A stretch of 64,000 nt of DNA from an uncultured Microbulbifer sp. (lineage in GTDB: Bacteria; Pseudomonadota; Gammaproteobacteria; Pseudomonadales; Cellvibrionaceae), in NCBI RefSeq assembly GCF_947498635.1, contig NZ_CANMKV010000015.1, forward strand, positions 1-64,000. Direction: 5' to 3'. This document shows, piece by piece, positions 1-64,000 of this stretch (its first letter is position 1; each line of letters opens with the position of its first letter). The translations under genes were made by a program, and so were the position numbers. Under the pieces are notes generated by a model. It had not been told where the DNA came from, ran no database searches, and saw nothing but the letters and a program-made list of their open reading frames with translations.

Positions 1-55
1 AAGTCCTAGTCAGATATTGGGAGAATATACGGCTGAGGCAGCAACCTAAAGGGTG

Positions 56-355
56 ATGCACTTCAGAGTTGAATGCAAGTTGTTTATAAACGGTAACGTC
101 AAAGATTTTGATATGTGGCATAAGGTTTTTATAAAGTTCAAGCCTAGACTAAAAGAAATGGGGGTAACCGTTACTTCTATTTATCGGGAGATTGACAATC
201 ATCAGAGTTTGACTGTGGTGCATGAGTTTTTATTAAAAGAGGATGCGATAAAATATGTCAATAATGCGGAAATGAAAGAGGTCCGAAAACAAGCGGGGGT
301 ACTTGCAGCTCCAAAGATTTGGTATACAGAAATGCTGTCATCAGAAAGATGGTAG
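56..355 (+). CDS. small dimeric alpha/beta-barrel-like protein, function unknown
   Basis: Encodes about 99 residues from ATG 56; a GTG directly before it is also possible. The order is a short strand (residues 3-11), a helix containing WHKVF, a central strand pair and a C-terminal helix ending in KIWYTEML. This resembles the ferredoxin-like fold of the antibiotic-biosynthesis-monooxygenase/DUF3764 type small proteins. There is no signal peptide or membrane segment. A weak AAAGGG lies only a few bases before the start. The upstream neighbour is outside the window and downstream is decayed sequence, so there is no operon context. The fold assignment is an inference from pattern only; the catalytic role, if any, is unknown. 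Confidence 0.55.
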   Translation: MHFRVECKLFINGNVKDFDMWHKVFIKFKPRLKEMGVTVTSIYREIDNHQSLTVVHEFLLKEDAIKYVNNAEMKEVRKQAGVLAAPKIWYTEMLSSERW

Positions 356-1603
356 CTTCCGCTAGGGTGGAGAATTATCAAATAACCATGAGCGTTTGAG
401 GATCTTAGTGTGGTGGTTTAATACTTTCGAAAATTTAGCTTAGATGATAAAGCTGCTAAGCGAGATAAAATCTGAGGTAGAAAGTAAACGTCTGTGTTTC
501 GAGGTTGAGCTCAAGAAAGAAGTGGTGTTCGACTAAATTTCGGTGAGTACACCGAGTTAGTTCAGTTTCGGCGAGGAGTTAAACAGCTGAGGATGGAGAA
601 GGAAATCCTAAAAAAGGTTGGCGCCTTGTTTGGAAAAGAAGTGAAGTAAGCTATAGATTAATTAATATTTAGGAATACAGGTTTTCTATCATAGTATTCT
701 ACTGGTTAATGCATTCAGAAAAAGTAATTATTACGATTGGTTCTGCCGCAGTAATGGCTCTGCGGAGGGTTGAGTATTAATATTTTAAGGTTTTATTTGC
801 GTAATCCTGACAAGGCCTTGGTGGTTTTCAGTTGATGAGTTTTCTGTATGTAGAAGACCTTAATGTTGGATGATGTCGAGCTCTCAAAACAATGAAAATC
901 TTTGTTTGGTTGTAATATGCGAAAAATATTTCAGCCTGAGGATTAACTGTAAGCTTCAGTTGCCAGTCCGAGGAAATGTTTTAAAATGGAATTTTTTACT
1001 GGCTGCTAAAGCCAAGTTTGGACTGCCGATATTTAGTACATTTGGAATTTACAATGCCGGTTATACCTGGCGGTGCGTATCGACCTCTACTCGTGCCGGC
1101 TTGTCGGATCGAGTTTGGACCGCCTGATGGAAATCGCACAGGTGATGCGTTTATTGAGACAGCCATCAATTTACGTGCGCTAACAAAAGAACATATACAT
1201 CATTCTGATCGGCATGGCCTGTCAGCCATACTTGGCAAGCACTCTTAAATCAGAGAGGGAAGGTGTGCTCAATGATACGAAAGGGAAAGCTCACTCACTG
1301 AGTATTTTCTAGTTACCAAAACGGGAGTGGTTTATCGGAACTGTTTATCCAGCAGGTGAAGATGCTTTAGCGAATGTAAGGACTTTACAGCTCACTTCGA
1401 GGCCATGCGATGCTGGGGTAGCAGCACTCATGAAATTTTAGAAATAAGCTTTATTGGGTATTCGAATGGACTGGATGGCAATAGCTTTAAGGTCATATTT
1501 TCTTTTAGCTTATAGTCTAAACGGTGAGTTTCTTTGGTAATGACCTAGCTGTGATTTTCTAGTGCTCATTTCTAGTATTGATTGATTGTTATTTTAGGAT
1601 GAG
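356..1603. other. 1.25 kb gene-poor, decayed intergenic stretch
   Basis: No convincing gene was found. The stretch is AT-rich with frequent stops in all frames. It contains one recognisable relic, the IS3 OrfA tail at 512-649. Short open frames at 870-1127 and 1018-1248 overlap each other, lack ribosome binding sites and show no family motif. The C-terminal Mur-ligase domain missing from the adjacent CapA-Mur gene was sought on the minus strand just below position 1604 and not found. Confidence 0.5.
512..649 (+). pseudogene. IS3-family transposase OrfA C-terminal remnant
   Basis: The frame ending at TAA 647-649 encodes a peptide containing ELVQFRRGVKQLRMEKEILK followed by KVGALFGKE. This matches the charged leucine-zipper tail of IS3-family OrfA proteins, typically ELRxLRxExxxLRxExEILKKAxAFFAKE. 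The frame opens just after a TGA at 506-508. No helix-turn-helix half, no OrfB (rve integrase core) and no terminal inverted repeats are visible around it. It is therefore a fossil of an insertion sequence. The family identification rests on one motif of about 30 residues. Confidence 0.6.
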
Positions 1604-4600
1604 TTAGGTGTTGTAGGTGGCCTGATTCAGACTGATTTCTCCCAAGCGCCTAGCCGCTTCATCTATATTTCCATTCAGTGCATAGACTACAGCAATTGCA
1701 GAAACCGCATTGTGTAACATGCTGATACTTGGTGCTGGTATCCTTATCATTATTTTCCGATTTGACAATTTTAATGAAACTTGACTCCCAAATTCATCCG
1801 TATGTATTTTGGTTATACGAATTTCAGCTTGTGGGCTTTCACCAAAGCGGATGACCCTTCTAGCATACTTTTTTGCCTCTTTTAAAACATAATCAAAGCA
1901 GTGAAGGTGTTCTCCCACAATGGCAATGGCAGATCCCGACAGTCCATTATAAATGCGAGACTTACACTTGGCCGTATCTTCGATACTTTTTTCCATTTGA
2001 CTGGTCTGAGAAATGTCGATATCGGTAATCAGAGAGATTGTTGGTTTTATACGGTGTGTAATGGGGTTCGATTTTATACGGAGAGCACTTTGCGCGATTT
2101 CAATGATAGCAATTTCATGATCCTTGTTAAGGTTGGCTAATATAGAAGTGGCGTTAACACGAGAATTGTAATTTTTAGGACTGGTGAGTACTTTTTCCCT
2201 GGGGTCAAGCATTTCGCCTATCATCTTTAATGTAGCGGATTTCCCCGCTGTACCGGTTATAGCGATTACTTCACCGTCAAAACGCTCTCTAGCTGCGAAA
2301 CCTAACTCCATAATGGCTTTGATGGGGTCATCAACCTTCAATACAGGCAGATTTTTTGGGAGTCCTTCGACAGGGCGGGAGACTATTACGCCAGCAAGTT
2401 GGTGGGCAAAGGTAGGTACCTCTTTATGGGAATCCCAAAATTTTGCCGAAACATTTTCGCTCCGTTCATGATGGGAGCGATCCAGGTTTGTATGGGCTGC
2501 AAAGAGAATCGGCCCTGACGATTGCTCTATAAAACGACTATCAGAAATCACATTGCGGACAAACCAATTATTGGGTGGTGGTACAAGCCAAGTACCACCA
2601 GTAATATCTGTTAGTTGTGTCGCATTCCAGGTTTGTCCCGGCGGATGATGATAAATGCTGGAAGGGAATACTGTTCTGTATTCTGGAATCCTACGATTTT
2701 GGCGTTTTTTATACGTCGAAAAATCCTGCCGAGTTATCATTCCTATAACTGGAATTGGCTTGATTTGGGTTTGGTTGGAGATTAGGCCAATGTGCAATTG
2801 TAGATCGGTTTCAATGAGGTCCTGACTAGCGGGGGCTCTGAGCCCATAGAGGTCACGATAGATAATGCCAGGATTCCATTCACTAGTAGGTAGCTGCCAG
2901 TCACAGGGATCATGATCCATGAACCTCCCCCAAGTTGGCATCGAAGTCGGAGTGTCCGGTATTGCTTGAAAATCCAATCTAAAATCTTCATGAACTTTAT
3001 TTTCAGCAGACCAGAAAGACTCGACCCACAGTGTCTGACGAGATTTGAGTTCTCGAGGATAAAATCGAACACCCAGTAACACAAGGGGGCCAATTTTTAG
3101 TGGTGCGATACGAGCATCGGCGGGCACACTTGCTACCTGCCACTGTGGCTTTGGCGGACGTTTAGCCAGTATCCTATCTTGTTGGTGGGTTGTTGGACTT
3201 AAAGTGGGAAGTTTTTCTGTTGTGCGTTCAGGAGGTGTGAGCCTTAGCGTAGCGCTACCATCCCTGTGTAAATGAAGCCTTGTCCCCAAAGATAAGCAGA
3301 TATTGGAAAATTTTTCACTGAGTTCTCCAGCGACTCTGCCACTTAGTTGCCGGCTAAAGCCGAATCCTACTCCAACGGGCACAAAGGTGATTTGTTCAAT
3401 CCCGCTTGTACTGAGTTGTAAACGAAAAATACCACTGTCTGCCAGGCTGTTGCGCACGGCATCGAAAAGCAGGTCTCCAGCATCGTGAATTATGGGTCGC
3501 TCGCGGTAAATTTCTATGCCTTGTAGATTGTGGGTGCTTGAGCCGAGAACGCCATCAGCGCCGGCCTCAATGATTCGGTGAGCAACGGCGATCTGCTTAG
3601 AACTGGGATAGAGTTCCCGGTTGGCTTCCCAGTGTACAGCTACCAATATGACATGAGCTTTCTTTCGTGCCGCTGCAATTCGGGGTTTCAGTGTATCGAT
3701 CCAGAGATCCGGTATCGACAGGGGAAGGTACGCACACCCGGCATTGGTGGGGCCGGCAGCAAAGCGAGGTTGGCTGGCATCTAGGGAAAAGATAGCCACA
3801 TTGATGTTTCCGGCAGGTCGGATAATGGGAGTAAGTGCTTCTTCAAAGGTTTCCCCAGAACCTGTATAGCCGATTCCTGTCGTGTTAAGCCAAAACTCCT
3901 GCTCCAGCAGAGCGGTTGCTCCATAATCACCACAATGATTATTGGCGGTGGTAACGATATCGACACCGGCGTTAAAAAGTACAGATAACATCTCTGGTCT
4001 AGCGCGGTAATAACTGGGTGATGCTTCCCCCTTTGGGATTCCTTGCTCGCCATCTGTTGCAACTACACACTCCAGGTTGACAACACTGAGGTCGGCATTA
4101 TTTAGCGCTGGGATTTCTCCCAAGACCTTTTTTATTCCCAGTTGTGCTGTGCGGTAATGTTGTCGGCGACCAAGATTAACACCGCCACCCCAAGCGAGAA
4201 CCGATTTAATCTGCAAATCTTTGGAGGTTACGGTTTTATCGCCAGGATCTTCATCCACGTGGTAGGGTAGTTTCAATACAATCTGTTGCCCTTTCGCCTT
4301 GTTTGTGACTAGATATTCCCTGTAAGCGATCAATCCTGAAAGGTAGTGTTCGACGTCATCTATACGAATTCTAAAAGCGAGGTGCCGAATAAAAAAACTT
4401 CCCAGAATCTTTGCCGGATTTTTGAAGAACATGGCAAATTCTGGCCAGAAATAACCATTAAAAAGGTAGTTGGCCCGCTTATGCAGAGCACGATAGAAGT
4501 GCTCAAGATCAATTTGATCCAGTAGATACTGGAATTTCCCTTGCGAATGGATTTTCGAGATGAGTTTCTCCGCGGCCATCATTAATTGGAGTAGTGTGGG

Positions 4601-5944
4601 AAATGTAACGATGTTTCTTTCCACAAAATTTAGGTGGTTTGCAAAATTTCGAATACCAAACTGATAATATTTTTCTTCTGGGCGATAGATAGTGAGTTCG
4701 TTCACAGAGTGGCTGAGCCAATAGTCGTGGGCACGCCAGTGCTCGGACACAATAAAGTACTCGAAAGCTGTTTCGACTATTGCTAACCAGCGCGGATTTT
4801 TGTTCCAGCCATAAAGGCGTATAAGCGCGAAAGCGGCCTCACCGTCGTGGCAGAGGATACGGCGTTGCACTTTCTTGTTGAGCGATGGGTATTCGAGTAC
4901 ATGGCAAAATTGTCCGCTATCCGGGTTTTGCATATACTCTATGCCTCTGCCTAGCTGCTCTGTGAGTTCTGTATAAGTTCTGCTCTGCACAACCTCTGAA
5001 TACTTAACCAAAGCCAATAGGCTCATTGCATTGCTGCCAAGTTTGATTTCGTTACTTGACTCCACTAAAAATGCAGCAGTTTCACCGGATTCGAGTGTTG
5101 CGATCTTGATTGATTTTTTCGCTAGGTATTTCAGTGTTTGCTGAATAGCTTTGAGTAGATCGGGGTCTTTACTGACTTCCCAGGCCTCTATCATGGAGTA
5201 GGTGCTACTGGCGTGATGAAGGTTATTGTAAGTTTCAATTTCCCGGTCAAAGCAGCTATGCCAGCCATATTGAAAACGGCCATTGGATTTAACCTGCTTA
5301 GCCAGATAACGACTGCTGCTTAGTATTAGCCTGGTTATCTGTGTGCTATCGCTTTCTTTAATCGCCCGACGACCTGCATCCAGACCCGACGGGTAAAGGT
5401 GAATAGGATCCTGCGCATTTTCACAGAAAATACCCTCTGTGGAGAGGATTACAATATTTTTGTCTTCGGGAAAATCCAGCTTTACTTGGGGGCCAAATCG
5501 GATTTGGCTATAAGATGTAAAGTTCTTTTCGTTGAGGATGGCATGGTCTATACGATTACCACCGTCGAGCATGGCGTTGCCGTTAAGCTCTTGCTCCAGA
5601 AATGCAATTTTACAATCTAAATCAAGCGCTAAACCGTAGCGGAAGTAACCTCGTTTGGTGTTGGCAAGTATTTCATGAAACCCGGCGAGGGTCGTGGCAC
5701 TTTTGCTGGTGACCCAGTCTACCCGTAACCAGCAGGGCTCGATTTTAGAGCGCTGAGCGGCCTCGTACGCACTGACAGAGAGAGCCTGCCAGGCTTTGGG
5801 GAAATCCGCAGAGTTAGTGTGTCGCACAGTAGCGCGTTGTTTGGCATCACTAATGGAAAAAAAAAGCGTATATGGCGGGCATATAGTGCTTAAAGCCCGC
5901 TCTACCAGAGGGCGTGCCCGCTTAAGCATGCTGGATAGGGACAT
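1604..5944 (-). CDS. CapA-Mur ligase fusion protein (poly-gamma-glutamate-type polymer synthesis?)
   Basis: A 1446-residue protein with three parts. Residues 1 to about 560 are a region without a clear family; its second half is helical and resembles an alpha/alpha toroid (repeated aromatic and SLLAL segments). Residues about 580-850 carry CapA/PGA_cap motifs: GGGVNLG, VNLECVV, TANNHCGDYG, VHWEANRE, and STHNLQGIEIY followed by LLFDA. Residues about 1070-1446 carry a MurF-like N-domain (ISDSR, ILFAA) and a Mur central domain with the ATP loop ITGTAGKS near residue 1230 and NYNSRVN. The protein stops at NQATYNT, where the third Mur domain should begin. In CapA/CapB (PgsA/PgsB) systems these two activities make and attach poly-gamma-glutamate; here both are on one chain. 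There is no obvious signal peptide. No other capsule genes flank it, so the substrate is unknown. Confidence 0.75.
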   Translation of the reverse strand: MSLSSMLKRARPLVERALSTICPPYTLFFSISDAKQRATVRHTNSADFPKAWQALSVSAYEAAQRSKIEPCWLRVDWVTSKSATTLAGFHEILANTKRGYFRYGLALDLDCKIAFLEQELNGNAMLDGGNRIDHAILNEKNFTSYSQIRFGPQVKLDFPEDKNIVILSTEGIFCENAQDPIHLYPSGLDAGRRAIKESDSTQITRLILSSSRYLAKQVKSNGRFQYGWHSCFDREIETYNNLHHASSTYSMIEAWEVSKDPDLLKAIQQTLKYLAKKSIKIATLESGETAAFLVESSNEIKLGSNAMSLLALVKYSEVVQSRTYTELTEQLGRGIEYMQNPDSGQFCHVLEYPSLNKKVQRRILCHDGEAAFALIRLYGWNKNPRWLAIVETAFEYFIVSEHWRAHDYWLSHSVNELTIYRPEEKYYQFGIRNFANHLNFVERNIVTFPTLLQLMMAAEKLISKIHSQGKFQYLLDQIDLEHFYRALHKRANYLFNGYFWPEFAMFFKNPAKILGSFFIRHLAFRIRIDDVEHYLSGLIAYREYLVTNKAKGQQIVLKLPYHVDEDPGDKTVTSKDLQIKSVLAWGGGVNLGRRQHYRTAQLGIKKVLGEIPALNNADLSVVNLECVVATDGEQGIPKGEASPSYYRARPEMLSVLFNAGVDIVTTANNHCGDYGATALLEQEFWLNTTGIGYTGSGETFEEALTPIIRPAGNINVAIFSLDASQPRFAAGPTNAGCAYLPLSIPDLWIDTLKPRIAAARKKAHVILVAVHWEANRELYPSSKQIAVAHRIIEAGADGVLGSSTHNLQGIEIYRERPIIHDAGDLLFDAVRNSLADSGIFRLQLSTSGIEQITFVPVGVGFGFSRQLSGRVAGELSEKFSNICLSLGTRLHLHRDGSATLRLTPPERTTEKLPTLSPTTHQQDRILAKRPPKPQWQVASVPADARIAPLKIGPLVLLGVRFYPRELKSRQTLWVESFWSAENKVHEDFRLDFQAIPDTPTSMPTWGRFMDHDPCDWQLPTSEWNPGIIYRDLYGLRAPASQDLIETDLQLHIGLISNQTQIKPIPVIGMITRQDFSTYKKRQNRRIPEYRTVFPSSIYHHPPGQTWNATQLTDITGGTWLVPPPNNWFVRNVISDSRFIEQSSGPILFAAHTNLDRSHHERSENVSAKFWDSHKEVPTFAHQLAGVIVSRPVEGLPKNLPVLKVDDPIKAIMELGFAARERFDGEVIAITGTAGKSATLKMIGEMLDPREKVLTSPKNYNSRVNATSILANLNKDHEIAIIEIAQSALRIKSNPITHRIKPTISLITDIDISQTSQMEKSIEDTAKCKSRIYNGLSGSAIAIVGEHLHCFDYVLKEAKKYARRVIRFGESPQAEIRITKIHTDEFGSQVSLKLSNRKIMIRIPAPSISMLHNAVSAIAVVYALNGNIDEAARRLGEISLNQATYNT

Positions 5945-6519
5945 GTCGCTGTGGTTCTCTCTGGGTGTCTAAGTTGGCAGAATTTTCAGTATTTATTTTT
6001 TTGATAACTACAGGAGGACTTTCCTGCTGGAGTATAGACTTGCGTACGGATCCTGCTGGCAAAGGATAAAATACAGAGTGTGAAATTTTTTTAATAAAAC
6101 TATCAATGAAAAAGTGCAATTGGGTTTTCAAAACTTATCCACTTGGATAGTATTGGAAATACTGCATTGACGAATGAAAGACGCGCAAACTCTCAAAGAT
6201 TCTCTCAGTAAATCCCAGGGCGCTATTGAGGGGTTAGTCCCAGGTTGAGTGATTTTGTAGGCTAAAGGTCTGCCAGTCCCAAAAACCCGAAAGGCGATCC
6301 TTTCGGGTTTTTTGTCTGAACATGGTTAACCAATCCATTTAATGTTGGTCTTCCCGGTTGATTATCCTATCGGCGATTAAAGTGGCGCACTTACTTTGGG
6401 ATTGTGCGTGGGATAGATCCTCCCTGGAGATTGCAGCGTTTTCATTGTCTGGCGCAGAGTTCAAATAGCCTTATTGGCCGTTTGAGAACAAGGAAGAGAA
6501 AGTTGTGGAGTAATGGAAG
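5945..6519. other. intergenic region with orphan terminator and 24-codon open frame
   Basis: This gap separates the divergent CapA-Mur and MFS genes. It holds a strong intrinsic terminator at 6281-6313 that follows no annotated gene. A 24-codon frame runs from ATG 6174 to TGA 6246-6248, giving a peptide starting MKDAQTLKDSLSKSQGAIEG. It has no clear Shine-Dalgarno sequence. No tRNA or known riboswitch was recognised. The transcribed unit ending at the terminator may be a small RNA or a micro-ORF, but nothing here proves expression. Confidence 0.4.
6281..6313 (+). terminator. intrinsic terminator without an obvious upstream gene
   Basis: An inverted repeat AACCCGAAAGG / CCTTTCGGGTT with a four-base loop (CGAT) is followed by a run of T and preceded by a run of A. 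It could therefore work on either strand. The nearest plus-strand gene ends almost 6 kb upstream, and no minus-strand gene reads into it from the right. Confidence 0.8.
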
Positions 6520-7788
6520 ATGAGATGGCGTTGGTGGCAGAGGCTCAGGAGTTTTCCTCCTCTGGTCTGGATCGTTTTAATTGGCAGTTTTTTTAGCCGT
6601 GGCACCTACTTTATGGTTTGGCCTTTTCTGGCCATTCTTTTATTTAAAAAATTTGAGTTGGGCACCGCGGAGATTGGGCTGATTCTCAGCGCATCGGCAA
6701 TTGGCGCGGCCCTTCTGGGTTTCTTTGTGGGCGCTTTGTCAGACCGCTATGGTCGCCGCAACATCCTGTTGCTGGGTTCGGCGATTAACTTGTTTTCTTT
6801 TGCGCTGTTAGCAATAAGCCAAACATTACCGGGATTTATTCTGGCAATGACGCTCTGTTCCATTGGTCGAGCGGTTTGGGAGCCGCCGGCTAGTGCGTTG
6901 ATTGGTGATGTGATCGATAACCAGGCAAACCGCGAGTTGGCCCTACAATTACGCTATTTTCTGATTAATGCGGGGGCGGCACTGGGGCCTATTGTCGGTG
7001 TTTGGGCGGGGCTCAGTGCGCAGCAGTCTACCTTTGGCTTAACCTCGCTCAGTTATCTGCTATTGGCACTGGCCTTTGTTTGGGGTTTTGCGAAAACAGA
7101 GGCGGGTCTGCGGGTAAAGGCTAGGGAAGATGGCACTGTGGCCCTGAGTAATACCTTGTCGGTATTGCGCAAGGACCATGTGTTTATGGTAGTGATTGTC
7201 GCCAATATCCTTACGATGTTTATCTATGCCCATATGGACTCCAGCTTGGTGCAGTATCTGACTCGATCAGGGGCGCCGCGACTGATTGAATTAATTTCCA
7301 GCATGATCTTTGTCAATGCAATAACCATTGTACTGTTGCAATTTCCGCTAATGCAGTTAATGCGTAAACTGGAGATTAGAGAGCGAATTATGATTGGGCT
7401 GGTAATATTGGCCGCCGCACAAGTGTGGTTTGCCCTAAATCCGATGTACTGGTTTTGGGGTTGGATGGGAGCGACTTTTGTCCTCAGCCTGGCGGAGGCG
7501 ATTCTCTTTCCTACCATGAGCGTGCAGATTGACCGCCTGGCGCCTGAGCATTTGCGAGGTACTTATTTTGGCGCCTCTTCCTTCTATGCATTGGGGTGGG
7601 CCCTGGCACCCCTGGCGGGTGGCTTGATTCTGGAGTCCTGGGATGGGCCAGTGCTCTACTGGTGCCTGCTGGTACTTTGTGGGGTGGTATTCGTTCTTTA
7701 TCGTACTACGGCTTACCTATCCCGCCCGCAGTGGCCCGATTTAAAGGGCGAGGCGTTTGCACCGGAGAGAGATGCCAAAGTTACTTAA
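6520..7788 (+). CDS. MFS transporter, drug-efflux type (MdtH-like)
   Basis: A 422-residue inner-membrane protein with about twelve hydrophobic segments. The major-facilitator signature after TM2 reads GALSDRYGRRNILL (about residues 76-89), matching GxLxDRxGRR. The helix containing RAVWEPPASALIGD resembles the TM4-5 region of MdtH/MdtG-type proton-coupled multidrug exporters. ATG 6520 has GGAG about ten bases upstream. The gene stands alone, between the orphan terminator and the convergent fadH. The substrate cannot be predicted from sequence; the family call is firm. Confidence 0.85.
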   Translation: MRWRWWQRLRSFPPLVWIVLIGSFFSRGTYFMVWPFLAILLFKKFELGTAEIGLILSASAIGAALLGFFVGALSDRYGRRNILLLGSAINLFSFALLAISQTLPGFILAMTLCSIGRAVWEPPASALIGDVIDNQANRELALQLRYFLINAGAALGPIVGVWAGLSAQQSTFGLTSLSYLLLALAFVWGFAKTEAGLRVKAREDGTVALSNTLSVLRKDHVFMVVIVANILTMFIYAHMDSSLVQYLTRSGAPRLIELISSMIFVNAITIVLLQFPLMQLMRKLEIRERIMIGLVILAAAQVWFALNPMYWFWGWMGATFVLSLAEAILFPTMSVQIDRLAPEHLRGTYFGASSFYALGWALAPLAGGLILESWDGPVLYWCLLVLCGVVFVLYRTTAYLSRPQWPDLKGEAFAPERDAKVT

Positions 7789-7850
7789 TGGTTAAAATTG
7801 ACGAATGCAGTGATGTTATACGAATGTATAAAATGAAAAGGGTCTATGGG

Positions 7851-7896
7851 AAAAAAAAACGGGAAGCTTAGCGAGCTGTAAGCTGAAGCTTCCCGT
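7851..7896 (-). terminator. intrinsic terminator of fadH
   Basis: The stem ACGGGAAGCTT / AAGCTTCCCGT spans 7859-7869 and 7886-7896. Read on the minus strand it is followed by nine T residues. It lies about 50 bases beyond the fadH stop codon and between convergent genes. Confidence 0.85.
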
Positions 7897-7947
7897 TCTA
7901 GCCGACCCAAATAAGATCCTCTAACAAGAGTATTGTCAGGGGATTTT

Positions 7948-10008
<2,061 letters not shown>

Positions 10009-10038
10009 TTAGGGTTCGTCTTTATCTGCAAAGAGCTA

Positions 10039-10058
10039 ATATGCAAAGAGTTGCATAT
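10039..10058. promoter_or_regulatory. putative operator upstream of fadH
   Basis: The sequence ATATGCAA-AGAG-TTGCATAT is a perfect 8-bp inverted repeat with a four-base spacer, 55-74 bases before the fadH start. Its TTGCATAT half also occurs at 11137-11144, in the gap between the LysR gene and the acyl-CoA operon. Binding by that LysR protein is an inference. Confidence 0.55.
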
Positions 10059-10212
10059 CGTTACCCGCCAGGATAACAAGAGCCCCTGGCGTGAAACAGT
10101 GACCTTTCCGGTCGAATTCAGTGATCATTTCCCGAGGGTTTATTAACCTACTTGCGTCCCATTCTCATTTGGCGGAACTGCCTGTTTTTAAAGGACTTTC
10201 TGCGCTGTTTAT

Positions 10213-11121
10213 TTATGCCGCGAGTACCGCCAGGAGCTGCTCCCGCAGCCAGTGGTTCGCGGGGTCATCGTGTTGGTTTTTGTGCCACAGCAGATGCCAG
10301 TCCATCAGTGGGATTTGAAAGGGCAACTCGAATAATCGCGCCGAATACTGACCGGCCAGACTGGCCGGCACCGTTAAGGCCAAGTCGGTGCGCAAGACTA
10401 CTAAGGGCGCTACCCGATAGTGCTGTACACGCAACTTGATATTGCGCCGCCGGCCGAGCTTATTCAGCGCAATATCTGCCAGGCCGGGGCCAGTGCGCCT
10501 GCTGGAGACGTGAATGTGTTCCAGTTGCAGGTATTGCTCCAGGGTCAGGCTCGATTCACTGGCCAGGGGATGCTCGTTGCGCAACATGCAGAGGTAGCGG
10601 TCCTGGTGTAGCCGCTGCTGTTGCAGCTGGGGTGCGGTAACCAGGGGGATATCCAGGGCAAAATCCAAAGTATTGGCTGCCAATTCCCTGGTCAACTGGT
10701 CCCTGGGTACATGAAATGACTCTACTGTCACTCCGGGCGCTTCTTTTTCCAGGCGCTCCAGCAGGCGCGGTAGTAACAGGGTTTCTGCCATATCGTTCAT
10801 GGACAGGCGCAATGTCTTGCGCGCCAGGGCGGGTTTGAATTGTCGGTATTCGTTCAGGCTGGTACCCAGCAGGGAAAGGGCCTGTTGCACCCTGGGCATA
10901 ATGGATTCCGTCAGGGGGGTGGGGGTCATTCCGGAAGGACCGCGAATAAATAGCGGGTCATCCAGAGTGCGACGCAGACGTGCCAGGGCGTTGCTTACCG
11001 CCGGTTGGGTGATATGCAGTTGTTCGGCGGCCCGGGTGAGATTGCGCGCGTTGTAAATGGCCTCCAGAACCATAAACAGATTCATATCCATTTTTTGCAG
11101 CTGCATAGATATCTCAGTCAT
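10213..11121 (-). CDS. LysR-family transcriptional regulator
   Basis: A 302-residue protein. Residues about 10-70 form the LysR winged helix-turn-helix (LTRAAEQLHITQPAVSNALA, then RRTLDDPLF), followed by a periplasmic-binding-like effector domain. The motif after the DNA-binding domain (TPTPLTESI) is typical of the NodD/PnbR-like branch. It is divergent from the histidine phosphatase/acyl-CoA dehydrogenase operon, with 96 bases between them, which usually means it regulates that operon and itself. A half-site shared with the fadH promoter suggests a wider acyl-CoA regulon. Start choice: M1 or M6 (position 11106) are both possible. The effector is unknown. Confidence 0.9.
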   Translation of the reverse strand: MTEISMQLQKMDMNLFMVLEAIYNARNLTRAAEQLHITQPAVSNALARLRRTLDDPLFIRGPSGMTPTPLTESIMPRVQQALSLLGTSLNEYRQFKPALARKTLRLSMNDMAETLLLPRLLERLEKEAPGVTVESFHVPRDQLTRELAANTLDFALDIPLVTAPQLQQQRLHQDRYLCMLRNEHPLASESSLTLEQYLQLEHIHVSSRRTGPGLADIALNKLGRRRNIKLRVQHYRVAPLVVLRTDLALTVPASLAGQYSARLFELPFQIPLMDWHLLWHKNQHDDPANHWLREQLLAVLAA

Positions 11122-11135
11122 AACCTATGTGAATG

Positions 11136-11153
11136 ATTGCATATTCGCACAAT
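11136..11153. promoter_or_regulatory. putative LysR operator between divergent genes
   Basis: ATTGCATATTCGCACAAT has ATTG/CAAT ends and contains TTGCATAT, the half-site of the inverted repeat upstream of fadH. It lies 15-32 bases before the LysR start and 65-82 bases before the operon start, a normal place for a LysR autoregulatory site. Confidence 0.45.
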
Positions 11154-11217
11154 AAACTTTGATGATTCAATCGTGAGGGCTAGGGTTGGGGGAACTATAA
11201 AAAAAGAGGAGTGCGCT

Positions 11218-11895
11218 GTGGGTGAATCCATTGTGGTGCGCCATGGGCAGGCGTCCTTCGGCGCTGATGACTACGATAATCTCTCTGACGTCGGCTGGCA
11301 GCAGTCGCGTTGGTTGGGGGATTACTGGCGCCAGACCGGACAGCAATTCGACCGAATTCTTTGCGGTAACCTGCGCCGGCACCGGCAGACCACCGAGGGC
11401 ATTGGAGAAGGTCTTGGTATTGATATAGGGAATCGCTTGACGGTAATTCCGCAACTGGATGAGTTCGATTTTCTTGAAGTGGCGCGTCTCTACAGCGAGA
11501 GAAATCCCACCGCCGCGCCTGGTGCCACGGCTCCCCGTGCCGATTTTTACCGCTTTTTAATGCAGGGAATGCTGGCCTGGTCATTAGGGGAAATCGCACC
11601 GGCAGAGAGTTGGCGGGAATTCGAAGACCGCATTCGTGAAGTTCTAGATTTCATCGGTGACAGCCCCAAGGGCAGCAAAACTCTGGTGGTCAGCTCTGGT
11701 GGTGTTATTGCCATGATGGTGCGGCAAGTATTGGGTGGCCCTCCCGAATCGGTAATCAAACTCAATATGCAAATCCAGAATACCGGCACCAGTCGTTTTT
11801 TCTCTAGTGCTGGGCGGGGCCTCAGCCTGAATAGCTTCAATCATGTGCCTCATCTGGAGAGGGATGAGCGCCATACATCTGTTACCTACAGTTAA
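11218..11895 (+). CDS. histidine phosphatase superfamily protein with altered second His motif
   Basis: Start GTG 11218 is chosen because AAAGAGGA lies seven bases upstream and the protein then begins at the first beta strand ([14 protein letters not shown]). The frame continues upstream without support. The 225-residue product has the RHG phosphohistidine motif at residues 8-10. At the usual second catalytic His (VSHGG) it reads VSSGG, near residue 160. It starts an operon with an acyl-CoA dehydrogenase (29 bases downstream), an APH kinase and two SDRs. A phosphatase beside a kinase that phosphorylates hydroxyacyl-CoA could act on a pathway intermediate, but this is speculation. It may also be a divergent or non-catalytic family member. 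Confidence 0.8.
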
Positions 11896-11924
11896 ACCTA
11901 CAGCTTAATCCGGGGTGGAAAAAC

Positions 11925-13157
11925 ATGGAGTTTGAATATTCAGAAAAGGTGCAGGGCCTGCTGCAGCGACTCAAAGATTTTATGCGGGCACATGTCATTC
12001 CCGCTGAGAGTATCTATCTGCAGCAGCTGCAGGAAGACCGCTGGGGTGAGCCCCCCATTATGGAGGGCTTAAAAGAAAAGGCCCGTGAAGCAGAACTTTG
12101 GAATTTGTTCTTGCCCGATTCACGTTATGGTGCCGGCCTTACCAACCTGGAATATGCGCCATTGGCGGAAGAGATGGGCAAGGTTCTGTTCGCTTCCGAA
12201 ATTTTTAATTGCAGCGCGCCGGATACCGGCAATATGGAAGTGTTGGCTCAGTACGGATCACAAGCACAGCGCGAAGCTTGGCTGCGGCCACTGCTAGAAG
12301 GCCGCATTCGCTCGGCATTTGCTATGACCGAGCCCAAGGTGGCTTCCTCCGATGCCACGAATATTGAAACCTCCATCGTGCGCGATGGCGATAACTATGT
12401 CATTAATGGTCACAAGTTTTATATCAGTGGTCTGATGAACAAGCGCTGCAAAGTCATGATTGTGATGGGCAAGACCGATCCCAGCAATCATGATCGTCAT
12501 TGCCAACAGTCGCAAATCCTGGTCCCCACGGATACTGCCGGGGTGAAAATAATTCGGCCCATGCAGGTATTTGGCTACGACGATGCCCCGGAGGGGCATG
12601 CCGAAGTTATTTTTGAGAATGTGCGGGTGCCAACCTCAAACTTGATCCTTGGAGAGGGGCGCGGTTTTGAAATTGCTCAGGGGCGTTTGGGTCCGGGCAG
12701 AATCCATCACTGTATGCGGTTAATTGGTCAGGCTCAGCGCGCGCTGGAAACAATGGCGAGCCGTGCGGAAACCCGTGTTGTCTTTGGGCGCCCAATGAGT
12801 AAGCAGGGTTCTGTACGTGAGGATATTGCCAAGTCCGCCTGTGAAATTGAACAGGCGCGTTTACTAACTTTAAAAGCCGCCGCACAAATGGATCGGTTTG
12901 GCAATAAAGCGGCCAAAGACCTGATTGCGATGATCAAAATTGTTGCGCCGCAAATGGCCTGCAACGTGATTGACCGTGCGATCCAGATTCATGGCGCGGC
13001 GGGGTTAAGCCAGGACTATAGCCTGGCTCATCACTACGCTTATGCACGCACTATCCGTTTGGCGGATGGTCCCGATCAGGTGCATATGATGCAGTTGGGG
13101 CGCAATCTGGCGGCTCGTTACGCTGCGGAGACAGCACAGGGAGAGGAGCATGTCTGA
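11925..13157 (+). CDS. acyl-CoA dehydrogenase, ACAD10/ACAD11-like
   Basis: A 410-residue flavoprotein. The N-terminal helical domain is followed by the FAD-binding [15 protein letters not shown] segment (about residues 125-140) and the beta domain. The C-terminal helical domain has [19 protein letters not shown] and [24 protein letters not shown]. The end reads [10 protein letters not shown], the ACAD10/11 version of the region near the active site. These enzymes process 4-phosphoryl-acyl-CoA made by a linked APH kinase, which is encoded by the next gene with an eight-base overlap. This pairing corresponds to LvaC/LvaA of Pseudomonas putida. The adjacent phosphatase and SDRs fit catabolism of 4-hydroxy or 4-keto acids. 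Confidence 0.9.
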
Positions 13158-14205
13158 AACCGTCAAGGCATCGCGTAGTTCGGTGGAGGCTTTACCTCTG
13201 GAAAAGCTGCAGAGGTATCTCAGTGCAAAGGTTGAAGGTTTTTCCGGGCCGCTAAAAATAAGTAAGTTTTCCGGTGGCCAATCGAACCCAACGTTTAAGT
13301 TGGAAACGCCTTCGAATACTTATGTGCTGCGTCGGCAGCCACCGGGAAAACTGCTTAAATCTGCGCACGCCGTGGATCGTGAGTACCGTGTTATGTCAGT
13401 TTTGGCCAGTACTGCTGTACCGGTGCCCAAGGTTTTTCATTTATGTGAAGACCGGGATTTGATCGGCTCGATGTTTTACCTGATGGAATATTGCGAGGGG
13501 CGTATTTTCTGGAATGCGGCAATTCCTGAAGTGGACTCTCCTGTGCGCAGTGCCATGTACGATGAAATGAATCGGGTACTCGCCGCTCTACATAGTCTTG
13601 ACATCGATTCCCTGGGGCTATCCGATTACGGCCGCCCCGGAAATTATTTCCAACGGCAACTCGAGCGCTGGACGGGCCAATATCGTGCTTCTGAGACCCA
13701 GCCTATTGCGGCGATGGAGGAGTTGATGGAATGGCTGGGCACTACGCTACCCGAAGACGATGATCGAGTGGCCCTGGTACATGGCGATTACCGCCTCGAC
13801 AATATGATTTTCCACCCCGAAGAACCTAAAATTATTGCCCTGCTGGACTGGGAGCTCTCGACACTGGGTCATCCGTTTGCGGACCTTGCCTATCAGTGTA
13901 TGCAAATGCGGATGCCCGCTGGGAGCGACAAAATGTCTGGTCTGTTGGGGCTGGATCTTGCATCGCTGGGTATCCCTTCCGAGCAGGCCTATGTGGCGAA
14001 ATATTGCCAGCGTATGGGGATCGAGGGAATTGATCACTGGCCCTTCTATCTGGCGTTTAGCTTTTTCCGCCTGGCGGCGATCGTTCAAGGGGTGGCCAAG
14101 CGCGCACAGGAGGGCAATGCCTCCAACCGCAATGCGGCAAGTCTCGGCGCTCTGGTGGCACCCCTGGCGCAAACGGCAATGTGTATTGCTACCGAAGCGG
14201 ATTAG
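13150..14205 (+). CDS. APH-family kinase, probable hydroxyacyl-CoA kinase (LvaA/ACAD11-N like)
   Basis: A 351-residue aminoglycoside-phosphotransferase-fold protein. Key motifs: [12 protein letters not shown] (nucleotide loop, about residue 42), VLRRQPPG (lysine-equivalent strand), the catalytic loop [12 protein letters not shown] (about residue 213) and the metal-binding [13 protein letters not shown] (about residue 234). The [11 protein letters not shown] form and [11 protein letters not shown] are typical of the ACAD10/11 kinase domain rather than antibiotic resistance enzymes. It overlaps the acyl-CoA dehydrogenase gene by eight bases, implying translational coupling and joint function. 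In P. putida LvaA phosphorylates 4-hydroxyvaleryl-CoA; a similar substrate is inferred here. Confidence 0.88.
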
Positions 14206-14259
14206 AAACACCGCTCAATAAAATATATTACGCTCAAGAGAGAATAATAAGGATAAAAA

Positions 14260-15036
14260 ATGATAAAAAATCTTTTTGATCTCACAGGTAAAATTGCCCT
14301 GGTAACGGGTGCGAGCCGCGGCATTGGCGAGGCAATTGCGAAGTTACTGGCTGAGCAGGGCGCCCACGTACTGGTCTCCAGCCGGAAACTGGAAGGTTGT
14401 CAGGCTGTTGCCGATGCGATCGTCGATGCCGGCGGTAAAGCGGAAGCTATGCCTTGCCATATTGGTAATATGGAGGACATCCAGAAAATATTTGCTGATA
14501 TACGCGAGCGCTTTGGTCGCCTGGATATTTTGGTAAATAACGCGGCCACCAACCCCTATTTTGGGCATGTTCTCGATACAGATCTCGCCGCATTTGAGAA
14601 AACGGTTGAAGTAAATATTCGCGGTTATTTCTTTATGTCTGTGGAAGCGGGAAAATTGATGCGAGAGCAGGGCGGTGGTGTGATTGTGAATACCGCCTCA
14701 GTGAATGCCCTGCAGCCCGGCGTTGGCCAAGGAATTTATTCCATTACCAAGGCGGCGGTAGTGAATATGACCAAGGCTTTCGCCAAGGAGTGTGCCCAGT
14801 TTAATATTCGCGTTAATGCCCTGCTGCCGGGGCTGACTAAAACCAAGTTTGCCGGGGCACTTTTCACTCACGAGGATATTTATAAAACAGCAATCGGCCA
14901 TATCCCCATGCACCGTCATGCCGAGCCGGAAGAAATGGCGGGTACCGTACTCTATCTGGTTTCCGATGCTTCCAGTTACACCACTGGCGAGTGTGTCGTG
15001 GTGGATGGTGGAATGACTTCCTGCGGGGGGATTTAG
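14260..15036 (+). CDS. short-chain dehydrogenase/reductase (SDR)
   Basis: A 258-residue classical SDR. It has TGASRGIG at residues 17-24 (cofactor glycine motif), NNAA near residue 92, catalytic Ser in NTASVNA, and Tyr/Lys in YSITKAA (about residues 158-162). VSSRK after the second strand, with Arg, suggests NADP(H) preference. A clear AAGGA lies eight bases before ATG 14260. It follows the kinase gene by 54 bases and is followed one base later by a second SDR frame. In the lva pathway an SDR (LvaD) interconverts 4-keto and 4-hydroxyacyl-CoA; this gene is a candidate for that step. Confidence 0.88.
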   Translation: MIKNLFDLTGKIALVTGASRGIGEAIAKLLAEQGAHVLVSSRKLEGCQAVADAIVDAGGKAEAMPCHIGNMEDIQKIFADIRERFGRLDILVNNAATNPYFGHVLDTDLAAFEKTVEVNIRGYFFMSVEAGKLMREQGGGVIVNTASVNALQPGVGQGIYSITKAAVVNMTKAFAKECAQFNIRVNALLPGLTKTKFAGALFTHEDIYKTAIGHIPMHRHAEPEEMAGTVLYLVSDASSYTTGECVVVDGGMTSCGGI

Positions 15037-15037
15037 T

Positions 15038-15814
15038 ATGCATGATCCAATATTGGACTTCAGTGATCAGGTTGCATTGATTACCGGCGCGGCCAGTGGT
15101 TTTGGCAAACTTTTGGCCTAAGAATTGGGTTCTCGTGGAGCGCGGTTGGTGCTTGGGGATATCAATGTAGAGGGGTTGATGCAACTCGCCGATGCGCTGG
15201 GCAGTGATGGTATCCAGGTCCGAGCGCAGCGCTGTGATGTCTCTAGCGAGGCGGATTGCGTTGCCCTGGTGCAATTGGCCCAATCTGAATTTGGTGGCTT
15301 AAGTATGGCGATTAATAACGCCGGTATCGCCCCGCCGATGATGTCTCTCAAGCAGACGGACGAAGCGATCATGGACAATCAGTACAATGTAAATCTGAAG
15401 GGGGTTTTTTTGGGTTTGAAACATCAGCTGCCACTGATGAAAGATCGCGGAGGTGTCGTCCTGAATGTCTCCTCCATGGCCGGCCTGGGCGGCGCGCCGA
15501 AAATAGCTTCCTACGCGGCGGCCAAGCACGGGGTAATTGGATTGACTAAAACGGCAGCTATGGAAAATGCCAAGTATGGTATTCGTGTTAATGCGATCTG
15601 CCCTTTCTACTGTCTGACTCCCATGGTGACTGCTGTAGAAGCTCCCGGGGCCAGTCCGGAAGAGGTGCAAGAATTTCTTGCTCTAGGTTGCCCGATGAAA
15701 CGCCTTGGAAATCCCGAAGAAGTGGTCGCTGCTATGTTGATGTTGCTCTCGCCTAAGATGACCTATGTGACCGGGCAGGCGTTGGCTGTGGATGGTGGAT
15801 TATCGGCTTATTAA
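15038..15814 (+). pseudogene. SDR gene interrupted by one in-frame TAA
   Basis: From ATG 15038 the frame encodes MHDPILDFSDQVALITGAAS and the glycine motif TGAASGFG. It meets TAA at 15119-15121 (codon 28), then continues uninterrupted in the same frame to 15814 with NNAG, NVSSMAG, SYAAAKHG and a normal SDR C-terminus (VTGQALAVDGG). Without the stop it would be 258 codons, the normal length. The lost codon was probably CAA or GAA (LLA-x-ELGSRGA). Restart at TTG 15125 would remove the cofactor-binding motif, so a functional product is unlikely. It is the last gene of the acyl-CoA operon. A sequencing error cannot be excluded. Confidence 0.85.
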
Positions 15815-15885
15815 TGTCGTAAGTTTAATAATACCGGTTTGTGATTGGGTTCTGAATAATCTAACGATTGCCTCGTTGACGATCT

Positions 15886-15931
15886 CAGCCCGAAAAACCT
15901 CTAATGTTGGGGGGTAATCGGGCTGGTTTTC
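15886..15931 (+). terminator. intrinsic terminator of the acyl-CoA/SDR operon
   Basis: Stem CAGCCCGA (15886-15893) pairs with TCGGGCTG (15918-15925), followed by GGTTTT. It lies 70 bases after the broken SDR and before a convergent gene. Confidence 0.65.
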
Positions 15932-15973
15932 TGTGATTTTGGTTGAACCATTTAATCTTTGAATCTAACAATT

Positions 15974-16732
15974 TTATTCGCAGATATTTGCCTCTTGTGA
16001 GACCTTATATTTTTTAAGCAGAGATACATAAGTGCCGGTTTCGCAAAGTCGGGACAGGCCATGGTTGAACGCATCTCTTATGGCTTCTTCCTTAAATGCC
16101 ATCTTAAACTTTGAAACTGGATCGAATATCCTGTGGATATCGACTTCATCCATCGTGTGTCCTTGTTTGTTTGATAGATAAGAAAAAATAGCCCTATCAA
16201 TAATGGCTACAGAGTTGTCTCTCTGCCAGAACTCCTGAACCTGTTTCCTTGAGTCGCCGATTTCCACATAGTATTTGTGGAGGGGTTTTCCAGGGTGGAA
16301 TAGAGCTGCAAACTGCGTTCCCAGATCTGAGTGGGCGCCCTGCCAGGCTATGATGTGGTGTCCTGCCAGGTCGGAGATTTTTTCGATTTTGATGTTGTCC
16401 TTTTTTTTGCTGATGGCAGAGTTCACAAACCCAATATAGTTGTTGGAATAATAAATCTTGCCATTTTGACCTAGAACATTTGTCTCGGCATCAGCAATAC
16501 CGTGTGCAATGGCGCCTTGAATTTCTGCCCAGCCCATTTGTAAAAAAGACACGGTGTGGCCTGGGAGGGATTGAAGAATAATGTCTACTTCTAGTCCACT
16601 TTGTGCATGATTAATTATATAGGGTGGCGCATCGTGAGATATGGCAACTTTTAACTCCTTTGAATGGCAGGGAAAAATAAAGCAAAGCAGAAGAAAGAAT
16701 AAGGATAGAGAAGATATTACTTTCAGTGACAT
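15974..16732 (-). CDS. periplasmic solute-binding protein, family 3 type
   Basis: A 252-residue protein with a signal peptide (residues 1-24, FFLLLCFIFPCHSKE). The mature protein begins LKVAISHDAPPYI, typical of SBP_bac_3 amino-acid or sensor binding proteins. A second lobe contains DSRKQVQEFWQRDNSVAIID. The C-terminus has ALNHGL-like FNHGLSRLCETGTYVSLLKKY, the normal end of the family. No ABC permease or ATPase gene lies beside it, so it is probably an orphan binding protein rather than part of a local transporter. The ligand is unknown. It is convergent with the SDR operon. Confidence 0.82.
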   Translation of the reverse strand: MSLKVISSLSLFFLLLCFIFPCHSKELKVAISHDAPPYIINHAQSGLEVDIILQSLPGHTVSFLQMGWAEIQGAIAHGIADAETNVLGQNGKIYYSNNYIGFVNSAISKKKDNIKIEKISDLAGHHIIAWQGAHSDLGTQFAALFHPGKPLHKYYVEIGDSRKQVQEFWQRDNSVAIIDRAIFSYLSNKQGHTMDEVDIHRIFDPVSKFKMAFKEEAIRDAFNHGLSRLCETGTYVSLLKKYKVSQEANICE

Positions 16733-16871
16733 ATTGGTGGTATCTGCTATGTAGATGGCCCAAATTCTGAAGGGATTGCACTGGGATCGGTCAATTCGAT
16801 TGATCCATCGTTGTCATTGGTCCTAGTATTTTTCCGAGTGTTAAGTATACCCAAACGTACCATTTCTCGGG

Positions 16872-17450
16872 TTAAAGTGATGCCAGGGATTGGCGAACGA
16901 TGTTTAGATGGGAAACCGGGATGCCATTTTTAAAATAGGCCCCCGTAAAATCCACTTGCTGCACCTCGATATAACTTGAGAGTAGAGGGCATCCCCAATA
17001 GGGATTAGCCCCCCACCAGCCATATTTCCCTGCCGTCCTCGGGTTTCTTTGGAAAAAATTATGTGCCTGGCGGACATTGTCATATCTTAATCTAAAGGTT
17101 CTATTGTCGAACACACTGTGTGCATCGAAAATTACGAGGTGGCTTAGGGTAATACCCATACGCCCAAGAATATTCGCCAGTTTGATTGCAGAGTTTCCCC
17201 CCCGGCTATAACCAAAAAGCAGAAGGAATTTTCCCTGTGCGGCCCCCTGCATTAGGTAGCGCCGTACCCGGCGCTTTGCAACGGGGCTGAACATGGCTCC
17301 GCCCATTTGGTTGACCCAGGTGCGCAGCGCCTGATTGTCTCCCGCATTTGGGCCCCCTGCGCCATAGATGCCGGCTACGGCCAGTGTCTTTCTCGATACC
17401 AGGTCTCTGTCTGGGTGAGCAGTGGGAATCCCATTGTTGATTAGGGTCAT
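16872..17450 (-). CDS. putative alpha/beta hydrolase-like protein
   Basis: A 192-residue protein without a signal peptide. The central motif LLLFGYSRGGNSAIKLA (about residues 75-91) is a nucleophile elbow G-x-S-x-G. A strand with a possible acid follows (LVIFDAHSVFD, about residue 112), and a C-terminal His is in VSHLNIV. This order fits a serine alpha/beta hydrolase, perhaps DUF2235-like. It is the third gene of a minus-strand group after a sigma factor and a probable anti-sigma factor, 123 bases from the latter. No Shine-Dalgarno sequence is evident, so a downstream start is possible. Substrate unknown. Confidence 0.6.
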   Translation of the reverse strand: MTLINNGIPTAHPDRDLVSRKTLAVAGIYGAGGPNAGDNQALRTWVNQMGGAMFSPVAKRRVRRYLMQGAAQGKFLLLFGYSRGGNSAIKLANILGRMGITLSHLVIFDAHSVFDNRTFRLRYDNVRQAHNFFQRNPRTAGKYGWWGANPYWGCPLLSSYIEVQQVDFTGAYFKNGIPVSHLNIVRQSLASL

Positions 17451-17573
17451 TAAGATACTGCCGAATTACCCTTGGATACTTTATTCTGCCCTCTAGCCAA
17501 GCTTAAGAGGGGATTCTGTAAGCGGTGTGGGATCTCAAACAATAGCGACAAAAAGACCAATGGAATTTCGGCA

Positions 17574-18023
17574 CTAGGGCAGCAGGCGACAGCGCTTCTG
17601 CGCAGCCTTGCGCAGTTCGCGAGGCAATGCCTGTTCCTCTGTCGCTTTTTGCTGGTATCGCCATTCCTGGCAGAGGGCAGCATAATTTTGAGCGCTGACT
17701 TGATCCTTTAGACGCTGCCATGGGTCTGGGATCGCTTCAGGCTCCGGTGGAGGGGGTTGCCATTGAGAAAACTCCTGGGTCGTTAACTGAAGCTCACTAC
17801 CCGATGTCATACCGGGGGTTCTGGCGCCCAGGTGCTGTGCAGGGTGAATCAACATTAAAAGTGCTGTCACTAATGCACAGCTCAAGGACGCTCCGGACAA
17901 CATCCGCGCTATATCCTTTTTCGGCTGATAACCACTGGCTTGCAGCAGGACTTCATTGTCCAACTGTTGCGGGGAGGTAAAAGCTGACACCTCTTCGCGG
18001 TATTGGTGTTCCCAGTTACTCAT
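17574..18023 (-). CDS. putative membrane anti-sigma factor
   Basis: A 149-residue protein of the shape expected for a single-pass anti-sigma factor. A cytoplasmic N-terminus (about residues 1-42) is followed by one hydrophobic segment (SCALVTALLMLI, about 48-59). A periplasmic tail carries a proline-rich stretch (QPPPPEPEAIPDP) and a charged C-terminus. No ZAS zinc motif (HxxxCxxC) is visible, so the call rests mainly on position. It starts 13 bases after the sigma-factor gene and is almost certainly co-transcribed with it. Confidence 0.55.
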   Translation of the reverse strand: MSNWEHQYREEVSAFTSPQQLDNEVLLQASGYQPKKDIARMLSGASLSCALVTALLMLIHPAQHLGARTPGMTSGSELQLTTQEFSQWQPPPPEPEAIPDPWQRLKDQVSAQNYAALCQEWRYQQKATEEQALPRELRKAAQKRCRLLP

Positions 18024-18036
18024 GCTTCTACCTCTA

Positions 18037-18564
18037 TCACTCTTTTATGGCCTCCACTTGCCAGGGTTTTGCTTCTGATCCGTAAATCAAGGTTTCTACT
18101 TGTTGTCTTGCTAGCTGGTAGTACTCTCGGCATTTTTTTAGAGACATCTTTTCAATATCAGCGACTGTGGCAAGAGAAAGCTTGCATTCCATGTGCAGTA
18201 ACAACACATTGCGTTGCAGTAACGGGAGTTTTTGTATGGCAGCGATAACCTTATTTTGTTCGGACATCATTTGCGACGAAGTTTGACCGGTTGGACTTGA
18301 GTATTCCCGCAGAGCTTTGTTGACTTGAATAAACAGCCAATTGCGAAATAGCCGGCCGTGAAGTTGTGGAGGGTCTTCCAATACGTTTTGCCAAAGGGTC
18401 TGCAGCAGTTGTGTCGTAGAAGTAGATGCCATTTGAACACAATAACGGTATAGAGCATCTTTGTGACGGGCGTAAAGAGGCCTGAAAACAGCCAGGCTGC
18501 GCGTTTCTCGGTAATGTTCGAGAAGCGATTCATCGGAGTAATGTTGGAATGCTTTACGAGACAA
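18037..18564 (-). CDS. ECF-like RNA polymerase sigma factor
   Basis: A 175-residue protein. The N-terminal region (FQHYSDESLLEHYRETRSLAVF, then LYARHKDALYRYCVQM) matches sigma region 2. The C-terminal half (AIQKLPLLQRNVLLLHMECKL, then ATVADIEKMSLKKCREYYQLA) matches the region 4 helix-turn-helix, LP..QR.V..L. The spacing and length fit group 4 (ECF) sigma factors, though region 2 is divergent. It heads a minus-strand operon with a probable membrane anti-sigma factor and a hydrolase. Such pairs usually sense an envelope signal; the regulon is unknown. The 375-base upstream gap would hold its promoter. Confidence 0.75.
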   Translation of the reverse strand: MSRKAFQHYSDESLLEHYRETRSLAVFRPLYARHKDALYRYCVQMASTSTTQLLQTLWQNVLEDPPQLHGRLFRNWLFIQVNKALREYSSPTGQTSSQMMSEQNKVIAAIQKLPLLQRNVLLLHMECKLSLATVADIEKMSLKKCREYYQLARQQVETLIYGSEAKPWQVEAIKE

Positions 18565-18939
18565 GGTGTCGTGCCTCCATACGCCGATAATCCGGGCTCT
18601 AGAAGTTGTTTGGCCAGGATTTATGCGGCGTTGATCCTAAAAATTGTAGTATGTTTAAGCGGCAAAATTATTATCCTCAGAGCGGGCCAGCGAAGTTATT
18701 CGTGGGCCGACCTAGACTCTTTGGGCCTGCGAAGTATAGATGGCCCAGTCCTGCCAGGTTTTACATCGGGTAACGGGTAACGCCATATTTTGATGAACGG
18801 TCGTTTGACGCGCTATCCCTCTTTTAGCGGTCAAAATGGCACAAAATGTATTTATTTGGCTGAATTCATATTTATTGGTGAGATCACTGTTCTTCAGGCA
18901 GAGGTGCATACAGCTCAAGTGCTGCGCCCAAAAGTAGTG
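18565..18939. other. intergenic region between dinB and the sigma-factor gene
   Basis: This gap must contain the sigma-operon promoter on the minus strand and the 3' end of dinB. No strong inverted repeat, RNA gene or protein-coding frame with family motifs was found. Short open frames here lack ribosome binding sites. Confidence 0.5.
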
Positions 18940-20016
18940 TCAGTGGATAGGTAAATCCGGCAGGGGGAGAGGTAACTGCAATGGCCCATGCTCGGCGCGG
19001 AGGTCCTTTAATCGCAGCCCCACACCCAATAGTCGAATGGGAGCCGCACGTTTATCCCAGCACTCCTGTAAAAGCTGCCGGAACTCAGAAATCCGTCCCG
19101 CGCGGCTGTTGCGTTCATGGGTACTTTGAGAAAAGTCTGCATACTTAACTTTCACAGTGGCGCCATTTACTTCGTAGCGATCACCGAGTTTCTCCAGGCG
19201 TTCAAGTAGGCGCACATACAAGCTAGTCATTTCTTCCAGCCAGTCGTCAAATGCACGGAGATCTCTGTTGAACGTGCGCTCCACACTGACACTTTTTCGG
19301 GAGCCATCCCCAGTCACCGGGCGCTCATCAATGCCGCGGCTCAATTCGTACAGTCGGTGTCCAAATTTACCAAATGATTGACTCAGTTCTACCTGAGAAT
19401 ACAGCCTTAAGTCTGCACAAGTATGAATGCCAATACGGTGCATTTTCTCTGCGGTGACACGCCCGACTCCATGAATCTTATTGACTGGCAAGCGCAACAC
19501 GAACTGGTCGACCTCATCGGGAGTAATAACGGTGAGCCCATCAGGCTTGCGCCAATCACTGGCTATCTTGGCCAGGAACTTATTCGGGGCGACTCCGGCA
19601 GAGATCGTGATACCCAGAGTTTCCCTAACTCTCTGGCGGATCTCCTCGGCTATTAGTGTGGCGCTGCCGTGGCAGCGCCCACTATCGCTAACATCAAGGA
19701 AGGCCTCATCGAGTGATAGGGGCTCAATATCATCAGAGTAATCGAGGAATATCTCGCGAATCTGGCCGCTGACTTCCCGGTACTTGGCCATGTTACCGGG
19801 TACTACAATCAAGTCAGGACAGAGTTTCTTGGCCTGGGCGGTGGGCATGGCGGAGCGTACCCCATAGCGGCGCGCTTCATAATTGCAGGTAGAGATCACT
19901 CCGCGGCGATCGCTACTGCCGCCCACTGCGAGGGGGCGCCCACGTAGGTTGGGATCGTCACGCATTTCGACCGAGGCGTAGAAGCAATCGCAATCACAGT
20001 GAATAATCTTCCGCAT
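18940..20016 (-). CDS. dinB: DNA polymerase IV (Y-family, translesion)
   Basis: A 358-residue Y-family polymerase. It starts MRKIIHCDCDCFYASVEMRD with the catalytic Asp. The aromatic pair FY occupies the steric-gate position, Tyr where E. coli has Phe. The second catalytic site is SLDEAFLDVS (about residues 101-110). Helix-hairpin-helix motifs are in NKIHGVGRVTAEKM (about residue 180). The little-finger domain ends in RLLGVGLRLKDL, and a beta-clamp-binding-like tail QLPLPLP lies at the extreme C-terminus. The enzyme copies damaged DNA and is usually SOS-induced. A perfect LexA box sits two bases upstream of the start. There is no Shine-Dalgarno sequence. Confidence 0.95.
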   Translation of the reverse strand: MRKIIHCDCDCFYASVEMRDDPNLRGRPLAVGGSSDRRGVISTCNYEARRYGVRSAMPTAQAKKLCPDLIVVPGNMAKYREVSGQIREIFLDYSDDIEPLSLDEAFLDVSDSGRCHGSATLIAEEIRQRVRETLGITISAGVAPNKFLAKIASDWRKPDGLTVITPDEVDQFVLRLPVNKIHGVGRVTAEKMHRIGIHTCADLRLYSQVELSQSFGKFGHRLYELSRGIDERPVTGDGSRKSVSVERTFNRDLRAFDDWLEEMTSLYVRLLERLEKLGDRYEVNGATVKVKYADFSQSTHERNSRAGRISEFRQLLQECWDKRAAPIRLLGVGLRLKDLRAEHGPLQLPLPLPDLPIH

Positions 20017-20017
20017 G

Positions 20018-20033
20018 CTGTGATTATATACAG
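20018..20033 (-). promoter_or_regulatory. LexA (SOS) box at the dinB promoter
   Basis: CTGTGATTATATACAG fits CTGT-N8-ACAG exactly. On the minus strand it contains TATAAT, a perfect -10 element, ending six bases before the dinB ATG. LexA would therefore block promoter access directly. The position predicts a transcript beginning at or next to the start codon. Confidence 0.88.
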
Positions 20034-20098
20034 TGTTTTATCGTGCCAGGAAGTTATTTATGCCAGTGGTCTAACCCGGCTGGAAAACAGGTAGGTGA

Positions 20099-20644
20099 AT
20101 GATGAGTAGTATTCCCTTAGTGGAGACCCCTGATTCGGATGAAGCCTCCAGAGTGTTCGCAGAAATCCAGGACGAACTGGGCGGGATTCCCAGCTTATTT
20201 CGGATTTACGCCCACCATAAAGAGCTGCTATTGGCCAATTGGCATAAATTCAAGGCGTTGATGCTGCACGGTTGCCTCTCGGCGCAACTGAAAGAGGCTA
20301 TCGGTCTTGCCGTCTCTGCCGATAATCACTGTGACTATGGTATCTACCACCACAGCACCTCGCTGCAAATGCTCGGGGTTACCCCCGATGAGATTATGCG
20401 TATTCGTACGGAGCCAAAGAAAGTGCACTTCTCGGACAAAGAGCATGCCCTATTCGACCTGGCCCGCAATGCCAATAAATCCCCGGATGATCACCGTCAG
20501 CACTTGATTGCTGAAGCGCGTAAGCTGGGTGCGGGGGATGATGAATTATTGGAAGCGCTGGGGGTCATGGAGCTGGTTATGGGGTTTAATCATTTGGCAG
20601 AGGTCTTGAGCCTGGTGCCGACCAGATTGCCTCATAAGAAGTAA
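20099..20644 (+). CDS. carboxymuconolactone decarboxylase (AhpD-like) family protein
   Basis: A 181-residue all-helical protein. The core AIGLAVSADNHCDYGIYHHS (about residues 65-84) is the CMD-domain signature region. The redox CxxC of AhpD is replaced by C-x-x-G, leaving one Cys and a following His. The sequence matches the peroxidase-related branch (FRIYAHHKELL-NW near residue 35; LGVMELVMGFNHLAEVL near the end). It may protect against peroxides or reactive carbonyls; lack of the second Cys makes classic AhpD activity doubtful. Two ATG codons in tandem at 20099 and 20102 are both near a GTAGGTG sequence. It has its own terminator. Confidence 0.78.
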   Translation: MMSSIPLVETPDSDEASRVFAEIQDELGGIPSLFRIYAHHKELLLANWHKFKALMLHGCLSAQLKEAIGLAVSADNHCDYGIYHHSTSLQMLGVTPDEIMRIRTEPKKVHFSDKEHALFDLARNANKSPDDHRQHLIAEARKLGAGDDELLEALGVMELVMGFNHLAEVLSLVPTRLPHKK

Positions 20645-20680
20645 CCCCGACGGAATGGCGGGGTTACTCATAGGATTTTT
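20641..20680 (+). terminator. intrinsic terminator after the CMD-family gene
   Basis: Stem GTAACCCCG / CGGGGTTAC (20641-20649, 20659-20667) is followed by TCATAGGATTTTT. It lies directly at the stop codon of the CMD-family gene and between convergent genes. Confidence 0.7.
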
Positions 20681-20718
20681 ACAGACCTCAAAGCTTTCGG
20701 GGTCACTTCCCCAGATTT

Positions 20719-20886
20719 TTACTTGGGTGGTCGACCCCTGCCGAAGATCAGGGCTAATACGAATAGCACGATAAAGATAAAGAAGAGAATTTTGGCTATT
20801 CCTGTCGCCGTGGTGGCAATACCGCTGAAGCCAAAAAAGGCAGAAATCAGCGCAATAATCAGGAAGATAACGGCCCAACGCAACAT
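20719..20886 (-). CDS. DUF1328 small membrane protein (YtjA type)
   Basis: A 55-residue protein starting [20 protein letters not shown], with a second hydrophobic segment [18 protein letters not shown] and the ending GRPPK. This is the complete pattern of the DUF1328/UPF0391 family: two transmembrane helices with the GxxGIATxAxGIAKILF linker. GGAG lies seven bases before the ATG on the minus strand. In enterobacteria members respond to envelope or general stress; the molecular role is not known. It is monocistronic and too short for many gene finders. Confidence 0.9.
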
Positions 20887-20978
20887 AGTGGTCTCCATCG
20901 TATGATGTAGCGGGAACCGGTGATTGTGCTCAGGGCCCGACTCCCTACGGCTATATTGGTAGTGTATTGAGGCGGTAA

Positions 20979-21647
20979 TTACAAACTTTCATTACTGTCA
21001 GCATCAATGATCTGCGCTAGGCGCACAAAATGAAATCCCTGTTCCTTTAATTGAACACTGATCAAGGGCAGGGCTGTGACCACTTCCGCGCCGTGTTCAT
21101 GCATGGGGTGTAACATAACCACGCTGCCATCTTTGGCATTCTGGACTATATAGTCGGCTATGGCCTCAGGTTTGCTCATATCTACATGCCGTCGCGGCTC
21201 TAAATCCCACTGAGCTACCTGGAACTTCTGTTCCGCCAGCAGGTTGCCAAGTTCTTTAGAGATATTTCCGAATGGCGGCAGGATCGTCGGCCGCTCCCGG
21301 TAGCCATGATGCTGTAGCAATTTACAGGTTTTCTTAATTTCTGCTTTAGCGCTGCTAAGTGGAAGGTTTGCCAGGCTGACGTGAGAGTAACCATGATTTC
21401 CCAGTTGGTGACCGGCATTGATAATGGCACGGGTTTGCTTGGGGAAGCGCTCCATTTCCTGGCCTACCAGAAAAAAAGTCGCATCGATTTGCAGTGTGTC
21501 CAACTGTTTCAGTAATAACTCGGTCACACCTGGCACCGGCCCATCTCCAAAGGCCAGGGCAATCCGTTTGCCTTCACTGGGTTGGGCAATGACTGTTAGT
21601 GAAAAGCATAAAAATATATTCGAAATCGCAGTTATTATTATTCTCAT
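20979..21647 (-). CDS. polysaccharide deacetylase-like (NodB fold) protein with altered active site
   Basis: Start taken at ATG 21647, giving a signal peptide ([21 protein letters not shown]). ATG 21656 is also possible; longer frames would cross the fdxA terminator. The roughly 222-residue secreted protein has the NodB homology order, but key residues differ. Motif 1 reads AFGDGP instead of TFDDGP, so the catalytic-base Asp is Gly while the metal Asp remains. Motif 2 NHGYSH keeps both metal His residues. Motif 3 reads LPPFG without Arg. The LHPMHEH His motif is kept. It may be a weak enzyme, act by another mechanism or only bind glycans. Confidence 0.75.
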
Positions 21648-21681
21648 TTGCTGCATCAGCTTTACTAGTTGCCAAAATGAA

Positions 21682-21704
21682 AAAAGCCGTCGATGACGGC
21701 TTTT
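21682..21704 (-). terminator. intrinsic terminator of fdxA
   Basis: AAAAGCCGTC-GAT-GACGGCTTTT forms a 10-bp stem with a three-base loop, beginning nine bases after the fdxA stop. It separates fdxA from the deacetylase-like gene. Confidence 0.85.
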
Positions 21705-21712
21705 GTGATTTG

Positions 21713-22036
21713 CTATCGCTCGAGCAGTTCGAGCTTGCCTTTCTTCCCATCCCACTCCTCGGCATCGGGTAGCGGGTCTTTTTTCTCGGTGATATTGGGC
21801 CAGACTTCGGCGAGCTCTGCGTTCAGCTCAATGTATTCCTGCTGGTCGTCGGGTACTTCATCCTCGGAGAAAATCGCGTTGGCGGGGCACTCCGGCTCAC
21901 ACAGGGCGCAATCGATACACTCGTCAGGGTGGATAACCAGGAAGTTGGGGCCTTCGTAAAAACAGTCTACCGGGCAAACCTCTACACAGTCGGTGTATTT
22001 GCACTTAATGCAGTTTTCCCCAATTACGAATGTCAT
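21713..22036 (-). CDS. fdxA: 7Fe ferredoxin
   Basis: A 107-residue ferredoxin. The N-terminal cluster ligands ([20 protein letters not shown]) give a 3Fe-4S site plus the distal Cys, and [16 protein letters not shown] gives the 4Fe-4S site. The C-terminal extension ([15 protein letters not shown]) is typical of FdxA of proteobacteria (Azotobacter FdI type). It is a soluble one-electron carrier whose partners vary. Its position next to mutS matches pseudomonads. Single gene with its own terminator. Confidence 0.95.
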
Positions 22037-22147
22037 GATTGTCCCTCAATAGTGCGCTGATTCTTTCGAGCACGGATTTTATCAATTACTGGCGCGAATT
22101 GTAGTGGCTTTTCAGTCGATTTAGTTCACTGTTTATAACAAGATGCA

Positions 22148-22170
22148 TTGGGCGGCGGTTGCCGCCCAGC
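22148..22170 (-). terminator. GC-rich hairpin after mutS
   Basis: GGGCGGC-GGTT-GCCGCCC (22150-22156, 22161-22167) begins a few bases beyond the mutS stop. On the minus strand no long T run follows, so it may be a weak terminator or a 3' stabilising hairpin. Confidence 0.5.
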
Positions 22171-22173
22171 CTT

Positions 22174-24825
22174 TTACTTCAATAACTTGCGTAAAGAATA
22201 GAGTGCTTCCAGAGCTTGACGTGGCGTCATATCGTCTGGGTCCAGCTCCTCTAAGGCGTCCACCGCCGGGTGGCCGGGGCTGCCAAACAGGTCAACCTGC
22301 TGGGGAGAACCGGGGGCTGTAGCCTCTGGAGTAGCGATTGTTTCTGGTGCTTGTTTGGAAACTGGTGCGGGATTCGAGATAGGCGCTGGCACATCCACGG
22401 ATTGAGCTCCGGCCTCCAGTGCCGCCAAGCGAGCGCGGGCCTCGGTGAGCACATCTGCGGGGATGCCCGCCAGCTTGGCCACCTGTAAACCGTAACTCTT
22501 AGAGGCGGGGCCTTCCTGGATACGGTGCAGGAAGACAATTCCCTCACCGTGTTCGGTAGCATCCAGGTGAATATTGGCCGCTTCCGCACACTGGTTGGGC
22601 AGATCGGTCAATTCAAAGTAATGGGTGGCGAACAGGGTGAAGGCGCGCACTTCACCGGCCAGGTAGTGCGCGCAAGCCCAGGCCAGGGAGAGCCCGTCGT
22701 AAGTACTGGTACCGCGGCCGATCTCATCCATAAGAACTAGGCTGTGCTCGCTGGCATTGCGCAGGATATTGGCAGTCTCGGTCATCTCCACCATAAAGGT
22801 CGAGCGGCCACCGGCCAGGTCATCGGCGCTGCCGATGCGGGTGAAGATGCGGTCGAGCAAGCCGATTTGAGCCTTGTCTGCGGGTACATAACTACCGCAG
22901 TGCGCCAGCAGGGCGATCAATGCGGTTTGGCGCATATAGGTAGATTTACCACCCATATTCGGGCCAGTAATCACCAACATGCGGCGGTTGTCGCGCAATT
23001 CGATATCGTTGGCCACAAAGGGTTCGTCCAACACCTGCTCCACCACTGGGTGGCGTCCGCCGCTGATATGCAGGCCCGGCTCAGTGCCCAGCTCGGGGCG
23101 GCAGAGGCGCAGATTGTCGGCGCGCTCCGCCAAACAGGCCAATACGTCCAGCTCAGAGATGCCCGCGGCGGCGGCTTGCAACTGGGCCAGGGAGGCATTT
23201 AGTTGACTGATGAGCTCTTCATAGAGCGCCTTTTCCCGCGCTAGGGCGCGGCTCTTGGCGGAGAGCGCCTTGTCTTCAAACTCCTTAAGTTCCGGAGTGA
23301 TAAAGCGTTCGGCATTCTTCAGGGTCTGACGGCGAATATAATCCGCTGGTGCCTTGTCGCTCTGCCCACGGCTGATTTCAATAAAGTAGCCGTGCACCCG
23401 GTTGTAACCCACTTTCAGGGTGGGAATACCGGTGCGCTCTTTCTCCCTTACTTCCAGTTGCACCAGGTAGTCCCCGGCGTTTTCGCTAATAGCGCGCAGC
23501 TCGTCCAGCTCTTCGTCGTAGCCGGTGGCGATAACGCCACCATCGCGTATTACGACGGGTGGATTCTCAATAATGGCGCTCTGCAGTAACTCTACAGTCT
23601 CAGGCCACTCACCGACCTGGCCGCACAGTTCTTTTAATAGCGCGGCGTCTGACTCCGCCAGCTGCTGCTGGATTTCTGGGAACTGTGCTAGGGACTGGCC
23701 CAGTCGTGCCAAGTCACGGGGGCGCGCGGAACGCAGTGCCAAGCGGCCCAGGATTCGCTCCATATCGCCCACGGGTTTGAGGGCATCGCGTAGGGGCTCA
23801 AAGCCATAATCGGCAATCAGTGCAGCAATGGCATCCTGGCGCCTGCGTAGGATAGTGAGCTGGCGCAGCGGATTGTTCAGCCAGCGGCGCAATAGGCGAC
23901 TCCCCATGGCGGTTTTACAGCTATCAAAAACTGACAACAGGGTGTTGTCATCACCGCCATTCAGGTTTAGATCGATTTCCAGGTTGCGGCGACTGGCGCC
24001 ATCCAGAGCGACCGTTTCATCGCCACTTTCGGTCAGCAGGCCGCGAATATGGGGCAATTCGGTGCGCTGGGTGTCCCGCGCGTATTGCAGCAGGCAACCG
24101 GCGGCCACCACAGCGCCATGCATATGGCTGCACCCGAAGGCTTCCAGGTTCATGGTGCCAAACTGCTGGTTGAGTAAGCGCAGCGCGGTTTCCAGTTCGA
24201 ACTCCCAGGGCGCGCGGCGGCGCACACCGGCACGGCGCTCGATTTCCACTGGCAGGGCAAGATCCTCCGGCGCTAACAACTCCGCCGGATTGTGGCGCAG
24301 AACCTGTTCGGCCAGTGCTTCCAGGGTATCCGTTTCCTGTATCACAAAGCGGCCGGTGGCCAGATCCAATAACGCTAAGCCGAATACATCACCCAGGTGC
24401 GAGATGGCTGCCAGCAGGTTATCGCGACGGTCGTTAAGCAGCGCCTCATCGGTAACTGTACCGGGGGTCACAATACGAACCACCTGTCGCTCAACAGGCC
24501 CCTTGCTGGTGGCCGGATCACCAATTTGCTCACAGATTGCTACAGATACGCCAGCCTTAAGCAAACGCGCCAAATAGCCCTCTGCCGCGTGATAGGGAAT
24601 GCCTGCCATCGGGATTGGCTCCCCGCCGGATTTGCCCCGAGCGGTGAGGGTGACATCCAGCAGTTCTGACGCCTTCTTGGCATCGTCAAAGAACAGCTCG
24701 TAGAAATCTCCCATGCGGTAGAACACCAGCTCTTGTGGATGCTGTGCCTTGATGCGTAAAAACTGCTGCATCATAGGAGTATGTTCGGGTTTATCGGCTT
24801 TGGTCTTATTTGCGGTTCTTGGCAT
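22174..24825 (-). CDS. mutS: DNA mismatch repair ATPase MutS
   Basis: An 883-residue protein, a little longer than E. coli MutS (853). The start is ATG 24825 ([12 protein letters not shown]); the frame opens earlier only through a TTG. The mismatch-probing FxE motif is in [11 protein letters not shown] (about residue 36). The ATPase domain has [13 protein letters not shown] (Walker A, about residue 617), the signature region STFMVEMTE and [14 protein letters not shown] (Walker B). The end has a variable proline/alanine linker ([13 protein letters not shown]) and a C-terminal dimer helix ([13 protein letters not shown]). It recognises replication errors and recruits MutL. The gene appears fully intact. 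No Shine-Dalgarno sequence is obvious. Confidence 0.97.
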
Positions 24826-25609
24826 TTTATTCAATAAAATCAATAAGTTACAAAAAAATTTGCAACCCCGAGAGCCCCGCAGGAAACGCGGCTGGCTCAG
24901 ATCGGGGTAGGGGGCAGGCTTGTTTGCGGGCTTAATATGCAGAAGCGTTCGATCAAATATTGAACGGAAAGCCCAAACCTGATGTTCCTGAAGCGCGCAA
25001 TTACAGCAGGTCTGGGCAGAGAGGCCCAGCCCAAAGTTCGGAGGGCTTCTTTACAGGGGGCGCAGAATAGCAGAGTGAGGGGCAAACCACTATGGATGGC
25101 CGGCGTGGAGGTTGTGGGTTGTTGTAACATGGAGTTTCTGTTGTGGGTTAGTGATGTTGCTTCTTGCTTTTTGCTTTTAAGCTCAAGCCGTCAATATTCC
25201 CCATTTAAATACTTTTTTGAAGAAAAATCTCCCGTGATAGTCACCCTTAAAGTTGGGTAAAAAGATCCATTAAATCAGAAAATTTTTCTTCTAATGAATA
25301 CGCTGGCGCATCAAAATTGTGAATAAATGGAAAAAAAGGGGTTCTGTCCTGCTTCGTGTGTCAGAGATTGAGAGGCGCTTCTTATTTTTCTGGGAAAAAT
25401 TTCCTAACTTATTGATATTTATGGGAATCAAAAAATGATATATGGCAGAGAAAGCCCAGAAATATAATGCATCGGCTATATATCTACTTGTATAATTTTG
25501 CGCCAACAGAGAAAAGCCGCTGATAATATTGATTTTTTCAGGGTTTTATGGGTGGATGCGGAAAAACTATATAAAAGGGTGATATATAGACGCTTCTTTT
25601 GAATTAACT
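24826..25609. other. intergenic region between mutS and the cassette array
   Basis: This 784-base gap contains the mutS promoter (minus strand) and increasingly AT-rich sequence toward the array. No integrase gene, attI site with a clear integrase-binding pattern, RNA gene or convincing protein frame was found. A 92-codon frame at 24982-25260 has no motif and no ribosome binding site. An ATATAAAAG/GATATATAG segment at 25568-25590 could be promoter sequence for the first cassette; this is a guess. Confidence 0.5.
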
Positions 25610-25628
25610 GTTATGTGTCATCGAGTTT

Positions 25629-26207
25629 ATGAGTATCGAGATAGGTAAAGTCAGAAAATTGGAGCAGAGAAGGCAACTTCTCTTACTTCCAGTCGCGATC
25701 GCACTTACGTGTGTCTGGGTGGCGCTGTATGTATTTCATGTAAGAAATGACATCCAAGTGTCAGGCATTCACCTTTGGGGTATTTCAAAGTACATTTGAT
25801 TTAATACCATTATAGTTTTTGCTGGTCTTTCTACTTGCAGTTTATTTTCCTTTTTCTCTAGATTACTAATATGGTCTCGTTTAAAAAGCGTGCCGAATTT
25901 TCGGGTGAAAAGAGGAATCGCTGTAGCTCAGCTGGTGAAGTGCATGTTAATTGCAATTATCTCTTTGGTTATCTTCATGATTTTGCATCAGCTAATCTTA
26001 GGTAATGTGCAATGGATCAATCGCCAACTATCAGTCTATTCAGTTGCAGTGGAGTTGGTCTCTTTTTGTATGTGGTTTGTCGGTACAATACTTATCCTGG
26101 GAGCGTATGGTGGCTACTTGGTTTCATCAATTAAGGCACCGTTCCAGTTCGTAAAAAACAATGAGATCCACATTGACTTCAGTGCCAACGATGGTGGGAC
26201 CACATAA
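25629..26207 (+). pseudogene. cassette membrane protein interrupted by one in-frame TGA
   Basis: ATG 25629 opens a frame (MSIEIGKVRKLEQRRQ followed by a hydrophobic helix) that stops at TGA 25797-25799 after 56 codons. The same frame then runs on without interruption to the TAA at 26205-26207, encoding three more hydrophobic helices. Read through, it is a 192-residue four-helix membrane protein; the lost codon was plausibly TGG (Trp). The stop codon at the end lies inside the attC left core CATAACAA. No family was recognised. A shorter product could start within the second part (ATG 25950), but no ribosome binding site supports it. Confidence 0.7.
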
Positions 26208-26315
26208 CAAGCAGCGGCAGAGCGACAACCAACGCTACGCACCTTTTGTGTTACTCGCTGGCACTCAAACATTAACACGAAATGCGCTCCGCGCTGGCTG
26301 CGCTGGGCGTTAACT
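26203..26315 (+). repeat. attC site 1 (113 bp)
   Basis: The left core CATAACAA overlaps the preceding stop codon; the right core is GTTAACT. The arms AACAAGCAGCGGCAGAGCG and the complement of GCGCTGGCTGCGCTGGGCG pair imperfectly, as expected of a long attC with an imperfect stem. Confidence 0.7.
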
Positions 26316-26324
26316 GTTCAAAGT

Positions 26325-26736
26325 ATGAATCGCATAAGAAATTTTTTCTATGAGTTTCAGTATTCTAAGTATGTGAGAGGACTGCCTTTCTATGTCGTGC
26401 GACATTCTGGGATCAAGAAATCTTACTCGGCCAAAGACATAGATCGAGCGATTGAGAAATATGGGTTTAATTGCAGGTATTCACCAATCGGCTATGCGAT
26501 ACTGTGGAAACAGGAATAAGTATAAGTTGAAGGCGAAAGCCTATTCACCACATCCCTCACGTGAATATATTCGAGATAGAATCTCCAAGAGGTACTTTAA
26601 AAGGGAAGGATTTCGGGTTAATGAGCTAATGAAACTTTCCCTTTTCAAGTTCACAGCTAAAGGAGAGCTTTTTGTTGATCCTAATGAATATTGGGAGTGT
26701 CTGGCTAAGATCGAGGAGCAAACAGTTAATAAGTAA
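26325..26736 (+). pseudogene. small cassette protein (DUF6559-like?) broken by a frameshift
   Basis: ATG 26325 encodes a 64-residue frame (MNRIRNFFYEFQYSKYVRGL) ending at TAA 26517-26519. The next frame continues directly (NKYKLKAKAYSPHPSREYIR and on) to TAA 26734-26736, just before an attC site. Removing one T at the TAA (GAATAAG to GAAAAG) joins them as WKQEKYKLKAKA, a protein of about 136 residues. The N-terminal pattern resembles a family of short cassette-borne proteins (DUF6559, from memory). Alternatively, the short frame is the real gene and the rest is non-coding. Confidence 0.5.
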
Positions 26737-26740
26737 AGGC

Positions 26741-26799
26741 GCCCAACGTCAAAACCTCCGCTGCACTTTGGTTTGGCTCAGGTGCTTTAGGTGTTATGC
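26741..26799 (+). repeat. attC site 2 (59 bp)
   Basis: Left core GCCCAAC (perfect RYYYAAC) and right core GTTATGC, as in many Vibrio cassettes, span exactly 59 bp. Arms AACGTCAAAACCTCC and AACACCTAAAGCACC (complement of the right side) match at most positions. This is one of the two best attC sites here. Confidence 0.85.
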
Positions 26800-26817
26800 A
26801 ATGGTACTAGATTAGTT

Positions 26818-27252
26818 ATGAAAATAATTGAAGAATACACAATCCAAGAGCTGCAAGAAGCAATCGTAGGAATAGACAAGGAAGCTAACCCCGAAAGATA
26901 TGCGGAGATAAAATCTGAGTTCTCTAAAAAGAAGATAAAAGTTCAAGAGTTGCATTATAAGATTTTAGAACTGTCAGGTGCTAACCCCATACAAAGAGCA
27001 GCCAGTGAGAACGTAAATTCGTTTACTTTTAAGCGCTGTTTTCTTGCTAGCTGCTGCAGTATAGGTCTGCTGTGGCTGTTTCTTGGAGTTTTGGGTCTAT
27101 TAGGGCTGGGTACGGTCACGGCAAACGGTGAGCAAGTACATGGTGTTAGTGCACTAGTTACAGCTGCACTTGGTGGTGGGTTGAGTTGTCTAATCGTAGC
27201 TTTTTCGGTCTGGGTAGGTGAGAAATTACTCCAGGTCTTCGAAAATGCATAA
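26818..27252 (+). CDS. cassette-borne two-helix membrane protein, unknown function
   Basis: A 144-residue protein starting MKIIEEYTIQELQEAIVGID at ATG 26818. A charged N-terminal half (about residues 1-60, probably helical) is followed by two hydrophobic segments (CSIGLLWLFLGVLGLLGLG, about 77-95; LGGGLSCLIVAFSVWVG, about 118-134). It lies 19 bases after attC site 2 and its stop lies in the next attC-like left core (GCATAACAA). No family was recognised. The frame is intact, unlike several neighbours. A longer start at 26791 would overlap the attC site and is rejected. Confidence 0.65.
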   Translation: MKIIEEYTIQELQEAIVGIDKEANPERYAEIKSEFSKKKIKVQELHYKILELSGANPIQRAASENVNSFTFKRCFLASCCSIGLLWLFLGVLGLLGLGTVTANGEQVHGVSALVTAALGGGLSCLIVAFSVWVGEKLLQVFENA

Positions 27253-27312
27253 CAATCACAGGCCGTATGCTACGGCCCTGCTTGCTTCCGCGGGACGTCT
27301 TACCTTTGGCGC
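27248..27312 (+). repeat. degenerate attC-like site 3
   Basis: The left core GCATAACA overlaps a stop codon. An internal hairpin GGCCGTA-TGC-TACGGCC follows, but no clean GTTRRRY right core is present. It is assigned mainly because of its position between cassette genes. Confidence 0.35.
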
Positions 27313-27335
27313 TACAACCCAATGAGAGATCAGAT

Positions 27336-28061
27336 ATGAGAATTGGATTTTTCTATCAATCATAATGTTTGCCTTTCCTGCTTGGGCAAATCCTGTGCCG
27401 GACTTCCCTTTTGTAATTGTTACGGAGAGACTCGATAAAAAAGCGAAACCGGATTACGTGAAAATTCAGTTTAACTTGTTGGTATATGAAGGCTCCTCAG
27501 AAAAGGCTGTCGAATCACTTTCGAGATCAGCTATTCAAATGCTTGAAGTTCTTGAAAAATATGAAATCTCCGCCAAGAAGATAAAATCAACAAAAATCGA
27601 TAAGAATGCTAAGAGGGCCAGAAAGGATGGATTTTTTAATCTAGATATTCTGGACTACGAAGTAACGCAGGATTTTAGCGTGGAAGTTGAAAATCTATCC
27701 AAATATCCAGAAATAATGAATGGCCTTTTCGAGTTGGATGGTGTTCAAAACTTGGATGCGCTCTTCGAAACTAAAAAGAAGAAAGAGTATCAAGATGAAA
27801 TGATCGCAGAGTTCAGTCAAAAAAGTGCGAGAAAAGGAAGAAACTCTTGCAGAAGTTCAAGCACGAAAAGTTAAGTCTGTATATGGAGTCACAATGGAAG
27901 GAAGATTCGGACAAGCTTACGCAGTATTTGCATTAGAATTCGGGCCTAGTGAAATAATGACGGCTTATGATGTCGGCAAGTCCGGTATGGGTTTAATTAT
28001 GTCAGTGCCTGAGTATATTGAAGTCAATCAGCATATTACTGCTATATGTGAGTTGAAATAG
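27336..28061 (+). pseudogene. SIMPL-domain (DUF541) secreted protein with two frame breaks
   Basis: The body of the gene (27365-27874, then 27825-28061 in another frame) reads as a SIMPL/DUF541 protein: PFVIVTERLDKKAKPDYVKI through LSRSAIQMLEVLEKYEISAKK and DYEVTQDFSVEVENL to YGVTMEGRFGQAYAVFALEF. The first break is near the start: ATG 27336 (MRIGFF) runs into a stop unless one base is restored in a T run, which then yields a normal signal peptide (LSIIMFAFPAWA). The second is one extra A in the six-A run at 27819-27824; removing it joins EFSQK to VREKEETLAEV. Both breaks are in homopolymers. SIMPL proteins are envelope proteins of unclear function. Confidence 0.7.
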
Positions 28062-28165
28062 GTGTTGTGCAAAAAAAGTAGTGGCAGGGTCATCAGTTTG
28101 ACGGCCTTACGCGGCGCTTCAGGCGGTATTAGAGAAAGTTTTATTCATAGAAGAAGGAAAGATAG

Positions 28166-28741
28166 ATGTTTAATAGGTTGATGATTGTATTTCTTGGGGT
28201 TTTGTTTTTTTCAGGCTGTGCGACCCAAAGTAATCATATGACAAAAGTTACACCGGAATCCGTTATAACAAAACCCGAAGAAGGTAAGGCGTTGATTCAT
28301 TTTATGAGACCTTCCAATTATGGCGGAGCAGTTCAGTCGACGATTTACAACGAATCTAATTATCTAGGTACAGTGTCAGCGCAAACAAGAGTTGCCTACC
28401 AAGCGGACCCTGGCAAGCATATGTTTATGGTTATTGGAGAAAATGCAGATTTCCTTGAAGCGAATCTCTTGGAAAATAAAACCTACTATGTTTTGGTGTC
28501 GCCCAGAATGGGAGTATGGAAGGCTAGGTTTAGTTTAAATCCCGCAAGTGGAGGTGTATCTCAACAGCAGATTGATAGCTGGTACAATAGCACAACCGAA
28601 GTTGTGCCTAATGAGGCTGGTTTAGATTGGGCAAAAAGCAAAGCAAGTGAAATTGAAAAATTGAAATCTAAGTATCTGCCTAAATGGCAACAGAAAGCTG
28701 AAGGTGATAAACAGAGATTAAAGCCAGAAAGCGGCATATGA
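28166..28741 (+). CDS. cassette-borne lipoprotein, DUF2846-like
   Basis: A 191-residue lipoprotein. The signal peptide MFNRLMIVFLGVLFFSGC has a lipobox FSGC (acylated Cys at residue 18). The following domain (KALIHFMRPSNYGG, then DPGKHMFMVIGENADFLEANL and KTYYVLVSPRMG) resembles the DUF2846 beta-sandwich of small surface lipoproteins. The C-terminal 50 residues are helical and charged. GAAGGAAAG precedes the ATG. The frame is intact and is followed by a good attC site. Located at the outer membrane by inference; function unknown. Confidence 0.75.
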   Translation: MFNRLMIVFLGVLFFSGCATQSNHMTKVTPESVITKPEEGKALIHFMRPSNYGGAVQSTIYNESNYLGTVSAQTRVAYQADPGKHMFMVIGENADFLEANLLENKTYYVLVSPRMGVWKARFSLNPASGGVSQQQIDSWYNSTTEVVPNEAGLDWAKSKASEIEKLKSKYLPKWQQKAEGDKQRLKPESGI

Positions 28742-28744
28742 TAT

Positions 28745-28854
28745 TTCCAACAAAGTGTTGAGTGTGGACCTAGCTACGCTCCACCAGCATGTGGTTCACT
28801 CGCATTACCACGTGCTGGTTCCTCTGCACTGGGCCAGTTAACACGACGTTAAAG
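28745..28854 (+). repeat. attC site (110 bp)
   Basis: The left core TTCCAAC and right core GTTAAAG flank arms that match well (AACAAAGTGTTGAGTG against AACGTCGTGTTAACTG, complement). An internal hairpin CCAGCATGTGGT / ACCACGTGCTGG forms the stem end. Confidence 0.75.
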
Positions 28855-28862
28855 AGCTAATT

Positions 28863-29366
28863 ATGTATCGAGTAGTATTCGTGGTTTTTACAGTCTTGCT
28901 TCTATCTAGTTGTGTTGGCTTAGCTGTTGGCACTTATGGGAAAAAAGAGTGGGCTAGAGCCGATTTTCGTCTAGCCAAAGAGCGAAATCAGTTTGCCTTT
29001 GAGAAAAAAGATGAACCGTATACGGAAGAGGGGATAATCGAATATTGGGGGCAGCCAGACTCTGTAGGTGCATTCAAAGAGTGTAAAGTTTTAATTTATA
29101 AAGATGGAGCCTCTTGGGCAGGTGGTGGAGCATTTGTAGGGGTCGTACCAGTACCGCTTCTAGTTCCAACGGGCACATACAAAAATCGGTTTTACCTACA
29201 GAACAATTCTGCAATAGGTCTTGTCCAAGAGCATGGTGAGGTAGACCGTGCAGTTGGTTATACTTGTGGTGGCAACGAATGCATAACAAGCTCTGGTGAA
29301 AAAGTAAATGAGCCTGAAATTAATGCTCAGGAGGCGGTTGACCAGTGGTGTGCTAAATCCCCTTAA
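28863..29366 (+). CDS. cassette-borne lipoprotein, unknown family
   Basis: A 167-residue lipoprotein. The signal peptide MYRVVFVVFTVLLLSSC has a lipobox LSSC (Cys 17). The mature part includes EEGIIEYWGQPDSVGAFKEC, resembling the SmpA/OmlA-like or lipoprotein pattern in which a glycine-proline turn follows a helix. A glycine-rich segment GGGAFVGVVPVPLLVPTG follows, with further Cys residues near the C-terminus (CGGNEC, QWC). ATG 28863 lies nine bases after an attC right core. The frame is intact. Function unknown. Confidence 0.7.
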   Translation: MYRVVFVVFTVLLLSSCVGLAVGTYGKKEWARADFRLAKERNQFAFEKKDEPYTEEGIIEYWGQPDSVGAFKECKVLIYKDGASWAGGGAFVGVVPVPLLVPTGTYKNRFYLQNNSAIGLVQEHGEVDRAVGYTCGGNECITSSGEKVNEPEINAQEAVDQWCAKSP

Positions 29367-29470
29367 CAAGCCAGTCAAAACGACATTCTTTCCGTTGCTT
29401 GAATTTGTGCTTTTATGCTACTACAAACCCATTAACTAGAAAGCTGTTCTTGCTGGTGCTGGCGTTTAAG
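29361..29470 (+). repeat. attC site (110 bp)
   Basis: The left core CCTTAAC contains the preceding stop codon. The right side is GGCGTTTAAG. Outer arms share AAC-GCCAG (left AACAAGCCAG; right AACGCCAGCACC as complement). Confidence 0.6.
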
Positions 29471-29478
29471 GAAATTAC

Positions 29479-30240
29479 GTAAAATCTGGATGGTTGCTTT
29501 TAATAGCTTTGTTTGCTTTTAGTGCTGTGGCTGAAATCAGTCTTTTGAAAGTAAAAGGCTACAATGTTGAATATGAGGTAAAGGAAATGGGCAGCACACT
29601 GTTCTCCTCGTGGCTGGTGGCTCTGCTCTTTTATCAGACTGGGACCCAGTCTTTGAAGATTTAGCAAAAAAGCAAAAGTGGTTCGCTATTCAAGAATTTG
29701 AAATGGAGGTTCTGAGAAGATCAGGAAAAACTATACCTCCCTGCATTCAACTCTGAAGAATATGCTCAAGAGGCATCTTTTTTTCTTGATGCTTTAAAAA
29801 TAGAACAACCTGTCGTTTATGTGGCTCACTCTTATGGGGCGTATATAACAAGAAGATTCGCTTCAATGTACCCTGATAAAATCTTGGTTTTAATGCTGAT
29901 AGAGCCTGCTTCAGAGTATGACGTTGATATAATGCGTAAAATTGATTTAGAGTTAGCTGGAAAACAAATAGCCCAAGTAAAGCTAGATGATCTTGCCAGT
30001 GGTATGTCTAATCAGTATCTAGACTTTTGGTCAAAAGGTCCATTACCAGATTACCCCCCAAATACCAGGTATTCCAGTAACTGTAATAGCGTCAACAAAA
30101 AAATTTGAAGACTCACCACTTTTATTTTTCACGGATCCAACTCGCGATATGTGAGGGCAATTGCACTCGGGCTGGGTACATTCTTTTCCGCAGGGCAAAG
30201 CAGTTTCTACAGATAAAAGCTATCGTTATCCACAAAGTTA
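29479..30240 (+). pseudogene. alpha/beta hydrolase gene with several frameshifts
   Basis: Pieces in different frames join into one secreted alpha/beta hydrolase. They are a signal peptide (WLLLIALFAFSAVAEI, from 29491), an oxyanion-strand region (TVLLVAGGSALLSDWDPVFE), the nucleophile elbow VVYVAHSYGAYITRRFASMY (frame open 29821-30108), then IPGIPVTVIASTKKFEDSPL in another frame, and a C-terminal HSGWVHSFPQGKAV with the expected catalytic His region, ending at TAG 30238-30240. At least three shifts and one in-frame stop separate the pieces, and no start codon remains. It cannot make a full-length enzyme. Confidence 0.8.
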
Positions 30241-30287
30241 GGAAGGTAAGCTTTCGTACAATTTTTGATCGCTGCGACAGGGCTGTT

Positions 30288-30460
30288 TTGGGTCAGTTTC
30301 TATTTATATTGATTGCAATTGTCTTCTTTTTAATTTATATCGCGCATAGCAAATTCGTGGTGTTCCAGTGGTTCTTCTACTGCCTCTCTCAATAATGTTA
30401 TCATTCATTGTGTTTATAGTTGCTTGGATAAAGAGGTGTTCCGTAATTTATAACTATTAA
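30288..30460 (+). pseudogene. remnant of a small membrane protein
   Basis: One frame encodes FLFILIAIVFFLIYIAHSK. The adjacent frame continues as VPVVLLLPLSIMLSFIVFIV to a TAA at 30458-30460, directly before an attC site. Joining the two by a one-base shift near 30360 gives a two-helix membrane protein tail. The N-terminal part is not recognisable. The call rests on hydrophobic continuity and position only. Confidence 0.4.
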
Positions 30461-30542
30461 ACCAACCAGCTTCTCTTCGGCCCTATAGGCCTCCATCGGA
30501 CAGCCTGCTCCGCTTCGGCTGCCGGTTGTTGCGACGTTAGAT
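30460..30542 (+). repeat. attC site (83 bp)
   Basis: The right core GTTAGAT is a perfect GTTRRRY. The left core AACCAAC lies next to the stop of the preceding remnant. Inner arms CTTCTCTTCGG and CCGAAGCGGAGCAGG (complement) pair partly. Confidence 0.7.
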
Positions 30543-30579
30543 TAGTAATTAAATATAACCGATGAAAAAGGAAGGATAA

Positions 30580-31119
30580 ATGAGTTCCTATAAAACAATA
30601 AAGCCACTTCTTATGATAGTGGTGTTCTCCATATTGTATGGTTGCGGCTCTGCGCATGTGAAAACTGATATTCAATCCCAAAATATTGGGAGTTACAGAA
30701 ATATATTAATTCAAGATGTAAGAGTATATTCTAATGAGCAAGCAGCGAAGAGTAATGCTCCACTTCAAGAAAAATTGAAGAGGTGGGAGTCATATTCTCG
30801 TACTCAACTTGAACAATATGTCAACGGCAGTAAATACACGCTAATCAACTCGCTAGATGAAGCAGAAGGGAATACATTGCTAGTAGATCTTGATGTCAAT
30901 GTTCAATATGGCAACAGGGCATTGCGCTGGGTTGTCGGTTTTGGCGCTGGAAAAGGTGGTGTGGACTCAGTATTGACCGTTAAGGACTCTGAAACTGGCG
31001 AGGTTATGTATAAGGCTAATGCAGATAGTGACTTATCCATGGGAGGAGCCGGCGGAGATATAGGCGATGTCCTTGAGGAAAATATAAAAGAACTTATTAA
31101 GCAGTATAGTGACGCATAA
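30580..31119 (+). CDS. cassette-borne lipoprotein, DUF4410-like
   Basis: A 179-residue lipoprotein with signal peptide MSSYKTIKPLLMIVVFSILYGC and lipobox LYGC (Cys 22). The domain NILIQDVRVYSNEQA, NTLLVDLDVNVQYGNRALRW and a glycine-rich GFGAGKGGVDSVLTVKDSET resembles DUF4410, a family of periplasmic or outer-membrane-attached lipoproteins with GxGxG motifs. AAGGA precedes the ATG. The stop lies just before a perfect attC left core. The frame is intact. Confidence 0.75.
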   Translation: MSSYKTIKPLLMIVVFSILYGCGSAHVKTDIQSQNIGSYRNILIQDVRVYSNEQAAKSNAPLQEKLKRWESYSRTQLEQYVNGSKYTLINSLDEAEGNTLLVDLDVNVQYGNRALRWVVGFGAGKGGVDSVLTVKDSETGEVMYKANADSDLSMGGAGGDIGDVLEENIKELIKQYSDA

Positions 31120-31178
31120 ATCTAACAGTTCAAGTAAGAGGGGCGTGCCAAAGCGCGCCTCTTCTTGATGTGTTAAGC
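31120..31178 (+). repeat. attC site (59 bp), best conserved in the array
   Basis: Left core ATCTAAC (perfect RYYYAAC) and right core GTTAAGC (perfect GTTRRRY) span exactly 59 bp. Arms CAAGTAAGAGGGGCG and CGCGCCTCTTCTTG are almost fully complementary with a one-base bulge, the asymmetry that integrases use to choose the strand. Confidence 0.92.
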
Positions 31179-31192
31179 GTCTGAGTAACTGA

Positions 31193-31552
31193 ATGATCGA
31201 GATTAAAAAATTGAAAGTATGGAGATGGGAAAAGGGTAGGCAGGAAACTGGTTATGAGAAGTTCTTTTTGATCGGTTCTAAATGGCCAATTCCTTTTGAT
31301 TTTTATATTCTTCGGTTCAGGGAAGGCGCTGAAATTCCGCCTCACACAGATAAAGTTACGGAAGGTAATCACTACCGCTTAAATGTAGTTATAAAGAAAG
31401 CAAAAACTGGTGGTGAATTTTTATGCAGGTCACCGATCTTTGAAAGTTCCCGGGTGAAATACTTCCGTCCAGACCTTTCAGAGCATTCTGTCTCAAAGGT
31501 GGTTTCGGGTACTCGCTATGTACTTAGTCTTGGGTGGGTGTGGCAGGTATAA
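31193..31552 (+). CDS. cassette-borne 2OG-Fe(II) oxygenase-like protein
   Basis: A 119-residue protein. The core FDFYILRFREGAEIPPHTDK supplies the HxD metal pair (His-Thr-Asp, near residue 52). HYRLNVVIKKAKTGGEFLC forms the next strands, and a distal EHSVSKVVSGTRYVLSLGW supplies the second His and an Arg for 2-oxoglutarate binding. This is a minimal double-stranded beta-helix dioxygenase pattern. ATG 31193 lies 15 bases after the best attC site. The frame is intact. Substrate unknown. Confidence 0.7.
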   Translation: MIEIKKLKVWRWEKGRQETGYEKFFLIGSKWPIPFDFYILRFREGAEIPPHTDKVTEGNHYRLNVVIKKAKTGGEFLCRSPIFESSRVKYFRPDLSEHSVSKVVSGTRYVLSLGWVWQV

Positions 31553-31680
31553 TAAGTTGTTGTATCCGATCACCTACACTTCGCCCGCTTTGTGCATTGC
31601 GCTACGCTAGCAAAAAGTGATTCCATTCCATTCCGGTGCGGTTGTATAAAACTATAAAACGTGATGTGGACGCAAAAAAA

Positions 31681-31937
31681 ATGGGGAAAAACATGATTAA
31701 GATCGTTCTGATAGGTTTCACTGTTGGGGCACTTGTCTCAATCCTCTATAGCTTTCTTACTGTATCCGCGATTGGCAGGAATATGATGACTGGTGAGCCC
31801 ATGCGCTTTAGAGGATTCCAAGCGATCTATGTCTTCATCAATGAGAATGGGCTGGCTATTTGGTAAATTTTCTGCCCGTGTTCATAATCGCTATTTTGGC
31901 TGCTTGTGCCTTTGGCTGCGTAGTCCATAACAAGTGA
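31681..31937 (+). pseudogene. small membrane protein with a one-base frameshift
   Basis: ATG 31681 (MGKNMIKIVLIGFTVGALVS) encodes one hydrophobic helix and stops at TAA 31864-31866. The next frame continues as VNFLPVFIIAILAACAFGCV to TGA 31935-31937. Adding one T (ATTTGG to ATTTTGG) joins them as GLAILVNFLPV, restoring a two-helix protein of about 85 residues whose end overlaps an attC-like left core (CCATAACAAG). The second part may instead be non-coding. Confidence 0.5.
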
Positions 31938-32435
31938 TTATGGTCCTTCGTCTAGTGTTTAAGCCATGTTTTTGTCCCGGTAGGTGTTGTTTTTCACCAC
32001 CATGTTCTGGATGGTAAGTTGTTTTCTCATACGAGTGATGAAGGCTGCATTCTAAGTTTTGCCAGCATTGACTAGGCGTTTATGTATTGGTTTTTGCTTA
32101 CAGTTATATTTCTCTATCAGAGAAAAATTATGTTTTTTCTTAGTTCACTGTCAGGTTCTCTCTCTCAGCGCTATAAAGCCTCTGGCTGAGTAAATTATCT
32201 GTGAGATAGCCGATACGCGTGATGATACTTTGATCTACACGCCAGTTACCTCTTATTGTCTAGTGTCGGTCAGTATGGTTCGCCTATTTAAAATGTTGTC
32301 ATTTTTCATTACGGCTAAATCTAAATAAGAGCTTGGTTGTTTTTATGTAATCTATATTTTTAATATTCTGAGCCTGATAGTTTGATAGTTTGATAGTTTG
32401 ATAGTTTTTGATAGTTTGGTAGATGAGTAGGTGTA
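31938..32435. other. intergenic region from the array end to the Spo0M-like gene
   Basis: This contains a possible truncated final attC (31925-31963, right side GTGTTTAAGC), AT-rich sequence and a GATAGTTT tandem repeat near its end. No gene or RNA was recognised. Confidence 0.5.
32376..32417 (+). repeat. GATAGTTT short tandem repeat
   Basis: Five copies of the 8-mer GATAGTTT, the last separated by two extra T, end about 18 bases before the Spo0M-like start codon. They lie where promoter or leader elements would be. Copy-number change could alter expression. Confidence 0.85.
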
Positions 32436-33179
32436 ATGTTTCAGAAGTTAAAGGCTTCTTTGGGAATCGGTGCCGCGAAGGTGGATACGGTGCTGGAGAG
32501 TAGTAGCGTATTTCAGGGTGAGATTATCCGCGGAGATATTCATATTTTGGGTGGTGACGTTGAGCAGGCTATTGAGGCGATCAGTGTAAAGGTATGTACT
32601 GAAGTAAAAGTTGAAACCGATAATGGGATTAATTATAGCGATTTTGTGCTGGATGCTGTTCAGGTTGTCGATACATTCACCATTGGTGTTGGTGAGAATA
32701 GGAAGCTCCGCTTTGAGATCAAGCTAAATGACGAGGTGCCGATTACTGTGCTGAGGGCGCGGAAAAATCAATGCAGGGTTTGGCTGGAAACCGCTCTCGA
32801 TATCGATTTTGCATTAGATCCAAAGGACAGAGACTACCTCGAAGTTAAACCATTGCCTGTTGTAGCAGATATTATTGCGATGATAGAGCAGAGCGGTTTT
32901 AGCTTGGTGAAAACCGATGTGGAAAAAGGGTACCTTCGAGGGGGCTCATTTTCCTCACGCTCAGGCTGTTACCAAGAAATTGAGTTTAAAGGTGGCAGCT
33001 TTTTAGGGGCTAAAGAAATTGAACTTTCCTTTACCTTAGATGCGGGCACCATTCACTGCCTTGCGGAGATAGACCGTAAATTTGGCGTGCGGGGTGATGA
33101 ATATCTCTCCTTTTCACTCGGCATGAATGCCTGTGAGAGGGAAATTGAGTTTGCGGTTGCGTCTACTCTTTCTCGCTAG
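32436..33179 (+). CDS. Spo0M-like (sporulation-control) family protein
   Basis: A 247-residue protein starting MFQKLKASLGIGAAKVDTVL. The order (GEIIRGDIHILGGDVEQAI, then a beta-rich arrestin-like body with PITVLRARKNQCRVWLETAL and LDPKDRDYLEVKPLP) matches the SpoOM family, which adopts an arrestin-like fold. Despite the name the family is common in non-sporulating bacteria, and its role there is unclear. The C-terminal half (residues about 165-240) is a second beta domain. A GATAGTTT repeat precedes it. It is a core-like gene directly beyond the cassette array. Confidence 0.85.
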   Translation: MFQKLKASLGIGAAKVDTVLESSSVFQGEIIRGDIHILGGDVEQAIEAISVKVCTEVKVETDNGINYSDFVLDAVQVVDTFTIGVGENRKLRFEIKLNDEVPITVLRARKNQCRVWLETALDIDFALDPKDRDYLEVKPLPVVADIIAMIEQSGFSLVKTDVEKGYLRGGSFSSRSGCYQEIEFKGGSFLGAKEIELSFTLDAGTIHCLAEIDRKFGVRGDEYLSFSLGMNACEREIEFAVASTLSR

Positions 33180-33410
33180 TGGGTCTGTTGATCCGCTTCA
33201 TTCGCTAAGTAGGATTTATCTGTAACGCATTGAAATGGGCTGTTGCCCGGCTTTTTAATGCGTTTGGGGGTTGGTAGGTAGAATTTACTGGAGCCCTGCG
33301 CCTATCCGCTGCACTACTTTACGCGTTTGGTTCAAGTCCGGGGATCTCCCTGCCTTTCTAAAAGCCTTCCATCGCCTTTAATTTATCTACTGAGGTTTTC
33401 TGTGGATGTT

Positions 33411-34463
33411 TTACTGGGTGGCTTCCAGTTCGGCTACGAGGGTGGTTATCAACTCTTTCGCGGGTAGCGCTCGGCTTAGGGGGGCTCCCTGTCCTGCCCA
33501 TTGCACCACAAAGTCGTCGCTATCTGCGACAGTTGAGGCGCTGGCGAGCGCTTTGCCGGCGCTATAACAAATTGGGTAGTCCGGTAAGGCGGGGGCGTTC
33601 TTGTCCAGTTCCCGGTAGAAGCGATTGGCGAGGCCGCGGGCTGGCCGCCCGGAGATATTGGCGGTGATAGCGGTGTTGTACACCCGCTCACTTTTTAACG
33701 CTTTGCGATAGTTTTCATTGGCGGCGGATTCAGGGCTAAGAATAAAGGCGGTGCCCATCTGTACGGCACTGGCGCCGAGGGAGAGGGCGGCGTGTATGCC
33801 AGCGCCGTCCATAATACCGCCGGCGGCAATAACGGGGAGGTTGCTCTGGCAGCAGAGTAGTCGCACTAAAGTGAAGGTGCCTATTTCGCGATCCTCCTCG
33901 GGTACAAATACACCCCGGTGGCCTCCGGCCTCCACGCCTTGGGCCACCAGAGCATCCATTCCCGCATCTTCAGCAAGCTGTGCTTCTTCGGGATTGGTGG
34001 CGGTGGCGATCAAGGTGATGCCTGCCTCTTTGAGGGCGGAGATAGCGGCTTGCTCAGGTAGGCCAAAATGAAAGCTCACAACTGCGGGCTTTTCTTCCAG
34101 CAATACAGCTAGCATATTCTCGTTGCCTATAAAGCTCGGATAGGGTTCGTGTAGCTCTTGTGGGGGGAGGGTATCGAACTCTTTAAAATAAGGTGCCAGG
34201 TGATTGAGCCAGGCGGCTTCGCGATCGGTATTCGCAATGGCGGGCCGATGACAAAAGACATTGACGTTAAAGGGGTGCCCGGTGAGTTCGCGGGTTTGCC
34301 GGATTGTTTCAGCGGCTTTTTGCGGAGAGTAAGCGCCAAGGCCGATAGCGCCGAGCCCGCCGGCATTTGAGACTGCCGCGGCGAGTTCTGGGGTGGAAAC
34401 ACCGACCATGGGTGCTTGAAGGATGGGGTGAGAAATTCCCAGAGTTTGCAGAAGTGGTTGCAC
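33411..34463 (-). CDS. nitronate monooxygenase (2-nitropropane dioxygenase family)
   Basis: A 350-residue FMN-dependent TIM barrel. Family motifs: [20 protein letters not shown] at the N-terminus, [35 protein letters not shown] (about residues 183-196, with the class I active-site His), [11 protein letters not shown] (FMN phosphate loop) and [12 protein letters not shown]. The enzymes oxidise toxic alkyl nitronates such as propionate-3-nitronate. The start is GTG 34463. It is followed on the same strand, upstream, by an outer-membrane protein gene that is unrelated in function. Confidence 0.9.
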
Positions 34464-34576
34464 TGCCCCGTTTGCCTCGCTGTCCTTTTGTTTAGTCCAC
34501 CTTAGGGGAATTCCAGCACGCTAGCTATAGCGTGCCGGTGGTTTTTGCGAATTGAGGGCAGGTTTAGGACAGGACC

Positions 34577-35314
34577 TTATAGGTGCAGATTGAGACCAAT
34601 ATAAGGGCCTTTGATCTCGATATCGCTGTGCAGATCGTCCAGTTCATCCAGGTCCAGGCTCATTATGCGGTAGCCTCCTTCAATAGCCAGATCTACGGCG
34701 GGTACAAATTTCCAGCGTACTTTGGCTGTGAAGTCGGTGAGCGTATCCCCGCGATAGGCGGTGCCATTGCCTTGGGCAATTACAGACCAGCCGCTAAATG
34801 GAAGGTCAAAACGCGCCATTGCATAGGCCATGGGCAGGTAGCCATCCAGTTTAATGGTTTCGGAGCGCTCTTCGCTGATGGCGGTAAATTCTCCGTCATA
34901 CATACGTGCAGTGAGGCCGAGATCCAGGTTGACCCAATTGTCCAGTACTTCGTAGTAGAAGGTGGCATCGGTATGGGTGAGATCTAGGTCGGAGTTGATT
35001 GTCGCTCCAGTCTGAAAAGTTTCATCGTCGAAAGTTACGCTGCTTTGCAGTTCGGCACTGCCATCGGTATCGATCTTGCTGTGTGCGAGCAGGAGATTGG
35101 GTACCAGGGGGATTGGGTGTTCCAGTGCGGCCTGAATAAAAGTGATGTTGTCTTCGCTGAGGGAGAGCTTGTCCACATTGAAGTCATCTTTACCAATATT
35201 ACCGCTGTAATTTGGCAGCCAGGCACCGACGCTCGCATCAAAACCGAGAATCGTATCAGCGCTGGCGACACTGCTGGTGAGTAGGGCGCACAGGGCAATA
35301 GCGGATTTATTCAT
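34577..35314 (-). CDS. outer-membrane beta-barrel protein, TIGR04219-like
   Basis: A 245-residue protein. The signal peptide MNKSAIALCALLTSSVASAD is followed by DTILGFDASVGAWLPNYSGN. Alternating polar/aromatic strands follow (FIQAALEHPIPLVPNLLLAH, THTDATFYYEVLDNWVNLDL, PMAYAMARFDLPFSGWSVIA), ending IKGPYIGLNLHL with the hydrophobic terminus typical of Omp85-inserted barrels. This is the pattern of the TIGR04219 family of small outer-membrane barrels. Function unknown. Confidence 0.8.
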   Translation of the reverse strand: MNKSAIALCALLTSSVASADTILGFDASVGAWLPNYSGNIGKDDFNVDKLSLSEDNITFIQAALEHPIPLVPNLLLAHSKIDTDGSAELQSSVTFDDETFQTGATINSDLDLTHTDATFYYEVLDNWVNLDLGLTARMYDGEFTAISEERSETIKLDGYLPMAYAMARFDLPFSGWSVIAQGNGTAYRGDTLTDFTAKVRWKFVPAVDLAIEGGYRIMSLDLDELDDLHSDIEIKGPYIGLNLHL

Positions 35315-35541
35315 GAGTTTTTCTCCGTGATAAATTTTTCGCGGAGTGTACAGGGTTATTTTTTATGTGCTGCTGTAAGTTGCACATTTTTACACATCAC
35401 TTTGCGAATGAAGTGAAAATGGCGCGTGAAATCATTGTGTATTGCCGTTAAGTCGAATGGAGATGAGTTTTGCCATTCAGCCGACATCACTTTAAGTACT
35501 TTTGGAGCCGGTAGGCTGTTGTGTGGGCGCCGTGCCGCGGC

Positions 35542-36414
35542 TCAAGGGTTTGCCTCGAATAGCATTCGCTGCAGGGCACTGGCGGCGTTGCTCAGGGTGC
35601 GACCACGGTGGCTGATTACGCCAAGGTTGCGCAATACCTGCAGTTTTTTCACCGGCAAAATCGCCAGGCTCTCATCTACCAGTGTGTGCGGCAATACACT
35701 CCAGCCGAGGCCGACACAGGCCATCATCTTGATGGTTTCTAGAAAATTGGTGGCGAGTTTGGCGCTGAGCTTCAATTTCTGCGCGTCGAATTCCCGTTTG
35801 ATCAGGCGCCCGGTGTAGGTATTGAGGTCCGGCAATATAGCGGGGTAGTTGGCCAGGTCAGCCAGTTCCAATTCAGGGATTTTGGTGAGAGGGTGGCCGG
35901 GTGCGGCCACCACCACACAGGGATCCGGCCAAATAACCTGTGCATTGAGATGTGGGTACTCTTTTAGGGCCAGGGTAACCACGGCCAGCTCATATTTGGC
36001 CGCCATAAGGGCTTCATAGGCCTGTTCCGAGTCCACAAAATCAATATCCAGAACTACTTGCGGATAGCGGTTGCTGAATTGCTTGAGCACTGGGGGCAAG
36101 TGGTGCAAGCCCACATGGTGGCTGGTGGCGATACGCAGGCTGCCGCTTACCGTGTCGCCAAGGGCGCGCAATTCTTGCTCGGTATCGCTGATTTCATTGA
36201 GGATATGGCGGGCGCGGGGCAGCAGCGCGCGTCCGGCATCGGTAAGCTGCAGCCGTCGGCCTATGCGGTCAAATAGGGGCGCCTGTAACTGCTGCTCCAG
36301 AGCCGCGAGGCGTTTGCTGGCGGCGGGCTGGGTCAAATGCAGATGCTCTGCCGCCCCGGACACCGAGCCGCGCTCGGCGATGGCCAGAAAAGCCTTTAAC
36401 CACTGAATCTCCAA
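35542..36414 (-). CDS. LysR-family regulator divergent from leuC
   Basis: A 290-residue LysR protein: helix-turn-helix at residues about 5-60 (SVSGAAEHLHLTQPAASKRL, then LQAPLFDRIGRR), followed by the effector-binding domain (GSLRIATSHHVGLHHLPPVL). It closely resembles the LysR gene beside leuC in Pseudomonas. It is divergent from the leuCDB-asd operon with an ATTCC-N5-GGAAT palindrome in the 141-base gap, the normal geometry for control of leu genes and itself. The effector is unknown. Confidence 0.88.
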   Translation of the reverse strand: MEIQWLKAFLAIAERGSVSGAAEHLHLTQPAASKRLAALEQQLQAPLFDRIGRRLQLTDAGRALLPRARHILNEISDTEQELRALGDTVSGSLRIATSHHVGLHHLPPVLKQFSNRYPQVVLDIDFVDSEQAYEALMAAKYELAVVTLALKEYPHLNAQVIWPDPCVVVAAPGHPLTKIPELELADLANYPAILPDLNTYTGRLIKREFDAQKLKLSAKLATNFLETIKMMACVGLGWSVLPHTLVDESLAILPVKKLQVLRNLGVISHRGRTLSNAASALQRMLFEANP

Positions 36415-36460
36415 TCGCCATACCTCCTGCCTGGGAACTCTTCGCTCAATGGTAACTCAA

Positions 36461-36475
36461 ATTCCATATTGGAAT
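36461..36475. promoter_or_regulatory. putative LysR operator between LysR and leuC
   Basis: ATTCC-ATATT-GGAAT is a perfect inverted repeat fitting the LysR T-N11-A pattern. It lies in the divergent promoter region, 47-61 bases from the LysR start. Confidence 0.6.
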
Positions 36476-36555
36476 ACATTTAATAATAAATATAAATTGG
36501 TGTTATTTTGGGGCTCTGGGTAGACTCGAGTCCTTAACTATTGAGAGGAATCGTT

Positions 36556-38004
36556 GTGGCAGGGCAAACACTCTACGACAAACTTTGGCAGGATCACCTG
36601 ATCAAGACTCGAGAAGACGGCTCTGCGCTGATCTATATCGATCGCCATTTGATTCATGAGGTAACCTCGCCCCAAGCCTTTGAAGGGTTGCGGCTGGCCG
36701 GGCGCAAACCCTGGCGCAGGGACTCCTTGGTCGCTACTCCGGACCACAATGTGCCCTCCGAGGCAGTAGAGCGCGCTGCCGGTGTTGCCGGCATTCGAGA
36801 TGATGTTTCCCGTATCCAGGTACAGACCCTGGATGAGAACTGCCGGGATTTCGATGTGGTGCAATTCGGTATCAACGAGCCCGGGCAGGGCATTGTGCAT
36901 GTGATTGGCCCGGAAACCGGCGCCACCTTGCCGGGTATGACCGTGGTGTGTGGCGACTCCCACACCTCCACCCACGGCGCTCTGGGCGCGCTGGCGCACG
37001 GTATTGGTACCTCCGAGGTGGAGCACGTGATGGCCACCCAGTGCCTGATCCAGCGCAAAATGAAGAATATGCTGGTGCGTGTGGATGGCGAGTTACTCCC
37101 CGGCGTTACCGCCAAAGATGTGGTGCTGGCGATAATCGGCACAATCGGCACCGCCGGTGGCACCGGCTACGCCATTGAGTTCGGAGGTGCAGTCATTCAT
37201 AGCATGTCCTTGGAAGGCCGTATGACCGTGTGCAATATGGCCATCGAAGCCGGTGCCCGTGCGGGCATGGTGGCGGTGGACCAGATCACTCTCGATTATG
37301 TGCAGGGTAAGCCCTATGCACCGAAGGGGGAGCATTGGCAGCGGGCTGTTGAGGCCTGGAGTCATCTGCACTCGGATGATGATGCGGTGTTCGACGACGT
37401 GGTAGTGCTGCGCGGCGAGGAAATTGAGCCCCAGGTGAGCTGGGGGACCTCCCCAGAGATGGTGGCGCCGATCAATGCCTATGTGCCCGATCCCTCCGCT
37501 GAAAGTGACGCGACCAAGCGCACGGGTATGCAGCGGGCACTGGACTATATGGGGCTGAGGGCTGGACAGAAGATCAGTGATATCCACCTGGATCGTGTAT
37601 TTATCGGTTCCTGCACCAATTCCCGTATTGAAGACCTGCGCGCCGCTGCGGCTGTGGCCAAGGGGCGCAGCAAAGCTGACAGTGTTAAACAGGTTTTAGT
37701 TGTGCCCGGTTCTCAGGCCGTCAAGGCCCAGGCGGAGCGCGAGGGGCTGCACAAGGTTTTTATTGAGGCGGGCTTCGAGTGGCGCGAACCCTCCTGCTCT
37801 ATGTGTTTGGCGATGAACGCGGATAAGTTGGGGGCCGGTGAGCACTGTGCCTCTACCTCTAATCGCAATTTTGAAGGGCGTCAGGGTTACGGCGGTCGCA
37901 CCCATTTAGTGAGCCCCGCCATGGCGGTGGCCGCGGCGATTGCCGGACATTTTGTCGATGTGCGCGAGATGGCGCCGCTGCAAGCGGAAGAGGAGATGGC
38001 CTGA
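36556..38004 (+). CDS. leuC: 3-isopropylmalate dehydratase large subunit
   Basis: The start is GTG 36556 ([16 protein letters not shown]), with AGAGGA seven bases upstream; the frame opens five codons earlier through TTG. The 482-residue aconitase-family protein carries the 4Fe-4S ligands in [12 protein letters not shown] and [10 protein letters not shown]. The substrate region has [15 protein letters not shown]. With LeuD it isomerises 2- to 3-isopropylmalate in leucine synthesis. Its stop overlaps the leuD start (ATGA). Confidence 0.97.
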
Positions 38005-38651
38005 TGAAAGCATTTACCCAGCATGCGGGTCTCGTGGTACCAATGGATCGCGCCAATGTGGATACCGATCTGATTATTCCCAAGCAGTTTTTGAAATCTA
38101 TCAAGCGCACGGGTTTCGGCCCCAACCTGTTTGATGAGCTGCGCTATCTGGATGAGGGCTTTCCCGGCCAGGATTGCGCCGACCGACCGATCAACCCGGA
38201 TTTCCCGTTGAATTTCCCCCGCTATCTGGGTGGCTCGGTGCTGCTGGCGCGGAAGAATTTCGGTTGTGGTTCCAGTCGTGAACACGCGCCTTGGGCGCTG
38301 GAAGATCACGGCTTCCGCGCAATTATTGCGCCGAGTTTTGCCGATATCTTTTTTAATAACTGCTTTAAAAATGGGCTGCTGCCGATCGTATTGCACGAAG
38401 AGATAGTGCATAGCCTCTTCGAGGAAACCCATACGCAGGAAGGCTACACACTTACCATCGATCTGGAGCGTCAACATATTCTAAAACCCTGTGGCGAAGT
38501 GATCCCCTTCGAGGTGGATGCGTTCCACAAGCACTGCTTAATCAACGGGCTCGACCATATCGACCTGACTCTGGAACATGCCGAAGATATCCGCGCCTAT
38601 GAAGAAGCGCGGCGAGAAAAAGCTCCCTGGCTTTTCGATGCGGTTCAGTAA
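38004..38651 (+). CDS. leuD: 3-isopropylmalate dehydratase small subunit
   Basis: A 215-residue swivel domain of isopropylmalate isomerase. Motifs: [20 protein letters not shown] at the N-terminus and the substrate-binding [13 protein letters not shown] near residue 91. It is translationally coupled to leuC through a four-base overlap. It is followed by leuB after 13 bases. Confidence 0.97.
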
Positions 38652-38664
38652 AAAGGAAATTCCT

Positions 38665-39738
38665 GTGACGAAAAAAGTAATGATTCTGCCGGGCGACGGT
38701 ATTGGTCCGGAAATTGTCGAGCAGGCGATGGCGGTGTTGGAGGTCGCGGCGGAAAAATACAAGCTGGCGTTGAGCTTGCAGCAGGGCTTGATTGGCGGCG
38801 CCAGCCTAGATGCCCACGGTGAACCTCTCACCGATGACACACTCAGAGCCGCGGGTGACTGCGATGCGGTGTTGCTCGGCGCTGTCGGGGGCCCACAGTG
38901 GGATACCCTAGAGCGGGAAATCCGCCCGGAGAAGGGCCTGCTGAAAATCCGCAGCGGTCTCGGTCTCTATGCCAACTTGCGCCCGGCGATTCTCTACCCG
39001 CAGCTGGCCGAAGCCTCCTCGCTCAAACCGGAGGTGGTCGCCGGGCTGGATATTTTGATTGTGCGTGAACTCACCGGCGGTATTTATTTCGGCGAACCCC
39101 GCGGCATCCGCACCCTGGAGAATGGTGAGCGGCAGGGCTTCAACACCTACGTGTACAGCGAATCGGAGATTGAGCGTATCGCGCGCTCGGCCTTCGAGGC
39201 GGCGCAAAAGCGCAATGGCAAGCTCTGCTCGGTCGATAAGGCCAACGTATTGGAGGTGACGGTGCTCTGGCGCGAAGTACTGGATCGCCTAGCGCCGGAA
39301 TATCCGGATGTAGAATTGACCCATATGTATGTCGACAATGCCGCCATGCAGCTGGTGCGCGCACCCAAGCAGTTCGATGTGATAGTGACCGGCAATATGT
39401 TTGGCGACATCCTCTCCGATGCCGCCGCCATGCTCACCGGTTCTATCGGTATGCTGCCGTCCGCCTCCCTGAATGAAAATGGTTTCGGCCTCTACGAACC
39501 CTGCCACGGCTCCGCGCCGGATATTGCCGGGCAGGGGATTGCCAACCCGCTTGCCACTATTTTGTCCGCGGCCATGATGCTGCGCTATTCCCTAAATATG
39601 GGAGAGGCGGCAGATGCCATTGAGGCGGCGGTGAGCAAAGTGTTGGAGCAGGGGCTGCGCACTGCGGATATTTACACCGATGGCTGCCGCAAAGTCTCGA
39701 CCAAGGAGATGGGTGCGGCCGTTGTCGCTGCTCTCTAA
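38665..39738 (+). CDS. leuB: 3-isopropylmalate dehydrogenase
   Basis: The start is GTG 38665 ([20 protein letters not shown]), with AAAAGGAAA directly upstream; an upstream in-frame ATG would overlap leuD and is rejected. The 357-residue enzyme has GDGIGPEI, the substrate arginines in [28 protein letters not shown], and metal aspartates in [15 protein letters not shown]. It oxidises 3-isopropylmalate with NAD in leucine synthesis. The 3' end forms half of a perfect 14-bp stem-loop. Confidence 0.97.
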
Positions 39739-39755
39739 GCGGCGACAACGGCCGC
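39715..39755 (+). terminator. perfect 14-bp stem-loop at the leuB 3' end
   Basis: GCGGCCGTTGTCGC (39715-39728) pairs fully with GCGACAACGGCCGC (39742-39755). The leuB stop codon lies in the loop. There is no T run, so it is more likely an mRNA 3'-end stabiliser or Rho-linked element than an intrinsic terminator. Confidence 0.6.
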
Positions 39756-39845
39756 TATATTCACCATTACATCAAATTCGCTATTACGCTATCGCGCCGC
39801 TTTCCCGGTGGCGCACTCTAATCACATCATAAATAGGACAAGGCA

Positions 39846-40961
39846 ATGCAAAAGATAGGTTTTATCGGCTGGCGGGGTATGGTCGGCTCGGTATTACTGG
39901 AACGCATGCGCGCAGAGGGTGACTTTGCGCATATCGCTGAACCGATCTTCTTCTCCACTTCCAATGCCGGCGGTAAGGCGCCGGATATCGGTTGTGAATT
40001 GCCGCCCCTCGGCGACGCTTATGATATCGATGCGTTAGCGACGCTGGATGCGATTGTCAGTTGCCAGGGGGGCGACTACACCAAAGAGGTTTTCCCCCGG
40101 CTGCGCGAAGCCGGCTGGCAGGGCCATTGGATCGATGCGGCATCCAGCCTGCGCATGCAGGAAGATGCGGTGATCGTGCTGGACCCGGTCAACCGCGACG
40201 TTATTGATCGCGCGATCGCTGCGGGGCAAAAGAATTTTATCGGCGGCAACTGTACGGTAAGCCTGATGCTGATGGCCCTGGGTGGGCTGTTCAAAGCGGA
40301 CCTTGTCGAGTGGGTCAGTGCCATGACCTACCAAGCCGCCAGTGGTGCCGGTGCGCAGAATATGCGCGAGCTGATTGCGCAGATGGGCGCGATTCGTGAC
40401 GGTGTGGCCCCTGAACTGGAAAACCCAGCCAGCGCTATTTTGGATATCGATCGCAAGGTGGTTGCGGATATGCGCTCGGCAGAATTCCCCACCGCGCAGT
40501 TTGGCGCTCCACTGGCTGGCAGTCTGCTGCCCTGGATCGATACCCAGCTGGAGAGCGGCCAGAGTCGCGAAGAGTGGAAGGCCGAGGTGGAGGCCAACAA
40601 GATTCTGCAGACGCAGAGCCCGATCCCGGTGGATGGTACCTGTGTGCGTATCGGCGCTATGCGCTGCCACAGCCAGGCGTTCACGGTAAAACTGAAAAAA
40701 GATCTGCCACTTGCCGATATCGAGCAACGGCTGAATAGTGCCAATGACTGGGTCAATGTTGTACCCAATACGCGCGAGGCCACTTTGCAACAGCTGACGC
40801 CGACGGCGGTAACCGGCAAACTGGATATTCCAGTGGGGCGCCTGCGTAAGCTGAGTATGGGACCTGAGTACTTGAACGCCTTTACCGTGGGGGATCAGTT
40901 GCTCTGGGGGGCGGCCGAGCCGCTGCGCCGCATCCTGCTGATTTTGCTCGGTAAGCTGTAA
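39846..40961 (+). CDS. asd: aspartate-semialdehyde dehydrogenase
   Basis: A 371-residue enzyme. N-terminal NADP loop [18 protein letters not shown], catalytic Cys in [12 protein letters not shown] (about residue 135), and the acid/base region [14 protein letters not shown] (about residue 265). This length and GWRGMVGS mark the proteobacterial type I form. It makes aspartate-semialdehyde for Lys/Met/Thr and cell-wall diaminopimelate. It follows leuB and is followed by a partial hairpin and the paralog usg. Confidence 0.96.
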
Positions 40962-41051
40962 CTGGTACGGCTTGGCATAAGTCCTCTGGCGGCGCATATT
41001 TCAGTGCTTGTTAATAGAGGACATTTTGCCAAGCTGTGAACCCGATCAACT

Positions 41052-41085
41052 AAAAAGCTGCTACTGGTTGTCATAGCGGCTTTTT
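41052..41085 (+). terminator. probable terminator after asd
   Basis: AAAAAGCTGCTA and TAGCGGCTTTTT form an interrupted stem ending in five T residues. It lies 90 bases beyond asd and 68 before usg. Confidence 0.6.
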
Positions 41086-41152
41086 CGATTTTCCCCCATG
41101 GGTATAATCGCCCCCTCATTTTTTCCTTTCCAACTCAACGAAGTGAATAGTC

Positions 41153-42148
41153 ATGTCCGAATCCACCCGCGAACTGGTCATTGTCGGTGTCGATAACGCC
41201 GCCTTTGCCCCTCTGCTGGAAATCCTGGAGGAGCGGGAAATCATCACCGCTGAGCAGCTGCGTTTGCTGGAGAGCGAGGAGCGCGAGGTGGACCCGCAGG
41301 TATTTGCCAATCGCAGTATCTCTGTGCAGCCCCTGGAAAAATTCACCTTTGCCGAGGGGCAGGTAGTAATACTGTTGGAAGCCAGTGATGCGATCGCCGC
41401 GGCGATGGGCAGCGCTGAAAGCAGTGGCGCCTGGGTTGTGGATGCGGCAAACAATACCCGCGGGGATGAAAGCGTCGCTTTAATCCATCCCGCCTTCAAT
41501 AGTGCGGAACTCTCCAGTGTGGAACGCCGTATCGTAGCACTGCCCAGTGCTGGTGCGGCCATGGTGGCCGAAGTTCTATTGCCCTTGGCAGAACAGCTGC
41601 AAGGGGTTGAGGTTCAGCTCAACCAGCCGGTATCAGCCTTGGGTAAAGCCGCCATTGACTCTACAGCGGCGCAGACCGCGCGTATGTTCAGTGGCCAGGA
41701 TGCAGAAGTTGATCCGGCCATCGGCCATCGACTCGCCTTTAATCAACTCAGCGCCAGTGAAGCCCTGCTCGCCAGCGGTCACACCCTCGGAGAGCTGACC
41801 CTGATTCACGACCTGCGTCGCCTACTCGGTGAAAATGTTGCCGTGGATGCCGGTATTAACACGGTTTCCGTCTTCCACGGTCAGTTAGCCAATCTGGGTA
41901 TCGTTTTGCGCGAAGAGGTCGACCTGGGGAAAGTACGCGCGCTGCTGGCGAATGGTACGCGCCTGAAGTTGGCGGAGCAGCCCTCGGCGGAAAATGCCGT
42001 GGGAAGTGACGTGACGATCATCGGCCGTTTGCGTCAAAGTCTCCTCAGCAAGCGACAGTTAAACCTCAGTGCAGTGTCCGACAACCTGCGCAAGGATGTT
42101 GCTATCAACTGTGCGCAAATTGCTCACTTGTTGCTAAAAAACTACTGA
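41153..42148 (+). CDS. usg: USG-1-like protein, non-catalytic paralog of Asd
   Basis: A 331-residue member of the Asd fold family. The dimerisation/semialdehyde domain is recognisable (GVEVQLNQPVSALGKAAIDS, FNQLSA, DAGINTVSVFHGQLANLGIV). At the catalytic Cys position (GNCTV in Asd) it reads ALPSAGAAMVAEVL, so no thiol nucleophile is present. The NADP loop is also replaced (IVGVDNAAFAP). It occupies the position of PA3116 between asd and fimV. It is presumably non-enzymatic; function unknown. Confidence 0.85.
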   Translation: MSESTRELVIVGVDNAAFAPLLEILEEREIITAEQLRLLESEEREVDPQVFANRSISVQPLEKFTFAEGQVVILLEASDAIAAAMGSAESSGAWVVDAANNTRGDESVALIHPAFNSAELSSVERRIVALPSAGAAMVAEVLLPLAEQLQGVEVQLNQPVSALGKAAIDSTAAQTARMFSGQDAEVDPAIGHRLAFNQLSASEALLASGHTLGELTLIHDLRRLLGENVAVDAGINTVSVFHGQLANLGIVLREEVDLGKVRALLANGTRLKLAEQPSAENAVGSDVTIIGRLRQSLLSKRQLNLSAVSDNLRKDVAINCAQIAHLLLKNY

Positions 42149-42345
42149 TATTTAATACTTAGCCGCCATAGTGAAGGTGTAATCTTAACTTTGGTCCGGC
42201 TGTGAGTGGCGAGATATTCGTCGCAGTTGGTGGCCGTCGCTACGGCGGTCAAATAGTCGAACGATTACCGTTCAGTAATGGGGATTTTCTGAAGGCGCGC
42301 TTTTCGGAAGCCCTGGGAAGATTCTAACAATAAAGGGAATCGGAT

Positions 42346-45300
42346 ATGCGTGTGCGTAAGTTGGCACTTGCAGTTGGTCTAGTCGGTGCAATGGGAAGCA
42401 ACGCGACTCTGGCGCTCGGACTGGGGGAGATCAAACTCAACTCCACCCTTAATCAGCCGCTCAATGCGGAAATTGGCCTGCTGCAAACACGCGGCCTGGA
42501 TGATAGTGAGATCAAAGTACGCCTGGCGGGGCCGGATGAATTTGATCGCGCGGGTGTGGAGCGCTCCTACCTACTCACCTCACTGCGTTTTGATGTGGAT
42601 TACTCGAGCGGCAAGCCGGTGGTCCGTATCACCAGCCGTGAACCGATCCGCGAACCTTTTCTGAACTTCCTGGTGGAAACCCGCTGGCCCAGTGGGCGCC
42701 TGCTCAGGGAATACACCTTGCTGATGGATTTGCCGGCGTTCTCACCGAGCGCTGCCCCACAGCCGGTGCGCGCTGCCGAGCGCGAGCGCCAACAAGTGCG
42801 CCGCGATACCCAGACGCAAAGGCCTGCGCCGCGCCCGGCACAGCCCGTAGAGCAGCCGGTTGCCCAGCCCGAGGTGGAGCAGCCCAGCGAGCCCCCGGCT
42901 GTAGAACAGCCCGAGCCGGTGCGCCGTCAGCCCCAGCGCGCCTCTGCGGATAACCGTAATAGCAGCCAGGTGTACGGCCCGGTTTCTTCCGCCGACACTC
43001 TCTGGGCAATTGCCCTGCAAAATCGTGCCAACGGCGAATTTTCCGTGCAGCAGACCATGCTGGCAATTCAGCGTCTGAACCCCGAAGCCTTTATCAACGG
43101 CAATATCAACCTGCTGAAGAAAGGTGCGGTGCTACGCCTGCCCAATAGCGATGATCTGCGCAGCTTGAGTCTCACCGACGCAATTTCCGAGGTGGCCCAG
43201 CAAAATGACTCCTGGCGCCAGCGCAATGGCGCCGAAGAGGTCGCCACGGCTGCGCCCTTGGATGCGCGCCCCGTGGAAGAAGAGCGCGTTGCCAGCAGTG
43301 AGATTGAAGGCCGTGTAAGCCTGGCGGCCCCCGGCGACAATGAATCGGTAACGTCAGGTTCCGGTAGCGGTGCCGAGGACAGTGAGGCGCTGGAAGGTGA
43401 TCTGACCGTAGCCGAGGAAGAGCTGGATAAAACCGAGCTGGAAAACACCGAGCTGCGCGAGCGCATCGCCGAACTCGATGAGCAGATCGATACCATGGAG
43501 TCTCTGGTTGAGGTCTCCAGTGAAGAGATGCGGGCGGTTCAGCTCGCCGCAGAGATGTCCGCCGAGAGTACCGATGTCGATAGTGCGGAAATGGCCCCTG
43601 GGCTGGATGACTCCCTTGCCGACGAGTCTCTGGACGACGCAGTTGATGAGCTCGAAACGGAGACTGTCGCCGAAGAGCCGGAATCGCGCAATCGCGTAGT
43701 CTCTGTACAGACTCAGCCCGAGCCCACTTTGATGGAAAAGCTCGGCGATAATCTGCAGTTAATCGGTATTGGCGCTGGCGGTTTGCTGGTGGGGCTGTTT
43801 GGCTTCTTTACCTGGCGCCGCCGCAAGGCCGAGCAGGAGGCTGAGCAGCAGTTGGAGCAGCAGATGGCAGCGGAGGCATCGCCACTGCATCTGCCCGAGG
43901 AGAGCGCTGCAGAGGATGAAACCCTCGCTGCAGTGGAGAGTATGGAAGCCAATGATGCTTTCGATCTCAGTGATTTGGGCGATGTGGGCACCGACGACCC
44001 TATTTCCGAGGCGGAAATCCACCTGTCTCTGGGGCAGTACGAAGAAGCTGAAAGTAAGCTGCTGCTGGGGCTGGAAAAAGACCCCCAGGTAGTGGATGCG
44101 CGCCTGATGCTCATGGAGGTTTACGCCCACAACCAGGATATTGAGAAGTTCGACGATCACTATATTCAGCTGCTCGCTATTAGTGACGGTCCCGTCGCAG
44201 ACCGTGCTGCACGCCTGCGCGAAACCATAGCCGGCGCACCGGATTTCGAGGCGCCGTCAATGGATTTCTCCAGTGAATCCCTGGAGGCCGCTCAACTTGA
44301 TGATATCGGTGCTTCTCTGGAGGAGGATTTCTCCATTGTGGAACCGGTCCACTCACCGGTGGAAGCGCTGGACGGTGACAATTCGTTGCTCGACGACCTC
44401 ACAATGAATTTGACCCTGGACGATGAGAAAGCCGATGGCGATGTCGCTCAGGACCTATCGCTCGACCTGGACGATGCTTTTATAGAGCCGGCTCTGGATT
44501 CGGCTGACGCTGTCGATCTGGATAGTGAATTCAATCTCGATGACCTGGACCTCAACAGCGCTCTGGATACCGATGCGCTGCAGGATCCGTCACAGGCCGA
44601 CGGTGAATTGAACCTCGATGATCTCGACCTGGGAGAGCTGGATCTCGGCGATCTCAATAGCGGCGAAACCGATGAGTTTTCCCTGCAGGAGTCGGCGGTA
44701 GAAGACCTCTCTGAAGGCACCGGTGAGGCGGAAGGGGGGCTGGCGCCGATCGATTACGATACCTCTGAGCTGGACCTGGACACTCTGGAAATGAGTGCTG
44801 CCGGCAGCGATGAGGCCTCAGACGATGCGTTTGTGGCCGAGCCTGAACCGGCGGAAAAGAGCCGTTCTGGCGGCACAATTGGCGGTTTAGACTTCGAGTT
44901 GGATCTCTCCATGATGGAAGAGAGCGCTCAGGCGTTGCAGGCTGAGGGGGTCGCTGCGGTCGAGGGTGATCTTCAGGCCCAGGACGAACTGTCATTGGAG
45001 GCATTCTCCGACAGCGATCTGGATATGATTGGCTCCGGGCTGGACGACGAGTTGGATCTCGATAGTATCGATCTCGATGATATTGCCGGTGATCTGGCCG
45101 CGCCAGACTCCCTGGAAGTCGATACCGCGGTCTCCGCGGCAGAGAACCCCGAGATCGCAGGGTTGCCATTAGAAGACGACCTCGACTTTGATCTGGCTTC
45201 TCTGGAAGCTTCGGGAGAGGCCCTGTCTATGGGGGAGGGCGCTGTTGACGAAGCTTTTTCTCTCGAAGATGAGCTGGCTCTGATCGATGAATCCACTGAC

Positions 45301-45636
45301 GGCGACCTTGCGGTGACAGCCGAGTTGGGCGTCGATACGGAACTCGAGCTGGAAACGGCCGTAACTCAGGCCCAAGCTGTAGAGGCGACCGTTGCCCAGC
45401 AGCAGGTTGCCGAGTCGGAGTTTGCCGGCCTCGATTTCAATCTGGAGAGTGATCTCAATTCCGAACTGAGTCTGCTGGAAGGCGGTGACGAAATGGGGAC
45501 CAAGCTGGAGCTGGCTCAGGCCTACATGGATATGGGTGACACAGAGGGGGCCAGGGATATCCTCAAAGAAGTGACCCAGGATGGCAGTGGCGAACACAAG
45601 AGCCGTGCCGAAGAAATGCTGGAGCGCATGGTGTAA
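42346..45636 (+). CDS. fimV: FimV, polar landmark/type IV pilus assembly protein
   Basis: A 1096-residue protein. The order is signal peptide (MRVRKLALAVGLVGAMGSNA, cleavage near ALALG), FimV N-domain (LGEIKLNSTLNQPLNAEIGL), a Pro/Gln-rich linker (about 130-200), and a LysM peptidoglycan-binding domain (about 209-266, SSADTLWAIALQNRANGEF). A coiled coil (about 355-390), one transmembrane helix (LQLIGIGAGGLLVGLFGFFTW, about 468-488) and a very acidic repetitive cytoplasmic region (LDLDDLDLN-type) follow. The C-terminal FimV TPR domain is TKLELAQAYMDMGDTEGARD. FimV organises the cell pole, pili and type II secretion in pseudomonads. Confidence 0.95.
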   Translation: MRVRKLALAVGLVGAMGSNATLALGLGEIKLNSTLNQPLNAEIGLLQTRGLDDSEIKVRLAGPDEFDRAGVERSYLLTSLRFDVDYSSGKPVVRITSREPIREPFLNFLVETRWPSGRLLREYTLLMDLPAFSPSAAPQPVRAAERERQQVRRDTQTQRPAPRPAQPVEQPVAQPEVEQPSEPPAVEQPEPVRRQPQRASADNRNSSQVYGPVSSADTLWAIALQNRANGEFSVQQTMLAIQRLNPEAFINGNINLLKKGAVLRLPNSDDLRSLSLTDAISEVAQQNDSWRQRNGAEEVATAAPLDARPVEEERVASSEIEGRVSLAAPGDNESVTSGSGSGAEDSEALEGDLTVAEEELDKTELENTELRERIAELDEQIDTMESLVEVSSEEMRAVQLAAEMSAESTDVDSAEMAPGLDDSLADESLDDAVDELETETVAEEPESRNRVVSVQTQPEPTLMEKLGDNLQLIGIGAGGLLVGLFGFFTWRRRKAEQEAEQQLEQQMAAEASPLHLPEESAAEDETLAAVESMEANDAFDLSDLGDVGTDDPISEAEIHLSLGQYEEAESKLLLGLEKDPQVVDARLMLMEVYAHNQDIEKFDDHYIQLLAISDGPVADRAARLRETIAGAPDFEAPSMDFSSESLEAAQLDDIGASLEEDFSIVEPVHSPVEALDGDNSLLDDLTMNLTLDDEKADGDVAQDLSLDLDDAFIEPALDSADAVDLDSEFNLDDLDLNSALDTDALQDPSQADGELNLDDLDLGELDLGDLNSGETDEFSLQESAVEDLSEGTGEAEGGLAPIDYDTSELDLDTLEMSAAGSDEASDDAFVAEPEPAEKSRSGGTIGGLDFELDLSMMEESAQALQAEGVAAVEGDLQAQDELSLEAFSDSDLDMIGSGLDDELDLDSIDLDDIAGDLAAPDSLEVDTAVSAAENPEIAGLPLEDDLDFDLASLEASGEALSMGEGAVDEAFSLEDELALIDESTDGDLAVTAELGVDTELELETAVTQAQAVEATVAQQQVAESEFAGLDFNLESDLNSELSLLEGGDEMGTKLELAQAYMDMGDTEGARDILKEVTQDGSGEHKSRAEEMLERMV

Positions 45637-45657
45637 GTACCCTGCTCACTCCGCTAA

Positions 45658-45688
45658 AAAAACCTCGCACTGGCTGCGAGGTTTTTTT
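45658..45688 (+). terminator. intrinsic terminator of fimV
   Basis: AACCTCGCA-CTGGC-TGCGAGGTT with seven T residues lies about 25 bases after the fimV stop. Confidence 0.9.
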
Positions 45689-45805
45689 ATGTTGTCGGGC
45701 AATCCCCGGCGCACCCCTGGTCGACAGTGACGTGGCTGGGTTACAGGTTTTATTGGCGTGGGCCACTGGGTATTGTGGCGGCGCACATTGAGTGATCTTG
45801 CTGAT

Positions 45806-46699
45806 ATGACGCAGGCGACAGAGCGCGAATATATTTACAAAGCCAACGGTGAGGTCCCTCCCGGTGAACAGTTGCCCGAGGGATTGCGCCGCATTGCCCT
45901 CGGTATTGAATATTGTGGTGCGCGGCTGCACGGCTTTCAGAAACAGAAGTCTGCAGCGGAAACCGTGCAGGCGCACCTTGAGCGGGCCCTGTCGGCCATC
46001 GCCGTGGAGCCTGTTACTCTGGTTTGTGCGGGGCGCACCGACGCGGGGGTACATGCGACCAACCAGGTTATTCATTTTGATACCTATGCCCAGCGCCCTG
46101 GCCGCGCCTGGGTTCAAGGGGTAAATACCAAGTTGCCGGATTCGGTGCGGGTGCGTTGGGCCCAGGAGATGCCCGCGCAGTTTCACGCGCGCTTTTCCGC
46201 TTTTGCGCGCAGCTACCGCTACCTGATTCACAGCGCGCCAACCCGCTCGGCACACAGTGCAGCAGAAGTAACCTGGACCCAGCACCCGCTGGACCTAGAG
46301 GCTATGCGCGCGGGGGCGAAGCACCTGTTTGGTCGTCACGATTTCAGCAGCTTTCGCGCTTCACAGTGCCAGGCGAAAAGCCCAGTGCGAGAGATCACTC
46401 GCCTGGATATCGCCCCTGTGGGCCCGCTAATTGTGCTGGAGGTGAGCGCCAATGCTTTTTTGCATCACATGGTGCGCAATATCACCGGTGCGCTGATGGC
46501 GGTGGGGCGCGGAGAGCGTCGCCCCGGCTGGGTACAGGAGGTGTTGGCACAGCGCGATCGCTCTGCTGCCGGGGTCACTGCGCCGCCATTTGGACTGTAC
46601 CTGGTGGATGTGCAGTATCCGCCGGAGTTTACATTGCCGGTGAAGGAACCGGGGCCCCTGTTAGTGCCCCTGCCTCTCGGTTCGCTAGCGGTGAGCTGA
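45806..46699 (+). CDS. truA: tRNA pseudouridine(38-40) synthase
   Basis: The protein is about 297 residues from ATG 45806 (MTQATEREYIYKANGEVPPG). A further in-frame ATG at 45758 is less likely. The conserved core begins LRRIALGIEYCGARLHGFQK. Catalytic Asp is in VCAGRTDAGVHATNQVIHFD (about residue 83), and HHMVRNITGALMAVGRGE lies near the end. It modifies U38-U40 of the tRNA anticodon arm. The 30-residue N-terminal extension before the core and the absence of a Shine-Dalgarno sequence leave the start uncertain. Confidence 0.93.
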   Translation: MTQATEREYIYKANGEVPPGEQLPEGLRRIALGIEYCGARLHGFQKQKSAAETVQAHLERALSAIAVEPVTLVCAGRTDAGVHATNQVIHFDTYAQRPGRAWVQGVNTKLPDSVRVRWAQEMPAQFHARFSAFARSYRYLIHSAPTRSAHSAAEVTWTQHPLDLEAMRAGAKHLFGRHDFSSFRASQCQAKSPVREITRLDIAPVGPLIVLEVSANAFLHHMVRNITGALMAVGRGERRPGWVQEVLAQRDRSAAGVTAPPFGLYLVDVQYPPEFTLPVKEPGPLLVPLPLGSLAVS

Positions 46700-46840
46700 A
46701 GGCTGCTGGCGTACTTTCTCCGCCAGGCTTTGGATTCGGCTTTCACTGGGGTGACGCGCGTTTCGTACCAGGTATCAATCTGCTAGTATCCTGGGTTCCC
46801 TCATTTTTTGTTGGCCGCTCGGCTGGCTCCAGGTTAAGCG

Positions 46841-47452
46841 ATGCAAGTGAAGATTTGCGGCATCACCCGTATTGAAGATGCCCTTATGGCCGTTGAAGCA
46901 GGCGCGGATGCGCTGGGACTGGTGTTTTATAAGGCGAGTCCGCGCGCGATCGACCCACAGGCTGCCGCGGCTATCGCGGCGGCGATTTCCCCCTTCGTGA
47001 CCCTTACCGGCCTGTTTGTGGATGCCGCCCAAGGTGAAGTGGATCAAGTGTTGGAATCCGTGCCTCTCAACCTTTTGCAGTTTCACGGTGAGGAGGGGGC
47101 TCGCTATTGTGAGCAGTTCCGCAGACCCTATATCAAAGCCCTGCGTATGAAAGAGGGGCTGGATGTTATTGCCGCCATGGAGGCACATCCCAAGTCGCGC
47201 GGCTTTCTGCTGGATGCCTATCGCCCCGGAGTGCCCGGTGGCACCGGAGAGACTTTTGATTGGGATAGGGTGCCACAAAATAGTGGCCGCCCCATTGTCT
47301 TGGCGGGAGGTTTGACAGCCGCTAATGTGGCTGGCGCTATCGAGGCTGCGCGTCCCCAGAGCGTGGATGTCAGCGGTGGTGTGGAGCAAGGGCGGGGCGT
47401 TAAAGATCCGCAAAAAGTGGCTGCCTTTATTCGCGCGGCGAAGAGCAGCTAG
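46841..47452 (+). CDS. trpF: phosphoribosylanthranilate isomerase
   Basis: A 203-residue single-domain TIM barrel starting MQVKICGITRIEDALMAVEA. It has the catalytic Cys in KICGI and the catalytic Asp in LLDAYRPGVPGGTGETFDW (about residue 125). The C-terminal phosphate site VLAGGLTAANVAGAIEAA is followed by VDVSGGVE. It performs the Amadori rearrangement of tryptophan synthesis. It is monofunctional, not fused to trpC. It is followed by a 310-base gap with a tandem repeat before trpB. Confidence 0.96.
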   Translation: MQVKICGITRIEDALMAVEAGADALGLVFYKASPRAIDPQAAAAIAAAISPFVTLTGLFVDAAQGEVDQVLESVPLNLLQFHGEEGARYCEQFRRPYIKALRMKEGLDVIAAMEAHPKSRGFLLDAYRPGVPGGTGETFDWDRVPQNSGRPIVLAGGLTAANVAGAIEAARPQSVDVSGGVEQGRGVKDPQKVAAFIRAAKSS

Positions 47453-47487
47453 TCCGGGAGATTAAATAAAAGAAGCGACACAATGAG

Positions 47488-47589
47488 GTGCCGCTTGCCG
47501 GCAGGTCCGGCGCGAATCGGTGAATGCCAGCAGATCCGTGTATCTGTGCCAATATTGACCGGTGACGTTTAAAGTGTTCAGAAGAACAC
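47488..47589. repeat. trpF-trpB dispersed repeat, copy 1
   Basis: A roughly 102 bp unit, beginning GTGCCGCTTGCCGGCAGG and containing the core CAGCAGATCCGTGTATCTG, an imperfect hairpin. It is repeated directly at 47620-47722 with about 80 percent identity by eye. Its core also occurs at 52924-52955. Confidence 0.85.
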
Positions 47590-47619
47590 ATTCATTCAGA
47601 TTATTTGCGGCACATGGAT

Positions 47620-47722
47620 GTGTCGCCCGCCGGTAGGCCCGGCGCGAACCGTTCAATACCAGCAGATCCACGTATCTTCGCCGGTATTGGCCGGTGATGT
47701 TTAAGGGGTTCAAGAGGAACAC
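47620..47722. repeat. trpF-trpB dispersed repeat, copy 2
   Basis: Direct repeat of 47488-47589 with core CAGCAGATCCACGTATCTTC. It ends 40 bases before trpB. On the minus strand both copies translate to similar peptides ([24 protein letters not shown]), but no start or ribosome binding site supports a gene. Confidence 0.85.
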
Positions 47723-47762
47723 CTTAAACGGTAGGAAAAGAAACCCTTGTGATCGACGGAGT

Positions 47763-48986
47763 ATGAGTGTGAGTAAGCCAGGTGCTATTGATTTTTCCAC
47801 CTTCCCGGATGCCAGCGGGCATTTCGGTCCGTACGGCGGTCGCTTTGTATCGGAGACGCTGATTGGCGCATTGGATGAACTGCAGGCGATGTATAGCCGC
47901 CTGAAAGATAATCCAGAATTTGTCGCTGCCTTTGACTACGATCTTGCGCACTACGTCGGGCGGCCATCGCCGCTGTATCTTGCTGAACGTCTTACCCAGC
48001 AGGCCGGTGGAGCGCGTATCTGGCTTAAGCGCGAAGATCTCAATCACACCGGTGCGCACAAGGTAAACAACACTGTGGGGCAGGCCCTGCTGGCCAAGCA
48101 CAGTGGCAAAAGGCGTGTTATCGCCGAAACCGGTGCAGGTCAGCACGGCGTGGCCACAGCGACAGTGGCCGCGCGCTTGGGACTACAGTGCACTGTTTAT
48201 ATGGGTGCGGAGGATGTTAAGCGTCAGTCCCCGAATGTTTATCGAATGAAATTACTGGGTGCTGAAGTGGTGCCGGTACAGTCCGGTTCCAAGACATTGA
48301 AAGACGCCATGAACGAAGCCATGCGCGACTGGGTGACCAATGTCGACAACACTTTCTACATCATTGGTACTGTGGCCGGCCCCCATCCGTATCCGCAACT
48401 GGTGCGCGACTTCAACTCTATTATTGGCCGTGAGGCGCGCCGCCAGAGTCTGGAGCAGTTCGGCCAGTTACCCGATGCCCTGGTGGCCTGTGTCGGTGGT
48501 GGTTCCAATGCTATCGGCTTGTTTCACCCCTTCCTCAATGATTCTGAAGTGCAGATGTTTGGTGTAGAGGCCGGTGGTGAAGGCCTGTCCACGGGTAGAC
48601 ATGCTGCTCCATTAAACGATGGTATTCCCGGTGTCCTGCACGGCAACCGCACCTATCTGATGGAAGATGAGGATGGTCAGATAATCGAGACTCACTCGGT
48701 ATCGGCGGGGCTTGATTACCCGGGTGTAGGCCCGGAGCACGCCTGGCTCAAGGACATCGGTCGTGTCCAGTATGTCACCGCCGATGACAAGGAGGCCCTG
48801 GAAGCTTTCCGTCGCCTCACCCGTACCGAGGGGATTCTGCCGGCGCTGGAATCCAGCCATGCGGTTGCCTATGCGATGAAGCTCGCGGCGGAAATGGCAC
48901 CGGAGCAGAATATCGTGGTGAACCTGTCCGGTCGTGGAGACAAGGATATTTTCACCGTTGCCGCAATCGACGGTATTGAGGTTTAG
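47763..48986 (+). CDS. trpB: tryptophan synthase beta subunit
   Basis: The start is ATG 47763 ([20 protein letters not shown]), with ACGGAG upstream; the frame opens earlier but includes repeat sequence. The 407-residue PLP enzyme has the Schiff-base Lys in [18 protein letters not shown] (about residue 97), the phosphate loop VGGGSNAIG, and ESSHAVAYA. It condenses indole with serine. In Pseudomonas trpBA lies elsewhere; here it sits within the truA-accD block. Confidence 0.97.
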
Positions 48987-49078
48987 TGTGGCGGCGCCCG
49001 CTCTCGGCGCGGGCGAGCTGCAAAAAATACGGACCAAGTGAGCTGGCACAACGCCAGGAGTAGCTCAGGGAACACACA

Positions 49079-49888
49079 GTGACTGAACAAAACAGAATTG
49101 ACTGCCGCTTTGCCAGACTGCGCGGCGAGGGCCGCAAGGCCTTGGTGACTTATATTGTTGCCGGTGATGGCGGCCTGGAAAATACCGTGGCGCTGATGCA
49201 TCAGCTGGTGGCCAGTGGTGCCGATATTATCGAGTTGGGCGTGCCTTTTTCAGATCCTATGGCGGAGGGCCCGGTAATCCAGAAAGGGCATGAACGCGCT
49301 CTGGCCAATGGGGCCTCCCTGCGCAAGTGCCTGGGATTGGTACGGGACTTTCGCCAGGTAGATGCGGAGACTCCGGTTATCCTGATGGGTTATGCCAATC
49401 CAATTCAGCGTATGGGCGAGCGCGCCTTCGCCGATGCGGCTCTTGAGGCGGGTGTTGACGGTGCGCTTACGGTGGATCTGCCCGCGGAAGAGGCGGGCCC
49501 TCTGAGTGCGCTGTTGGCGGAACGCAATCTGCGCAATATTTTCCTGTTGACACCCACAACCAGCGAAGAGCGTATTCGTGAGATTACCGGGCTGGCCAGT
49601 GGTTTTGTCTACTACGTCTCCCTGAAAGGAGTTACCGGCGCGGGGCACCTGGACCTCGACTCTGTACGCGATAACCTCGAACATATCCGCACTTTTACCG
49701 ATCTGCCGCTGTGTGTGGGCTTTGGTATCAAAGATGGTACTTCGGCGCGCTCGGTCAGTGCGCATGGCGATGGCGCAATCGTGGGTAGCGTATTGGTCTC
49801 TGCGGTGGATGAAGCCGCAGATCTGGCCGCAGCCAAGGCGAGTCTTGGGGAGATTGTCAGCGAGATGCGCCAGGCCCTGGATCGCTAG
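49079..49888 (+). CDS. trpA: tryptophan synthase alpha subunit
   Basis: The start is GTG 49079 (MTEQNRIDCRFARLRGEGRK). A 269-residue TIM barrel with the catalytic Glu and Asp in DIIELGVPFSDPMAEGPVIQ (about residues 50-62). The flexible loop and phosphate site GVTGAGHLDL and VGFGIKDG follow. It cleaves indole-3-glycerol phosphate and channels indole to TrpB, encoded 92 bases upstream. Confidence 0.97.
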   Translation: MTEQNRIDCRFARLRGEGRKALVTYIVAGDGGLENTVALMHQLVASGADIIELGVPFSDPMAEGPVIQKGHERALANGASLRKCLGLVRDFRQVDAETPVILMGYANPIQRMGERAFADAALEAGVDGALTVDLPAEEAGPLSALLAERNLRNIFLLTPTTSEERIREITGLASGFVYYVSLKGVTGAGHLDLDSVRDNLEHIRTFTDLPLCVGFGIKDGTSARSVSAHGDGAIVGSVLVSAVDEAADLAAAKASLGEIVSEMRQALDR

Positions 49889-50046
49889 CGCCTCTCTTGC
49901 CGCAGACGCGAAACTGGCCAGAAAGACAAAAATAGCGGCTGATCTGGCTGGGTTTGACGTTCAGCTTAGTGTTTTAATTCGTAGTCTGAAACTCACCGGT
50001 CGGTAAAATGGACCGGCCTATAAAAGCATCCGGATTTGGAAACGAG

Positions 50047-50901
50047 ATGAGCTGGTTAGAAAAAATTGTTCCCGCAGTGATTCGCACAGAGCGCCGCGCC
50101 GGCAACAGCAAGGTTCCTGAGGGCGTGTGGAAGAAGTGCGTCAAATGTGACGCCATGCTTTACCGCCCAGAGCTGGAGCGCAACCTGGATGTGTGCCCCA
50201 AGTGCGATCACCACATACGCATTGGCGCGCGCCGTCGGCTGGATATTTTCCTCGACGAGGAGGGACGCGAAGAGCTGGCCACCGATGTATTGCCGGTGGA
50301 TCGCCTAAAGTTCAAGGACGTCAAGAAATACAAGGACCGCCTGGTACAGGCGCAAAAATCCACTGGCGAAAAAGATGCGCTGGTGGCTATGCAGGGCACC
50401 CTAAACGGGGCGCCGCTGGTGGCTGTGGCCTTTGAATTCGCTTTTCACGGCGGTTCTATGGGCTATGTGGTGGGTGAGCGCTTTACCCGCGCGGCCCAGC
50501 GTGCCCTGGAGCAGCGGATCCCGCTGGTCTGTTTCTCCGCTACTGGCGGGGCGCGCATGCAGGAAGCCCTGATATCCCTGATGCAGATGGCCAAGACCTC
50601 GGCCGTCCTGGAAAAAATGAAGATGGCGGGTGTGCCCTATATCTCCATTATGACGGACCCGGTGTACGGCGGTGTCTCGGCCTCTTTGGCTCTGCTCGGC
50701 GATATCAATGCTGCGGAGCCAGGGGCTCGCGCGGGGTTTGCCGGCCCCAATATTATCGAGCAGACCATCCGGCAGAAATTGCCCAAAGGTTTCCAGCGCA
50801 GTGAGTTCCTACTGGAGCACGGTGCTATTGATATGATTATTCCGCGCAGAAATATGCGCTCTACGGTCTCCCGTCTGTTGGGTAAACTGAGCGGTAATTA
50901 A
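50047..50901 (+). CDS. accD: acetyl-CoA carboxylase carboxyltransferase subunit beta
   Basis: The start is ATG 50047 ([20 protein letters not shown]); an in-frame start at 50008 is rejected as non-conserved. The 284-residue protein has the zinc finger [26 protein letters not shown] (four Cys) and the crotonase-type carboxyltransferase core ([29 protein letters not shown]). With AccA it transfers carboxyl from biotin to acetyl-CoA for fatty acid synthesis. A perfect 10-bp hairpin follows it. Confidence 0.97.
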
Positions 50902-50926
50902 TTTCCCCATTCCCCGGAGGCACCAT

Positions 50927-50952
50927 AGCAGCCAGTAAAGACACTGGCTGCT
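50927..50952 (+). terminator. perfect hairpin between accD and folC
   Basis: AGCAGCCAGT-AAAGAC-ACTGGCTGCT is a 10-bp perfect stem, 26 bases after accD. It has no T run, so it may attenuate or stabilise rather than terminate transcription into folC. Confidence 0.5.
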
Positions 50953-50978
50953 GTCTCTCACCAGCGATCTATCCAACT

Positions 50979-52256
50979 ATGTCTGCATTGCAACCTATGT
51001 CCTCATTGCAAGATTGGCTCATCCGCCTGGAGCGGTTGCACCCGACTGAAATTGAACTCGGCCTGGAGCGTGTTTCTTCCGTCGCTGAGACCCTGGGGGT
51101 GCAGAAGCCTGCTCCCCAGGTCATCACCGTGGCGGGCACGAATGGCAAGGGTTCCTGTGTTGCCGTTATGGAGGCGCTTTTGTGCCGTGCCGGGCGCTCT
51201 GTGGGTGCCTACAGTTCTCCCCATTTACTGCGCTTTAATGAGCGGATGCGTATCAATGGTGATGAGGTATCCGATCGGGAGCTGGTGGATGCTTTTATCG
51301 CGGTGGAGGCTGCCCGTGGCGACACTAGCCTGACCTATTTTGAATTCACCACCCTGGCAGCACTGTGGCTGTATCAGCGTGCAGGCGTGGAGTTCGCCCT
51401 GTTGGAGGTCGGCCTCGGTGGGCGCCTGGATGCGGTCAACCTGGTGGATGCGGATCTGGCCATTATCACCAGTGTGGCGGTTGATCACGAGGATTGGCTG
51501 GGCAGCGATCGGGAAGTGATCGGTCGCGAGAAGGCCGGTATTTTGCGCCCCGGAGCGCCTTTCGTCTGCGCCGATAGTGCGCCACCGCAATCGGTGTTGT
51601 CGGCGGCAGAGAAGCAGGCCAGTTCCAGCTATTTTATTGGACAGGATTTCAGTATCTCCCCGAGCGGGAGCCGTGAGACCTATCATTTTGGCGAGCTGGC
51701 ACTGCCGATCCCGGAGATCAGCCTGCCGCGCCCCAGTATTGCGGCAGGACTTACCGCTCTGGCACTGCTGGATGCCCTGCCGGGGGCGGGCGCAGAGACT
51801 GCCTTGGCTCAAATAGCACTGCCAGGGCGCTGCCAGCAAGTGCATTGGCATGCGCGAAACTTACTGCTCGATGTTGGACACAACCCGGCGGCGGCAGAGC
51901 ATTTGGCCCGCTGGTTGGCGTCTCATCCGGTGGCGGGGCAGACCCACGCCCTGGTGGCGGTTATGCAGGATAAGGATCTGCCCGGTCTGTTCGCCCCTCT
52001 TGGCGGCGTTGTTGACCGCTGGCACCCGGCCTTGCTGCCGGAAAATACCCGCGCCGCAGAGACTGAGGCGCTGCTCACAGGTTTGGAGCAGGCCGGTATT
52101 GCGGAGACGAATGTGGATCAGCGCTGTCCAACTGTTGCCGATGGGTTGCAATTACTGCTGCCGACCCTCGGTCCACAGGACAGGTTGCTTGTATTTGGAT
52201 CCTTCTTTACTGTGGCGGAAGTTCTGCAGCAGGTGCGAGACGAGGGTAATGGATAA
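50979..52256 (+). CDS. folC: folylpolyglutamate/dihydrofolate synthase
   Basis: A 425-residue Mur-ligase-fold enzyme. P-loop VITVAGTNGKGSCVAV (about residues 48-63), YSSPHLLRFNERMRING, EVGLGGRLDAVNLVDADLAI, TSVAVDHEDWLGSDREVIGR with the carbamylated-Lys region EKAGILRPG, and LLDVGHNPAAAEHLARWLA. It adds glutamate to dihydropteroate and tetrahydrofolate. It overlaps the SPOR-protein gene by eight bases. Confidence 0.96.
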   Translation: MSALQPMSSLQDWLIRLERLHPTEIELGLERVSSVAETLGVQKPAPQVITVAGTNGKGSCVAVMEALLCRAGRSVGAYSSPHLLRFNERMRINGDEVSDRELVDAFIAVEAARGDTSLTYFEFTTLAALWLYQRAGVEFALLEVGLGGRLDAVNLVDADLAIITSVAVDHEDWLGSDREVIGREKAGILRPGAPFVCADSAPPQSVLSAAEKQASSSYFIGQDFSISPSGSRETYHFGELALPIPEISLPRPSIAAGLTALALLDALPGAGAETALAQIALPGRCQQVHWHARNLLLDVGHNPAAAEHLARWLASHPVAGQTHALVAVMQDKDLPGLFAPLGGVVDRWHPALLPENTRAAETEALLTGLEQAGIAETNVDQRCPTVADGLQLLLPTLGPQDRLLVFGSFFTVAEVLQQVRDEGNG

Positions 52257-52902
52257 TTGCGAGGATAAGTCCCCCGGCAGGGGACGGCTGAACGACGGTT
52301 TCAAACAGCGTATTGTCGGAGCGCTGGTTCTGGTTGCGCTCGCCGTAATTTTCCTGCCGAGTCTGTTGGACCAGGAGTCCAAAGGGCATATCAATGCAGT
52401 GAGTCAAATCCCCGCGGAGCCGGATATTCGCCCGATCGAAATTGCCAAGCCGCAGCCTGTCGCCGATGTAGCGCCTGCGCCAGCGGCCGATGAGATTTTC
52501 CAGCCGGAAGTGCCAGAGAAGTTCTCCAACCCCGCCGAGGGCGCGGCAAAGTTCGCCACCGCAGATGCTCCAGTGCAGCATGCCAATGCTGAGGGCGCTA
52601 CGGAGTCGGCACCGGGTGCGGCGAAAAAAGAAGCCTCCCCCCTGGTGGATGCACAGGGGCAGCCCGTGGCCTGGGTGGTGCAGGTAGCTTCCTATAAAGA
52701 TGACTCCCGTGCTCAACAGTTGCGTATGCGCCTGATGGACGAAGGTTTCCGCGCCTACACCCGTGCCGTGGAAACCAAGAAAGGGCGCTTTGTCAGGGTC
52801 TTTGTTGGCCCCCAGGTCAGCAAAGCCGATGCGCAGACTCTCAAGCGGGAGCTCGATACTCTGCTGCAGGCGCAGACTCTGGTACTTCGCTTCAAGGCCT
52901 GA
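52249..52902 (+). CDS. dedD: SPOR-domain cell-division protein (DedD-like)
   Basis: The start is ATG 52249, within the folC 3' end. The 217-residue protein has a short cytoplasmic tail and one transmembrane helix (IVGALVLVALAVIFLPSLL, about residues 22-40). A Pro/Ala-rich periplasmic linker follows, then a C-terminal SPOR domain (about 140-217, WVVQVASYKDDSRAQQLRMR, RVFVGPQVSKADAQTLKREL). SPOR domains bind denuded glycan strands at the division septum. The position matches dedD/PA3110 between folC and cvpA. Confidence 0.9.
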   Translation: MDNCEDKSPGRGRLNDGFKQRIVGALVLVALAVIFLPSLLDQESKGHINAVSQIPAEPDIRPIEIAKPQPVADVAPAPAADEIFQPEVPEKFSNPAEGAAKFATADAPVQHANAEGATESAPGAAKKEASPLVDAQGQPVAWVVQVASYKDDSRAQQLRMRLMDEGFRAYTRAVETKKGRFVRVFVGPQVSKADAQTLKRELDTLLQAQTLVLRFKA

Positions 52903-52923
52903 AGGGTTATTAGCCGGCCAAAT

Positions 52924-52955
52924 CCCAGCAGATTCGCGTATCTGCGCCAGTATTG
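52924..52955. repeat. third copy of the trp intergenic repeat core
   Basis: CCCAGCAGATTCGCGTATCTGCGCCAGTATTG (32 bases; core shown in two parts: CAGCAGATTCGCG and TATCTGCGCCAG) matches the core of the two repeats at 47488-47722. It contains the inverted repeat GCAGAT-N6-ATCTGC. Only the core and short flanks are shared. Confidence 0.75.
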
Positions 52956-53193
52956 CATAGTCAGGCTAACCACCCGTCCCCACAGGCTCGCTCCGAGAGG
53001 CGCAGTACGGGTAGACGGGTGTTCCGCCGGTACTTTTTTCGGTATCACCCCATTGCTGTATGGCGATTTGCCCAAGGAATTTTGCCGTTCAGGTCTGAAA
53101 TTCCAATCGGTTCGTCTACGGCTTCACGCGCCTAGCCCCTTAAGTTAGAATGCGCGCTCTTCGCGGCAGCAGCCGCCACGCAGGTAGGGTTGA

Positions 53194-53688
53194 ATGAATT
53201 GGGCTGACTGGACCATCGTGGCTATTGTGGGTATTTCCACACTTATCGGCCTTAGTCGAGGTTTCGTGCGCGAAACCCTGTCGCTGCTCACCTGGATTGC
53301 CGCTTTTATTGTTGCGATGATGTTTCGCGAACAGCTGGCGCCACTGCTCTCCAATCTTGTCGACACTCCTTCTGTCCAGGCGATCGCCGCCTTTGCCATT
53401 TTGTTCTTCGGTACGCTCCTGGCCGGAGCCGCCCTGAATATGATGCTCTCCGCTTTTGTCGAAGCCACCGGTTTATCCGGCACCGATCGGGTGTTGGGTA
53501 TGGTATTTGGCTTGGCGCGGGGCGCCATTGTGGTGATGGCATTACTGATCCTGGCACCGGCACTGATACCGGTGGAGCAGGACAGTTGGTGGAATCAGTC
53601 GGTGTTGATTCCCCATTTCCTCGAGTTTGAGGATAGTGCGCGGGAGCTGGCCAAGTCTGTGAAGGGCTTTTTCGTAGAGTTATTTTAA
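53194..53688 (+). CDS. cvpA: CvpA family membrane protein
   Basis: A 164-residue inner-membrane protein starting MNWADWTIVAIVGISTLIGL with four hydrophobic helices. LSRGFVRETLSLLTWIAAFI (about residues 21-40) is the CvpA signature. AGGG precedes ATG 53194. It is named for colicin V export and is linked to envelope stress and bile resistance; the molecular role is unclear. It is followed by purF after 42 bases, the conserved order. Confidence 0.93.
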   Translation: MNWADWTIVAIVGISTLIGLSRGFVRETLSLLTWIAAFIVAMMFREQLAPLLSNLVDTPSVQAIAAFAILFFGTLLAGAALNMMLSAFVEATGLSGTDRVLGMVFGLARGAIVVMALLILAPALIPVEQDSWWNQSVLIPHFLEFEDSARELAKSVKGFFVELF

Positions 53689-53730
53689 TCGGGCGCTAGC
53701 GCCGCTTTTTCGATCAATAGGGTCAAATAT

Positions 53731-55218
53731 ATGTGTGGTATCGTCGGTATCGTCGGTAAGAGTGATGTCAATTTGCAGCTCTATGATGCGCTCACTCTGT
53801 TGCAACACAGGGGACAGGATGCCGCGGGCATCGTGACCTGTGACGATGATCGCCTGAACCAGCAAAAAGCCAATGGCCTGGTACGCGATGTGTTCCGCGC
53901 TCGCCATATGGAGCGTTTGAAAGGTAACTTTGGCATCGGCCACGTGCGCTACCCCACTGCGGGTAGCTCCGGTCCCGCTCTGGCGCAGCCGTTCTATGTG
54001 AACTCTCCTTACGGCATCGCCATGGCGCACAACGGTAACCTCACCAACGTGGGTAATGTGGTGGAGGAGATCTTCCAGCAGGACCTGCGCCACATCAATA
54101 CCGATTCAGACTCCGAAGTACTGCTCAATGTGTTCGCCCACGAGCTGCACAAACTGCACAAGTTGCAGCCCAAGGCGGAAGATATCTTTACCGCCATGCG
54201 CGGTGTGCACAAACGTGTGCGCGGTGCCTATGCCTGTGTGGCCCTGATTGTCGGTTACGGTATCGTCGCTTTCCGCGACCCCAACGGCATTCGCCCGCTG
54301 GTGTACGGCAAGCGCGAAACGGAGAGGGGCACCGAGTATATGGTGGCCTCTGAGTCTGTGGCCCTGGATGTTCTGGGCTACACCCTGGTGCGCGATGTGG
54401 CGCCGGGTGAAGCGCTGTATATCGAGCTGGACGGCACGGTTCACTCCGAGCGGTGTGCGGAGCACTCGACCCTCACTCCCTGTATTTTCGAGCATGTGTA
54501 CTTTGCCCGCCCGGATTCCATTATGGATGGCGTTTCCGTACACAAGGCCCGCCTGCGCCAGGGCGAGCATCTGGCGGACAAAATCCTGCGCCTGCGCCCG
54601 GACCACGATATTGATGTGGTGATTCCCATTCCCGATTCCGCCCGTACCGCTGGCCAGACCGTGGCACATCGCCTGGGGGTGAAATTCCGTGAGGGCATGG
54701 TGAAGAACCGCTATATCGGCCGTACCTTTATCATGCCGGGACAGAAGCAGCGCAAAAAATCTGTGCGTCAGAAGCTGAACGCCATTGAGTTGGAATTTCG
54801 CGGTAAAAATGTGTTGTTGGTGGATGACTCCATCGTGCGCGGTACGACGTGTAAGCAGATTATCCAGATGGCTCGCGATGCTGGCGCCGCCAAGGTGTAT
54901 TTCGCCAGTGCGGCGCCCGCAGTGAAATACCCGAACGTGTACGGTATCGATATGCCTTCGGTCACCGAACTGGTTGCGCACGATCGCACCACCGAGGAAG
55001 TTTGTGAGGAGATCGGTGCAGACTGGTTGGTCTATCAGGACCTGGAAGATCTGGTGCTAAGCTCCAGCGGCGGCAAGCAGAAGATCGATCGATTCGATTG
55101 CTCCGTGTTCGACGGTAACTATATTACCGGTGACGTGGATGACGAATACCTTGAGAGTTTGCACGCGGCACGCAACGACGACGCCAAGCGCAAAAAGGCC
55201 AACACCAGCGCCCTGTAA
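53731..55218 (+). CDS. purF: amidophosphoribosyltransferase
   Basis: A 495-residue protein. The N-terminal nucleophile Cys follows the start Met ([20 protein letters not shown]), so it matures by Met removal. The glutaminase domain has [13 protein letters not shown]. The C-terminal phosphoribosyltransferase domain has [17 protein letters not shown] (about residues 364-380, PRPP loop) and [17 protein letters not shown]-type substrate residues. It makes phosphoribosylamine, the first step of purine synthesis. A hairpin (55229-55262) follows. Confidence 0.97.
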
Positions 55219-55228
55219 GTAGTCTGAA

Positions 55229-55262
55229 GTGGCGCGCTCTTCACGGCAGAAGAGGGCGCCAC
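55229..55262 (+). terminator. stem-loop between purF and metZ
   Basis: GTGGCGCGCTCTTC and GAAGAGGGCGCCAC form a long imperfect stem around ACGGCA. There is no T run. The GCGCGCTCTTC part is shared with the sequence before cvpA. Confidence 0.45.
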
Positions 55263-55319
55263 GCACGGCCGTTTCGGTTAAGATTAGCGCTTCCGTAAAT
55301 ACTGACCAGGAAGCGGTAT

Positions 55320-56501
55320 ATGTTTGAAGACGACGGTTACGCACTGGAAACCCTGGCGGTACGCGCCGGGCAGGTCCGCTCAGAGGAGGGCGAGCACTCC
55401 GAAGCCCTCTATCTCACCTCCAGCTATGTTTTTCCCTCTGCCGCTGAAGCCGCCGCGCGCTTTTCTGGGGAAACTTCCGGCAACGTCTATTCCCGCTATA
55501 CCAATCCCACCGTGCGTATGTTCGAGCAACGCATTGCCGCCCTCGAAGGTGGTGAAGCGGCGGTGGCCACCGCCAGTGGCATGGCTGCGATTCTCAGTAT
55601 TTGCATGGCTCTGCTGAAAAGCGGCGATCGGGTGATCTGCTCCCGCAGTGTGTTTGGCACCACCACCGCGCTATTCGGGCGCTATATGGAAAAGTTCGGT
55701 GTGCGTGTGAGCTATGTCGATCTCACCGATATGGACGCCTGGAGGCAGGCGGTCGACGGTTCCACCAAACTACTATTTATGGAAACCCCTTCCAACCCCT
55801 TATGTGAAGTGGCGGATATTAGCGCCCTGGCAGAAATTGCCCACAGTGCCGGCGCCCAGCTGGTGGTGGACAACTGTTTCTGTACCCCGGCGCTGCAGCG
55901 CCCTCTGGCACTCGGTGCCGATATTGTTGTGCATTCCGCGACAAAATTTCTCGATGGTCAGGGCCGCGCACTGGGTGGTGTCGCCGTGGGGCGCAAAGAG
56001 GTTATGGATGAGCTGGTCGTGTTCCTGCGCACCGCCGGCCCCAGCATGAGCCCGTTCAACGCCTGGATTTTCCTCAAGGGTTTGGAGACACTGAAGTTGC
56101 GCATGCAGGCCCACTGCACCAATGCCCTCGATCTGGCCTGGTGGCTGGATGAGCAGGAAATGGTGGAGAGGGTCAACTACACCGGGCTACCCAAACATCC
56201 CCAACACCGACTGGCCCGTGCACAACAGGATGCCTTTGGTGCTGTGTTGAGTTTCACCGTGCGCGGTGGTCGCGTCGGGGCCTGGAAAGTGATCGACAAC
56301 TGCAGAATCCTATCCTGCACCGCCAATCTCGGCGATGCTAAAAGCACGATTGTGCACCCAGCCACGACCACCCATGGCCGTCTCAGTGAGGAAGATAAGT
56401 CCCGCGCTGGAATTACTGAGAATCTGATTCGCATCTCGGTGGGGCTGGAAAATGCCGAGGATCTTAAGCGCGACCTGATGCGTGGATTGTCCCAGCTGTA
56501 A
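55320..56501 (+). CDS. metZ: O-succinylhomoserine sulfhydrylase
   Basis: A 393-residue Cys/Met-metabolism PLP enzyme starting MFEDDGYALETLAVRAGQVR. The PLP Lys is in VVHSATKFLDGQGRALGGVA (about residue 209). SSNVYSRYTNPTVRMFEQRI-like NVYSRYTNPTVRMFE, ETPSNPLCEVADI and the C-terminal RISVGLENAEDLKRDL are family hallmarks. It converts O-succinylhomoserine plus sulfide to homocysteine. GGAAGCGG precedes the ATG. Its place after purF matches Pseudomonas metZ. Confidence 0.95.
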   Translation: MFEDDGYALETLAVRAGQVRSEEGEHSEALYLTSSYVFPSAAEAAARFSGETSGNVYSRYTNPTVRMFEQRIAALEGGEAAVATASGMAAILSICMALLKSGDRVICSRSVFGTTTALFGRYMEKFGVRVSYVDLTDMDAWRQAVDGSTKLLFMETPSNPLCEVADISALAEIAHSAGAQLVVDNCFCTPALQRPLALGADIVVHSATKFLDGQGRALGGVAVGRKEVMDELVVFLRTAGPSMSPFNAWIFLKGLETLKLRMQAHCTNALDLAWWLDEQEMVERVNYTGLPKHPQHRLARAQQDAFGAVLSFTVRGGRVGAWKVIDNCRILSCTANLGDAKSTIVHPATTTHGRLSEEDKSRAGITENLIRISVGLENAEDLKRDLMRGLSQL

Positions 56502-56657
56502 TCGCCGCGATTGTCCCGCGCGAGTCTGGGGTAGGTTCGATCTACCTATGATTAATACCGGGTGCCGGCTCTGTATTGAAAGAAATTTGGCACCATGGCG
56601 CCTGTTGTTGAGAGTTGGCGGGCGCTCACACCGGGCCTCATTCGTGGCCTGAGAAAA

Positions 56658-57590
56658 ATGAGCAGTAATGGATTTACCGTGCAAAAAATAGTTTCCGCCA
56701 TTGTTTCCGATATCGGCAGTGTTCTGCTGGGTAAAGAGCGCCAGGTAAAATTGGCCTTGGCCTGCCTCCTGTCCAAGGGGCATCTGTTGATCGAGGACCT
56801 GCCGGGTATGGGCAAGACCACCCTGGCGCACGCTCTGGCCCAGGTGCTGGGTCTCTCTTACAAACGCGTGCAATTTACCAGCGATATGCTGCCGGCAGAT
56901 ATTCTCGGCGTATCGATTTTTGAGCGGGAGTCGGGACAATTTCATTTTCACGAGGGGCCGGTATTTAGCCAGGTGTTGTTGGCCGATGAAATCAACCGCT
57001 CATCGCCCAAAACCCAAAGTGCCCTGCTGGAGGCCATGGAAGAGCGCCAGGTCAGTGTGGATGGAGAGACCCGTCCCCTGCCGCAGCCATTTTTTGTGAT
57101 TGCTACCCAAAATCCACTACAGCAGTCCGGCACTTTCGCCCTGCCGGAATCGCAGCTGGATCGCTTTCTGATGCGAATCAGCCTCGGCTATCCCACCCGC
57201 GAGGCGGAGCGGGCCCTGTTTTTGGGCGCCGATCCGCGCCTGCAGCTGGCCAAGTTAAAACCGCGCATCGATCTTTCTACGCTGAAAAAAATGCAAAGCC
57301 TGGTGGGCCAGGTAAAAGCCTCCGACAGCCTGCTGGACTATTTGGAACGGCTGGTGCTGCATACCCGTCAGAGCTCCGATTGCGCCCTGGGTTTGTCGCC
57401 ACGCGGTGCTCTGGCGTTGCTGCGCGCTGCCAAAGCCTGGGCCCTGATTCACCATCGCGGTCATGTGCTTCCGGAGGACATTCAAGCGGTGTTGCCCTCA
57501 GTGGCGGGACATCGCCTGCAGAGTGATGGCGGCAGCGGCGACCAGCTGGTAGAGCGCCTGATGCGCCAGGTGGATATTATCGCGGCCTGA
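56658..57590 (+). CDS. MoxR-family AAA+ ATPase
   Basis: The start is ATG 56658 (MSSNGFTVQKIVSAIVSDIG); ATG 56595 is an in-frame alternative. A 310-residue AAA+ protein with Walker A IEDLPGMGKTTLAHALA, Walker B VLLADEINRSSPKTQSALLE, the sensor ATQNPLQQSGTFALPESQLDRFL and the C-terminal lid LSPRGALALLRAAKAWA. It is encoded directly upstream of a DUF58 protein and a transglutaminase, the usual MoxR/DUF58/TgpA trio. MoxR ATPases of this class act as chaperones for envelope-associated complexes. Confidence 0.93.
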   Translation: MSSNGFTVQKIVSAIVSDIGSVLLGKERQVKLALACLLSKGHLLIEDLPGMGKTTLAHALAQVLGLSYKRVQFTSDMLPADILGVSIFERESGQFHFHEGPVFSQVLLADEINRSSPKTQSALLEAMEERQVSVDGETRPLPQPFFVIATQNPLQQSGTFALPESQLDRFLMRISLGYPTREAERALFLGADPRLQLAKLKPRIDLSTLKKMQSLVGQVKASDSLLDYLERLVLHTRQSSDCALGLSPRGALALLRAAKAWALIHHRGHVLPEDIQAVLPSVAGHRLQSDGGSGDQLVERLMRQVDIIAA

Positions 57591-57594
57591 ACCA

Positions 57595-58596
57595 ATGAAA
57601 GTGACCCGCGAGAGTGCCCAGCAGGCTCAACCGAAAACCCTTCGCCATTTTTTTCGTCGGTTGGGTGAGCGCTGGCTCAGCCGCCGCGCGCCGCGCGCAC
57701 GCGCGATTACCCTCAATCACAGCCGCTTATTTATCCTGCCCACCCGCGCGGGACTTGGCTATTTGTTAGTGGTCGCTGTGTTGTGGCTGCTCGCTACCAA
57801 CTATGAGAACAACCTAGTATTTGCCCTGACTTTTTTGTTGATCAGTGTCTTCGTTATTTTGCCGGTGCACACCTTCGCCAATTTGAGTGGTCTGCGCCTG
57901 CAGTTACTGAGTACGGAGCCGGCTTTTGCCGGCGATTTCGCCGAGGCAAAGATCAACTTAAGCCGCGAGGACAAGCGCGAGCGGGAGTGGATACAGGTCC
58001 ACTGGCCGACCGAGGAGGGGGCTTATGTGGATCTCTGCGAAGAGCGCAGTGCGGACTTTCGCGTCGCTCTGCCGGTACTGGAGCGGGGCCGTGTTCAGGC
58101 ACCGCGTTTAAGGGTGGAGAGCCGCTTTCCATTGGGGCTATTTCGCTGTTGGAGTCGAATCGATCTGGATGTGGAATTTTTGGTGTACCCGCGGCCACTC
58201 GCCGGTGGCCCCCTACCTCTGGGGGAGGCCCTGGTGGAGGGCGAGTCCGGTCCGGTGCGCCGCGGCGGAGATGACTATGCCTCGCTCAAGCCCTACCAGC
58301 CCGGCGACTCTCTGCGGCATTTGGCCTGGAAGCAGTACGCGGCCGGTCGCGATCTCTACAGCAAAGAGTACGAGAGCCGCACGGATACCCGTTTATGGCT
58401 CGACTGGGCGCTGCTCGATGGCCGCGATGTGGAGACGCGCTTGAGCAATCTGTGCCACTGGGCGCTACAAGCTGAGAAACAGGGTATTGCCTATGGCCTG
58501 CGAGTACCCGGCACGACCCTGCCGCCATCGCTGGGGATGGAGCACCAGCAGCGGGTGCTCGGCGCACTGGCCCTGTTTCCCAAGTGGGATGGGTGA
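57595..58596 (+). CDS. DUF58 domain protein
   Basis: A 333-residue protein with two membrane segments near the N-terminus (ILPTRAGLGYLLVVAVLWLL, LVFALTFLLISVFVILPVHT). The DUF58 core follows: FPLGLFRCWSRIDLDVEFLVYPRP and RRGGDDYASLKPYQPGDSLR HLAWKQYA-type motif, with the end YGLRVPGTTLPPSLG. It starts four bases after moxR and its TGA overlaps the next ATG. DUF58 proteins are thought to be the partner of MoxR in the inner membrane. Confidence 0.9.
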   Translation: MKVTRESAQQAQPKTLRHFFRRLGERWLSRRAPRARAITLNHSRLFILPTRAGLGYLLVVAVLWLLATNYENNLVFALTFLLISVFVILPVHTFANLSGLRLQLLSTEPAFAGDFAEAKINLSREDKREREWIQVHWPTEEGAYVDLCEERSADFRVALPVLERGRVQAPRLRVESRFPLGLFRCWSRIDLDVEFLVYPRPLAGGPLPLGEALVEGESGPVRRGGDDYASLKPYQPGDSLRHLAWKQYAAGRDLYSKEYESRTDTRLWLDWALLDGRDVETRLSNLCHWALQAEKQGIAYGLRVPGTTLPPSLGMEHQQRVLGALALFPKWDG

Positions 58597-60620
58597 TGTC
58601 GAATAACCGGGATCTTTTGCCCCGCGAGAGCCTGCTGTGGATTTTTGCCGCGCAGTTTGTCGCGCTGTTGCCCCAGTTGGCCCAATTGCCACTGTGGATC
58701 GCTTTTGCCTGGGCTTTTGCGGTGTATTGGCGCCTGGAGGTTTTCCGCGGCCGCCGCGACCTGCCTGGCCGCCCCTTAAAATTCCTGGTGATACTGTTGA
58801 CGGTGGCGGGGCTCGCGCTGTCCTACCAGCGCTGGTTTGCTTTGGAGCCGATGGTGGCGCTGCTGGCGCTGTCGTTTACCTTGAAAAATCTGGAGCTGGT
58901 GAGCCGCCGCGATGCCTTTGTGAGCCTGCTGCTGGCCTATTTTGTCGCGGCGACCCTGTTCGTGCGGGAGCAGTCGATCCCCTATGCCCTCTATGGTTTG
59001 ATCAGTGTCTTGGTGATTACCGCGGCGCTGGCGGCACAGTTGGGCAGTTTCAGTGCGCGTCCGCGCCGGGCTCTGGGGCTATCAGTGCGCCTGTTGGCGC
59101 AGGCAACACCGCTGATGTTGTTGTTGTTTGTGGTGATGCCGCGCCTGGGGCCGCTGTGGAATGTGCCTCAGGATACCTCCGCCGGGCGCACTGGGGTGAG
59201 TGATTCCATGGCGCCGGGAGACTTTACCCGCCTGTCAAAGTCCGCTGAGCCGGCGCTGCGTATCGCTTTCGATGGACCCATACCACCACCGGAGCAGCGC
59301 TATTGGCGCGGGCTGGTGTACTCCGAGTTTGATGGACGCACCTGGCGCCAGGGCTTTGGTGTCGATCCGCGCAACGGAGGTCAGGTGTATTGGAAAAGCG
59401 GCGAGCGCCCACTGCCGCAGGTCGGTCCGCGCTATCGCTATCGGGTGATACAGGAGGCCAGCCGCAGTCCCTGGTTGTTTGCCCTGGCAAGGCCCGCTTC
59501 GGATAGCGCCGGAGTGGGAGAGACCCTGGACGATCGACTGGTGAAACGCACCCCGCTGTACAGCCGTTTTGCCTATGACGTGCGCTCCTGGCCGCGCGAC
59601 CCTCAAGCTGTTCCGATACCGCTAAGCAGCGCCGAACGCCGCCGCAATTTGCAGTTGCCCGCGGATGGCAACGAGCGCACCCGCGCGTGGGTGGAGCGTT
59701 TGCGCCGCAAAGGTTTGGGTGCAGAGGCGATTTCCTCACAGCTTTTGGCGCGCTATCACCGCGAATTTACTTATACCCTGAGTCCACCGGCGCTGGGCAG
59801 AGACAGCGTGGACGCGTTCCTGTTCGATAGCCAGAAAGGCTTTTGCGAGCACTTTGCCGGTAGCTATGTTTTCACGATGCGCGCGGCCGGGGTGCCGGCG
59901 CGGGTTGTGGCGGGTTATCAGGGCGGCGAATGGGTCAGTGGCGAAAAATATTTGTTGGTGCGCGAATACGATGCCCACGCCTGGGCCGAAATCTGGCTCG
60001 ATGGACGCGGCTGGCAGCGTGTGGACCCCACGGCGGCGGTGTCTCCAGAGCGAGTGCGGAATGGCCTGGAGAGCGCTGCGGGCGAGGAATTTATGCGCGA
60101 CTCACTGCTGCCGGTGCACCGCATCGATGCCCTGGTAAAGTTGCGTCTGCAATGGGACATGATCAACTACCGTTGGTACCAGACCGTAGTGAGCTTCGAT
60201 AGCGAAAAGCAGCGCGATACCCTGCAGCGTCTTCTGGGGGATATTTCCCCACTGCGTATGGCCCTGTTTTTTGCCGCACCGGTCGCCGTTGTTTTACTGG
60301 CGATGTTGCTCTGGACGCGCTTGGGAAGCCGGGGGCGGAGGCGACCGGCGGTGGAGCGCCTGTACGGGGTATTCTGCCGGCGCATGGCCAGAGCGGGTAT
60401 TGCCCGCCGTGCCGGAGAGGCGCCGCGGGATTATGCTGAGCGTATCTCCGCCGCAAAGCCGCATCTTGCCGAGTTTGCCGAACGGGTGACCCAGACCTTT
60501 GAGCGCGCTGCCTACGGCGGCGAAGCCAGTGCGCTAAAGGAACTGCGCTATCTGCTGCGCTGGCGTTTGCTGCTATTGCCGCGAGTGCCGATTAATAAAA
60601 ACAAACTGGCAGGTCAATAA
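58596..60620 (+). CDS. transglutaminase-like membrane protein (TgpA family)
   Basis: The start is ATG 58596, overlapping the previous stop by one base (TGATG). A 674-residue protein: about six N-terminal helices (residues 10-190), a periplasmic DUF3488-type region, and the transglutaminase core. The triad is Cys in QKGFCEHFAGSY (about residue 416), His in REYDAHAWAEIW (about 459) and Asp in RVDPTAAVSPERV (about 475). One further helix (about 555-575) and a DUF4129-like tail close the protein. In P. aeruginosa the homologue TgpA is essential. It probably acts on periplasmic protein or peptidoglycan substrates. Confidence 0.93.
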   Translation: MSNNRDLLPRESLLWIFAAQFVALLPQLAQLPLWIAFAWAFAVYWRLEVFRGRRDLPGRPLKFLVILLTVAGLALSYQRWFALEPMVALLALSFTLKNLELVSRRDAFVSLLLAYFVAATLFVREQSIPYALYGLISVLVITAALAAQLGSFSARPRRALGLSVRLLAQATPLMLLLFVVMPRLGPLWNVPQDTSAGRTGVSDSMAPGDFTRLSKSAEPALRIAFDGPIPPPEQRYWRGLVYSEFDGRTWRQGFGVDPRNGGQVYWKSGERPLPQVGPRYRYRVIQEASRSPWLFALARPASDSAGVGETLDDRLVKRTPLYSRFAYDVRSWPRDPQAVPIPLSSAERRRNLQLPADGNERTRAWVERLRRKGLGAEAISSQLLARYHREFTYTLSPPALGRDSVDAFLFDSQKGFCEHFAGSYVFTMRAAGVPARVVAGYQGGEWVSGEKYLLVREYDAHAWAEIWLDGRGWQRVDPTAAVSPERVRNGLESAAGEEFMRDSLLPVHRIDALVKLRLQWDMINYRWYQTVVSFDSEKQRDTLQRLLGDISPLRMALFFAAPVAVVLLAMLLWTRLGSRGRRRPAVERLYGVFCRRMARAGIARRAGEAPRDYAERISAAKPHLAEFAERVTQTFERAAYGGEASALKELRYLLRWRLLLLPRVPINKNKLAGQ

Positions 60621-60623
60621 CTC

Positions 60624-61865
60624 TTGGACGGTATATCAGTCAAGATGCCACTCAGGTTGCAAAAGTTTCTGCTGGGCTACAGTGGCACTTCTCTGGCCAC
60701 TGGCCTACAGGTGATCCTTCTGCCCTGGATCGCGCTAACGGTGGTAGATCTGCCGGCGCTGCAACTGGGCTGGGTACAGGCTTCGGTGCTGTTACCAAAC
60801 TTGGTGCTTCTACTCTTTGGCGGGGCGCTGGCAGATAGGCGCGACCCGGCCGCAGTCGCCGCGCTGGCCTGTATCGGCCTTGCCCTTTGCCATGGGGCGC
60901 TACTCGGAATCTACAACTTATTTTTGATCTCCCTGCCGATACTTTTGCTCTACGGGATCTGTTTGGGGATTTGCAGTGCTTTTCTACAGCCGGCCAGGGA
61001 CAACCTGGTACAGCGTGGGGCGCGCAATCGCGGGGTGCAGACCTCGGAGCGCCGCGTGCAGAAAACCGTCACCTGGATGATGTTGGCCCAGTACGGAGGC
61101 CAGGCAGTAGGGATGTTGCTGGCGAGTCGCTTTGAGTACTGGGGATTGCAGGCATTGCTGGGGGTGCAGGTTGGCGTGTTGCTGCTAGCTGCCGCGGCTC
61201 TGGTGAGCTTGCGCGAACAGGGCGCGGGCCGAGCCGCGACAGAAAAGCTGCCCCACACTCTGATCCTCGACGGGCTGTCCCAGGCCTGGCGCCACCCGGT
61301 GCTGCGTGAGTTAACCGCGCTGATGGCCTTCAATGGGCTTGTACATATCGGTGTATTCCTGGTGGTACTGCCACTGTTGGCCGAGGGTTACGGCCGTGGT
61401 GCGGGGTATTACGCGACTCTGCAGTTGGCTTTTGTCGCGGGGACGGTGATCGCCACCGTGACTATGCTGCGTCGCGGTCAGGGGGCGGAGCCGGGGCGGG
61501 GTATTCTTATGTGCTTGCTCTACAGTGCGGCACTGTTGGTAGCGATCAGCCTCGGCCCCACTGAGCTGGGCCTGATCGTGCTGTGCCTGTGTTGGGGGGC
61601 GGTAGCGGCGGCTTCGGCGGGGCTCGGACGCGGTATCGTACAGCTGCTCGCTCCGGCGGAATACCGCAGTCGGATTATCTCTATCTACCAGTTTGCCCTG
61701 TTTGGCTCCGCCGCCCTGGGCGCTCTCGCCGCCGGAGTCTTGAGTGAATATGCAGCCCCTCTCACCACATTACTGTGGGCGGGAATCCTGAGCCTAGTCG
61801 CCTTTGCCCTGGTGGCTTTCAGCGGTGCACTGCGCCGGGTAAAAATCACCGATAGTGATGTGTGA
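60624..61865 (+). CDS. MFS transporter
   Basis: A 413-residue protein with about twelve hydrophobic segments and the major-facilitator loop GGALADRRDPAAVAALA (residues about 64-80). The frame opens at TTG 60624; ATG 60645 (MPLRLQKFLLGYSGTSLATG) is an equally good start because neither has a clear ribosome binding site. It follows the transglutaminase gene by three bases, so it may be co-transcribed. Substrate unknown; the pattern is close to MFS_3-type exporters. Confidence 0.82.
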   Translation: MDGISVKMPLRLQKFLLGYSGTSLATGLQVILLPWIALTVVDLPALQLGWVQASVLLPNLVLLLFGGALADRRDPAAVAALACIGLALCHGALLGIYNLFLISLPILLLYGICLGICSAFLQPARDNLVQRGARNRGVQTSERRVQKTVTWMMLAQYGGQAVGMLLASRFEYWGLQALLGVQVGVLLLAAAALVSLREQGAGRAATEKLPHTLILDGLSQAWRHPVLRELTALMAFNGLVHIGVFLVVLPLLAEGYGRGAGYYATLQLAFVAGTVIATVTMLRRGQGAEPGRGILMCLLYSAALLVAISLGPTELGLIVLCLCWGAVAAASAGLGRGIVQLLAPAEYRSRIISIYQFALFGSAALGALAAGVLSEYAAPLTTLLWAGILSLVAFALVAFSGALRRVKITDSDV

Positions 61866-61937
61866 AACGCTCCGCGCAACCCGTTTGCCCACCGCCACGA
61901 TATAGTTCCACTGGTATCCCTCTTTGTGGAGCCATCG

Positions 61938-62195
61938 GTGAGTCCTGTGAAAAAAGCTGACTGGTCGAAGGCGGTGACACGCCACAGCCATGCATTGAAT
62001 CTGCGCGAGGGGCTTTTTTGCCAGAGGGACCCGAAAGCCATCGCTCGTTCACGGCAAGCGGCGGCGGAATCGAGCCAGCAGTGCAAGTCGGACCCCTATC
62101 GCGCTGGGAAGTGGCTATTGAGAGAAGGGCGCCGGGCACTGGAGGTGGCCAAGGAGGCGTTGCGCGGGTTCTATAGGGGTCCGCGCCGGCACTGA
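61938..62195 (+). CDS. DUF3175 domain protein
   Basis: An 85-residue soluble, basic protein. The start is GTG 61938 with GGAG upstream; an in-frame GTG at 61926 is possible. The pattern WSKAVTRHSHALNLREGLFC, RDPKAIARSRQAAAESSQQC and YRAGKWLLREGRRALEVAKE matches DUF3175, a small family often near transport or modification genes. Function unknown. It lies between the MFS gene and the convergent sppA. Confidence 0.8.
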   Translation: MSPVKKADWSKAVTRHSHALNLREGLFCQRDPKAIARSRQAAAESSQQCKSDPYRAGKWLLREGRRALEVAKEALRGFYRGPRRH

Positions 62196-62235
62196 GCCGG
62201 CGGCGGAGTTTCTGGTGAGAGTGCGATGAAAGGTC

Positions 62236-64000
62236 TCAGGGTGCTTGGCAGGGCAGGCAGCGCACATAGAGCGCGCGGGGGTCGCGATAGCTCTGCAACT
62301 CGGCGATTGGCGCGAGTGCCGGTTGTACACTGTTTAACCAGGCGCCGAGTGGTAAGTTGGCCTCAAGGCTCGCGGCAATTTTCGCGTCTACATTATCGCT
62401 TAATGCGCGCAGGAATTTCTCGCCGGGGGTCAGTTCACGCTGGATCTCCACTACGTCGTATTCTTCGACTTCAGCAAGCTGCGCGGCGTCGGCGATGGCG
62501 TCGCTGAGATTGCCGAGATCATCCACCAGTCCCAACTTCTTGGCGGCGCGGCCGGTCCAAACCTGCCCCTGGGCAATTTTGTGCACTTCTTTTGGGGTGC
62601 TGCCACGGGCTTCGGCGACTATGCGAAGGAAGCGCGCATAGGTGTTATTCACCCCCTGTTGCAGGATACTGGCAGCAGCTGGCGGCAGGGCGCGGTCGAG
62701 ACGCATACTGCCGGCCAAGTCGGAGGTGCCCACACCGTCGGTATAGACCCCGATATGTTCGAGGGAATCCTCAAAGGTGGGGAAGGCGCCGAAAACGCCG
62801 ATGGAACCGGTGAGGGTGGCCGGTGAGGCCCAGATACGGTCGCCGCCGGTGGCGATCCAGTAGCCACCGGAAGCCGCGAGGCTGCCCATAGAAATAACCA
62901 CCGGAATTTTCGCCTCGCGGGTGGCCAGCAACTCCTGGCGAATCGCCTCGGATGCAAAAGCGGAGCCGCCGCCACTGTCAATACGCAGCACCAGGGCGTC
63001 GACTTCTTTCTCACGGGCACGCGCGATTAATTTGCCCAGGCTTTCGCTGCCGATACGTCCGGCGGGCGCTTGACCATCGACAATCGCCCCGCTGGCGGTG
63101 ATCAGCCCAATTTTGTTGGATTCCTTGATCGGCTTGGCGGCTTCGGCAATCTTGTGGCCGCGCAAGTAGGCGAGTGCATCGATGGATTTGTATTTGCGCT
63201 CTTTACTTTCGTCCTCACCGATGGCTTTTTTCAGCGCTTCCATGGCCTCGATTCGGCTGGCGAGGTGATCTACCAGTTTATTGGCCAGGGCGGCTTCAGC
63301 CCAGCTGCCCTCGTGTTGCTGCAGTTTTTGCGGCAACTCGTTGATAAACAGATCGATACTCTCGGCGGGCAGGTTGCGCAACCCGGTGACCTGCTCACTG
63401 TACTCACTCCAGAGTTCGTTCAGCCAGCGCTGGTTGTTTTCCCGTGAGGCGGGGGACATGTCGTCGCGGGTGTAGGGCTCAATAAAGTCCTTGTAATCCC
63501 CCACGCGGAAGACGTGGAAATTTACCTTGAGCTTGTCCAGTGCACTCTTGTAATAGTTGCGATATACGCCGAAGCCGGTGAGCATCACGGAACCCATGGG
63601 GTTCAGGTATACCTGATCGGCGTGGCTGGCGAGAAAGTACTGCGCCTGGGTGTAATTATCGCCCACTGCGTAGATGGGTTTATCGACGGCTTTAAAGCGC
63701 TGAAGTGCTGCGCCTATTTCATCTAGCTTGCTGAGACTGCCCCCCACCATATGATCCAGTTCCAACACCAAGGAGGAGATACGCTTGTCATTGGCGGCCT
63801 CGTCGATGGCGTCAACGAGGTCTTTGACCCTGACTTCAGTCGGCCCGCGGTTGCCGCCCAGGAAAATAGGCAGGGTGGCGGGTTGGCTGAGCTCATCCAC
63901 GAGAAAGCCGCTTGGGGCTACGCGAAGGGCCGCGCCCTGAGGGACCACCAGGCGCTCGTCCTTACTGAAGATGGCGATGCCGAGAAATAGCAATATCAGC
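62236..64000 (-). CDS. sppA: signal peptide peptidase SppA (N-terminus outside the window)
   Basis: The 5' end continues beyond the window edge, so the N-terminal membrane anchor is missing. At least 588 residues are seen, the long (67K, E. coli-type) form with two repeated domains. The Lys general base is in VFRVGDYKDFIEPYTRDDMS of the first domain. The Ser nucleophile is in VVISMGSLAASGGYWIATGG of the second. Both are needed for the Ser/Lys dyad, and SppA digests signal peptides left in the inner membrane. No break is seen in the visible part. Confidence 0.93.
   Translation of the reverse strand, partial: LILLFLGIAIFSKDERLVVPQGAALRVAPSGFLVDELSQPATLPIFLGGNRGPTEVRVKDLVDAIDEAANDKRISSLVLELDHMVGGSLSKLDEIGAALQRFKAVDKPIYAVGDNYTQAQYFLASHADQVYLNPMGSVMLTGFGVYRNYYKSALDKLKVNFHVFRVGDYKDFIEPYTRDDMSPASRENNQRWLNELWSEYSEQVTGLRNLPAESIDLFINELPQKLQQHEGSWAEAALANKLVDHLASRIEAMEALKKAIGEDESKERKYKSIDALAYLRGHKIAEAAKPIKESNKIGLITASGAIVDGQAPAGRIGSESLGKLIARAREKEVDALVLRIDSGGGSAFASEAIRQELLATREAKIPVVISMGSLAASGGYWIATGGDRIWASPATLTGSIGVFGAFPTFEDSLEHIGVYTDGVGTSDLAGSMRLDRALPPAAASILQQGVNNTYARFLRIVAEARGSTPKEVHKIAQGQVWTGRAAKKLGLVDDLGNLSDAIADAAQLAEVEEYDVVEIQRELTPGEKFLRALSDNVDAKIAASLEANLPLGAWLNSVQPALAPIAELQSYRDPRALYVRCLPCQAP

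Follow-up and report, generated by a model that had tools for sequence, protein, structure and literature searches.

Sequence comparison across the genus Microbulbifer makes it very probable that integrons of this genus have lost their integrase gene intI while keeping the attachment site attI, which would then be loaded with cassettes in trans, and that the copy beside mutS in the window (the whole 64-kb stretch of DNA analysed here) is a partly decayed example. An earlier note had read the locus as an integrase-less cassette array (CALIN) with the limits 25610..31963, and overlooked at the left an attI with the intI leader of an apparently lost integron and at the right the decayed end of an insertion sequence (IS) transposase; with the attI (25589-25613) as its start and the IS remnant (31926-32094) as its right end, the unit spans approximately 25342-32094. 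The left part of the locus is organised as follows.

22174..24843, - strand: mutS, the left flank (ORF)
25342..25617, + strand: leader and attI, related by homology to the stretch between intI and attI in complete integrons, with no adjoining intI
25589..25613, + strand: attI core, 25/25 identical to the attI adjoining an uninterrupted intI in the relative G009

The approximately 270 bp ahead of the first cassette, within which the attI lies, share homology with the leader between intI and attI in complete integrons; the leader can be aligned across copies, with 67.7% identity over 279 bp to the region upstream of intI in G009 (L126) and 68-71% identity to the mutS loci of five relatives. By sequence, namely core identity and homology of the leader to that of intI-linked copies, this is an attI of the kind found in complete integrons, while the adjoining intI of such an integron is missing at the window locus. 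We take the crossover to fall after G25610 (G|TTA), and the first cassette may be expressed from the leader. One proposed origin of CALINs is the insertion of cassettes at off-target (attG) sites (PMC8618304), which beside mutS would give an ordinary CALIN devoid of an attI; with the homologous leader and the 25/25 core in place, this is very improbable here.

That the window holds no integrase, as the earlier note had stated, is borne out by tblastn with the two IntI proteins of the same genome, which found no integrase remnant in the 64 kb (best E 0.096). The genome-wide search for intI that it had proposed gave two matches over the cut-off, an intact gene on contig C26 and one with an in-frame stop on contig C50, and an IntI of family TIGR02249 is present in the genome. 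The C50 integrase is the one most like the cognate of the window attI, whereas the C26 IntI is of another type. The proviso that the cassettes may still move, given a functional integrase elsewhere, is hence only partly supported, as the intact enzyme is of another type and the nearest type carries a stop.

With respect to the attC sites, arrays were picked up by a first rule-based detector, but its counts were nearly the same for the + and - strands because attC sites are near-palindromic, so a covariance model (R1) was used. R1 was trained on 45 attC sites taken from arrays close to integrases in other genomes, the window and its genome contributing none (148 detected sites less 8 mis-bounded ones gave 140, reduced to 50 cluster representatives, less 5 truncated or doubtful ones). 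These training sites show R and L boxes, paired arms and covariation, with 83.0% of cells paired and a covariation of 0.485 versus 0.156 in shuffled alignments (0/500), while two of five measures (pairs in which both sides changed, and further pair types) did not exceed the shuffles. With filters off, R1 gave nine matches up to E 5 in the window; seven with E<1 lie within 5.5 kb at 26202-31657, all on the + strand, and the remaining two are located outside the array (12.3 and 11.0 bits, E 1.2 and 2.5). The covariance-model search suggested earlier thus upholds the proposed attC array on one strand. Six of the seven sites score below 27 bits and four have E 0.045-0.51 when taken singly, so that the case for the array is made by clustering, orientation and the strong first site. 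Rfam at gathering thresholds gave nothing in the window. Cassettes and sites follow each other in this order:

25629..26207, + strand: cassette 1 gene, membrane-protein-like, one frame broken by an in-frame TGA (25797-25799)
26202..26315, + strand: attC 1, the strongest (R1 44.7 bits, E 1.3e-8)
26325..26736, + strand: cassette 2, two ORFs (64 and 94 aa) that overlap, no known family
26724..26799, + strand: attC 2 (R1 26.4 bits, E 4e-4), containing the 59-bp site 26741-26799 of the earlier note
26818..27252, + strand: cassette 3, small membrane protein (ORF), no family above cut-off
27248..27322 (about), + strand: truncated attC 3, 5' part of a 144-nt attC family, 3' part absent
27365..28061, + strand: cassette 4, SIMPL/DUF541 protein over two frames (27365-27874 and, in our reading, 27825-28061)
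28166..28741, + strand: cassette 5, lipoprotein-like (DUF2846 weak, E 0.052, under cut-off)
28743..28854, + strand: attC 5 (R1 18.1 bits, E 0.045)
28863..29366, + strand: cassette 6, lipoprotein-like protein (ORF), no known family
29361..29471, + strand: attC 6 (R1 16.8 bits, E 0.091)
29494..30395, + strand: decayed cassette stretch, short ORFs in differing frames
30448..30542, + strand: attC 7 (R1 24.8 bits, E 1e-3)
30580..31119, + strand: cassette, DUF4410-like lipoprotein (PF14366 E 1.9e-5, 25.1 bits versus cut-off 26)
31120..31178, + strand: attC 8, exactly 59 bp (R1 15.8 bits, E 0.17; fold z -4.37)
31193..31552, + strand: cassette, 2OG-Fe(II) oxygenase-like (PF13640 E 0.0017, 19.7 bits versus cut-off 27)
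31547..31657, + strand: attC 9, degenerate (R1 13.8 bits, E 0.51)
31636..31866, + strand: last cassette gene, small membrane protein (ORF), no family above cut-off
31926..32094, - strand: decayed 3' end of a transposase with a TAACAAG attC-like edge, capping the right end of the array
32436..33179, + strand: right-flank gene (ORF)

Several of these sites recur in the relatives. The first has 27 matches to their array DNA at 85-97%, spread over 13 loci, of which 11 were fetched beside integrases and two at mutS, and attC 3, absent from the R1 matches in the window, has 54 matches of 48-65 nt with 77-90% identity in 18 loci. Furthermore, attC 7 is 84% identical over 45-49 nt to DNA of relatives fetched beside integrases, and attC 9 78% identical over 64 nt to the mutS array of G003. 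In folding as bottom-strand hairpins, compared with shuffles, 31120-31178 stands out, while seven other stretches (z -1.42 to +1.82) fold no better than shuffles, which fits decay or weak structure. Of the two exact 59-bp sites described before, the one at 31120-31178 thus folds well, whereas 26741-26799, although inside an R1 match, has an unconvincing fold (z +1.82).

The approximately ten small genes on one strand reported earlier are found again in the ORF list on the + strand at 25629-31866, where the cassette 1 gene is split into 25629-25799 and 25890-26207. When ten cassette ORFs were compared with NCBIfam, Pfam and PADLOC, SIMPL (PF04402, E 1.2e-9 in the first frame of cassette 4) was alone above its Pfam cut-off; for cassette 2 the 94-aa ORF alone was scanned, with no family above the cut-off. 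Fifteen cassette ORFs of the window had no match in 202 loci (E 1e-3; L144 and L153 left out).

The transposase remnant at the right end, presumably of IS110/IS1111 type, is 73-79% identical over 103-169 bp to 10 loci representing nine places in seven relatives, and its reading frame resembles the end of a 353-aa transposase-like ORF in L124. A transposase-like C-terminus next to a TAACAAG edge recalls the IS1111-attC insertion sequences reportedly described by Tetu and Holmes in 2008, with an IS110/IS1111-type transposase by an attC-like edge in cassette arrays, of which G003 has the 353-aa copy; the window, on the other hand, holds the decayed 3' end only and is likened to them by resemblance. 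The right-flank gene, which we take to encode a Spo0M-like protein, is matched in 9 of 48 genomes of the genus, the own included; in G013 and G003 it likewise lies beyond the array at mutS.

MutS itself is matched in 48/48 genomes, with 76-95% identity in the relatives, and the site beside it is variably occupied. Matches to attC are present there in seven relatives (G003, G009, G013, G049, G051, G058 and G059), and none were found at seven other fetched mutS regions, namely those of G004 (6 kb), G057 (2.6 kb) and G023, G012, G053, G043 and G016 (10-11 kb covered). No attI core is found beside mutS in G049, G058 and G004 (best match with at least 9 mismatches). The cassettes adjoining attI differ among relatives with the exception of G003/G051; a single ancestral gene order in all relatives, which would have spoken against a cassette array, is thus not seen.

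Orphan attI sites extend well beyond mutS. The strict core pattern (at most 3 mismatches) occurs 48 times, in 20 of the 48 genomes, and the reversed pattern not at all; as the strict pattern selects conserved cores, attI conservation is a biased test. An intI is located upstream of eight copies and of none of the other 40, 39 of which were examined with approximately 1.8 kb upstream and one (L284) with 30 bp only. Five orphans retain an N-terminal remnant of intI, oriented as expected, at 265-275 bp from attI in three of them and at 424 and 717 bp in the others. In the stretch fetched, at most approximately 6 kb, at least one attC (E<=0.1) follows downstream on the attI strand at 32 of the 40 (31 and the window), with no match at the other eight, among them C22 and C32 of the window's own genome. 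Genome attC counts are at-least values, since 150 candidates were scored of 763 (own), 987 (G018) and 767 (G051).

A relaxed pattern gave 146 matches in the 48 genomes against four for its reversed control, so that chance may account for a few of the relaxed orphans. Twenty-six are located within 900 bp of an integrase match (E<=1e-30) and 120 are not, a class that may include weaker remnants and draft contig ends; there are up to seven intI-less platforms per genome. Outside the genus, four 1-mismatch matches in 3 of 21 genomes compare with two for the reversed control. That an assembly gap hides an intI beside each orphan attI is hardly credible: the own genome is in 173 contigs, C26 and C50 end <=0.7 kb from their intI and L284 has its short upstream stretch, but the window site is situated inside a 103-kb contig next to mutS, and 16 single-contig genomes hold 46 relaxed orphans besides 11 linked sites.

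Cassette turnover at orphan attI was assessed in 20 pairs: 10 orthologous orphan-orphan pairs with >=79% identity at -250..-60, three upstream-similar pairs with an intI-linked copy, and seven that are paralogues or whose upstream parts have diverged too far for a judgement. In nine of the 10 orphan pairs identity is 79-98% at -250..-60 but falls to 40-52% beyond the crossover G, at +4..+40; by place and clade these are eight separate comparisons, the mutS clade G003/G009/G051 giving three. In the tenth pair, G003/G051, the first cassette is still common to both. The three pairs with an intI-linked copy break after GTTA too, and G010/G018 and G013/G059 have 97-100% identity in the last 60 bp followed by unrelated first cassettes.

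Cassettes are also common to different platforms. In the single-contig genome G018, cassette X (607 bp, 100%) occurs at the array of the intI-linked attI and at an orphan array 1.02 Mb away, as does cassette Y (473 bp, 99.8%), which abuts the orphan attI; both have their edges at GTTA cores, and neighbours and order differ between the arrays. In G009, cassette Z (496 bp, 99.8%) is present in two orphan platforms. Homologous recombination or gene conversion at repeated attC sites, rather than IntI at the orphan attI, might spread such copies, as attC families are 85-97% identical across arrays; however, attC homology cannot make the junction of Y with attI at GTTA, and with the rearranged order and neighbours of X and Y this route is improbable.

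In the preferred reading of trans loading, a chromosomal integron would have inserted beside mutS and lost intI there, the window locus being its remains with attI, leader and cassette array. Platforms without intI appear common in the genus, with several per genome, and an IntI from another locus would join the attC of free cassettes to the orphan attI at G|TTA, so that orphan platforms would be loaded and unloaded in trans. We infer from the sequences both that IntI acts in trans and which IntI acts. Points against this reading are the eight strict orphans with no attC match in the stretch fetched, the lack of matches to the window's cassette proteins in the loci compared, and the fact that a single stretch of eight in the window folds better than shuffles. 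It is rather likely, moreover, that Microbulbifer has a distributed integron, one to three integrases feeding dispersed intI-less attI platforms, with attI-headed CALINs as working outposts instead of debris.

For the window alone, a dead remnant that lost intI and sees no present movement at its attI is a realistic possibility, somewhat short of an even chance and compatible with trans loading in relatives. The low attC scores, the broken cassette genes, the IS end in the array and the stop in the C50 IntI favour it, against which stand the perfect attI core and the intact IntI, though of another type, on C26. Extended to the genus, it is opposed by the near-identical attI ends with unrelated first cassettes and by the 100% identical cassette at orphan and linked attI. 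Because of the weak attC sites, two broken cassette genes, the IS cap and the C50 stop, the window attI is probably loaded rarely, or was loaded only in the past.

Should a usable attI be present in many CALINs, a single integrase would serve several sites of insertion, a locus would go on as part of an integron after losing intI, and active platforms would be miscounted in surveys. With a distributed integron, if true, cassettes could enter the chromosome in several neighbourhoods, and an attI would survive the loss of its own integrase. It also becomes testable whether recognition in trans holds attI sites in place over speciation. Up to 146 natural attI-like sequences, a few perhaps chance, are at hand for mapping IntI requirements.

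One proposal sees CALINs as degraded integrons (PMC9024848), and a functional IntI is said to be able to mobilise them in trans (PMC12444791); the standard integron finder confines its search for attI to class 1 (PMC9024848). We found no report of attI-headed CALINs in the literature searched, weak evidence of absence given the thin coverage of subscription papers. The earlier classification as a CALIN holds operationally, with at least two clustered attC sites and no IntI in 64 kb, and the window array resembles CALINs in having attC without nearby intI. It differs in that clusters of its type are headed by attI and an intI leader, an apparent recombining landing site, with several per genome. 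With a sedentary chromosomal integron it shares attI, attC families, a same-strand array and a TIGR02249 IntI in the genome, but the window locus lacks intI and the platforms are scattered over the chromosome. Saccharophagus degradans 2-40, set beside Microbulbifer here by its description, likewise has dispersed clusters with a core integron, namely five satellite clusters that carry the same 140-bp repeat along with some duplicated genes; its authors suggest that a satellite site arises by repeat transposition, and their text does not use the word attI (PMC2386152). Finally, Delta-attI-type cassettes of mobile integrons, which are unusual resistance cassettes, carry displaced attI-derived sites recombinable by IntI1 (PMC12901181), whereas in the window a whole attI with its leader heads a chromosomal array.

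The window lies on a contig of 103,456 bases in a draft genome of 4.5 Mb and 173 contigs. About ten short plus-strand open reading frames stand there between mutS and a gene which we take to be Spo0M-like, a pair that also flanks the array in G013 and G003 (G numbers denote other genomes of the genus set, n=48). The attC cassette array proposed here by the earlier note was confirmed with a covariance model from 45 diverse, aligned attC sites taken from arrays that lie upstream of integron integrases in genomes other than this one, with arm covariation in this alignment well over shuffles on three of five measures. The features are:

25342-25617: segment homologous to intI-attI regions, terminating in GACGCTTCTTTTGAATTAACTGTTA
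26202-31657, plus strand: seven attC sites at E<1
29494-30395: patchwork of short open reading frames
31926-32094: right end of the array, reading as the last ~45 codons of a transposase, presumably of the IS110/IS1111 type, with an internal stop

The first attC has 27 matches (85-97% identity) in array DNA of relatives (13 loci), the remaining six score 13.8 to 26.4 bits with the model, and DNA folding favours 31120-31178 alone among eight window stretches. Genome-wide, at least 43 matches at E<=1 were obtained on 13 contigs with 150 of 763 candidates scored. In G011, which belongs to the same genus, 10,129 bases are identical to an M. flavimaris record; together with the similarity of the C26 integrase to Microbulbifer agarilyticus records given below, this points to Microbulbifer as the probable genus.

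The segment 25342-25617 aligns with the stretch that separates intI from the first cassette in complete integrons (G009, G003, G023 and contig C50 of the own genome) as well as with the same mutS-side place in G009, G051, G003, G013 and G059; beyond its terminal GACGCTTCTTTTGAATTAACTGTTA the sequences diverge, G003 and G051 excepted. This homology followed by divergence indicates that an attI, now lacking its intI, stands at the head of the array. The integrase-less CALIN reading of the earlier note thus holds insofar as no integron integrase was found in the window, but has to be amended to an attI-headed array from which intI is missing. At the mutS place, attC matches occur in G003, G009, G051, G013, G059, G058 and G049; none was found in G004 (6 kb examined), G057 (2.6 kb) or G023, G012, G053, G043 and G016 (10-11 kb). 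The attI core is present there in the window, G003, G009, G051, G013 and G059, while beside mutS of G049, G058 and G004 none was found (best match at least nine mismatches).

The genome-wide search for intI suggested at the outset revealed two integrases over the family cut-off, which represent two types. The type B integrase on C26 is uninterrupted (326 aa; 71-72% identity to two Microbulbifer agarilyticus records), and no attI core like that of the window was found near it (best match 11 mismatches). The type A integrase (C50:24097-25035) shares 73% identity with the IntI of G009, a genome with the same attI core as the window, and carries an in-frame TAA at codon 228, either a real stop or a sequencing error.

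Across the genus, the strict attI pattern (25-base core, <=3 mismatches) has 48 copies in 20 of 48 genomes and none when reversed; intI lies upstream of only eight and is absent from 40 (~1.8 kb upstream examined for 39 of these). In five such orphans a remnant of the 5' end of intI survives, oriented as expected, and at least these therefore derive from complete integrons. At least one same-strand attC follows 32 of the 40, the window included, with none in the extracted stretch of the other eight, among them those on own contigs C22 and C32. A relaxed pattern, shorter than the strict one, matches 146 times across 40 of 48 genomes versus four for the reversed control. Judged by coordinates, 26 of these sites have an integrase match at a distance of 336-598 bp, and for 120 there is no such match within 900 bp. 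The 16 single-contig genomes hold 11 linked and 46 orphan relaxed sites, up to seven orphans per genome. In G018, 12 of 35 attC matches lie within 6 kb downstream of an orphan and nine downstream of a linked attI, with 19 and five of 61 in G051; no opposite-strand attC was found within 6 kb of the listed attI sites of either genome. Four of the seven G051 orphans have no attC within 6 kb; three are one-mismatch relaxed matches and the fourth also has one mismatch.

The own genome has five further attI-like sites without intI (C56:1432, C56:17297, C6:129773, C22:30146 and C32:42653). Eight same-strand attC matches follow C56:1432, with no intI found in the preceding 1.4 kb. In G058 (contig C16), an attC (locus L309, 6878-6970) precedes a same-strand orphan attI by ~0.8 kb, as if two arrays had fused.

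In nine of ten orthologous orphan pairs, partly non-independent as three come from one mutS clade, the DNA is similar as far as the GTTA core, and the sequences beyond it are unrelated (G010 and G018, for instance, are 100% identical in the final 60 bp, then 45%); the tenth, G003/G051, has the first cassette in common. In G018, where both integrases are uninterrupted, cassette X (607 bp, 100%) occupies the first place at the intI-linked attI and the second place at an orphan attI at a distance of 1.02 Mb, and cassette Y (473 bp, 99.8%) comes first at this orphan and stands farther down the linked array; both shared segments coincide with attC matches and have their two edges at GTTA cores. G009 shares a 496-bp cassette between two orphan platforms. 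We infer that an IntI acts at attI sites having none in cis, because attC-attC homology cannot make an attI-cassette junction. Three G018 platforms also contain a ~1.8-kb element of 99.8-99.9% identity (L320 3244-5149, L322 2166-4071, L323 1405-3208), likely an insertion sequence.

In the window, an in-frame TGA interrupts the first cassette gene, the SIMPL gene is apparently split across two frames and one attC is truncated. The right-end transposase has a 353-aa copy in G003, and the same end occurs at nine places in seven relatives. Given the broken genes, the patchwork, the truncated attC and the transposase end, we think that this platform is old and little used, despite its perfect attI core. 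Elsewhere in the own genome, a ~1.2-kb element, 84% identical to the IS110/IS1111-type copies in G003 arrays, occurs on C11 (L264 6765-8009) and C22 (L277 2135-3377); the two copies are 98% alike, and the orphan attI of C22 lies ~0.26 kb upstream of the copy there. L271 (C6:111500-129000) contains about 12 units, none longer than ~720 bp and 85-90% similar to one another, which also occur on C11 and C38 and may represent a repeated cassette or a gene family.

CALINs have been described as integrons that probably degraded (PMC9024848). For their origin, off-target insertion, loss of intI or rearrangement is named (PMC8618304), and they are said to be mobilisable in trans (PMC12444791). The literature searched yielded no account of CALINs headed by an attI. 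The nearest precedent found is Saccharophagus degradans, reported to have five satellite cassette sites besides its core integron, in a text where the word attI does not occur (PMC2386152).
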